Shown here piece after piece: positions 1 through 30,106 of a stretch of 30,106 nucleotides of DNA. The position numbers and the translations under genes were made by a program. Source of the stretch: a virus; the IMG/VR virus record IMGVR_UViG_3300047323_000690, positions 1 to 30,106 of that record. One strand, given 5' to 3'. Position 1 is the first letter of the stretch, and the number at the start of each line of letters is the position of its first letter. The notes beneath the pieces are model-generated. The model saw only the letters and a list, made by a program, of their open reading frames with translations, was not told the DNA's origin and searched no databases.

Positions 1-1344
1 CAGATCGCCGGCCCAGCCCAGGATCGTCCCCGCCGAAAGGTTCGGGTGGAGACGGATCGGAATCTTCTTGTTGAGGTACGGGTTGTAATAATATTCCACG
101 TTCCCGCCCGCGGTGAGGATGGCCTCGCCGTCCTTCGGGTTCTGGAAATAGTTGAGCAGCGACGCCGAGCCAGACGACAGCACCTTCTTGGTGATGTTCC
201 GCTGCTCCTGGCTGTTGACGTAGAGCACGTCGACCGAGCACTGATTGTTGTCCCACATCGACTGCATCATGTCGTCGATCTCGGTGACCGAACCCTGGCC
301 GGACGAGGTCAAGGTGGTACCGGTGCCGGGCGTGCCGGTGGCGAGCGCCTTCACATAAGCACCCGATCCCGACTTGAGCGCGGTCGTGAGCAAGCCGTCG
401 AACGCGATGGTGTTGGTCGAGCAGTCCGCGGTGATCGCGGTTGCGGCCTGACCGGTTCCGGCAAGCGGGGCCGAGAAGGTGGCCGAGTTGATCGACGTGA
501 TCTTCTCCAGCTTCTCGCTGCCGGCAACACCGACATACCAGGCATAACCGACCGCACCCTGGATCGCGGCGACACTCGCCGAGAGCGTCTGGCCGAGCGT
601 GATCGCCTGACTGGCCGCGGCCGACTTGTTGGACGAACCGCCCTTGATGGTGAAGGTCTTGCCGTCGGCGCCGGTGACGGTGGCGCTGGTCGCGACTCCG
701 CCGGCCAGCGTCGAGTTGCGCATCCCTTCCATGGTGAGGGCGACCACGATCACCGAATAGGTCGCGGCCGGGAGCGTGGCACCGGAACCAGCGGCCGAAG
801 CTGTCGGCGTCGACGGCGTGCCCAAGGCGAGGGAGTTGTTACCGAACAGAACGCCGGCTTCCTCCTTCAGCATGGTCTTCTGCAGCAACCGCATCGTCAT
901 CGAGGCCTTGATATCCTCGAAGGTGCGACCGGCCGAGATCGCCTCGAAGGTCGCCTGGTCTTCTTCGCCGAGCGTCTTGTACGACGCGGCCTTGTCGGCG
1001 GTCGTGTACGCCATCTGCCCGGCGCGCTGGCCTTCGGGCACCCAGGGGGTGTTGTCGAAGCCGGAGCCGATCAGCGCCGACACCTGCTTCCAGTTGGTCG
1101 CGGTGCCAGTTCCGCCGCCGACGCGCGGCAGCGATTTGATGATCGGGGTGTTGACCGGGTAGAGGTTCTTGGCTGGGGCCTGCAGGTCATAGGCGACCAG
1201 GCCGGTGCCGGTTGTGATCGCCTTTTCGATGGTGTCGGGGCGAACGCCGGCCATGGCCATCACGGCACGCGCGATGTCCTCGTCGGGATTGGTCAGGCTG
1301 GTGACGAGGGACTTCTTGATCTCGTCGGGGGTCAAAGCGTTCAT
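1..1344 (-). CDS. Major capsid protein, HK97 fold with inserted beta domain (3' end cut by window)
   Basis: The frame reads without a stop from an ATG at 1344 to base 1, giving 448 residues, so the C-terminus is missing. The start has a good ribosome site (AGAAGGA about 9 nt upstream). Residues ~45-75 (YDLQAPAKNLYPVNTPIIKS, then a GGGTGTATNWK segment) and the GEEDQATFEAI and MLKEEAGVLFGNN stretches resemble SU10/HK97-type major capsid proteins. From about residue 170 to 285 the sequence changes to a Gly/Ala/Ser/Thr-rich, beta-like block (ATYSVIVVALT, TGADGKTFTIKGGSSN, GYAWYVGV), which reads as an inserted Ig-like surface domain. The capsid-like sequence then resumes (VTEIDDMMQSMWDNNQC). It follows the protease/scaffold gene, the usual order. 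The family call is from recognition of motifs, not a search; I am fairly sure it is a capsid protein. Confidence 0.85.
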   Translation of the reverse strand, partial: MNALTPDEIKKSLVTSLTNPDEDIARAVMAMAGVRPDTIEKAITTGTGLVAYDLQAPAKNLYPVNTPIIKSLPRVGGGTGTATNWKQVSALIGSGFDNTPWVPEGQRAGQMAYTTADKAASYKTLGEEDQATFEAISAGRTFEDIKASMTMRLLQKTMLKEEAGVLFGNNSLALGTPSTPTASAAGSGATLPAATYSVIVVALTMEGMRNSTLAGGVATSATVTGADGKTFTIKGGSSNKSAAASQAITLGQTLSASVAAIQGAVGYAWYVGVAGSEKLEKITSINSATFSAPLAGTGQAATAITADCSTNTIAFDGLLTTALKSGSGAYVKALATGTPGTGTTLTSSGQGSVTEIDDMMQSMWDNNQCSVDVLYVNSQEQRNITKKVLSSGSASLLNYFQNPKDGEAILTAGGNVEYYYNPYLNKKIPIRLHPNLSAGTILGWAGDL

Positions 1345-1380
1345 TTCTATCCGTCCTTCTTGGATAGGCGCAAAGAGAGA

Positions 1381-1425
1381 GCCCGCCGCGCCGGATGGCG
1401 GGCGGAGACGCGGCTTTCGCCGTGT
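1381..1425 (-). promoter_or_regulatory. Two tandem hairpins between scaffold and capsid genes
   Basis: GCCCGCC at 1381-1387 pairs with GGCGGGC at 1397-1403 across a 9-nt loop. ACGCGGC at 1408-1414 pairs with GCCGTGT at 1419-1425 across a TTTC loop, with one G-T pair. Both lie in the 87-nt gap between the scaffold stop and the capsid start. In the minus direction the hairpins are followed by a C/T-rich rather than a pure T stretch, so they are not a clear terminator. They could protect or process the capsid mRNA or partly attenuate it. The structures are seen directly; the function is inferred. Confidence 0.4.
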
Positions 1426-1431
1426 CGACGA

Positions 1432-3144
1432 TCAGGCGGCTGCGCGGGCCGTCTTGACCGGGATGGGGTTGCCGAGCGCGACGCGGAGCAGTAGCTGCCC
1501 GCGCTCCGCTTCGGGGAGGGCGTCGACCACCTTCTGAAGGTCCTCGGCGCTGATTGTGGCGGTGCCATCGCTGGCGCCTGGCGAAGCATCTTCGGTCTTC
1601 GTCACCGCACGCAGCGGCCCGGACGCAGTCTTCGGCGCCGCGGGCTCGGATTCGACCTGCTCAAGGCGTTTGGTCAGATCGGCGATCGTCGTTTCGAACT
1701 TCTTGGTCAGTTCGATCACCGCCGGCGCGGCTTCGGTGAGGGCTTTGGCCAGCCGCTCATTCTCGGCGGCAAGCGCGGCCTTGATGGTTTCGTCGTCCTC
1801 GACGCCCTCAACCTTCGCGCAGTTATCCTTCGCGCAGACAGCACCGAGCTTCGTCATGTGGTCGTGGCTCTGTTGGATCATCGCGGCATCGCGCTTCGAA
1901 TTGCGGGCGCCGACTTTGGCCATCAGGTCGCTGTCGGCCTTGACGAGATCGATGATCCCATTGGCCAGAACGATGATTTCGACTTCGTCGCAGCAGCCGT
2001 CGATCACGCTCAGGGTGAGGTCGGGCAGATTGGTGGTGATCTGCGTCAGCAGTTCCGACACCTCCTCGGTCGTGACGGCGATCACGAATTCCTTGAGGCG
2101 GTTCAGGATGTCGACCGCCATCGCGGGAAGCGGCGAGGCGTCATCGCCTTCCGAACGCTCCTCCCATGCGATGGACGATGCGAGATCGCCGAAACACTCC
2201 AGCACGCGTGCTGAGCCGGGGATAAACCACAACCCCTTGACGACATCGTCGGACTGGATCGTCTTGGCGATCAGGGTCAGCGCGGCACCCGCCTTCGTCA
2301 TGTCGGCGAAGGGGCCGGACGTCTCGACGATCGCGGGGACCGTCACGACGTCATTCGCCTTCTCGATCGCGGCCGCCAGAGCTGCAGCAGGGTCGACGAC
2401 TTCCGCAACGGCGTCGGCCTGATCGGCGGCGAGCTTGGCTTCGTCGGTGGCAGCGGCCTCGACCGCCGTTCCCTCGGCCTGGGCTTCTGCTGCATCGGTG
2501 GGAACATCGACAGTCTGAGCTTCGTCCACCTTGGTGACATCGTCGCCTTCCTCGTCATCGCCGAGATCGGCGGAGAGCGCATCCGAGATCAGCGTCTCGC
2601 GCGCCTTGAACAGGAAGTCCTTGTACCTCCTCGACCCAGCCTCCGTGGCGAGTTCGCGGGCCTTGGCGACGACTTCGTCGCCGGTGGGGACATATTCGGT
2701 CATATCGGCCTTCCACATGCTGATGACGGCGTCGGGGTTGCAGGGGCTGTCGACGAGACTGATCTCGACGAGGCGTAGCGAGGTGATGACGGAGCGGTCG
2801 GTCGGGTCGCGCTTGAGCACCTTCCCGCCGATCGAAAAGCCAGCATAGACGCCGGTCTTCACCTTGGTGATCGCGAGCGGGTCGACGACATGGGCGCAAA
2901 TCTGCGTGACGCCTGCACCGTCGACGTCCGCCTCAAGCACCTTCCCGGCGGCGAGCGGCTCGTGCATCTCGCGCAACGCCGGAAACTTGCTGTAATCAGG
3001 AAGCGCGGCCTTCATCGCATCGGCGGTGATCTTCTCGCCGGCATGGTCGACGGCTTCGGACGAGGCGACGCCCCAGACCTTGATCGTGCCGTCGGCCTGA
3101 TCCTCGATCTTGGTGATGGCGCCGAACTGGCGAACGGTGGACAT
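1432..3144 (-). CDS. Prohead protease (XkdF-like) fused to a scaffold-like domain
   Basis: This 570-residue protein begins at an ATG with a strong AAGGAG site about 7 nt upstream. Residues 1-145 look like the XkdF/HK97-type phage serine protease: KVWGVASSEAVDHAGE, the REMHEP motif with the likely catalytic His61, GVYAGFSIGGKV, and LVEISLVDSPCNPDA with the likely nucleophile Ser129. The middle is acidic and Ala-rich. Residues ~455-500 are coiled-coil-like (AALAAENERLAKALTEAAP), as in scaffolding proteins. The protease should assemble inside the procapsid, where such enzymes digest the scaffold and themselves. It sits between portal and capsid, the classic place. Separate protease and scaffold genes are the norm; here one frame holds both. 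The protease part is confident, the scaffold role inferred from composition and position. Confidence 0.82.
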   Translation of the reverse strand: MSTVRQFGAITKIEDQADGTIKVWGVASSEAVDHAGEKITADAMKAALPDYSKFPALREMHEPLAAGKVLEADVDGAGVTQICAHVVDPLAITKVKTGVYAGFSIGGKVLKRDPTDRSVITSLRLVEISLVDSPCNPDAVISMWKADMTEYVPTGDEVVAKARELATEAGSRRYKDFLFKARETLISDALSADLGDDEEGDDVTKVDEAQTVDVPTDAAEAQAEGTAVEAAATDEAKLAADQADAVAEVVDPAAALAAAIEKANDVVTVPAIVETSGPFADMTKAGAALTLIAKTIQSDDVVKGLWFIPGSARVLECFGDLASSIAWEERSEGDDASPLPAMAVDILNRLKEFVIAVTTEEVSELLTQITTNLPDLTLSVIDGCCDEVEIIVLANGIIDLVKADSDLMAKVGARNSKRDAAMIQQSHDHMTKLGAVCAKDNCAKVEGVEDDETIKAALAAENERLAKALTEAAPAVIELTKKFETTIADLTKRLEQVESEPAAPKTASGPLRAVTKTEDASPGASDGTATISAEDLQKVVDALPEAERGQLLLRVALGNPIPVKTARAAA

Positions 3145-3156
3145 TCAGCGCTCCTT

Positions 3157-5382
3157 TCAGGATTCGGTAGGGTCGGTGGCCTTCGCCGTGGTCACGCACG
3201 AACAATTCGGATGGCTGGGCTCGAAATCGTCGCCACTCGAAAAGGGCTGATCGAGCGGAATTTCCCCGTCGGCCTCGTTGGTGAGGCAGATTTGACAGGT
3301 GTCGCCGTCGTTGGCCGTCTGCCAACTCTTGGTGATCACCAACCCGTCGGCTTGCGCTTCCAGCCAACCGGCGGCTTTCCCCTGGCCGTTAGCTTTGGCG
3401 ACTTCGTTGAAAGCGATCGTCTTCGCCCGATCAGCGGAGAAGGCGGTCGACTCCTGGATCGCGTCCGCGATGGCGTCCGTGCCGATGTTGTTGCGCAGGC
3501 CGTCGGCGATCACTGAGCGGATCATCGAGCGCGTCGTCGCAATCAGGCTTTCGTCGCCGCTAAGCGATACCAGTTCGGCACCGCGCGCCTCGATATAGGC
3601 GATCGCGCGATCGAACACGCGGTTGGTCAGCGCAGAATCCGGCTTCGCAACGACCACCTTCAATGCGAGCGATGCGCTGTCCTTGATGAAGGCGTCGAGT
3701 TCGGCGGCAATGAGCGCATCGATCGCGAGGAGGTCTTCGAACGACAGTCCGCGCGCGATGGCATCAGCGATGCGGTCGGCCGAGATCTTCGGATCTTCGT
3801 CCGCTTTGCCAATCGCGGCGAGCGCTTTCGCGACGTCTGCAGCAGCGGCATCGCCGGTAGCGATCAGGATCGGTTTCAGCGCCTTGGTCAGACTCGCTGT
3901 GGTGCGACGCGCGAGCGGACGGGTCGGCGAGATTGGCTTGGTCGAGGCTGTTGCCTTTTCCAGCTTCTCGGTCGCGGCGGGTTTGCCCGGCTTCGGCGCC
4001 GTCTCGTCATCCGCTGGCACCGGCTTGTCGCCTGAAGCAGGCTCGGCACCCGGCGCCGGCGCAACAACCTGATCCGTCGGCTCGGGTGGGTTGAGCACCG
4101 ATTCGAGCGAGATGGCGCCGCTGGCGGTGTAGATCAGGGGCTTGGCGCCAAGCCCATTCGGCAGCGGATCGTCACCGCGGGCGTCACGGACCTGGTCGAT
4201 CGTCTTCGAGCCGTTGCGCAGATCGGTGTTGTCGATCTCGGATTGCTCTTTCGCGCTGGTCGAATCTTCCTTGGCCCAGGCGAACTCGAGATCAGGGTAA
4301 CCCATCTCATCCTGGATGACGGTGTCGATCCAGCGCTTGGCCCACAGCTTGAGCGGTTCGAGCCCTTCCTCGAGGGCGCGCTCCTGGTCGGTCTCGCCGG
4401 TCGAGCGGTTCATCTGCCGAATGAACGGGGTGGGCGGCAGCGAGAAGGCGAAGGCGACGATGCGCGCTAGCCACTCGTCGAATTCGTCCTTGATCGGGGC
4501 GGACTTGAAGGCCGTATAGACCGAACCGTGCGGCCCCCAGATCAGCTTGTTCTGCTCGGCGGCGTTCCCGCTGATGCGATCGTCGAACCATTGCTGCAGT
4601 TCTTTGATCTTGGCCGCGTCCCATCCGTCAGGCGCGTTGAGCAAGCCGGCTGGGATGTTCCCTTCCGTGAAATAGCTCAGCTGCGACGCCTGCCGGCGTA
4701 GGATGGTGTTGATCGTGACGATGATCTGTTCGACCGGGCCGAAGCCGTAAAGGTGGTTCGGACGCGGATTGCGCGGCACGTAGAGCAGGTCGTTGTTGGT
4801 CAGGTCCGCCCAGGCCACGCCCTTGATGACCTGCTGGTAGGCGAGATCGGTGGGGCCGCGCGGACGACGCCCGGTATTGTCGACCATGGGGTGGATCGTG
4901 TCGCCGGGGACGATTTCCAGCCCGAGCAGCTTGCCGCCGCGGGTGCGCCGCTTCTCGAATGCGGGGGCATCGAGCGCGAGCAGATCCTCGAGGCTCAGGC
5001 GCAGGAACGTAGCGAACGGGGTGACACCATCCGGCTTGCGCCAGAACTTCGTCACCTCGACGATGCGCGAGTCCTCGCTCGCCTTCTTCTTGTTGTCGAC
5101 CGGCTTGATCTGCCAATCCAGGCGCTCAAACTGGTCCTTGCGGGTCTCGATCGCGAGCCGGATCAGCTCGACATTGGCGAAGGCGCGCAGGGCCGGAAAT
5201 CCGAACTGCTCGTAGGCCCGAGGGCGCAGGGTGGCATTGATGTTCGGCTTGAAGTCGAAGCCGCGCACCGGTTCCTGCACGACGGGCGTAAGCGGGGTGC
5301 CTGGCGAGAACGGACCCCACGCGCTGGGATTGATGCCGCCCCAGCTATAGGTGATGTTCGTCTGCACGCCGCCTTTCGGCAT
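3157..5382 (-). CDS. Portal protein fused to a Mu F / SPP1 gp7-like head morphogenesis domain
   Basis: 741 residues, starting at an ATG with an AAGGAG site that overlaps the upstream terminase stop. The N-terminal ~430 residues are portal-like: an ELIRLAIETRKDQFERLDWQI segment near residues 72-92 and PTPFIRQMNRSTGETDQERA with a following LKLWAKRWIDTVIQ, typical of phage portals. An Ala/Pro-rich linker follows. The C-terminus (from about residue 640) carries the Mu F-type ending: AKTIAFNEVAKANGQG, a W..A.DGDTCQIC segment with Cys696 and Cys699, then HPNCSC at 724-729. Portals form the dodecameric vertex through which DNA enters; F/gp7 proteins are minor head proteins injected or bound at that vertex. 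In many phages these are two adjacent genes, so this is a fusion. The conserved Cys and His residues suggest a metal site, which I infer. Confidence 0.88.
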   Translation of the reverse strand: MPKGGVQTNITYSWGGINPSAWGPFSPGTPLTPVVQEPVRGFDFKPNINATLRPRAYEQFGFPALRAFANVELIRLAIETRKDQFERLDWQIKPVDNKKKASEDSRIVEVTKFWRKPDGVTPFATFLRLSLEDLLALDAPAFEKRRTRGGKLLGLEIVPGDTIHPMVDNTGRRPRGPTDLAYQQVIKGVAWADLTNNDLLYVPRNPRPNHLYGFGPVEQIIVTINTILRRQASQLSYFTEGNIPAGLLNAPDGWDAAKIKELQQWFDDRISGNAAEQNKLIWGPHGSVYTAFKSAPIKDEFDEWLARIVAFAFSLPPTPFIRQMNRSTGETDQERALEEGLEPLKLWAKRWIDTVIQDEMGYPDLEFAWAKEDSTSAKEQSEIDNTDLRNGSKTIDQVRDARGDDPLPNGLGAKPLIYTASGAISLESVLNPPEPTDQVVAPAPGAEPASGDKPVPADDETAPKPGKPAATEKLEKATASTKPISPTRPLARRTTASLTKALKPILIATGDAAAADVAKALAAIGKADEDPKISADRIADAIARGLSFEDLLAIDALIAAELDAFIKDSASLALKVVVAKPDSALTNRVFDRAIAYIEARGAELVSLSGDESLIATTRSMIRSVIADGLRNNIGTDAIADAIQESTAFSADRAKTIAFNEVAKANGQGKAAGWLEAQADGLVITKSWQTANDGDTCQICLTNEADGEIPLDQPFSSGDDFEPSHPNCSCVTTAKATDPTES

Positions 5383-5393
5383 CGGATTCTCCT

Positions 5394-7178
5394 TCAGGCG
5401 CCGGCGTCAGCCATGAAGCGCTCATATTCCATGCTGCCGGGAGCGTAGGGGCAATCGATAGCCGCTCGCCGCTTGGCCTGATCGGCAGCGGCGACCTCGG
5501 CGGTGGCCTTCGCGTTGTTCTGGTCACGAACGAGGTTGAGGAACCCGAGCGATGCGATCTCGGCTTCCGTCGGCCAGAATGCCATCACGACGGCATCGGC
5601 CTTGTTCGGCGATCTTGTTCCGGCCGGTTTCTTGTCGACGATGAGGCGGAGCGAACCGTCGACTCCACGCGTCGCCTGGCTCAATTCCTTCCGCAGCGAT
5701 GACAGGCCGGGCATTGTGCTGGGCAGACTGATGAGGTCGGCGGGGTCGTGGACCTCGCCCGCCGTGATCGCCTTGTGCGTGCGCTCGAAGCGGAGCCGCA
5801 ACTGCCACCAGGCCTGTGCCTTCAGGTTCTTGAACGCGTCCTTGTTCGTCGGCGTCTCGTCATCGCCGGGGACGAGGTGTTCATCCGGGCGGAGCGGCGA
5901 TGCGCCTGCATTCCACGGCTGGAAGGTGATTCCAGCTGGCAGCATGGGCTCGCCATTGTCGCCCGTGGTATCGCGCAGGCGGTTGGCCTCGGACTTCACG
6001 CCGGCGCCGACGCCGATCGAATCGTATTGCAGCGCAACCCTGCGGCCGCGCAAGCGATCGACGGCGCGGCGGGTCGCCATGCCGACATCGCCTTCGCCCC
6101 AGCCGTCGACCGAATGCAGGACAGAGCCCTTGGCGATTGCCAGAGCGTGGAGGTCGCCACCTTCGTCGGCGGGGTCGAGGCCGGCACGCCATGCCCCGGT
6201 ATCGTCGAATCCGAGCTTGATGTGAGCATCGATCGCGCTGGCGACCCAATCGCCGGGGATGATCACGCCCGCAACCGCCGCGGTATAGTTGCGGTCGACC
6301 TCCTGCGCGAAGACATGGAGCAGACCATCGGCATCGGCCTTCGCCCGCCGCGCCGCATACCATTCCGGGTCCTTCGCCGGATGGTCGCGCCAGTCCATCA
6401 CGAACACATTGACGCGATCAGTGGCGAGATCCTGGCCCGGCGCCCATTCCATGCCGGCTTCTCGCCGGCGGTGGAACACGTTGCCGGGACCATTCACCGA
6501 ACTGATATCGATCTGGACGTTCGTGGTATCGGCGAGCGCCGCCTCGATCTTTTCGGGCCGCTCGTAGTGCGCGGACTCGTCCTTGAAGTAGATCAGCTTG
6601 CGCCCGCCGCGTCCGATGTTGTCGCCGGATTCGCCGGTGATCGTAGCGCCCGTCTGCCGGTTGACGATCTTCATGTACGGCATGTCGCCGTCGGCATCGA
6701 AGCCGTGGGGCAACATAAGTCTGGGCAGATTGCGGATGACGATCCGCATTTTCTCGAAGATGCTGTCCGGGTCGCCGAGCTTGTCGACCAGTTGCTCTTT
6801 GCGGGAGCCCCAGCCGATCGATGCGCCGTCGCGGTACAGCCAGAGCCAGACCGAAAAGGCGCCGCAGACCCAAGTCGCGCCCATGTCACGCGCTTTCTCG
6901 ATCAGGCCGCTCTGCTGACCGTCGACGCAGGCGAGCAAGAACTCGACGAGCTCGCGTTGACGATCGAACATCACGAACGGAATGGTGGTCGGCTCGTCAG
7001 TGCTGGCCTTGCGAGGATCGTAGGTCACCGCCCAATGCAGGATCCAGGAAACCGGATCGTTGCTGTACCGCTCGGCGATCCCGGCCCGAAGCTCAGCATC
7101 TTCCTTGAGGCGCTTGATGCGGTGGATGCGGGTGGCGAACTCCGCCGCGTAATCCGGCGGCCATGGCCCGTTGGCCAT
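5394..7178 (-). CDS. terL: Terminase large subunit
   Basis: 594 residues. The packaging ATPase shows a variant Walker A, EKARDMGATW (residues 94-103), and a Walker B with DE, LIYFKDESAH (195-204). The RNase-H-fold nuclease part shows candidate metal ligands Asp335 (AGLDPADEGGD), Asp386 (LQYDSIGVG) and Asp529 (NKADAVVMAFWP). It should cut concatemeric DNA and pump it into the prohead through the portal encoded next. Its ATG overlaps the small-subunit stop by one base (TGATG), so the two are translationally coupled. Length and motif order are normal for the family. No anomaly is visible. Confidence 0.95.
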   Translation of the reverse strand: MANGPWPPDYAAEFATRIHRIKRLKEDAELRAGIAERYSNDPVSWILHWAVTYDPRKASTDEPTTIPFVMFDRQRELVEFLLACVDGQQSGLIEKARDMGATWVCGAFSVWLWLYRDGASIGWGSRKEQLVDKLGDPDSIFEKMRIVIRNLPRLMLPHGFDADGDMPYMKIVNRQTGATITGESGDNIGRGGRKLIYFKDESAHYERPEKIEAALADTTNVQIDISSVNGPGNVFHRRREAGMEWAPGQDLATDRVNVFVMDWRDHPAKDPEWYAARRAKADADGLLHVFAQEVDRNYTAAVAGVIIPGDWVASAIDAHIKLGFDDTGAWRAGLDPADEGGDLHALAIAKGSVLHSVDGWGEGDVGMATRRAVDRLRGRRVALQYDSIGVGAGVKSEANRLRDTTGDNGEPMLPAGITFQPWNAGASPLRPDEHLVPGDDETPTNKDAFKNLKAQAWWQLRLRFERTHKAITAGEVHDPADLISLPSTMPGLSSLRKELSQATRGVDGSLRLIVDKKPAGTRSPNKADAVVMAFWPTEAEIASLGFLNLVRDQNNAKATAEVAAADQAKRRAAIDCPYAPGSMEYERFMADAGA

Positions 7179-7606
7179 CAGCCCAGTTCTTGCTTGAACC
7201 GCTCGGCTGCTTCCTTCGCGGAAAACTTGTGCTCGACCTCGATCGGCTTTCCGTCCAGGCCGCCGATTTCCAGCGCCGTGACGTCCTTCATGCGGCGGCG
7301 CGTCTTCTCATACCAGATGATCGCCGCAATGTTGCCGGCCTGGATCTGCTTGATCAGCGCTGCGCCTACCTCAAGGTGGACCTGCTCGACACCGCTATTG
7401 AGATCGGCCCGGCAATGCTTGACCAAGGTATCGACGCTGGTGCCGACGACGCGCGCGATGAATTCCTGCTCGGCGCCTTGGCTGGCGAGATATCGGATCA
7501 TGGCTCGCTGGTCGTTGTTCGGGTTCCACGGCTTGCGTCCGCCGTTACGCGGCGTCACGCGCGGCGCGCCCTTCCGCTTCGCCTGCGGCTTCGCTGGCGT
7601 TGCCAT
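7178..7606 (-). CDS. terS: Terminase small subunit-like DNA-binding protein
   Basis: 142 residues from the ATG at 7606, chosen because CCGGAG lies about 8 nt upstream. The frame stays open to 7636, but that start lacks a ribosome site. A basic N-terminus (KPQAKRKGAPRVTPRNGGRK) is followed by a helix-turn-helix-like region (DQRAMIRYLASQGAEQEFIARVVGTSVDTLVKH) of the kind in alphaproteobacterial phage small terminases. A C-terminal helix with KFSAKEAAERFKQELG may contact the large subunit. It should recognise the packaging site and load TerL. It is the first gene of the leftward head operon and directly coupled to terL. The identity rests mostly on position and the HTH. Confidence 0.78.
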   Translation of the reverse strand: MATPAKPQAKRKGAPRVTPRNGGRKPWNPNNDQRAMIRYLASQGAEQEFIARVVGTSVDTLVKHCRADLNSGVEQVHLEVGAALIKQIQAGNIAAIIWYEKTRRRMKDVTALEIGGLDGKPIEVEHKFSAKEAAERFKQELG

Positions 7607-7689
7607 GTCAATCTCCGGTGGGTGCTGCGGCCTCACGCGCAGGCGAAATGATCACCTCCTCTCCGAACGAGGGCGCGGGGCCTGAAACG

Positions 7690-7730
7690 AAAAACCGCCC
7701 GGCAGGCTGGGGAGCCTCGGGCGGATTTTT
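7690..7730. terminator. Strong bidirectional intrinsic terminator
   Basis: CCGCCCG (7695-7701) pairs with CGGGCGG (7718-7724). Inside it AGGCT (7704-7708) pairs with AGCCT (7713-7717) around a GGGG loop, with only a two-base bulge. AAAAA precedes the stem at 7690-7694 and TTTTT follows at 7726-7730, so either strand would yield a GC stem and U-tract. On the minus strand it ends the lipoprotein transcript before the terminase genes. Sequence evidence is direct. Confidence 0.88.
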
Positions 7731-7828
7731 ACCAATGGACGATGCGTTTATCCTGTCGCGTCCCGATTTGCAATGGGGCGCACGACCGGGATCAACATGT
7801 CACTCCCAAACCGCCAGCTCAAAATCAC

Positions 7829-8365
7829 TCACATTGAATTGTTGATAATCGTATCGAGTCCTTTTTGCGCATCATCATCCGGCTCGGTCGACTTGGTCGC
7901 GGGAAGGGCTTCGGCAGATTTCTCGTAGATTGCGTTGGGGTCGATCGTGAGCTTCCCGTCGGTGTATTTGATCTGATAAGCGACCACCTTCGGCGTACAT
8001 GCGGTGCTCCTGGTTACCAGTGAAAGGGCGGCTGCGGCCTTCAACTTGTCGGCGATGTTCAGGGCGTCGCCGACCGCCCCCGAGGTCTCCGAATTGACGG
8101 CAGTCAACATCCCATTCGACACGGTGAAGCCAAGCTTGGCGGTACCGAGGCCCGGTCGGAATCTGATCGACCGTTTAGGCCCGGGGACCGAAATAACGGT
8201 GGCGCTGATAGCGCAGTCTGCGGCGGTGGTGACGGAAAGCGCGGGGACCGGCTCGTAGTAGGTGAAGGCATTACGCTGTTGCGTGTCGCTGAATTCGATA
8301 CCTGCACAACTGGCCAAGGCGCCCGCACTCGCGCCGATGATCGTAGCCCCGATCGCTCTCCTCAT
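7829..8365 (-). CDS. Small lipoprotein of unknown function (possible lysogeny cargo)
   Basis: 178 residues with a lipoprotein signal: MRRAIGATIIGASAGALASC, basic start, short hydrophobic stretch and a lipobox LASC with Cys20 as the lipidation site. The mature part has further Cys residues (ADCAIS, RSTACTP) and a beta-rich look. The C-terminus is acidic (STEPDDDAQKG). A GGGAGGGG ribosome site lies about 7 nt upstream. I do not recognise the family. It should be exported and anchored in the membrane. It stands alone, flanked by the terminator downstream and the divergent toxin-antitoxin promoter upstream, which is how phage moron genes are usually placed. Superinfection exclusion or lysogenic conversion are guesses; it could equally be a phage Rz1-like or host-derived lipoprotein, though it is long for Rz1. 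Confidence 0.75.
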   Translation of the reverse strand: MRRAIGATIIGASAGALASCAGIEFSDTQQRNAFTYYEPVPALSVTTAADCAISATVISVPGPKRSIRFRPGLGTAKLGFTVSNGMLTAVNSETSGAVGDALNIADKLKAAAALSLVTRSTACTPKVVAYQIKYTDGKLTIDPNAIYEKSAEALPATKSTEPDDDAQKGLDTIINNSM

Positions 8366-8439
8366 AGCGCCCCTCCCTCGGAAGCAGCATCATCTCTTCA
8401 TGGCGCGGAGTCACGCGCCATCGCCACCAAAACGGACTT

Positions 8440-8448
8440 GTTATAGCA
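8440..8448 (-). promoter_or_regulatory. Candidate extended -10 promoter for the lipoprotein gene
   Basis: On the minus strand TGCTATAAC reads as an extended -10 (TG-N-TATAAC). It would start RNA near 8433 with a leader of about 68 nt before the lipoprotein ATG. No good -35 is present at normal spacing. The first toxin-antitoxin palindrome lies just upstream, so the antitoxin might also affect this promoter. Weak, sequence-only evidence. Confidence 0.35.
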
Positions 8449-8456
8449 GTAAGGCA

Positions 8457-8504
8457 TTGTCATTTATAATTGACAATCCGCAATCTGTCGCTTATAAAAG
8501 ACAG
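8457..8504 (+). promoter_or_regulatory. Toxin-antitoxin promoter with two matching palindromic operators
   Basis: Site 1 (8457-8476) has TTGTCA/TGACAA arms and site 2 (8485-8504) has CTGTC/GACAG arms. Both fit TGTC-N2-TTATAA-N2-GACA, with centres 28 bp apart. The promoter is a near-consensus TTGACA at 8470-8475, a 17-bp spacer and TATAAA at 8493-8498. The -35 lies in site 1 and the -10 in site 2, so an antitoxin bound to both would block RNA polymerase. The expected transcription start falls at about 8505, the first base of the toxin ATG. Confidence 0.82.
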
Positions 8505-8801
8505 ATGGAATACGAGATCGAAACCACCGACGTCTTCGACACTTGGCTCGACGAGCAGACCGACGAAGAGGCAGTGGGCGCGATCGTCGCTCGCATCAAC
8601 CGCGTCCGTCACGGCTTGTTTGGGGATGCCGAGCGCGTCGGCGGCAAGGTCACCGAGTTGAAGGTCGACACGGGGCAGGGTTACCGGGTGTATCTCACGA
8701 TCCGGGGCCGCACCGTCGTGATCTTGCTGATGGGCGGCACCAAAAAGACCCAGAAGAGGGATATCAAGGCGGCGAAGAAGATGGTGGAGGCTTTGGGGTG
8801 A
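8505..8801 (+). CDS. RelE/ParE-superfamily toxin (HigB/Gp49-like)
   Basis: 98 residues. FDTWLDEQTDEEAVGAIVARINRVRHGLFGDAERVGGKVTEL, then a YRVYLTIRGRTVVILLMGGTKKTQKRDIKAAKKMV ending, match phage-derived Gp49-like/HigB toxins. These are small ribosome-dependent mRNA interferases, though ParE-type members target gyrase. The order toxin first, antitoxin second is typical of HigBA. The ATG at 8505 has no Shine-Dalgarno sequence and sits at the predicted transcription start, so the mRNA is probably leaderless. The frame is open upstream to 8262, but that would run through the promoter. It should keep the prophage in the cell or act in defence. The family is confident; the cellular target is not visible. 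Confidence 0.87.
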   Translation: MEYEIETTDVFDTWLDEQTDEEAVGAIVARINRVRHGLFGDAERVGGKVTELKVDTGQGYRVYLTIRGRTVVILLMGGTKKTQKRDIKAAKKMVEALG

Positions 8802-8849
8802 CCATCGCCACCGAGTGTAACGAGTATAGGCCATGGAGGGCCAGGTAAC

Positions 8850-9392
8850 ATGACGATCAAGACCAAGGCGTTCGACGCCTCGAAGTACATCAAGAGCCCG
8901 CAGGCTGAGGCGACGCTTTGGGCGGATGCTGTGGCATCTGGTCATGCTGGCGTGATCGCCTCCGCACTTGGTACGATCGCCAAAGCGCGCGGGATGACGC
9001 AGCTGGCGGCCCAAACCGGCCTCAGCCGGCAAGCGCTCTATTCCGGGCTGAGCGATGACGGCAACCCAACGCTAGATACCGTGCTCAAGGTGACAAAGGC
9101 GCTGGGGCTTGGGCTTACCGCGGCAGCGCCAGCGGAGACCCGGGTTATCGGGAGTCCCGACCGTGGCATCGGAATGGTGATAATCGAAGACGGGCTCTCC
9201 GAGCTCGGGAAAGTCGCTGAAAAGCGCTACTACCTGGAAGGCTCAGCAGGTCTCAATGCAGTCATCGCGGGGAAGGCCGCAATGGTGGAGTTTGGGTTCG
9301 AAAAGCGGGTGGCGGGCGGTGAGCTAAAGGCGCCCGCCGGTCGCCGCGCTGGCGCGAAGAAGCAGCCGGCTCATGCCGAGGGAGACGAATAA
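8850..9392 (+). CDS. HigA-type antitoxin with a C-terminal extension
   Basis: 180 residues. Residues 1-100 are the addiction-module antidote type: an N-terminal KAFDASKYIKSPQAEA segment, then the helix-turn-helix KARGMTQLAAQTGLSRQALYSGLSDD and DTVLKVTKALGLGLT. It should neutralise the toxin encoded 48 nt upstream and bind the two palindromes at 8457-8504. Homologues of this type usually stop near residue 100. Here about 80 more residues follow (GIGMVIIEDGLSELGKVAEKRYYLEGSAGLNAVIAGKAAMVEFG) and end in a basic, Ala-rich tail. I do not recognise the extension. A GGAGG lies about 12 nt before the ATG. Its stop overlaps the next start (TAATG). Confidence 0.85.
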   Translation: MTIKTKAFDASKYIKSPQAEATLWADAVASGHAGVIASALGTIAKARGMTQLAAQTGLSRQALYSGLSDDGNPTLDTVLKVTKALGLGLTAAAPAETRVIGSPDRGIGMVIIEDGLSELGKVAEKRYYLEGSAGLNAVIAGKAAMVEFGFEKRVAGGELKAPAGRRAGAKKQPAHAEGDE

Positions 9393-9583
9393 TGCTCCGA
9401 TGGGATGCCGAAATCCATAGATTCGACGGGACTAGTTCCGGCGTGATGTTCCGCGGCGGGTCGGAGCAAGGCGCGCAATCGTATCTGCAGGGCCACCTCG
9501 ATGCGGGAATCGCTAGACGCGTGGACGTCTACGATGATCGCAGACGCCTGGTCCTGCGGATGGTTCCAGCGGCTCTATCCTAA
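9392..9583 (+). CDS. Small protein coupled to the antitoxin gene, unknown function
   Basis: 63 residues whose ATG shares a base with the antitoxin stop, which argues that it is translated and belongs to the same transcript. The sequence (MLRWDAEIHRFDGTSSGVMF, then a GVDVYDD-like acidic stretch RRVDVYDDRRRLVLRM) has no motif I recognise, no signal peptide and no membrane segment. It is followed by 141 bp without an evident gene. It might be a third component of the toxin-antitoxin locus or an unrelated passenger. Low certainty about function, moderate about being a gene. Confidence 0.5.
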   Translation: MLRWDAEIHRFDGTSSGVMFRGGSEQGAQSYLQGHLDAGIARRVDVYDDRRRLVLRMVPAALS

Positions 9584-9724
9584 GACCGATGCTGGCTTCT
9601 CACTCACTTGCTCGCTTACCTTCTCTAGGTGGGTGCGGTAGTGGGCGTTCAGGTGCGCTATGGTTGCCTCGACACGTTCCCTATTGGCCGTGGGGAACGG
9701 AGGTACGACGCCGACCCATGGAGG

Positions 9725-11095
9725 TTATGGGGTTGCCCTCGGCTTGGTGATACGCAGCAACCCGGTCGGAACGTTCGTCCCGGCATCCGAGAAACTCCCA
9801 ACCGGCAGATCCCGCCATTCGCCCGTGAGCTCGCCGTGATCGTAGTGCGCGGTCGCGGGCAGGATCGCGACCAGCGTCCCGCCCGGTTTCAGAAATTCCA
9901 GCGCGTGCCGGACATGCTTGACGTAATGCCGGCCATAGAACGGTGGGTTCATCACGACCTTGTCGAACTCAGGAGCGGCCGGTTGCTCGAGGAAATTGGC
10001 GGTCAGCACCGGATGCCCCTTGGCACGGGCCTCAGCCGCGCGGCCGGGGTGGTATTCGACGCCCAGCGCTCGGCAGCCGCAAGCCCGCAGCTGGTCCAAG
10101 ATCCGGCCATCGCCGCACGACGGCTCCAGCACACGATGCGCCGGCGGGTCGCCGCGATAATAAGAGCGGTCGTGGATCTCGGCGTAATCCAGCGCCGCCG
10201 CGATCACGGCCGGCGGCGACCAGTAGAATTGCAGATCCTTGGCGACGGCGGTCGACGCGCTGGGCTTGACGCCCTCCGGCTCGGCATCAGGCAGCGCCTC
10301 GCCGTAGAACTCGGCCAGCGCGCGGTTAATGTCGACCAGTGTCCATTTCTCGAAGAAGACGTGCACGTTGCCGTTGGCGAATTGGCGCAGCGTCATGCCG
10401 CGGTTCGGCGTTGGGATCGGCTCTTTCCGCCCAATAAGCCGGCTCGTAGGGACCACAAGGGAGCCATCCAACACGGCGTCTCCGCTTCGCAGGATATCGT
10501 CGATCTCGGCCAATTCTGGATAGTCGAGCGCGGGAATGCCCTGGAAGGCCGCTAGCGCGTTGGCAATGTCGCGGAACCGATCGCGGCCCCAACACGAGGA
10601 AAAGCTGCCCCAATTGGTCAAGATGACCCGCTTTGGCAGGCCCTTGACGCCGATCCGCACCTTGGAATGCGATTTGTAGGCCGGGTCCAGGTCAGCGAAC
10701 ACTTCGGCCAGCCCGCGCAGGATATGGAACCGCGGGCGCGCCAGATAATCCCGGAACGTCGCCGCAGCATTCTCGAACGTCAGCACCGGCGGGTCGGCCA
10801 GCGTGCGCTCGAACAGCGCCTTGTCCTTGGCGGTCGCGATGCGGTCCAGCTCGAGCCGGTTGTAGATCGCCTTCCAACCCGACGTCAGTAGGTTCTTCCG
10901 CAGCGTCGATGCGTGCAGGAACGGCTTGCTGCCGATGTTGCCGGCGTAGCAGCCCTGGACCGTGGCAGACATGCCGAGCCGGTCATAGGCGGCGTCGAAG
11001 TCGGCGATGGCTGCTTCGATCGCAGCGTTCTTCTCGTCGTATTCCTCGACCAGGTCGCGGACGGTGCGGGGTAGGGCGGGGAGGTTGCCGTGCAT
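9725..11095 (-). CDS. DUF4942-containing N6-adenine DNA methyltransferase
   Basis: 456 residues. The N-terminal ~270 residues match the DUF4942 type (VQGCYAGNIGSKPFLHAS, ANGNVHVFFEKWTLVDINRALAEFYG). The C-terminus is a class I SAM-dependent methyltransferase: motif I HRVLEPSCGDGRIL at about residue 320, and the catalytic NPPF at about 382 (VVMNPPFYGRHYVKHV), the mark of adenine-N6 enzymes. It should modify phage or host DNA, protecting it from restriction or altering gene expression. No restriction endonuclease is beside it, so it looks solitary. It diverges from a small DNA-binding gene across a region of phased repeats. The ribosome site is weak (only GGCAACCC upstream). Function class is confident; the recognition site is unknown. 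Confidence 0.88.
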   Translation of the reverse strand: MHGNLPALPRTVRDLVEEYDEKNAAIEAAIADFDAAYDRLGMSATVQGCYAGNIGSKPFLHASTLRKNLLTSGWKAIYNRLELDRIATAKDKALFERTLADPPVLTFENAAATFRDYLARPRFHILRGLAEVFADLDPAYKSHSKVRIGVKGLPKRVILTNWGSFSSCWGRDRFRDIANALAAFQGIPALDYPELAEIDDILRSGDAVLDGSLVVPTSRLIGRKEPIPTPNRGMTLRQFANGNVHVFFEKWTLVDINRALAEFYGEALPDAEPEGVKPSASTAVAKDLQFYWSPPAVIAAALDYAEIHDRSYYRGDPPAHRVLEPSCGDGRILDQLRACGCRALGVEYHPGRAAEARAKGHPVLTANFLEQPAAPEFDKVVMNPPFYGRHYVKHVRHALEFLKPGGTLVAILPATAHYDHGELTGEWRDLPVGSFSDAGTNVPTGLLRITKPRATP

Positions 11096-11111
11096 GGGTT
11101 GGGTTGCCTAT

Positions 11112-11210
11112 GTAACCGATACCGCCTATAGGTAACCGATACCGGATAGAACAGCAATAGGCGATATCGGAAACATGCCCGACTTGGCGCAAAAACAGAT
11201 ATCGGATAGT
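11112..11210. repeat. Phased repeats in the methyltransferase / RHH divergent promoter region
   Basis: GTAACCGATACCG occurs at 11112-11124 and again at 11132-11144, exactly 20 bp (two helical turns) apart. Related motifs follow: the palindrome CGATATCG at 11162-11169 and AGATATCGGATAG at 11198-11210, close to ATACCGGATAG in the second repeat. They lie between the divergent starts and extend into the first codons of the RHH-like gene. Such phasing suits binding of a repressor, plausibly the neighbouring small protein. The repeats are seen; the binding is inferred. Confidence 0.6.
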
Positions 11211-11390
11211 CCCGCGCGTATGGGACGACCGCCGCTGGGCCAGAAGGCCGACGACACAAAGCCAACACCTGTCCGCCTTGAGGCGAGCATGCGCGCGCGC
11301 ATCGCTGCGGTTCTGGCGCCAGGCGAGAAGCTGGCCGCGTTCATGCGGGCCGCTGCCGAAGCGGAATTGAAGCGGCGCGAAGGCAAGTAG
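11175..11390 (+). CDS. Small ribbon-helix-helix-like DNA-binding protein
   Basis: 71 residues from ATG 11175; a second possible start at 11220 gives 56 residues beginning MGRPPLGQ. The core, PTPVRLEASMRARIAAVLAPGEKLAAFMRAAAEAELKRREGK, has a short beta-strand-like start followed by two helices, as in Arc/CopG-type ribbon-helix-helix proteins. The basic GRPPLG lead is also common in such proteins. It diverges from the methyltransferase gene and has repeats at its promoter, so it is a good candidate autorepressor that also controls the methyltransferase. It ends one base before the convergent gene at 11392. Neither start has a strong ribosome site. The assignment to this fold is by eye. Confidence 0.62.
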   Translation: MPDLAQKQISDSPARMGRPPLGQKADDTKPTPVRLEASMRARIAAVLAPGEKLAAFMRAAAEAELKRREGK

Positions 11391-11391
11391 C

Positions 11392-12414
11392 TCACGCCGC
11401 CTGCTCCTCGCCACCACCCAGCTGCGCGCGGATAATGTCCGAAATCTCATCCCACGGCCGCATGAACCCATGCTCGTCGAGGAACGCCGGATCGACCGTC
11501 GCGACCGCGCCAGGCTCGCGGATGGCCTCAACCAGGTCGGCTGGCTCCGGCTCGGTCATCACCACGTGCGACGACCCGGGAGCACCAGCAGCCCGCACCG
11601 GCAGCAGATGGGCAACTCCCGCCAGCAGCAGCAGCGCCGCATGCCGCACCACCGCGGTCACGTTCACATACCGACACCGCGCCATGCGCGCCGCCTCGGT
11701 GATCGTCATCTCCGCCAGCACCACCCGATCGAACGTGCCCACCATGTCGTCCGGGATGAAGCTCGACGCGAAAAGGAAGTTGTTGCGCGCCTCGAGCTCG
11801 GCCACCGTCCGTGCGATGTGGCCATAGGCCCGCTCGCCGCCGGCGCTACGTTCCGCCATCGATGAGGCGCTGAGCAGGGTTTCATACCCGCCAGCCTCCC
11901 AGGCCTTCCGGTACCAGAGCACGGCGGGGTAAGTGTCGTCGGTGAGGACGCCGCGGTTGTGCAGCTGGACGATACGGGCCGAGTTGACCCGCTTCATTCC
12001 CGGCGCCGAGCGAATCGTTCCGGCGGTCTTCTCCGGCTGATGCGGCTCGAATTCGCCATGGCGCAGCTGCTCGCGGGTCGGCAGCACGACGGTATCGGCG
12101 AGGTTGTCGAACTTGCCCGCTTCGATCTCATCCTCGGCCTTGCGGCGCCGGGCCTCGGTGCGCTGATCGGTGCGGTCGCGGCCGAGCTGGGCGCTGACCC
12201 GCTTTGCCTCGCGCTCGACGATCGCGGCGGCGGAAAGGATCTCGCGCGACTCCCGCGGCGGCAACGATGCCAGCCTGCGCAGGGCTGCTGACCTGATCCC
12301 GCTCAGCGGCGCATCACCTGTTTCCCCGCCCTTGCCCATCGTCGCCACACTCCGCAAAATCGTCCGCCCCACCCCGGAGCTGGTTTTCTGTTTCCGAGAA
12401 ATCGTTTGGATCAT
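11392..12414 (-). CDS. Unrecognised protein with an HTH-like segment, last gene of the leftward early operon
   Basis: 340 residues starting with an ATG that overlaps the preceding stop (ATGA). The N-terminus is basic. Residues ~65-100 are highly charged and probably helical (REAKRVSAQLGRDRTDQRTE). Then comes TVVLPTREQLRHGEFEP and a central region (ARIVQLHNRGVLTDDTYPAVLWYRKAWEAG, LEARNNFLFASSFIPDDMVG). A segment EMTITEAARMARCRYVNVTAVVRHAALLLL looks like a sigma-region-4 type helix-turn-helix. I do not recognise a family. Being the last early gene with a possible HTH, it could be a late-gene activator or antiterminator for the packaging operon, but that is only a guess. A second ATG at 12339 is possible. 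Confidence 0.7.
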   Translation of the reverse strand: MIQTISRKQKTSSGVGRTILRSVATMGKGGETGDAPLSGIRSAALRRLASLPPRESREILSAAAIVEREAKRVSAQLGRDRTDQRTEARRRKAEDEIEAGKFDNLADTVVLPTREQLRHGEFEPHQPEKTAGTIRSAPGMKRVNSARIVQLHNRGVLTDDTYPAVLWYRKAWEAGGYETLLSASSMAERSAGGERAYGHIARTVAELEARNNFLFASSFIPDDMVGTFDRVVLAEMTITEAARMARCRYVNVTAVVRHAALLLLAGVAHLLPVRAAGAPGSSHVVMTEPEPADLVEAIREPGAVATVDPAFLDEHGFMRPWDEISDIIRAQLGGGEEQAA

Positions 12415-12632
12415 GTCCCGCCGCCGTTCGCCCGATGGGCTTCCAGTTCGTCGAGAAATCCGCGCATCAGCCGCTCGACTCGCTCCCGGAATAGCCAGCC
12501 GCCTTTGGCCTCGACCGTGGCCAGGCTGATCAGCACGACGCCCTGGGCAAGCGCTTCGCGGGAGGCCGCCAAGCCGCGGTCGGGGTCCGGATCGCGCATC
12601 GAGGCAACGTAGGGGGCGAGGGTCGATCTCAT
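12411..12632 (-). CDS. Small protein of unknown function between replication genes
   Basis: 73 residues from the ATG at 12632, which overlaps the DUF1376 gene's stop (ATGA); its own stop overlaps the next start (ATGA). Reading further upstream gives an Arg-rich, unlikely sequence, so the short start is chosen. RDPDPDRGLAASREALAQG is followed by a hydrophobic ISLATVEAKGGWLF and an amphipathic RERVERLMRGFLDELEAHR helix. No known domain is visible. Coupling on both sides argues it is real. Confidence 0.72.
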   Translation of the reverse strand: MRSTLAPYVASMRDPDPDRGLAASREALAQGVVLISLATVEAKGGWLFRERVERLMRGFLDELEAHRANGGGT

Positions 12633-13561
12633 CGAGCCTGCGCCTCTCGCTCGGCGGCCTGCTTCGCGTCCTGCTCCTCGATCAGCCGACGGTTGCGGCG
12701 CATCGCGGCAATCGCGGCTTCGTCCTCGGCGTGCTTCTGGCGGACACGGCTGTCGAAGAACTTGAACGTGAACGGCGCCCGGCCCTTCGTCGCCATCTCG
12801 GCATCGGCGGCCTTCTCGACGATCGGGACGATGTCGCGCTCGAGCTCCATGTCGCTGAGCGCCAACCACTCCCACAGCAGGGCGACGTCGTTGGGCACGG
12901 CCACGAACCGGCCAACCTCCAAGATCCTGCGGACCTGCTCGGGCTGGCCAGCGAACTTGTCGGACTTCGGTGTTGTGGGGGTAGGGGGTATTGTCCCTGT
13001 CCCTGTCCCTGTCTTAGCCGTGACTGGTGGTGTGACCGGCGTGACAGGTTTCGTGACATCTACCGTGACATGTCGCGTGACAAGCGCCCGAAGGTCACTC
13101 GTCTTCGTGTTGTACTCTGGCGTGACCCCGACCGCGCGCAATTGCTCGAACATGCGCTTTCGGTCTTCCCGCTCACGCTCCTTGCGCGCGGCTTCGCCGG
13201 TCTTTTTATCCTTATATTCCTGACGCATCGGTAGAGCTTCGAGCGCCTTTTCGGCCACCACAGGGTGGTAGAGACGGCCATCGCTGCACTTGATCCAATT
13301 GCGCAGCGCGACGGCTTTGACTTTCTTCCAGCGCGACCCGGCGCCCGACAAAAATGCCAGCACGCGATCGTCATCCGGCAAGCTCCCTGCCGGGACTTGC
13401 TGCCAAGCCTTGCACCAAAGCGCGAATGCACTTTTGAATTCTTCGCCCGTCGACATCGCAAAAAGATCGCTGTCGACGACGCGGATCGTGTCCATCGGCA
13501 TGAATTGCAGGCCGCGCAAATCGCAATCCGCGGGTGTCAGGGGTGCGGGAAGGTCGGTCAA
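12629..13561 (-). CDS. DUF1376-type phage replication protein (TTG start)
   Basis: 310 residues. The N-terminal ~95 residues match DUF1376: PLTPADCDLRGLQFMPMDTI, FKSAFALWCKAWQQVPAGSL and ADDRVLAFL-like text. This domain is frequent in phage replication modules beside DnaB, where such proteins are thought to recognise the origin or load helicase. A charged helix (KEREREDRKRMFEQLRAVG) leads into a Val-Thr repeat linker (residues ~160-185), then a C-terminal domain with WEWLALSDMELERDIVPIVE. I chose the TTG at 13561 because AGGGGG lies about 8 nt upstream and the conserved N-terminus needs it; it overlaps the DnaB stop (TTGA). The next ATG at 13501 would cut the domain. The linker DNA carries iteron-like repeats. 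Confidence 0.83.
   Translation of the reverse strand: MTDLPAPLTPADCDLRGLQFMPMDTIRVVDSDLFAMSTGEEFKSAFALWCKAWQQVPAGSLPDDDRVLAFLSGAGSRWKKVKAVALRNWIKCSDGRLYHPVVAEKALEALPMRQEYKDKKTGEAARKEREREDRKRMFEQLRAVGVTPEYNTKTSDLRALVTRHVTVDVTKPVTPVTPPVTAKTGTGTGTIPPTPTTPKSDKFAGQPEQVRRILEVGRFVAVPNDVALLWEWLALSDMELERDIVPIVEKAADAEMATKGRAPFTFKFFDSRVRQKHAEDEAAIAAMRRNRRLIEEQDAKQAAEREAQAR
13040..13082. repeat. Four CGTGACA heptamers with 12-bp period inside the DUF1376 gene (possible origin iterons)
   Basis: CGTGACA occurs perfectly at 13040, 13052, 13064 and 13076, exactly 12 bp apart, with a near copy CGTGACT at 13019 and a partial GTGAC at 13032. On the coding strand each copy contains GTC ACG, so the protein repeats Val-Thr every four residues. 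Iterons inside a replication initiator gene are known from lambda O. Nearby at 12992-13013 is a short TGTCCC tandem run. Repeats are direct observation; origin function is inference. Confidence 0.55.
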
Positions 13562-15000
13562 TTGTGCCCCCTGGAACTGAAGAAATTGGAGCCGCGCACA
13601 GCCTGGTGCTCAGCGAAATAGTAGCAGTTGCGCTTGCCGACCCTGCCGTTGCGGACCTTGGCGGCGATCAACTCGACGCGGTCGCGCGCCGCGGCCAAGT
13701 TGACCTCCCAATCGGCGCGCTTCTTGTCGTGGATGTCGGGCTCGGCGCGCTCGAGGTAATATTGCTCGCGGTAGACGAAGAGCACGACGTCCGCGTCCTG
13801 CTCGATCTCGCCGCTGTCGCGCAGATCGGACAGCACCGGTCGTTTGTCTTCCCGGCGCTCCACCTCGCGGTTGAGCTGGGCGAGCAGCACGATGGCCACG
13901 TCCAATTCGCGAGCGATCTGCTTGATGGTCCGGCTGACCTCGCTGACTTCCTCATACCGCTTCACCTTTGAGCCGTCGGCTTTGACGAGCCCGAGGTAAT
14001 CGATGAACACGATGTCGAGGGACCGGCCCTTGGCGGCCATCTGGCGCTTGTAGCGGCGAATCATCATGGCGAGACGACCGACGCGAAGCCCCGCATCTTG
14101 GCGCAGCACCATCGGCCATGACTTGAGCGCTTCGCGCGCATCGGCGACGCGTTCACGATCGAAGGCGCTGAACTTGCCGGCCTTCACATTGTCGAAGCTC
14201 GCGGATTCGCCATAGCGGAAGATGATGTCTGTGATCGCGCGCTTCATCAGCTCGGGCACGGACATCTCGAGGCTGATGAACAGCGTCCCCCAGCCGGCGC
14301 GCGCGGAAGCCAGCGCGGTCGAGAGCGCCATCGCCGTTTTGCCCATGCTGGGGCGGCCGGCGAGGATGATCACTTCGCCGCGGCGGACGTTGCCGGTCAG
14401 GCTGTTCCAGTCGTCGAGACCATCGACGGCTAGCCCGGGCGGTGCATCGCCGGCGGCTTCGTCCTCGATCTCCTTCATCGTGACGTCCCACGCCTTGCCG
14501 ATGTCGAAGCTCTTGCCGACCTCCTCTCGCTGCAGGGCGGCGGTGAGTGCGGCGTCGAGCCCATCAGCGAGCGCTTCGACCGGTTTGGACAGATCGTCGC
14601 GCGCGGCGTCGAGGAAACCCTGCAGGCCAGCGTAGAGCCGGCGGCGCTTGGCCAGGTCAGCGATTTGCTTGGCGAAGTCGTTGGCACCGATCAGCCCGGC
14701 GCCGGATCCTGTCAGGCGCGCGAGATACCCCGGGCCGCCTAATTCAATCACCGCCGGGTCGGTTTCGATGAACGGACGCAGGGTCACCGGCGTCGCGAGG
14801 CGCCCGTTGGCGATCTCGCGTTCGATGAGGGAGTAGAGCCTTCCGTGGAACGGCTCGAAGAAATCGTCCGCGCCGACGATATCGCCGACGCGGTCAAGCA
14901 CGCGGTTGTCGATCATCAGCGCGCCGAGAAGGCCCGCCTCGGTCTCGACGTTGGCGATCGGGTAAGCCTCGGCGGGCCGGATTGGTTCGCTCGCCATCAT
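13558..15000 (-). CDS. dnaB: Replicative DNA helicase, DnaB family
   Basis: 480 residues. An N-terminal DnaB domain (NVETEAGLLGALMIDNRVLD, residues 17-36) is followed by the RecA-type helicase core: Walker A GRPSMGKT (215-222), ISLEMSVPELMKR (242-254), Walker B DIVFIDYLGLV (329-339), and AQLNREVERREDKRPVLSDL with DSGEIEQDAD (375-404). It should unwind DNA ahead of the phage fork as a hexamer. It precedes the DUF1376 gene and overlaps it by 4 bp, and its start overlaps the upstream stop (ATGA). Length and motif order are standard for DnaB. Clear identification. Confidence 0.96.
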   Translation of the reverse strand: MMASEPIRPAEAYPIANVETEAGLLGALMIDNRVLDRVGDIVGADDFFEPFHGRLYSLIEREIANGRLATPVTLRPFIETDPAVIELGGPGYLARLTGSGAGLIGANDFAKQIADLAKRRRLYAGLQGFLDAARDDLSKPVEALADGLDAALTAALQREEVGKSFDIGKAWDVTMKEIEDEAAGDAPPGLAVDGLDDWNSLTGNVRRGEVIILAGRPSMGKTAMALSTALASARAGWGTLFISLEMSVPELMKRAITDIIFRYGESASFDNVKAGKFSAFDRERVADAREALKSWPMVLRQDAGLRVGRLAMMIRRYKRQMAAKGRSLDIVFIDYLGLVKADGSKVKRYEEVSEVSRTIKQIARELDVAIVLLAQLNREVERREDKRPVLSDLRDSGEIEQDADVVLFVYREQYYLERAEPDIHDKKRADWEVNLAAARDRVELIAAKVRNGRVGKRNCYYFAEHQAVRGSNFFSSRGHN

Positions 15001-15185
15001 GCCTGCCGGTCCGAAGCGTTGAAGAGGTCTGCCCAGCGGCGGTGCGCGCGGACGGTCGCGATCTGGTGGGCCTGGTCGGTGCGCAGTGCCGCGTCCTCGT
15101 CCATCATCCGAACGAGGCGCGTGTATTCCGCCCAGGCTTGATCAACGGCGCGCGCGGTGGGGAGGATGGCGACGACGGCGCTCAT
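14997..15185 (-). CDS. Small helical protein upstream of dnaB, unknown
   Basis: 62 residues from the ATG at 15185, coupled by ATGA overlaps to the zinc-finger gene before it and dnaB after it. Upstream reading is Arg-rich and unlikely. The sequence (VDQAWAEYTRLVRMMDEDAA, then HQIATVRAHRRWADLFNASD) is probably two amphipathic helices. No family is recognised. Its place directly before dnaB would suit a small helicase accessory protein, which is only a positional guess. Confidence 0.75.
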   Translation of the reverse strand: MSAVVAILPTARAVDQAWAEYTRLVRMMDEDAALRTDQAHQIATVRAHRRWADLFNASDRQA

Positions 15186-15367
15186 TCGTCGTCTCCGTGC
15201 ACAATGGCGAGGTGCCGCGACATATTCTCGGGCAGGATCATCAGATCGCATTGGTCGCAGCGGACGCGGCGCGTGTTCTCGACAGCGAGCTTGCCCAGCC
15301 GGCGTTCGAGCCTTTGTGCGGCGGCGCCACCGAAGCGTAGGCCGGTCGGGTAGGGGTTCACGCTCAT
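15182..15367 (-). CDS. One-finger C2H2 zinc-finger-like small protein
   Basis: 61 residues from ATG 15367. The C-terminal half shows Cys-x2-Cys-x11-His-x4-His (CDQC, then RH and HLAIVH), a classic C2H2 spacing that should hold one zinc ion. A basic, helical stretch precedes it (AAAQRLERRLGKLAVENTRR). It is coupled on both sides by ATGA overlaps, between the RuvC-like gene and the small gene before dnaB. It may bind nucleic acid or a replication protein. The zinc site is read from spacing only. Confidence 0.77.
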   Translation of the reverse strand: MSVNPYPTGLRFGGAAAQRLERRLGKLAVENTRRVRCDQCDLMILPENMSRHLAIVHGDDE

Positions 15368-15909
15368 CGCGCCACCACCAGCGGTGCGCGGAGCACCTGA
15401 TTCCAGTACGGCACGATCTGCAGCTGGTCGCAGGCCCAATCGAGGATCCCGATGGCTTCGGCCTCGTCATGCTTGGCCGGCTTGAACCCCAGCTGGCGGC
15501 AGCGCTGCATCGCGAGATCCTTCAACTCGGCGGACTTGGTCGCGCGCGGCATCTTGCCCAGGAAGTGGCGGCGCCACGTCGCCATCGGGACGCTGCGGGC
15601 GTGCCGGCAGCCCATCGCTTCAGCCCAGCTGGCGGCATGCGCGGCGAGCCCATTCAGAACACGAAGGGAATCGATGTTGGTGTGCCCGGACAGCACGCGG
15701 GCATCGAGCGGCTCCTCCCAGAACACGGCGTCGATCGCGCCCAGGGTGTGGAGATCGGTCATGTTCTGGTGGAGGCGGCAATAGGTCATGCCGTCGGAGG
15801 TAAATTCACTGCCGAGGGTCCAAGCGCCCGACACAGCGCGTTCGTCGCCCAGGCCCCATAGGGCCCAGCCGGCGGATCGTTTGCTGAGGTCGAGCGCTAG
15901 GATTCGCAT
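15364..15909 (-). CDS. RuvC-like Holliday junction resolvase
   Basis: 181 residues with the RNase-H-fold resolvase pattern: ILALDLSKRSAGWA (Asp7), AVFWEEPL (Glu65/Glu66) and PAKHDEAEAIGIL (Asp148, Glu149, Glu151), a four-acid metal site as in RuvC. It should cut branched phage DNA made during replication and recombination so that it can be packaged. Phage RuvC-like enzymes are commonly placed with replication genes, as here. ATG at 15909, 3 bp after the previous stop. The match is by motif and length (RuvC is about 170 residues). Confidence 0.87.
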   Translation of the reverse strand: MRILALDLSKRSAGWALWGLGDERAVSGAWTLGSEFTSDGMTYCRLHQNMTDLHTLGAIDAVFWEEPLDARVLSGHTNIDSLRVLNGLAAHAASWAEAMGCRHARSVPMATWRRHFLGKMPRATKSAELKDLAMQRCRQLGFKPAKHDEAEAIGILDWACDQLQIVPYWNQVLRAPLVVAR

Positions 15910-15912
15910 CTG

Positions 15913-16620
15913 CTACTCGGCCGCGTGCTGGTGGTCTTCGTCGGCGAGATCGACGTCGCCCTCGACCGCTGGCGGGATGGTCGCCAGCTTAGGCTTCGCA
16001 CTTTCGCCGATCGGCACGACGTTCTCGCCGACCGTGCCCTTGCCCTCGGCCGCGTCGACCAGGTCCGCAGGCATGAAGATCTGCAATTCACGGAGCAGGC
16101 CGTTAAACGACCGGAGGAAGTCGTCGCGCTTGGCCGGCTCCATGTCGACCAGGCGGAACGCGGCGCGCGCGGCCTGCGGCTGGATGTGCGCCTTCTTCTT
16201 GATGTCCTTGTATGCGGTGGACATTTCCTGCGCATGCTCGCCGACCTTGCCGGCAGCGGGGCGGATGTCTTCGCGGTAGATCCTGGCAGCCAACTCGAAG
16301 TCCGGCTTCGGGACCTCGCCGTTGATGGTGCCTTCCTTCTTCTTGCCTCGTGCCATGTCGTCTTCCTTCGGTTGTGGCGCCGGTTCAGGCGCGGGGATGG
16401 GTTGGGGAGGAGCGGCCGCGACCGGAGCATCGTCCGGGACCGGAGCCGCGTTCGCGAAGGGCTGCCGGTTCTCGACCGCGGCGGCGCGGACCTCATCATT
16501 CTCGATCAGCCGGGCCTCACCGATGCCGATTCCGGCTTCGACCGCGGCCATCATCATCGAGCGGCCGTGGCGGCGCGCGCTACGGTACCGACGCAATTGC
16601 AGGGAGCCGGTCGTCTCCAT
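15913..16620 (-). CDS. Unrecognised acidic/Pro-Ala-linker protein with a conserved-looking helical domain
   Basis: 235 residues. The first ~45 residues are basic then Ala-rich. A Pro/Ala linker (PPQPIPAPEPAPQPKEDD) follows, then MARGKKKEGTINGEVPKPDF, where an internal ATG would make a 148-residue form. The helical core reads YREDIRPAAGKVGEHAQEMS, then AYKDIKKKAHIQPQAARAAF and RLVDMEPAKRDDFLRSFNGL. The lysine-helix layout recalls the nucleoid protein GapR (DUF2312), but I cannot confirm that. The C-terminus is acidic. The start overlaps the previous stop (TGATG). Perhaps DNA-binding; the function is unknown. Confidence 0.7.
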   Translation of the reverse strand: METTGSLQLRRYRSARRHGRSMMMAAVEAGIGIGEARLIENDEVRAAAVENRQPFANAAPVPDDAPVAAAPPQPIPAPEPAPQPKEDDMARGKKKEGTINGEVPKPDFELAARIYREDIRPAAGKVGEHAQEMSTAYKDIKKKAHIQPQAARAAFRLVDMEPAKRDDFLRSFNGLLRELQIFMPADLVDAAEGKGTVGENVVPIGESAKPKLATIPPAVEGDVDLADEDHQHAAE

Positions 16621-16817
16621 CAGTGCGCTCCGTTGCTCGCCACGAACCGCTCGAGCGCGGCGGTGACGCGGCGCTTACGGTCGGCGATGATCATCCCGCG
16701 CAGGCGGCGGGGCAGCGCGTCCAGTTCGGCGCGATCGGCGTCATCAAACCGGGCGAGGCCCTTGGGCTTTGGGGCTGGTGCGGTGAAACGCTGGCGGCGG
16801 ATGAACCACGGCATCAT
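16620..16817 (-). CDS. Small basic protein, unknown
   Basis: 65 residues (or 64 from the second ATG), coupled to its neighbours by TGATG and ATGATG overlaps. MMPWFIRRQRFTAPAPKPKG is a basic lead; then DDADRAELDALPRRLRGMI and RKRRVTAALERFV look helical. No domain is recognised. Such small basic proteins are common in phage early operons. Confidence 0.68.
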   Translation of the reverse strand: MMPWFIRRQRFTAPAPKPKGLARFDDADRAELDALPRRLRGMIIADRKRRVTAALERFVASNGAH

Positions 16818-17614
16818 GCGGCTTGCTCCCTTGCTGCATCACGTTCGAAGCTGCCGAGCCCGCGCATCATCAGGGCGGCGGCGAGGTCCAGGACGGGGAT
16901 GCCGTCGCGGATCGCGGCGCGGGTGACTTCGGCGGGGATGCGAAAGCGGCTCGGCGCGTGCTCGATCGTCATGCCGGGCTCTGCCCTCAGCGCAGCCGCG
17001 AGTATCGCTGTCGCGGTGCCCGTGACCGATCGCCCGTTGGCCCTGCGCTTGATCTCGTCGAGCGCGTCCTGGTCCAACCGAACATTGATCTGGCGCGAAG
17101 CGCGAACGTTGTAGACGATGCGCCGGTCGGGTGCGGTCGGCAGCCGCTTGGGCTCGAATGATGGGGGAGCGGCAAACGGCACACTCGGTGCCACGGGCTG
17201 GACGATCGCATCGTCCCGCCGCTCCCCTTCGCCGCTTCCCGGAGCTTCCATCTCGGCAGCGGGCGAATCCGGTTGCTTCTTCTTGCCCGCCGACATGATC
17301 GCCTGGATCCGGGCAGCGCATTCCTGTTCGGAGATCGGCGCGCGCTTCGGCTTGACGACCGACGGCACCGGGCGCGGCGTCTCGATCGCGCGGTGCTGCC
17401 GGCCGAGCGCGATCTGGCGTGCCGGGCCGCTCCCTTTGATCGTGATATCGCCGCGGTCGGCGAGGTCGGCGAGCATGGAGCGGGCTGTCGCCGTGAGGTC
17501 CAAGCCGAGCAATTCGACGATCTGATCATCGGTCGGTGACGGGTCGTCGCACTCGATCCTGAATCTGATCCAGTCGAGCAGGCGGGAGAGCTGGAGCTTG
17601 GGGTGCGTCATCAT
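16814..17614 (-). CDS. Putative DNA-binding protein: winged-helix-like N-terminus and RHH-like C-terminal part
   Basis: 266 residues starting MMTH at 17614. Residues ~10-70 read as a winged helix (LLDWIRFRIECDDPSPTDDQ, IVELLGLDLTATARSMLADL, then a DRGDITIKG wing). The middle is Pro-rich and disordered-looking. Residues ~170-205 (SRQINVRLDQDALDEIKRRA) look like a ribbon-helix-helix strand plus helix. The end is helical (IPAEVTRAAIRDGIPVLDLA). It should bind DNA; regulation of early genes is a reasonable inference, but no family is recognised. It is coupled to both neighbours by overlapping stop/start codons. Confidence 0.68.
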   Translation of the reverse strand: MMTHPKLQLSRLLDWIRFRIECDDPSPTDDQIVELLGLDLTATARSMLADLADRGDITIKGSGPARQIALGRQHRAIETPRPVPSVVKPKRAPISEQECAARIQAIMSAGKKKQPDSPAAEMEAPGSGEGERRDDAIVQPVAPSVPFAAPPSFEPKRLPTAPDRRIVYNVRASRQINVRLDQDALDEIKRRANGRSVTGTATAILAAALRAEPGMTIEHAPSRFRIPAEVTRAAIRDGIPVLDLAAALMMRGLGSFERDAAREQAA

Positions 17615-18093
17615 GACCTCCCGAGACGAAAGCGGGCGATGCGGGCATGGAGGACATGCAGCGACAGTTCCGCCGCCTCGATGTCCGTCTCCATGAGCGC
17701 GAGCTCGGCGTCGGTTTCCGGCGTCCCGTCGGCGCGCACCTCGGCAAGTCCGGTGATCACCCGCCCGGTCGCGGCGATCGGGTCAGGCGCTTCCTCGCGC
17801 GGTAGCGGCGTCAGCACGAAGCCCTTGGCGGCAAGCAGAGCATCGAGCGCCGACGGATCGACGTCGAGCAGATTGACGGCACAGGCCAGCCCCAGCGTGC
17901 TTTCCTGGTCGCGGGCACGGCGGACGGTCTTCTCGTCGCAGCCGATCGCCATTCCGACGCGCGACGGGCCAATGGTGCCGCCGCCTATGGTATTGGGCTT
18001 CCCGCACGCCCGGACGATGCCGTCGGCGAGCAGGTGCCGGACGTCGGTGTCCGTCAGTTTCGGAATGTTCGGGCAGCGCCTCCCCCCAGACAT
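17611..18093 (-). CDS. Protein with an HTH-like segment (CDEKTVRRARD), unknown
   Basis: 160 residues from ATG 18093, chosen because GGAAG precedes it and the upstream reading overlaps two other genes with Arg-rich text. It begins MSGGRRCPNIPKLTDTDVRH. The stretch SRVGMAIGCDEKTVRRARDQ has the look of a recognition helix. LDVDPSALDALLAAKGFVLT follows. The C-terminus is a long amphipathic helix (DAELALMETDIEAAELSLHV). Similar proteins in phages with a transcription-factor-like start are known only as hypothetical. Regulator or replication accessory are both possible. Confidence 0.7.
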   Translation of the reverse strand: MSGGRRCPNIPKLTDTDVRHLLADGIVRACGKPNTIGGGTIGPSRVGMAIGCDEKTVRRARDQESTLGLACAVNLLDVDPSALDALLAAKGFVLTPLPREEAPDPIAATGRVITGLAEVRADGTPETDAELALMETDIEAAELSLHVLHARIARFRLGRS

Positions 18094-18095
18094 AG

Positions 18096-18254
18096 CTATT
18101 CGCTTCCGTAATGATGAGAGACACCCGCATCGGCTCCTGGCCACTGGCTGTGCTCGTCCGGCATATCGTCGACGAGATCGCCCGAGCGCGTGAGCCAGAC
18201 GAACAGCGCGATGAATGTCGCGGCGATGCCTGCGATGAAGCCGAGCCAGAACAT
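18096..18254 (-). CDS. Small single-span membrane protein
   Basis: 52 residues. MFWLGFIAGIAATFIALFVW is one hydrophobic segment, followed by LTRSG and an acidic, polar tail (DLVDDMPDEHSQWPGADAG). The tail should face the cytoplasm or periplasm depending on insertion; the orientation cannot be told. It is coupled to the upstream gene by TGATG and ends 2 bp before the next ATG. Phage early operons often carry such tiny inner-membrane proteins. The function is unknown. Confidence 0.75.
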   Translation of the reverse strand: MFWLGFIAGIAATFIALFVWLTRSGDLVDDMPDEHSQWPGADAGVSHHYGSE

Positions 18255-18454
18255 CAGCGTTCCTCCGGGAGCGTGGGGTGAGAAAGGTCGTCGCGATGCG
18301 TGACCGCTTCGGAATCCTTGGCCTCGTCGCAGGGCGGAAGGCCGTTCCACTCGTCGTCGCGGCACGAGCATTGCAGTTCGTGGCACTTCGCACAGGTCGG
18401 CAGCTTCCTGAGGTTGGTCGCCATGTTCAGGCGGTTGAAGGGTGCCCGGTCCAT
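18254..18454 (-). CDS. Small cysteine-rich protein, possible metal binder
   Basis: 66 residues. The stretch CAKCHELQCSC (residues ~21-31) holds four Cys and a His, followed by PPC, which suggests a zinc-ribbon-like knuckle. The acidic C-terminus includes EAKDSEAVTHRDD. The ATG directly follows the previous TAG, and GGGAG lies about 9 nt upstream. No known family is recognised. Confidence 0.7.
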   Translation of the reverse strand: MDRAPFNRLNMATNLRKLPTCAKCHELQCSCRDDEWNGLPPCDEAKDSEAVTHRDDLSHPTLPEER

Positions 18455-18739
18455 CTATGCCGGCTCCCGGACGCGATGCGGTTTCAGGGCGCGCATCTGC
18501 TCGGCGAAGCGGTCGTCGGCCTTGGGGAGCTTGCGGAGGGTGCCGACGCACCGCAGGTCTGGCCGACCCTCCAGCCGAGCGCCGCCAATGCAGCCGTCGA
18601 GGGTGGCGGGGACCGTTGCCGAAATGCGATAAATCCTCCCGATCATCTCGGGGGCGTCGTCGGCTCGGTCCGCATGCAGAGGACAGATGTCGTGGGAAAC
18701 GGCCACGACCACATCGCCGGCCTGGAAGTCGTCGCCCAT
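18455..18739 (-). CDS. Small beta-rich protein of the early operon, unknown
   Basis: 94 residues from the ATG at 18739, which overlaps the preceding stop (TGATG). MGDDFQAGDVVVAVSHDICP begins with a strand pattern that recalls small SH3-like barrels. IGRIYRISATV continues it, then a basic helical C-terminus (DDRFAEQMRALKPHR). No family is recognised. The frame is open to 18772, but that would overlap the upstream gene more deeply. Confidence 0.7.
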   Translation of the reverse strand: MGDDFQAGDVVVAVSHDICPLHADRADDAPEMIGRIYRISATVPATLDGCIGGARLEGRPDLRCVGTLRKLPKADDRFAEQMRALKPHRVREPA

Positions 18740-18939
18740 CAGCACCACTCCGCCATCGGAACGGCCCGCCAATGCTGACGCGGCTCGCCCGGACCGACGT
18801 GTTCGATGTGCCCGGTGCGCTCGAGCCGGTTGATCGTCGTCTGGGCATCGCGGCCGATCCAGAACGACATGTTATCGGCTGTGGCGAGGCGGACCTTCTT
18901 GAAGAGGTCGAGGACGCGTTGGTCGAGGTCGGACATCAT
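18739..18939 (-). CDS. Small winged-helix-like protein
   Basis: 66 residues. LDQRVLDLFKKVRLATADNM, then DAQTTINRLERTGHIEHVGP and QHWRAVP read as helix, helix-turn-helix and wing, as in small MarR/phage regulator-like domains. It is the second gene of the leftward operon, coupled by ATGATG to the Cro-like gene. By analogy with lambda cII it might be an early regulator, but that is positional inference. Confidence 0.72.
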   Translation of the reverse strand: MMSDLDQRVLDLFKKVRLATADNMSFWIGRDAQTTINRLERTGHIEHVGPGEPRQHWRAVPMAEWC

Positions 18940-19136
18940 CCGGCGCTCGCCTGCGAAAGCGGCGCGGCCGCGCGGTGACGCATCAGCAACGCCTCAACGG
19001 CAAGCGACGTACGTTCGTCGACCTCCAGATCGCCGCGCTCGAAGCGCGATATGGTGGACTGGTGAAGGGCCAGCTTATCGGCGAGTTCGGTCTGATTGAG
19101 GCCGAGTTCGCGGCGGACGGCTTTGATGTCGGTCAT
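18936..19136 (-). CDS. Cro-like HTH repressor, first gene of the leftward early operon
   Basis: 66 residues with a clear XRE/Cro helix-turn-helix: IKAVRRELGLNQTELADKLA followed by HQSTISRFERGD (residues ~4-36), then VDERTSLAVEALLMRH. It has no peptidase domain, unlike the divergent repressor at 19228. It should compete with that repressor for the operators at 19138-19191 and steer the lytic-lysogenic choice, as lambda Cro does. The position is as expected: first leftward gene, with the operator region directly upstream of its ATG. Confidence 0.85.
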   Translation of the reverse strand: MTDIKAVRRELGLNQTELADKLALHQSTISRFERGDLEVDERTSLAVEALLMRHRAAAPLSQASAG

Positions 19137-19137
19137 T

Positions 19138-19191
19138 CGCCTGAAATATGCTCACATGCATAGTTCGTCAAACGAAATATGCATTCAGGCG
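19138..19191. promoter_or_regulatory. Immunity operator region between cro-like and repressor genes
   Basis: The core operator TATGC-TCACAT-GCATA lies at 19147-19162. It is nested in an outer inverted repeat, CGCCTGAA at 19138-19145 with TTCAGGCG at 19184-19191, and beside TTCG-N5-CGAA at 19164-19176 and a half site TATGCAT at 19178-19184. On the minus strand TTGACG (19171-19166) is a good -35 for the cro-like gene, and the operator falls in its spacer, so a bound repressor would shut that promoter. A weaker TATGC-N5-GCAT at 19216-19229 touches the repressor ATG. Confidence 0.78.
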
Positions 19192-19227
19192 TTAGCGCAG
19201 CCGCCCCGCCTCATTTATGCGTCAGGC

Positions 19228-19911
19228 ATGGCCGGAACGATCCTTTCTCAGAACATCATCGCGCTCCGAAAGCACTTGGGCCTCAACCAGGCGCAATTCG
19301 GCGAGTTGATGAAGTCCGATCAGACCAACGTCTCGCGCTGGGAGAGTAAGGGAGTTGTGCCCGGAGGTGTGCCATTGGCGAAGATCGCCGAGCGCGCAAA
19401 GACGACGGTCGAGCAATTTACGTCCGCCCCGTGGCATCCGCCGCAGAAGGCGTCAGCTCCGTCCGATCATCAACCGACGCGGTCGATCGATGCCGGCGAA
19501 ACTGCTACGGTCATGCGAATGGACCTCTCCTACGCTATGGGTCCTGGCACCAATATCGACGAGGATTATTTCGAGGGCGAGCCGGTCGAACTGGACATCA
19601 GCTTCCTGCGCCGCCTCACGCCATCATCGCCGGACATGCTGCGCATCGTGAACGGCGCGGGCGATTCGATGCAGCCGACAATTCACGACAGCGAGGAACT
19701 GATCCTGGATCTCGGGCAGCGCACGCTGAATATGCAAGATAGGATCTGGGCCATTTCCCTCTACGGGGTCGGTGCGGTCAAACGGTTGCAAGCCAGCGGC
19801 AAGGGGCGTGTGCTGGTCGTCAGCGATAATCCCGACGTGCCGAATCGCGAGGTCGATGTCGAGGATATCATCATCGTCGGCCGCGTCGTCGGGTCGATCC
19901 GGCGCCACTGA
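19228..19911 (+). CDS. CI-type phage repressor with S24 autopeptidase domain
   Basis: 227 residues from the ATG at 19228; the frame is open to 19096, but that would run through the operators. The N-terminal XRE helix-turn-helix (IIALRKHLGLNQAQFGELMK, then TNVSRWE; residues ~10-39) binds DNA. The C-terminal LexA/CI-like S24 domain has the nucleophile Ser147 (GAGDSMQPTI) and the general base Lys185 (GVGAVKRLQ). An Ala-Gly pair at 89-90 could be the self-cleavage bond, so the prophage is probably SOS-inducible through RecA. It diverges from the Cro-like gene across the operators and is followed 7 bp later by a HIRAN gene. Family identification is strong; the cleavage site is inferred. Confidence 0.92.
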   Translation: MAGTILSQNIIALRKHLGLNQAQFGELMKSDQTNVSRWESKGVVPGGVPLAKIAERAKTTVEQFTSAPWHPPQKASAPSDHQPTRSIDAGETATVMRMDLSYAMGPGTNIDEDYFEGEPVELDISFLRRLTPSSPDMLRIVNGAGDSMQPTIHDSEELILDLGQRTLNMQDRIWAISLYGVGAVKRLQASGKGRVLVVSDNPDVPNREVDVEDIIIVGRVVGSIRRH

Positions 19912-19918
19912 CACTTCG

Positions 19919-20326
19919 ATGCCGCAACGGGCGCTTTCGTTGGCGGTGGTCGGCGCCAACCACGCGAACAAGAAGGGGCCGACCCGGCGGTTCGCGATTT
20001 CGCTGTGCCGACCGGGCGACCCTGTCGCCCTGAAACCGGAACCCAAGAACGCGAAGGACGAGCGCGCGATAGCCGTATTCTCCCGGGAAGGCGTGCAGAT
20101 GGGCTACCTCACCGCGGAACGCGCACCATGGATTGGTGCGATGCTCACGCAGGGCAGGGAGGTGCAGGTCGTCTTTCAGCGATCGACCCAGTGGGGATGC
20201 TGGATCCGCGCAGCCTTCGACGGCGAGCGGCCATCGGTAGGAGGCTTGGACGCGACTCCGGGAGAGAACGAAGAACGCGAGAGTGACCCGGACTGGTACC
20301 CTGATGAGGTATATCCGGACGAATAA
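19919..20326 (+). CDS. HIRAN-domain protein co-transcribed with the repressor
   Basis: 135 residues. SLAVVGANHANKKGPTRRFA, then DPVALKPEPKNAKDERAIAV and GVQMGYLTAERAPWIGAMLT give the HIRAN pattern (a VVG start, the EP.N..D..AIAV core and a GYL ending). HIRAN domains bind 3' single-stranded DNA ends in HLTF/Rad5, and stand-alone bacterial ones are largely uncharacterised. The last ~30 residues are acidic (PGENEERESDPDWYPDEVYP). It starts 7 bp after the repressor stop, so it is likely expressed in the lysogen. It could sense stalled forks or modulate repressor induction, but this is a guess. Confidence 0.8.
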   Translation: MPQRALSLAVVGANHANKKGPTRRFAISLCRPGDPVALKPEPKNAKDERAIAVFSREGVQMGYLTAERAPWIGAMLTQGREVQVVFQRSTQWGCWIRAAFDGERPSVGGLDATPGENEERESDPDWYPDEVYPDE

Positions 20327-20329
20327 AAT

Positions 20330-20374
20330 TATGCTCACATGCATTTTATGCTTGCTGTTATGCATATGAGCATA
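20330..20374 (+). promoter_or_regulatory. Second repressor operator cluster before the rightward early operon
   Basis: TATGCTCACATGCAT at 20330-20344 is the same 15-mer as at 19147-19161. TATGC-ATATGA-GCATA at 20359-20374 is an inverted copy with one change from the 15-mer. A half site TATGC lies between them at 20347. The two centres are 29 bp apart. A -10-like TATAGA at 20373-20378 with TTGCTG at 20352-20357 could form a promoter with a short spacer. The first gene of the rightward operon starts at 20425. Confidence 0.75.
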
Positions 20375-20424
20375 TAGAAGGTCTTCAACAGCCCCATTGG
20401 TCCGGGCGCTGATGGAGACACGAA

Positions 20425-20820
20425 ATGGGCACCGCCCAACATTTCACCCCGGAAGAGATCGCGCTGGCGAACTGGCTGGCCGATGACGAAGCGAAGTCGA
20501 TCCTCCGCAGCTGCGCGCTGAATGCGCCGCGCTTCGAGCACCGCGCCGAAGTCTATGCCCTGACCCGCGACGATCACTACGAACCGGTCGGCACCCGCCG
20601 TGACAGGCTCTACGCGATCTGGACCCGCTACAGCGATCAGGTCCACGCCCATTGCGACGCAACTGGCGACTATGCGCTGTCGGAAGCCTTCCATCTGTTG
20701 CCGCGTCCGAACGAGGCGATCGAGCAGGTTATCTCTGCCGCTCCGCTGATCCGGACGATCGCCATCATCGCCAAGCATCGCGACCCGGTTGCGGCTGGGC
20801 AGCGGGCGAGGGCGGCATAA
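20425..20820 (+). CDS. First gene of the rightward early operon, unknown function
   Basis: 131 residues with GGAG about 7 nt before the ATG. It begins MGTAQHFTPEEIALANWLAD. It is mostly helical: a first part LADDEAKSILRSCALNAPRF, a middle YALTRDDHYEPVGTRRDRLY, and IRTIAIIAKHRDPVAAG at the end. No domain is recognised. The first rightward gene after the operators should be expressed strongly on induction, so it may be an early regulator or host-takeover protein, which is positional reasoning only. Confidence 0.75.
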   Translation: MGTAQHFTPEEIALANWLADDEAKSILRSCALNAPRFEHRAEVYALTRDDHYEPVGTRRDRLYAIWTRYSDQVHAHCDATGDYALSEAFHLLPRPNEAIEQVISAAPLIRTIAIIAKHRDPVAAGQRARAA

Positions 20821-21119
20821 TGGGCGCGCCGGGAACCACCGACGGCCCTTGGATGGTCGAGCCGATCAACGACGGCGAAACCTATCAGGTCACCACCGGC
20901 GAGAGGACTGGGTTCGTGGTGATATGCGAGACCGAATGGGGCGGTGCAGAGGCCGAGGCAATCGCACGCCAGTTGGCCGCGTCGCCCGACCTATACGACG
21001 CGCTGACCGGCGCCGAGGAATTCATCGCCGGTTTCGAAGGCGACGACACCCAAGCTGGTGTTGATGGCCTGCTCGCGTCGATCCGCGCCGCCATCGCCAA
21101 AGCGCGCGGTGAAGCATGA
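20820..21119 (+). CDS. Small protein, unknown
   Basis: 99 residues from the ATG that overlaps the preceding stop (TAATG). GPWMVEPINDGETYQVTTGE, then FVVICETEWGGAEAEAIARQ and ASPDLYDALTGAEEFIAGFE resemble a widespread phage small-protein pattern in which a beta strand portion leads to AEA..A..IA.SPDL...L helices. Its role is unknown. It ends with a helix (LLASIRAAIAKARGEA) whose codons overlap the next start. Confidence 0.77.
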   Translation: MGAPGTTDGPWMVEPINDGETYQVTTGERTGFVVICETEWGGAEAEAIARQLAASPDLYDALTGAEEFIAGFEGDDTQAGVDGLLASIRAAIAKARGEA

Positions 21120-21532
21120 ACACCGTCACCCCCATCGCAGCCCAGGCGCCCACCACGATCGCCCCAACGATCACCGCGTACCTGATCCTCAACAACCTCA
21201 AGGCCCGCCAGATCGACGTCGCCGAGCGCGCGATCGACACAGCCGCCGCCGAGGTCGCGGCATCGGTCCCGCACAAGTCCACCTTCGTGCTGGTCGTCGA
21301 CGATCCCCGCACCGGCGGAACGCTGACCCATTGGTTCGCGGTCAAGCGCAAGTCGAAGGCGCGCTGGGTCACCGTCGATCACGTCACGCGCGCTGTGCAC
21401 GACACCTATCCGGAGCATCTGTTCTCGCTGGAGACGGAGGCTTTCGAGCCTGCGCGGCCGTGGGGCTGGGCGCCGGGGGCGGATGTTGTCGGGCGGGGTG
21501 GCGATCTCATTGAACAGGGAGCTTCGCGATGA
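21116..21532 (+). CDS. Small protein, unknown
   Basis: 138 residues, ATGA-coupled to both neighbours. NTVTPIAAQAPTTIAPTITA is a low-complexity lead. NLKARQIDVAERAIDTAAAE looks helical and STFVLVVDDPRTGGTLTHWF beta. Then come FAVKRKSKARWVTVDHVTRA and a Gly/Pro-rich end. No family is recognised. Codon use is like that of its neighbours. Confidence 0.7.
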   Translation: MNTVTPIAAQAPTTIAPTITAYLILNNLKARQIDVAERAIDTAAAEVAASVPHKSTFVLVVDDPRTGGTLTHWFAVKRKSKARWVTVDHVTRAVHDTYPEHLFSLETEAFEPARPWGWAPGADVVGRGGDLIEQGASR

Positions 21533-21765
21533 GCCGCCGCCCACCAAGCCCGCAAGTGCTGCAGCGGCAGTGCGACGAGTTCAACGCTCGCTACCCGGTC
21601 GGGCAGACCGTCAGCATCCGCAAGGACGGTGGCGACGGGATCATCACAAAGACGCGCTCCGAAGCCCAAGTGCTATCCGGGCATTCCGCCGTCATCTGGC
21701 TGGACGATGTCTCTGGCTGCTACCTGCTTGATCGCGTCACGCCGATCACGGGCGGTGCGGCATGA
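21529..21765 (+). CDS. Small SH3-like protein, unknown
   Basis: 78 residues. A helical start (PQVLQRQCDEFNARYPVGQT) leads to strands: VSIRKDGGDGIITKTRSEAQ, then SAVIWLDDVSGCYLLDRVTP. That is the shape of small phage proteins with a KOW/SH3-like barrel (variable charge, VGQTV...V.W...). The function is unknown. Both ends overlap neighbours by 4 bp. Confidence 0.72.
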   Translation: MSRRPPSPQVLQRQCDEFNARYPVGQTVSIRKDGGDGIITKTRSEAQVLSGHSAVIWLDDVSGCYLLDRVTPITGGAA

Positions 21766-22112
21766 GCGCCGCCGGCGTAGCCGAGGCGGGCGTGCTGGCG
21801 TCTGCTGCTGATCTGATCGAGGTCGAAGGAGCTTGGACGCAAAGGGTATTCGCCCGCAATGCCGAGGGAGAGGAAACCGGCCTGTCGGAGTGTCGCGGAC
21901 CAGCGGTTTGTTGGTGCGCACTCGGCGCGATCAGCAAAATAGCGGGCAACGACGATCTCCTTGTAGAGAGGGCCGAATATGCGCTGATGCGGCTTCTCAG
22001 GTGCGAAGTCGATGGTATTGCAAACTGGAACGACGCCCCAGAGCGCACCCAAGCCGAAGTAGTAGCCAAGCTGCGTGAAGCCGCTGCCATCGCACGGGAG
22101 CAGGGCAAATGA
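21762..22112 (+). CDS. DUF6197-like protein
   Basis: 116 residues. LIEVEGAWTQRVFARNAEGE, then PAVCWCALGAISKIA and DGIANWNDAPERTQAEVVAK with LREAAAIA fit the DUF6197 pattern (a WC.LGA core and a WND...RT..EV..L..AA ending). Members are common in actinobacteria and phages, with no known role. It is ATGA-coupled on both sides. The assignment is by eye. Confidence 0.72.
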   Translation: MSAAGVAEAGVLASAADLIEVEGAWTQRVFARNAEGEETGLSECRGPAVCWCALGAISKIAGNDDLLVERAEYALMRLLRCEVDGIANWNDAPERTQAEVVAKLREAAAIAREQGK

Positions 22113-22324
22113 CCACGCTCCCCCTCGACAAAGCCCTCGAACGCTTCGACGCGGCGGTCCTGACCTGCCCGTTCAGCTGGACCCCGAGGCTAGCGCCCAA
22201 CGAGGCATGCCCGCAATGCGGCGCGACACGGCGCGAGGCCTGCGCTCGGCAGACCCGGGCGGCGTTCGATGTCGTCGCCAGCGCGCGGGCTCTGACCAGT
22301 CCGATCGGAAAGGCACTCCAATGA
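22109..22324 (+). CDS. Small protein with Cys motif, unknown
   Basis: 71 residues. LDKALERFDAAVLTCPFSWT, then NEACPQCGATRREACARQTR: two CxxC-like Cys and further Cys residues suggest a zinc knuckle. The end is helical (AAFDVVASARALTSPIGKAL). ATGA-coupled at both ends. No family is recognised. Confidence 0.7.
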   Translation: MTTLPLDKALERFDAAVLTCPFSWTPRLAPNEACPQCGATRREACARQTRAAFDVVASARALTSPIGKALQ

Positions 22325-22557
22325 GCCCGTTGCGCGCGGGGATACACCCCGACCAGATGCCAGCGGTCACGCCGTTTGACACGCCACGTCCCCTTGACCG
22401 GCATCATTCGCTCCATTGCTTTGCATGCGGCGGGGCAATCGGCACCGTGACATGCTGCTGCACGACCTATTCGTTGTCGAGGGACGCGCTAGCCAACGCT
22501 CTCGCATGGGCGTTCCGCGATGGCGCGACCGTGGTGCAAGCAGGCCGCAAGCAATGA
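22321..22557 (+). CDS. Small Cys-rich protein, unknown
   Basis: 78 residues from ATG 22321. RHHSLHCFACGGAIGTVTCC with CCTTYSLSRDALANALAWAF: the CFACGG and TCCCT Cys residues could bind metal. Codons of its stop overlap the next start (ATGA). Reading from the alternative start at 22075 would overlap two other genes, so 22321 is chosen. Confidence 0.66.
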   Translation: MSPLRAGIHPDQMPAVTPFDTPRPLDRHHSLHCFACGGAIGTVTCCCTTYSLSRDALANALAWAFRDGATVVQAGRKQ

Positions 22558-22697
22558 GCGCGGCGCAGTACCTTTGCGGCGTTGTCGCGATTGTCGGTTC
22601 GCTCGGCTGGGCGCTGTACGCGATCCTGTCGACCGTGATCCCGGCGGTTCCGAAGATTCGGCGCGCGTTGCAGGGGCGGGGAGGGGTCGATGTCTGA
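22554..22697 (+). CDS. Very small single-span membrane protein
   Basis: 47 residues from ATG 22554. AQYLCGVVAIVGSLGWALYA with ILSTVIPAVP is a membrane segment, followed by a basic tail KIRRALQGRG. It overlaps the previous stop (ATGA) and the next start by 8 bp. A basic cytoplasmic tail suggests the N-terminus lies outside. No function is recognised. Confidence 0.68.
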   Translation: MSAAQYLCGVVAIVGSLGWALYAILSTVIPAVPKIRRALQGRGGVDV

Positions 22698-23667
22698 CCC
22701 CATTATCACCCAGGCCGGGGCATATCCGGAGATCAGCGCGGAGGATTACCACCGCGCGGCGAACCTGCTCCCCGGCCCGTCGCTGTCGTCATCCGGCGCG
22801 AAGCTGATCCGCGCCCGGTCGCCGTATCATTTCTGGTTCGACAGCCCGATGAATCCAGAGCGGCCGCCGGAGAACGACAAGGCGCATTTCAACGTCGGCA
22901 AGGCGGCGCACGACATGCTGCTGCTGTCGGATCGCTGGCCCGAGCATTACCATGTGCTGCCGGAAGGGTTCTCCGAGGCTAAGACGAAGGTGATGGCGAC
23001 GGCCATCGCTGCGGCGGCGGAAGCGCGCGAGGCAGGCAAGACAATCCTGCGTCATGAGGATCACCAGATCGTCGGGCAGGTCGCGGCGGCAATTCGCCGC
23101 AACGATATCGCCCAAGCTGCGCTTTCGTCGGGCATCCCGGAACTAACGCTAGCCTGGCAGGACCCCGAAACCGAAGTCTGGCTACGCGCGCGCCCCGACT
23201 TCTTGCCTTTCAGCGTCCACCAGGATGGCCGCGACATCATCGTCTCGGACCTCAAATTCGTGGCGCCTCAAAACGCGACGCCGACCGGATTCGGCAGGGC
23301 CGTGGAGAAATTCGGGTATCATCAGTCCGCCGGCTTCTACGCCGACGGGATCAAAGCGATCTACGGGCGTTACCCGACGCACTGGCTGCATATCGTCGTG
23401 GAGAAGGAGGCGCCTTGGTGCGTCGCTCTCTACGAATTGCCCGCCGAGGATCTCGAGCGCGGCCGCTGGCTGAACCGGGAAGCGGTCCACACCTTCGCCT
23501 ACTGCCTCTCGACCGGGAAATGGCCGGGTTACGCGGACGAGCCGATGCCGGTCGGTCTGACGCCTTGGGCGCGCAAGCAAATCGACGACACCGAGGGACA
23601 TGAGCTCGCCTGGCGCGGGACCGCGAAGTCCGACGTCGAGAACACTTTCATGCAGGAGCATTATTGA
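22690..23667 (+). CDS. RecE-like exonuclease (PD-(D/E)XK, DUF3799 type)
   Basis: 325 residues of the RecE/exonuclease VIII-like family. Seen motifs are GKAAHDMLL (His74, the G-x3-H nuclease helix), RARPDFLP (Asp170), IIVSDLKFV (Asp187, Lys189) and YHQSAGFYADG (Gln212). Together they form a PD-(D/E)XK metal site that should digest one strand of linear duplex DNA from the 5' end, leaving 3' overhangs for the RecT-like protein encoded next. The pair is ATG/TGA coupled. The family usually has about 300 residues and this one fits. The domain call is confident; polarity comes from the family. Confidence 0.9.
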   Translation: MSDPIITQAGAYPEISAEDYHRAANLLPGPSLSSSGAKLIRARSPYHFWFDSPMNPERPPENDKAHFNVGKAAHDMLLLSDRWPEHYHVLPEGFSEAKTKVMATAIAAAAEAREAGKTILRHEDHQIVGQVAAAIRRNDIAQAALSSGIPELTLAWQDPETEVWLRARPDFLPFSVHQDGRDIIVSDLKFVAPQNATPTGFGRAVEKFGYHQSAGFYADGIKAIYGRYPTHWLHIVVEKEAPWCVALYELPAEDLERGRWLNREAVHTFAYCLSTGKWPGYADEPMPVGLTPWARKQIDDTEGHELAWRGTAKSDVENTFMQEHY

Positions 23668-24587
23668 TGGCTACCCAAATCGCAACGACCGAAGACCAGC
23701 CGAAGACGCCGGCCAAGGTCGCCGTGAACGCTGGCGGAAAGCTCGCCGCGTTCGTCCCCAACAGCCTCGAAGAAGCCTGGCGCTTGGCCGGCGCGCTGGC
23801 GGCCTCTGGCATGACGCCCAAGGCTTATGGTGGCGACCAGAACAAGATCATGGTCGGCATCATCGCTGGCGCCGAAGTTGGCCTGACGCCCTTCGCAGCG
23901 CTGCAATCGATCGCGGTGATCGGCAACAACCCGTCACTGTGGGGCGATGGCGCATTGGCCTTGGTTCAGGCGTCGGGACTGCTCGACGACATGGAGGAAA
24001 CCGACGACGGCGACGAAGCGACGTGCCGGTTGAACCGCCAGGGTCGCAAGACGCCGATCATCCGCACCTTCAGCATGGAGGATGCCAAGAAGGCCGGACT
24101 GGCCGGAAAGGCAGGACCGTGGACACAATATCCCGCTCGGATGCGCCAGATGCGCGCGCGGGCTTTCGCGTTGCGTGACGGCTTCTCCGACGTGCTCAAG
24201 GGCCTGCACATTGTGGAGGAGGCTCGGGACTATACGCCGATGGGCGCCGCGATACCCACCGCGACCCCGCTGTCTGCCGCGATGATCGTCGATCAGGCTC
24301 GGATCGGCCAGGGTGAGGGCAACGACGGCACCCTCGCGCCCGGCAACACTTCCGCCGCCGAAGGCCCGTCCGACGAACAACGCGGCGAGCAGCACAACGA
24401 CACCGACCAGAGCCCCGCCGACGACCTGATCGCGCGGATCGAAGCCGCCGCCATCATCGGCGACGTGCTCGGGATCGAGCAGTCCTACCAGGCCGGCGGT
24501 CGCGAGATGTTCGAGACGCCGGATCAGGATCGGATCGAGACGGCGATTGCCGAGGCAAAGGCGCGGCTGAAGGGAGGCGCGAAGTGA
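23667..24587 (+). CDS. recT: RecT-family annealing protein
   Basis: 306 residues from the ATG at 23667 (GGAG about 10 nt upstream; a TTG one codon earlier is less likely). The core, PNSLEEAWRLAGALAASGMT, then IIAGAEVGLTPFAALQSIAV, NPSLWGDGALALVQASG and the YPARMRQMRARAFALRDGFS stretch with DVLKGL, is the RecT-type single-strand annealing pattern of phage homologues. The C-terminal third is acidic and low complexity, with a last helix. It should anneal overhangs made by the preceding nuclease. Clear phage recombination pair. Confidence 0.9.
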   Translation: MATQIATTEDQPKTPAKVAVNAGGKLAAFVPNSLEEAWRLAGALAASGMTPKAYGGDQNKIMVGIIAGAEVGLTPFAALQSIAVIGNNPSLWGDGALALVQASGLLDDMEETDDGDEATCRLNRQGRKTPIIRTFSMEDAKKAGLAGKAGPWTQYPARMRQMRARAFALRDGFSDVLKGLHIVEEARDYTPMGAAIPTATPLSAAMIVDQARIGQGEGNDGTLAPGNTSAAEGPSDEQRGEQHNDTDQSPADDLIARIEAAAIIGDVLGIEQSYQAGGREMFETPDQDRIETAIAEAKARLKGGAK

Positions 24588-24967
24588 GCGGCGCCCCCGA
24601 AGCCGAAGCCGGCAGCGCCGAACCCGCCGAGCTTCCCGCTGGCGAATACGCCATCGTTGAGGTTCTCGGCCATCGCACGATCATTGGCCGGGTCGAGGAG
24701 GTCGAGCGTTTCGGCGCGAAGCTGATGAGCATCCAGCCGATATTCAACGGCGCGTTGTTGCCGGCTGTGATGATCGGCGGGTCATCGATCTACCAGTTTA
24801 CGCCATGTTCGGCGGCGACGGCGTTGGCGCGCCAGCCGCGGGAGACCTGGCAGCTTCCGCAATCGGTCCGCGCAGTGCTTCCGCCGGCGCTGCTGCCATC
24901 GCCGGAACTGGCGATCGTGGACAGCGGGATTCACAGCCCATTCGATGACGAGGATGAGCTGCCATGA
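24584..24967 (+). CDS. Conserved-looking small protein after recT, unknown (GTG start)
   Basis: 127 residues starting GTG, overlapping the recT stop (GTGA), with AGGGAGG close upstream. The core AIVEVLGHRTIIGRVEEVER followed by FGAKLMSIQPIFNGALLPAV and SSIYQFTPCSAATAL is a compact strand-rich pattern that I associate with uncharacterised phage/alphaproteobacterial proteins next to recombination genes. No catalytic motif is visible. The C-terminus is acidic (GIHSPFDDEDELP). The close coupling with RecE/RecT suggests a recombination accessory protein, as inference. Confidence 0.75.
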   Translation: MSGAPEAEAGSAEPAELPAGEYAIVEVLGHRTIIGRVEEVERFGAKLMSIQPIFNGALLPAVMIGGSSIYQFTPCSAATALARQPRETWQLPQSVRAVLPPALLPSPELAIVDSGIHSPFDDEDELP

Positions 24968-25176
24968 CGCCCGCCCAGCGCCTCCGGCGCTTGCGCCAAA
25001 TCGACGCCCGCCGCACCGCGATCGAAGCCGATCTCCGCGCGCTCACCGATGAAGCGCGCCCGCTGGAGAACGAACATAGCTGGTCGCTTGGGTTCCGGGT
25101 GCCGCTTCGGGGGAAGGCGCTGATCGACGAGGTTGATCGGTTGGCACGGGTTGAAGAGGGGAGGGCTGTGGCGTGA
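24964..25176 (+). CDS. Small helical protein, unknown
   Basis: 70 residues, ATGA-coupled to the previous gene. AQRLRRLRQIDARRTAIEAD with LRALTDEARPLENEHSWS reads as a charged coiled-coil pair, ending RGKALIDEVDRLARVEEGR. No family is recognised. Its last codons overlap the sulfotransferase-like start (GTGA). Confidence 0.7.
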   Translation: MTPAQRLRRLRQIDARRTAIEADLRALTDEARPLENEHSWSLGFRVPLRGKALIDEVDRLARVEEGRAVA

Positions 25177-25802
25177 TCCTTATTCCAGAGATCGAGACGG
25201 TGGTGATCTTGAACCCACGGACCGGCAGCAAATCGCTGAGGAAGGCCATTGCCGCCCGCTATTCCGATGCCATGCAGATTTACCGCCACATGGAGGCCGA
25301 TGGCGTGCCCTACGGCTACGATCGCTGGAGGCGTATCGGCGTCGTGCGCGACCCCATCGATCGGCTGTGGAGCCTCTACCGCTATCTCAAATGGATGGGC
25401 GGGGAGCGCAACGGGCGCGGGAAGTGGGAACCGACGTATGTCGAGCGCCAGCGGGCCAGCGTCGCGATACCGTTCGATCAATGGATAACCGACAACCAAG
25501 TCGTATTCACGAGCCCCTACGATTCGGCCACCGGTTCCAAATTCTATCCAGGCTTCGCGGTTCGTCATGCGCTGCCAGAGAACCGTAAGAGCCAGTTCAT
25601 TTATCTGCGCCCCGATCTTGGAACGGAGGTGTGGCAATTTCACGCGCTTCACCATCTCGCGGCCGAGCTCGGCGTCGAACTTGGCGAAGAAAATAGGAAC
25701 CTAGCCGAAGCGCCGCCTCCGCTTTCGCAGCCTGCGCTCGCCCATATCGAGAGGTTCTTCGCCTGGGACCTAGAAGTTGCCGGCCGGAAGGTTGCGGCAT
25801 GA
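25173..25802 (+). CDS. Sulfotransferase-like protein
   Basis: 209 residues with a GTG start and GGGGAGGG close upstream, overlapping the previous stop (GTGA). VVILNPRTGSKSLRKAI (residues 10-26) matches the 5'-phosphosulfate loop of PAPS-dependent sulfotransferases, and RIGVVRDPIDRLWSLYRYL (54-72) the 3'-phosphate loop, with Arg59 and Ser67 in the conserved RDP..R..S order. The C-terminal FIYLRPDLGTEVWQFHALHH with LAAELGVEL is like their end. It should move sulfate from PAPS to an unknown acceptor (sugar, lipid, protein or base). It is shorter than most. It is ATGA-coupled to a HerA-like ATPase, an unusual partner. The acceptor is not predictable; a kinase-like P-loop is less likely given the RDP motif. 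Confidence 0.75.
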   Translation: MILIPEIETVVILNPRTGSKSLRKAIAARYSDAMQIYRHMEADGVPYGYDRWRRIGVVRDPIDRLWSLYRYLKWMGGERNGRGKWEPTYVERQRASVAIPFDQWITDNQVVFTSPYDSATGSKFYPGFAVRHALPENRKSQFIYLRPDLGTEVWQFHALHHLAAELGVELGEENRNLAEAPPPLSQPALAHIERFFAWDLEVAGRKVAA

Positions 25803-27493
25803 GCTCGCTAGGCACCACCGACGCGGGCGAACCGCTGTCGATCGATCTCGACGCCCTCGTCGGCTCTCACGCATGCGTCGTCGCCAATAGCGGCGGCGGC
25901 AAGTCCGGCCTGCTCCGGCGCCTGCTCGAAACCACGCACGGCAAGATCCAGCACATCGTGTTGGACATAGAGGACGAATTTTACACCCTTCGCGAACACT
26001 TCGATTACGTGATCGCCGGCGGCGATGGCGGTGACGTCCCCGCAACCGTGGAAGGGGCGGCGGGTCTCGCACTTGCCGCCCTGACCCATGGCTTTTCGCT
26101 GATCGTCCAATTGAACGATCTCGGCGAGGACGCGCCGGAGTTCGTTGGCCGGTTCCTGACCGCGCTGATCGGCGCCCCGCGCAACCTCTGGCATCCTTGC
26201 CTGGTCGTGGTGGATGAAGTGCAGAATTTCGCGCCGACCGATCGGGTTACCGCGGCGACGCCGGGCGTGAAGAAGCTTACCGGGCAGGGGCGCAAGCGCG
26301 GGTTCACCGCCATCCTCGCCAGCCAGCGCATCAGCAAGATCAGCGCGGACGTGCGCGGCGACATCAACAACTGGATGCTCGGCCGCGTCGGTCAGACACT
26401 CGATCGCGACATCATGGCGGACCAACTCGGCTTCACGCGCGCGCAAGGCCGGGAACGGCTGCGCATGGCGGATCGGACCTTTTGGGGGTTCGGGCCGGCG
26501 ATCGCGAGGGAGCCGGTGCTGTTCTGGGTTGCCGATGTTGAGACGACCCTGGTCAAATCGGGGCAGGCTAAGGTGCCGACACCGCCGGCGCCGGAGGCTT
26601 TGCGGGCGATCCTGTCGGGGCTGGTCGTTCCGAGCGCCGAACTGGACGCGACTGACGATCTCGACACCAAGCTGTTGCGCGGCGCCGAGGTCCGCCAACT
26701 CCGCGAAGCACGTGACGCCTTCGAGCAGCGAGCGCTTCGAGCAGAGGACATGCTCGGAGAATTCATCAGCGCACATGGGCTCTACGAACAAGCGCTCAAC
26801 GGTTTTGCCGACACGCTGAAATATGGGCACGCGATCAGCTTCTCAGCCGACCAGCATTTGAAGGAACACGGGTGGACATCACCCAACGAAATCCCCGGGA
26901 ATCGGCCCGGCGGAGGCCCAAGCGGAGACGCAGGGCAAACAGCGGAACCAGCGGCACCCGTGCCGGCTGCTCCAAGGGCGACGGCTCCGGCGCCAGCGGC
27001 ACGAACCGCAACGGAGAAGGCGGGCGGGGGTAATGCCTCGCCCGCCGACCTCAACGGCATCGCTCAAACCATTCTCGCCAATCTTCGTCTGATCTGGCCT
27101 GCGCGTCTGACCTGGCAACAGGCTGCGCAAATGGCAGGACGATCGCCGAAGAGCGGGCCATACTTTGCCGCCAAGAAGCAACTGGTCGCAGCCGGGGTCG
27201 TGGAGACCGATGAGGTTCAGGTCTGGGCTTCCGGCTCGCACGACAGGGGCCTGACCCGCGAAGAAGCGATCGACGTTTGGCGCAATGTTACCGAAGGGTT
27301 CGCGCCCCGCATGCTTTGGGTCCTTGCGGATGACAAGCAACGCACCCGCGACGAGCTCGGCGCTGACATGAGCGTCTCAACCAAAAGCGGGCCGTGGTTT
27401 GGCGGCCTTAAGCAGCTTCGCGAGCGCGGGCTGATCACCGAGGCGGGCAACGTGCTGCGGTTGGCTAATCCACTGCCGGGTGAACGGGCATGA
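25799..27493 (+). CDS. HerA/FtsK-type ATPase with tandem C-terminal winged helices
   Basis: 564 residues. The DUF87/HerA-like motor has Walker A VVANSGGGKSGLLRRLL (residues 27-43), VLDIEDE (54-60), Walker B CLVVVDEVQNFAP (134-146) and an arginine-rich GRKRGFTAILASQRISKIS segment. Residues ~240-340 look coiled, then a Pro/Ala linker (~360-405). The C-terminus has two similar winged-helix units sharing a KSGP-[YW]-F signature at ~451 and ~529: WQQAAQMAGRSPKSGPYFAA and LGADMSVSTKSGPWFGGLKQ. It should form a DNA translocase ring. HerA partners are usually NurA nuclease or defence effectors; here its neighbours are RecE/RecT and a sulfotransferase. It starts by overlapping the sulfotransferase stop (ATGA). 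Confidence 0.87.
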   Translation: MSSLGTTDAGEPLSIDLDALVGSHACVVANSGGGKSGLLRRLLETTHGKIQHIVLDIEDEFYTLREHFDYVIAGGDGGDVPATVEGAAGLALAALTHGFSLIVQLNDLGEDAPEFVGRFLTALIGAPRNLWHPCLVVVDEVQNFAPTDRVTAATPGVKKLTGQGRKRGFTAILASQRISKISADVRGDINNWMLGRVGQTLDRDIMADQLGFTRAQGRERLRMADRTFWGFGPAIAREPVLFWVADVETTLVKSGQAKVPTPPAPEALRAILSGLVVPSAELDATDDLDTKLLRGAEVRQLREARDAFEQRALRAEDMLGEFISAHGLYEQALNGFADTLKYGHAISFSADQHLKEHGWTSPNEIPGNRPGGGPSGDAGQTAEPAAPVPAAPRATAPAPAARTATEKAGGGNASPADLNGIAQTILANLRLIWPARLTWQQAAQMAGRSPKSGPYFAAKKQLVAAGVVETDEVQVWASGSHDRGLTREEAIDVWRNVTEGFAPRMLWVLADDKQRTRDELGADMSVSTKSGPWFGGLKQLRERGLITEAGNVLRLANPLPGERA

Positions 27494-27498
27494 TACGC

Positions 27499-27723
27499 TC
27501 AACCGTCCTCCAGGCGCCGCCCGAGTTCGGCAATCGCCGGCCCCTCCCAGTCGTGGGAGCCATCATCCGTTCGGATGATGTAGCCGTCCCCGCGAGAGTT
27601 CGTCTGCGCAAGCGTGAAGATCACGGCGTCGCGCAGGTTGCCGGCAAAATCGGCGCGTTCACGGTCGAGGCCTCGAACGTAGCGCCAGACCGTCGCCGGT
27701 CGATCCCAGGGAACATCTGTCAT
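27499..27723 (-). CDS. Small protein on the opposite strand inside the rightward operon
   Basis: 74 residues from the ATG at 27723, starting MTDVPWDRPATVWRYVRGLD and containing NLRDAVIFTLAQTNSRGDGY and IIRTDDGSHDWEGPAI. The sequence is balanced, acidic and Trp-containing, and its third codon positions are GC-rich, as in the neighbours. The plus-strand frame over the same bases (27490-27729) is Arg/Pro-rich with ATA, AGA, GTA and TCA codons. I therefore prefer the minus frame. It is convergent with the HerA-like gene and begins next to the start of the plus gene at 27722. No family is recognised. If the plus frame is used instead, this call is wrong. Confidence 0.6.
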   Translation of the reverse strand: MTDVPWDRPATVWRYVRGLDRERADFAGNLRDAVIFTLAQTNSRGDGYIIRTDDGSHDWEGPAIAELGRRLEDG

Positions 27724-27982
27724 GACTGATCGCCCCATCCAGGTGTCGCCGCGGTCGAATCGCGTCGAGGTTCGAAACCCGGTGTTGAAGCTGCCCGCTG
27801 TTGCAGACCTTCGCAACCTCGATCAACCAACGAGAGCGTCAATCGCCGCGGCATTGCGCGCAATTCAAGGTGACGCCCGAGATCGCGCCGACAAGTGCTG
27901 GCGGACGCATAAGGCTCCGATGGCTCTCTATTGGAAGGCGGTCGGCGTTTACGCCGGCCACCTCGCGCGGTCGATCGCATGA
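27722..27982 (+). CDS. Small protein, unknown
   Basis: 86 residues. QVSPRSNRVEVRNPVLKLPA, then AALRAIQGDARDRADKCWRT and ALYWKAVGVYAGHLARSI. The second half reads as long amphipathic helices. The weak ribosome site is AGGG about 11 nt before the ATG. No domain is recognised. It is coupled to the next gene (ATGA). Confidence 0.68.
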   Translation: MTDRPIQVSPRSNRVEVRNPVLKLPAVADLRNLDQPTRASIAAALRAIQGDARDRADKCWRTHKAPMALYWKAVGVYAGHLARSIA

Positions 27983-28215
27983 GCGGCGAAGGCATCACCG
28001 ACAGCCGCCGCCCGCTGGACACGTCGACGCTCGGCGCGATCCGCGTCGATCTCAGCCAGGTCGCCAGCCGCGCCCGCCTGGTGCGTCAGGCCTTGCTCCA
28101 CATCGGTGACCCTGCCGTCGCGCCGTCGCTGCCGATCGAGGACCGGTACGCCGCGCGCGAGATGGCGAACGCGAGCGATGAGACGCTGGCGATGTTGGGG
28201 AGGATGTTGCGGTGA
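27979..28215 (+). CDS. Small helical protein, unknown
   Basis: 78 residues from ATG 27979, overlapping the previous stop (ATGA). LGAIRVDLSQVASRARLVRQ with ALLHIGDPAVAPSLPIEDRY and MANASDETLAMLGRMLR suggests three helices. No family is recognised. The upstream extension to 27931 would overlap the previous gene. Confidence 0.68.
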   Translation: MSGEGITDSRRPLDTSTLGAIRVDLSQVASRARLVRQALLHIGDPAVAPSLPIEDRYAAREMANASDETLAMLGRMLR

Positions 28216-28388
28216 GTGACGCCCCGTTCGACCGCGTTTGGCGGATTCGCACCAACCTGCCGGAGAAGTTCGGCCAACGCTGTCGTGTTTTGGCGCGCGG
28301 CAAGATGAACAGCGCCCGGATCGAGTTCGAGGACGGCGTGCAGCACATCGTCAGCCGCAACAGCTTTCGGAAGGTGGTGGAAGCATGA
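28212..28388 (+). CDS. Very small protein (58 residues, GTG start), unknown
   Basis: 58 residues starting GTG, overlapping the previous stop (GTGA) and the next start (ATGA). The product begins SDAPFDRVWRIRTNLPEKFG and contains CRVLARGKMNSARIEFEDGV then SRNSFRKVVEA. It is a compact beta-rich pattern that recalls small phage proteins whose members I know only as hypothetical. The coupling on both sides is the main evidence that it is real. Confidence 0.7.
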   Translation: MSDAPFDRVWRIRTNLPEKFGQRCRVLARGKMNSARIEFEDGVQHIVSRNSFRKVVEA

Positions 28389-28576
28389 GCCCCGGCAATC
28401 AGGACAGCCGCCAGCGCATCCACATCGAGGCCGACGGGACCGCGGCACGGTGGAAGCTGCACCCCGCCGCGCTCGGCACGCCGGCCGCGTCGCCAGGCGC
28501 CGCGCTGGATGCCGCGATCGCCGAGCTACGTCTCAAGGAAGCGGTGATCATCCTCAACGGGAAGCCGCCGACATGA
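28385..28576 (+). CDS. Small protein, last gene of the rightward operon
   Basis: 63 residues from ATG 28385. QDSRQRIHIEADGTAARWKL, then a Pro/Ala stretch, then AALDAAIAELRLKEAVIILN. It has no known domain. It is followed by 118 bp before the next gene, in which no clear terminator is visible. Confidence 0.65.
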   Translation: MSPGNQDSRQRIHIEADGTAARWKLHPAALGTPAASPGAALDAAIAELRLKEAVIILNGKPPT

Positions 28577-28694
28577 CGAGATCCGCCGGGCTGGGCTCCT
28601 AGGTCCGGCAGATGCGAAACCTCAGCGCGCGGCCCTAGACCAGCCGCAGGGGGTGAACAGCCGGGAGAGTAGCGGCACCAAATTCGAGGATGAC
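28577..28694. other. Gap before the integrase locus, no gene seen
   Basis: 118 bp containing only a weak 5-bp stem, GCCGG (28585-28589) with CCGGC (28605-28609), and a CCTAGG palindrome at 28598-28603. There is no T-tract, so it is not an intrinsic terminator. I see no convincing promoter or attachment-site core here. Confidence 0.4.
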
Positions 28695-29114
28695 ATGACC
28701 GTACATTGCCCTGTCACGCTGCCGGACCTTGAGCGCCGCCTTTCGCGAAAGATCGAGGCGCACAAGGGCATCCAGCTCACACCGGAGGAGCTTGACCTGT
28801 TGGTGTTGTCGGGAGCCTATGAGGTCTTCCGCCAAGCCGTCGCCGAATATCAGAGGGACCAATGCCTGCAACGAAGCGCCCGAAGCCGCTCTATCAGCGC
28901 GGAGAATTCCGACTCTACCGGCGAGCCGATCGAGATGCCCTCGAAATCGTCTGGTACGATGACGCCCGAAAGCGGGAGCGAAGCCGCAGCGCGGGCACGA
29001 CGATCGAGGGGGAGGGGCGCATCGAGCTCGACAACCTCTATGTCGAAAAGCACGGCGGCGTCCCGCACTGCCGGACGTGCGGCCAACCCCTCAAGCAAGA
29101 AAGCGAACGGCTGA
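28695..29114 (+). CDS. Small protein overlapping the integrase start; C-terminal part uncertain
   Basis: The frame gives 139 residues from ATG 28695 (AGGA about 7 nt upstream). The first ~55 residues look like a real protein: VTLPDLERRLSRKIEAHKGI, then LTPEELDLLVLSGAYEVFRQ and AVAEYQRDQ. From about residue 56 on, the frame overlaps the integrase gene by 253 bp and becomes Ser/Ala/Arg-rich low complexity, as expected from an out-of-frame reading. The true product is therefore either long with a disordered tail or a shorter domain. No family is recognised. It resembles small phage proteins placed directly before an integrase. Confidence 0.55.
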   Translation: MTVHCPVTLPDLERRLSRKIEAHKGIQLTPEELDLLVLSGAYEVFRQAVAEYQRDQCLQRSARSRSISAENSDSTGEPIEMPSKSSGTMTPESGSEAAARARRSRGRGASSSTTSMSKSTAASRTAGRAANPSSKKANG

Positions 29115-30106
29115 CGGTGCTGATCGCGAATTATCTTGAGACGTTCGCGCCCAAGCACGCAGTGCATCCGCGGTTGGGGCACGTGCTCGACTATCTCGAG
29201 GCAAAGGGAAAGAACGAGGAACGCGCGGACCGGATCGACGAAGATTGGGTGAGCGAGTTTCGCACCTGGTCCGCCGCCGAGCCGATCATCCTCTCCGGCG
29301 GCAAGGTCCGCGCCGAACCGCGCGCGCCGGCGACCACTGAAGGCAGCCTGTTGCAGCTTGCCGCGGCGATGCGATTCGGCGGCGTCGATCCCGCGTTCAA
29401 GCCGATGAAGCCCGCCGAGGTTGCGCGCACGCCCATGTTCCGGTCGTCGGTGGAGCAGATCGCCGCGATGTTCCGGTTCTGCCTCTATCCGGCTGGCCCG
29501 ACCGCGCGGACGGAGAAGGAACGCGATTACCGCCGGCGCGAGCGGGCCAACCTTCTCAGGTATCTCCGCGCTGCCGTCGTCACATGGGCGCGACCCGATG
29601 CGATCATGGACATCGATACCCGCCGCGAGCGTCGGCAGTGGCATAGCGACGCCAGAGTCCTTGCGCTCAATCCCGCCGGCCGCCGGCAGACGAGGAAGCG
29701 GCGGGCAACGATCGTCGTCGCCCGCCAGTTCGCGCCGCATCTCGACGCCACTGTCGGCCCGTACATTCCGGTCAACAGCGTGAAGTCGTCATGGGAGACC
29801 ATGTCGGCTGAGCTGAAGCTGCCCGGTGAAGGCGAGGCCGGAATGAAGCTGATTCGCCGGTCGATCATGACGATCGCGCGGAAGCGGCTGGGCGAGGAAC
29901 ACTGGATCCAGGGCAAGATGTTCGCGGGTCACGTGCCGATGGAGATCAGCGACATCTACGCGCTGCCGGACCCTGCGAATCTGGGTCTGGCGCTGGCTGT
30001 CACGGAGGAAATTGTCGACGAGATCGAGGCCCTTTGCCCGGGCGCTTACCGCACGTTTACCGCGGAGGGCAGCAACGTCGTCACCATCGCGGGAGCAAAA
30101 AGGTGA
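28862..30106 (+). CDS. int: Tyrosine-recombinase integrase
   Basis: 414 residues from ATG 28862 (AGAGGG upstream); the stop is the last codon of the window. The N-terminal part (KPLYQRGEFRLYRRADRDAL, and DDARKRERSRSAGTTIEG) is the arm/core-binding type. Catalytic residues seen are Arg244 (TWARPDAI, the T.xR..E box), Arg332 in KLIRRSIMTIARKR, where the usual box-II His is Lys or Met here, His357 in GH, and Tyr366 in SDIYAL nine residues later. It should insert and, with an excisionase, remove the prophage. No att site is visible; it should lie just beyond the right edge. Family confident, active-site details by alignment to motif. Confidence 0.92.
   Translation: MPATKRPKPLYQRGEFRLYRRADRDALEIVWYDDARKRERSRSAGTTIEGEGRIELDNLYVEKHGGVPHCRTCGQPLKQESERLTVLIANYLETFAPKHAVHPRLGHVLDYLEAKGKNEERADRIDEDWVSEFRTWSAAEPIILSGGKVRAEPRAPATTEGSLLQLAAAMRFGGVDPAFKPMKPAEVARTPMFRSSVEQIAAMFRFCLYPAGPTARTEKERDYRRRERANLLRYLRAAVVTWARPDAIMDIDTRRERRQWHSDARVLALNPAGRRQTRKRRATIVVARQFAPHLDATVGPYIPVNSVKSSWETMSAELKLPGEGEAGMKLIRRSIMTIARKRLGEEHWIQGKMFAGHVPMEISDIYALPDPANLGLALAVTEEIVDEIEALCPGAYRTFTAEGSNVVTIAGAKR

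Follow-up and report, generated by a model that had tools for sequence, protein, structure and literature searches.

The toxin-antitoxin operon and its predicted promoter

The DNA analysed here (the window) is a stretch of 30,106 nucleotides from a viral record (IMGVR_UViG_3300047323_000690). It holds a toxin gene, an antitoxin gene 48 nt 3' of it, and a group of promoter and operator-like elements lying directly against the toxin start codon:

8458-8475, no strand: palindrome O1, operator-like, TGTC-AT-TTATAA-TT-GACA (TGTCATTTATAATTGACA), overlapping the -35 hexamer
8470-8475, plus strand: -35 hexamer TTGACA
8486-8503, no strand: palindrome O2, operator-like, TGTC-GC-TTATAA-AA-GACA (TGTCGCTTATAAAAGACA), covering the -10 hexamer to position -2
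8493-8498, plus strand: -10 hexamer TATAAA, 6 nt 5' of the toxin ATG
8505, plus strand: predicted transcription start, the A of the toxin ATG, placed there from promoter geometry and conservation
8505-8801, plus strand: toxin, 98 aa, TIGR02683 (upstrm_HI1419) / PF05973 Gp49, predicted HigB/RelE fold
8835-8840, plus strand: Shine-Dalgarno (SD) sequence GGAGGG of the antitoxin, 9 nt 5' of its ATG, anti-SD duplex energy -9.8 kcal/mol
8850-9392, plus strand: antitoxin, 180 aa, TIGR02684 / PF21716 with an HTH_3 domain, presumed autorepressor

By its profile matches, the operon is a toxin-first type II toxin-antitoxin (TA) pair of a phage, of the TIGR02683/TIGR02684 kind (HigBA-like, Gp49/COG3657-type). 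The toxin scores 108.4 bits against TIGR02683 (cut-off 62.85) and the antitoxin 98.7 bits against TIGR02684 (cut-off 53.7), and PHROGs labels the two as toxin and transcriptional repressor. The AlphaFold model of the toxin (pLDDT 93.6) is of the RelE-superfamily fold; its best PDB match is M. tuberculosis HigB1 (7nbu, TM 0.74), other HigB/RelE toxins are also similar, and the protein would be expected to have RelE-type ribonuclease activity. No solved relative turned up in sequence searches of the PDB. Classical HigBA systems (Proteus Rts1, PF05015; M. tuberculosis HigB1) share the toxin-first order, the RelE-like fold and the HTH antitoxin, but their toxins belong to PF05015, whereas that of the window matches Gp49/TIGR02683 and, at E <= 0.001, PF05973 alone. 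Known TIGR02683/TIGR02684 pairs (HI1419/HI1420, COG3657-type) resemble ours in toxin-first order and in their carriage by plasmids and phages; the unusual feature of the window is an antitoxin tail of about 85 aa C-terminal of the HTH, which in the related viral contig L008 (antitoxin of 119 aa) is shorter and different. A marginal PADLOC match to NsnC was rejected.

The window terminase is akin to rhizobial siphovirus terminases, and L008 shares the terminator-bearing DNA upstream; in the corresponding position it encodes a toxin 63% identical to that of the window. A minus-strand ORF of 178 aa (7829-8365), which in the window separates the terminase terminator from the TA operon, matched no family and may carry a lipoprotein signal (ASCAG); its absence from L008 makes it a likely cargo insertion. 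At the other end, a 63-aa ORF (9392-9583) without a family match overlaps the antitoxin stop codon (TAATG) and might be a third gene of the operon.

An earlier note had proposed a TTGACA-N17-TATAAA promoter with its start on the ATG at 8505. This matches base for base, the 17-bp spacer being 8476-8492 and the start point being placed seven bases past the end of the -10. It is also the best sigma70-like site on both strands of the 30-kb window, scoring 13.3 against 9.2 for the next distinct site under weights that are approximate consensus frequencies; a scan demanding T as the last -10 base misses the TATAAA at 8493-8498. The same note had read the toxin as lacking a ribosome site, which agrees with the absence of an SD motif before it and an anti-SD duplex energy of -0.9 kcal/mol. 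Its two palindromes of one pattern over the -35 and the -10 are likewise present, as O1 and O2. O1 is centred at -38.5 relative to the toxin start, with symmetry extendable to 8456-8477, and O2 at -10.5, extendable to 8485-8504. Nowhere else in the window is TGTC-N2-TTATAA-N2-GACA matched, even if up to three mismatches are tolerated; the expected number of matches is 0.12, and none of the shuffles reached two. The top-scoring sites of the window include no internal antitoxin promoter within the toxin gene. A second TATAAT, absent from the earlier note, lies inside O1 (8465-8470) and may act as a weak promoter, giving a 28-nt leader without an SD.

Promoter position and translation signals among relatives

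Relatives were gathered from alphaproteobacterial genomes, viral contigs and genome contigs, and after removal of redundancy 99 upstream regions were kept; start codons were set from the protein alignment, independently of promoters. Aligned without gaps on the start codon, these 99 regions bring out T-35 T-34 G-33 and T-12 A-11 A-9, with C at -1 in 54%. TTGACN occurs 51 times within 60 nt upstream, 36 of these at 28-30 nt and 21 at exactly 29, and -10-like hexamers peak 6 nt before the start. The start point predicted from the best promoter lies no more than 2 nt from the toxin start in 66/99 relatives (the leaderless class) and coincides with it in 39; the other 33 do not fit by this measure. 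The same measure is reached by 7.8% of dinucleotide shuffles, by 1/46 antitoxin starts and by 0/150 control ORFs of comparable promoter score. Against the shuffles, the binomial p is about 1e-48, a value that overstates certainty since it takes related members as independent. By source, the fit holds for 30/43 relatives from alphaproteobacterial genomes and for 32/52 from viral contigs, and relatives on Pandoraea and Acinetobacter plasmids have exactly -35-N17-(-10)-N6-ATG. Thus, most relatives, in several bacterial groups, appear from their upstream regions to transcribe the toxin from its start codon without a ribosome-binding site. This position-specific conservation in diverged relatives, together with the controls, supports the leaderless reading of the earlier note, and the toxin transcript of the window very probably starts at its start codon.

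It could be argued that translation begins further upstream, the promoter-like motif being coding sequence and the operators a coincidence. Upstream of the toxin ATG the frame does stay open in both the window and L008, with in-frame starts at TTG 8457 and ATG 1474, respectively. The N-terminal extensions that would result are, however, non-homologous, and the family profiles start at the ATG. Moreover, 34 of the 66 leaderless-class members, L014 among them, have no alternative in-frame start before the upstream stop, and the leaderless result is therefore independent of the choice of start. We regard an upstream translation start as very improbable.

A transcript with a short leader, made from a promoter further upstream such as the TATAAT at 8465-8470 (start point near 8477) and translated without an SD, for example via S1 or through an unstructured AU-rich leader, also deserves consideration. 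Two weaker composite promoters with scores of 8.7-9.0 would accommodate it, besides the TATAAT lying inside O1. Yet the -35 of that TATAAT is poor, O1 itself is lacking in most relatives, and the promoter conserved throughout the family is fixed with its start point on the start codon, all of which makes a short leader unlikely.

Translation signals divide along the same line. An antitoxin was identified for 65 pairs of the leaderless class. Of these pairs, 4 have an SD motif before the toxin and 56 before the antitoxin, and anti-SD pairing is weaker for the toxin than for the antitoxin in 63. SD motifs stand before the toxin in 11/18 relatives whose best promoter lies at least 9 nt upstream, compared with 4/66 of the leaderless class (p = 1.6e-6, kinship ignored), and nine of these leadered toxins form one clade (87% SH-aLRT). 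Promoter position and SD presence thus complement each other, a pattern that genuine leaderlessness in most members would predict.

Annotation can misplace the start codon of toxins of this kind. On a Pandoraea plasmid (L149, NZ_CP011808.2, 874-893), the annotated toxin start falls within the promoter/operator, 18-19 nt before the conserved ATG; the arrangement TTGGCA-N17-TACAAT-N6-ATG suggests that the leaderless ATG is the true start.

Operator-like palindromes and probable repression

Strong upstream dyads (score of at least 5) occur in 52% of relatives, compared with 10% of shuffles; those of the leaderless class have centres clustered at -10.5 and -17.5. L016 and L049 have dyads at the same two positions as the window (-38.5 and -10.5, a spacing of 28 bp), with other half-sites, and the O1 position is kept in these two and in L008. 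A search of the viral contigs for the exact double-operator pattern gave no match, so the operator sequence is not widely shared while its position is. Conserved position with drifting sequence is what would be expected if the sites co-evolve with their own HTH antitoxin. Between the shared upstream DNA and the toxin, L008 is for the most part poorly conserved relative to the window, yet its O1/-35 and O2/-10 elements are recognisable. L008 and L014, the nearest relatives, both retain TTGACA-N29-ATG despite a 2-bp displacement of O2, and they have a weaker -10, either CATATA at N17 or TATAAA/TATATC at N19.

It is highly likely that the antitoxin represses the promoter through O1 and O2. Its HTH domain and the analogy of known type II TA operons point to it as the repressor, and to a repression that would be strong.

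A possible basis for the toxin to antitoxin ratio

We consider it likely that the operon as a whole combines a leaderless, operator-controlled toxin with an SD-led antitoxin, and propose that the asymmetry between them sets their ratio. One sigma70 promoter would read the operon from the A of the toxin AUG, leaving the toxin cistron with neither leader nor SD. The antitoxin, alone or with the toxin, would most likely bind the palindromes over the -35 and over the -10 and start codon, and so close the promoter. A lapse of repression would yield a single bicistronic mRNA. On it, the 5'-terminal AUG would serve for leaderless initiation of the toxin, and the SD of the antitoxin for a separate and stronger initiation of that protein. 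Antitoxin excess would then be set by the asymmetry of initiation and not by gene order.

How the ratio is set in toxin-first systems has been described as unknown (PMC5906591), and in E. coli additional promoters serve the antitoxin of some systems (PMC7167474). A leaderless toxin and an SD-led antitoxin on one mRNA, an arrangement that appears to extend across the family, would offer a simple and testable answer that makes a second promoter unnecessary. That it does keep the antitoxin in excess seems to us an evenly balanced proposition. Leaderless initiation is not always weak (PMC6212727), and the effect on the ratio may therefore fail.

The leaderless mRNA might instead have nothing to do with the ratio and be a by-product of a compact layout, in which operator, promoter and start codon are crowded into one place for tight repression. 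The two preferred dyad positions (-10.5 and -17.5), which lie over the -10, agree with this, as does the finding that leaderless translation can be efficient, a reporter in S. pneumoniae being insensitive to an added SD (PMC6212727). Such packing should nevertheless be weighed against two observations: SD strength tracks the antitoxin and not gene position, and antitoxin-first TA operons keep a leader and an SD. The promoters of antitoxin-first TA operons likewise carry operators. We would rate a pure by-product as conceivable but rather doubtful, and return to the asymmetry of initiation as the preferred reading.

Other TA families sampled from the same class of genomes served as controls. 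The antitoxin-first ParD genes were leaderless in 0/27 cases and had an SD in 19/27; for RelB, where it is the first gene, the counts were 0/20 and 15/20 (combined, 0/47 and 34/47). The idea that every first gene of a TA operon is leaderless in these bacteria was accordingly rejected. Classical toxin-first HigB (PF05015, alphaproteobacterial) was leaderless in 11/28 (p = 4e-6 against shuffles, kinship ignored), and toxin-first HicA, where it is the first gene, in 2/13, with an SD in 3/13, although its start codons are uncertain. From these counts, a toxin in first place tends to lack both leader and SD, and the antitoxin has an SD in either position. A more general rule, that gene order in type II TA systems dictates translation, with a first toxin leaderless or SD-less and the SD reserved for the antitoxin, can be put forward tentatively, at somewhat under an even chance. 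Under that rule, conditions that select for leaderless translation (stressed, IF-depleted or anti-SD-cleaved ribosomes) would tilt synthesis towards the toxin while transcription stays unchanged.

Leaderless TA operons as such are already known. M. tuberculosis belongs to a phylum rich in leaderless genes, and most of its leaderless TA families (VapBC, MazEF) are usually antitoxin-first. In that species, 32 of the 37 TA pairs with a primary transcription start site are leaderless at the first gene (Cortes 2013, PMC3898074). The first gene is leaderless there, as is predicted for the window, where that gene is the toxin; in contrast to M. tuberculosis, the antitoxin-first operons from the class of genomes that supplied our relatives are not leaderless. 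Regulators and TA systems make up most of the leaderless transcripts of Methylosinus sporium, an alphaproteobacterium (PMC12403871). Two phage repressors, lambda cI and PaaR2 of an E. coli O157:H7 prophage, are also leaderless (PMC8630535); they share with the window a phage-borne leaderless gene and operators beside its own promoter, but their leaderless product is a repressor and not a toxin. In the literature searched, mainly non-subscription, we found no report of leaderless toxin transcripts for the TIGR02683/TIGR02684 family, or of this toxin-first arrangement as a family-wide feature. Outside the family, five classical PF05015 HigB loci of Alphaproteobacteria (L160, L162, L165, L171 and L177) have promoters that would put the transcription start on the toxin ATG.

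Follow-up and report, generated by a model that had tools for sequence, protein, structure and literature searches.

Candidate operators of a lambda-type switch on both sides of viral CI and HIRAN genes, and their covariation with the repressor DNA-binding domain among relatives

The short palindromes flanking the adjacent CI-like repressor and HIRAN genes of this virus are, judged from the sequence, very probably the operators of a lambda-type switch, i.e. candidate sites for the virus's own CI at two regions, here termed OR and OL. The same layout appears to be retained by relatives in one bacterial order, among which the DNA code and the part of the protein that reads it seem to have been swapped together, in about 14 versions. 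The window analysed is the whole virus record, a linear stretch of 30,106 bp that may itself be a fragment. From left to right it carries a leftward operon, the left palindrome cluster, CI, HIRAN, the right cluster and a rightward operon (Table 1).

Table 1. Candidate operator sites, candidate promoter elements and predicted genes around the switch region
Feature	Position	Strand	Details
DnaB-like replicative helicase, leftward operon	13558-15000	-	phrog_19, E 1.8e-82
Cro-like HTH gene, 66 residues	18936-19136	-	HTH_3, E 1.1e-9; heads the leftward early operon
OR1	19147-19162	none	TATGCTCACATGCATA; strongest site of the left cluster; centre ~74 bp 5' of the CI ATG
Candidate -35, leftward PR-like promoter	19164-19169	-	TTGACG, read from sequence; between OR1 and OR2
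OR2	19178-19193	none	TATGCATTCAGGCGTT; 8/10 arm bases; centre ~43 bp 5' of the CI ATG
OR3 candidate	19216-19230	none	TATGCGTCAGGCATG, TATGC-N5-GCATG; degenerate; covers the CI ATG
CI-like repressor, N-terminal HTH and C-terminal S24 peptidase-like domain	19228-19911	+	Peptidase_S24, E 6.5e-12
HIRAN-domain protein	19919-20326	+	PF08797, E 1e-9; 38.5 bits versus a cut-off of 24.7
OL1	20330-20345	none	TATGCTCACATGCATT; one mismatch; starts 4 bp past the last base of the HIRAN stop
Candidate -35, rightward PL-like promoter	20352-20357	+	TTGCTG; aligns with the TTGACG region of L156
OL2	20359-20374	none	TATGCATATGAGCATA; 29 bp from OL1
Rightward early operon	20425-24587	+	exonuclease VIII (22690), RecT-like annealing protein (23664); phrog_412, E 1.5e-76, phrog_561, E 7e-38

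The initial annotation had placed the motif TATGC-N6-GCATA at 19147, 20330 (with one mismatch) and 20359, with a 15-base core, TATGCTCACATGCAT, identical at the first two; the positions are exact and the shared core is present. A scan of the full 30,106 bp, allowing at most one mismatch, returns these three matches and no others, compared with a mean of 0.25 sites in dinucleotide shuffles, none of 100 of which contained three. Two further sites escaped that first reading, namely OR2 at 19178, which lies 31 bp from OR1, and a probable OR3 at 19216. With these additions the sequence probably holds three sites in OR and two in OL, adjoining the candidate early promoters.

The divergent Cro-like HTH gene and CI share the intergenic operator region. 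CI also matches the transcriptional repressor family phrog_4 (E 4.4e-30), and its GDSM serine and later conserved lysine predict an S24 domain of the autocleavage type. The leftward operon, in which the Cro-like gene comes first, includes terminase, portal, methyltransferase-like and DnaB-like helicase genes. By gene content, and with the promoters as candidates, the recombination genes are found beyond OL and the replication genes beyond cro. Within the rightward operon, the protein encoded at 25799-27493 (+) matches HerA-type DUF87 and Zot-like families and a PHROG annotated as terminase; the record has a second terminase match, at 5394-7178. A 414-residue open frame that runs to the end of the record (28862-30106, +) has no PHROG match. 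As for the promoters, the CAA complementary to the leftward -35 is invariant across an eight-locus alignment and the -10 candidate is weak, while the rightward -10 candidate, TATAGA at 20373-20378, leaves a short spacer. A simple sigma-70 consensus scan of the region gave no promoter match, and the hexamers of the record are weak.

Relatives were gathered with CI, HIRAN and CI C-terminal domain queries, giving 188 loci with some overlap among them; loci from named genomes belong almost without exception to Sphingomonadales, and in most of the 188 a CI relative lies 5' of HIRAN, 0 to ~2 kb away. Removal of near-duplicates left 104 CI-HIRAN loci, counting the record itself. When the 140 bp on the 3' side of HIRAN were compared with the upstream DNA, their best repeat fell just 5' of CI in 77 of the 103 testable loci; a control stretch taken further downstream gave this result in 3. 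A palindromic site of 15-18 bp, whose sequence varies, is common to the CI-start and HIRAN-end zones in 78 of the 104 loci; the OL zone was searched from -12 to +140 relative to the HIRAN stop, and the first OL site starts at -8 to +31 nt. These 78 loci are selected for similarity, because operator extraction seeks likeness between the two zones. Each locus's own motif gives 329 hits in the zones versus 28 in the remainder of 640 kb, a comparison that is only descriptive since the thresholds derive from the same sites. The best-repeat search with its control stretch, and a motif built from OL sites only, are the less circular tests.

Across classes, the OL-only motif picks up OR sites near positions -77 and -43 relative to the CI ATG; the former distance is partly set by choice, because the main site was taken into account in assigning start codons. 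Smaller peaks occur near -18 and -8. In the record it scores OR1 at z 6.4 and OR2 at z 4.5. An alignment of eight members of the class shows conservation at OR1 and OR2, and most of the sequences have another conserved block covering the start codon of CI. The OR3 candidate of the record has an N5 spacer and is not significant by the N6 motif; an N6 site occupies the OR3 position in L243 and L244. Depending on the class, the main sites are mostly 29-34 bp or 22-25 bp apart.

In 26 of the 104 loci, no paired site was seen within 140 bp of HIRAN. Both of those followed up have OL-type sites further downstream (L165 and L148, ~290 bp and 2.3 kb past HIRAN), showing that the interval from HIRAN to OL can likewise take up extra DNA; the others include a group with a different-looking CI. 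In four Sphingomonas loci (L018, L020, L042, L050), a CI-like gene beside HIRAN has a conserved palindrome, TAGGAAATNCCCTA, on its 5' side, and a search for a paired site after HIRAN found none; this CI-like gene is possibly a domesticated regulator.

The CI N-termini of the paired loci fall into 14 clusters with distinct operators, including ACACC-N6-GGTGT-type, GTAGG-N6-CCTAC, TTGCGATAATCGC-type and TGTGCA-N5-TGCACA sites; the largest cluster holds two operator types. In Mantel tests, operator sequence correlated with the CI N-terminal domain (0.389; reached in 0 of 2000 permutations) and with the divergent Cro-like gene (0.408; 0 of 2000), but not appreciably with the CI C-terminal domain (0.053; 106 of 2000) or with HIRAN (-0.045). 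Likewise, the nearest neighbour belongs to the same N-terminal cluster in 71 of 78 loci by operator and 75 of 76 by Cro, as against 15 of 78 by C-terminal domain and 23 of 78 by HIRAN. The closest relative of the record by operator, CI N-terminus and Cro is L156, and by CI C-terminus L003. Since the operator tracks the N-terminal domain and Cro, not the C-terminal domain or HIRAN, cro, OR, the CI N-terminus and OL constitute a matched set, of which OL is parted from the rest by independently varying DNA.

That the repeats are chance similarities, or boundary sequences of recombination with no regulatory role, is scarcely credible. In favour of such a reading, mosaic exchange does occur at these borders, as is seen from the C-terminal domain and HIRAN being common to classes with different operators; against this, the chance expectation is 0.25 sites, and the repeats are palindromic, lie beside candidate promoters, occur two or three times with regular spacing and have class-specific sequences. 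Binding by a host regulator rather than a phage protein, to which AT-rich palindromes could in principle be suited, is just as improbable: no positive evidence for it was found, and the viruses of one bacterial order carry many motifs that track the phage's own HTH genes, whereas a host factor would favour a single motif.

A closer competitor, though still very unlikely, is that the palindromes serve the Cro-like protein alone, with CI acting elsewhere or via another motif. The Cro-like family tracks operator class no less closely than the CI N-terminus, and because the CI N-terminus and Cro themselves covary (0.443), computation does not separate CI from Cro as the binder. The CI N-termini, however, covary equally tightly with the operators, the distance between the sites and the CI start codon is fixed in many classes, and in the record no other motif repeated between both zones stood out. 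An OL/OR pair read by a cognate CI is the favoured reading.

A second search, seeded solely with the Cro proteins of the record and L156, returned L156, L195, L196, L197 and L243-L246. In all of these, TATGC- or TATTC-type sites adjoin the start of cro (OR), on the CI side wherever a CI was recognised, and in L195, L196, L197, L245 and L246 a further site or site pair lies beyond CI (OL); the L243-L246 loci are only ~3.2 kb long, and L195 is possibly a duplicate of L196. At that place the motif is absent from the more distant Cro hits L198-L200. The initial annotation had proposed an OL/OR pair through which one repressor controls both early operons; positional conservation with sequence covariation among relatives, together with the Cro-seeded search, argues strongly, on comparative grounds, for that proposal, which was incomplete in that OR comprises two or three sites and the Cro-like protein also covaries with the operators.

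In the proposed mechanism, the N-terminal HTH of CI would bind OR (19147, 19178 and probably 19216), which separates the divergent CI and cro genes, and also OL (20330 and 20359), just past HIRAN. In a lysogen, both early promoters would be blocked, the leftward one serving cro, replication and later structural genes and the rightward one the recombination genes, while a promoter within OR would drive CI and HIRAN; the Cro-like protein probably recognises these operators too. We infer that the sites are bound and the early promoters repressed, and that the CI promoter is activated from OR2 and shut off by OR3. More speculatively, CI at OL may also stop transcription leaving HIRAN, there being little or no gap between the HIRAN stop and OL. 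A terminator scan 3' of HIRAN gave hits in 12 of 78 loci versus 1 by shuffling, but these were rejected as terminators because most resemble the operator palindromes themselves.

HIRAN is retained beside OL across many operator specificities, and it may be that its product is more than cargo and forms a working part of the switch, sensing DNA ends or stalled replication and adjusting repression or induction, with CI at OL terminating its own operon; we regard this proposal as unlikely. HIRAN is not required for the operator pair, since L195, L196, L245 and L246 have no match to HIRAN, nor to this CI C-terminus. The profile of one alignment of the HIRAN proteins (A1) matches HLTF HIRAN structures (E 1.9e-5). 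The proteins of this alignment also share a conserved acidic C-terminal tail (WPDE/PDD), outside the matched Pfam stretch.

Between CI and HIRAN, 56 of 78 loci have 0.25 to 2.1 kb of DNA; the record itself has no cargo gene there. The genes in this interval are diverse and, by PADLOC or Pfam matches, partly defence-like, with matches to HEC-04, PDC-M66A/B, PDC-M24B, PDC-S42, a PemK-like protein, KilA-N and an acyltransferase; some entries in the underlying ORF list are probably spurious. Candidate defence or toxin-like genes (PDC-M66A/B, PDC-M24B, HEC-04, PDC-S42, PemK-like) occur in the interval in L033, L048, L133, L135, L010 and L162.

The immunity region of phage lambda is ordered OR - cI - rexA - rexB - OL, with cro divergent from cI; recombination genes follow beyond OL and replication genes beyond cro. 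Several features are shared: related operator sites lie on both sides of the repressor, cro is divergent from cI, the mirrored record reads cro - OR - cI - accessory gene - OL - recombination genes, and a putative repressor site is centred ~43 bp 5' of the cI start, near to where lambda OR2 lies relative to PRM. In the lambdoid heteroimmunity groups (434, 21, P22), repressor N-terminus, Cro and operators vary as a matched set, as the operators do here with the CI DNA-binding domain and Cro. By contrast with lambda, HIRAN occupies the rexAB position, two OL sites are seen rather than three, the main sites are mostly spaced by 29-34 or 22-25 bp, the OR3 candidate overlies the CI start codon, OL begins at most ~30 bp from the HIRAN stop without a clear terminator, and many distinct HTH clusters are carried on one C-terminal scaffold. 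As with prophage defence genes beside the repressor, e.g. lambda rexAB, the accessory genes are co-directional with CI, in a position expressed in the lysogen; the slot here, however, is found in the CI-HIRAN interval and is occupied by many unrelated genes, none of them in the record.

In cluster A mycobacteriophages, differences between motifs reportedly correlate with those between repressors and define immunity, and elongation can be blocked by repressor bound inside a transcribed region (PMC6550527). Motif differences appear to follow repressor differences in both systems. The stoperators of those phages comprise as many as 30 sites, mostly away from promoters (PMC6550527); here, by contrast, the palindromic sites are few and confined to two operator regions, and the CI C-terminus does not track the motif.

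A DNA-level search of known phages with the region gave no match, and CI relatives in known phages are below 32% identity. A HIRAN-bearing phage from human faeces (L191) was rejected as a relative, its context being unrelated. Literature searches on HIRAN with phage repressors found nothing, and those on HIRAN with prophages and on Sphingomonas prophage operators apparently nothing on this arrangement at the level of titles and abstracts. The switch mechanism is of a known kind, and this CI-HIRAN family was not found described in literature covered mostly at that level.

The ~14 naturally matched combinations of repressor, Cro and operator on a shared scaffold are useful for testing how HTH proteins choose their DNA, and how two operators stay matched across a stretch that is freely exchanged. 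The slot beside the repressor in Sphingomonadales prophages is, in addition, marked as a place of candidate defence genes.
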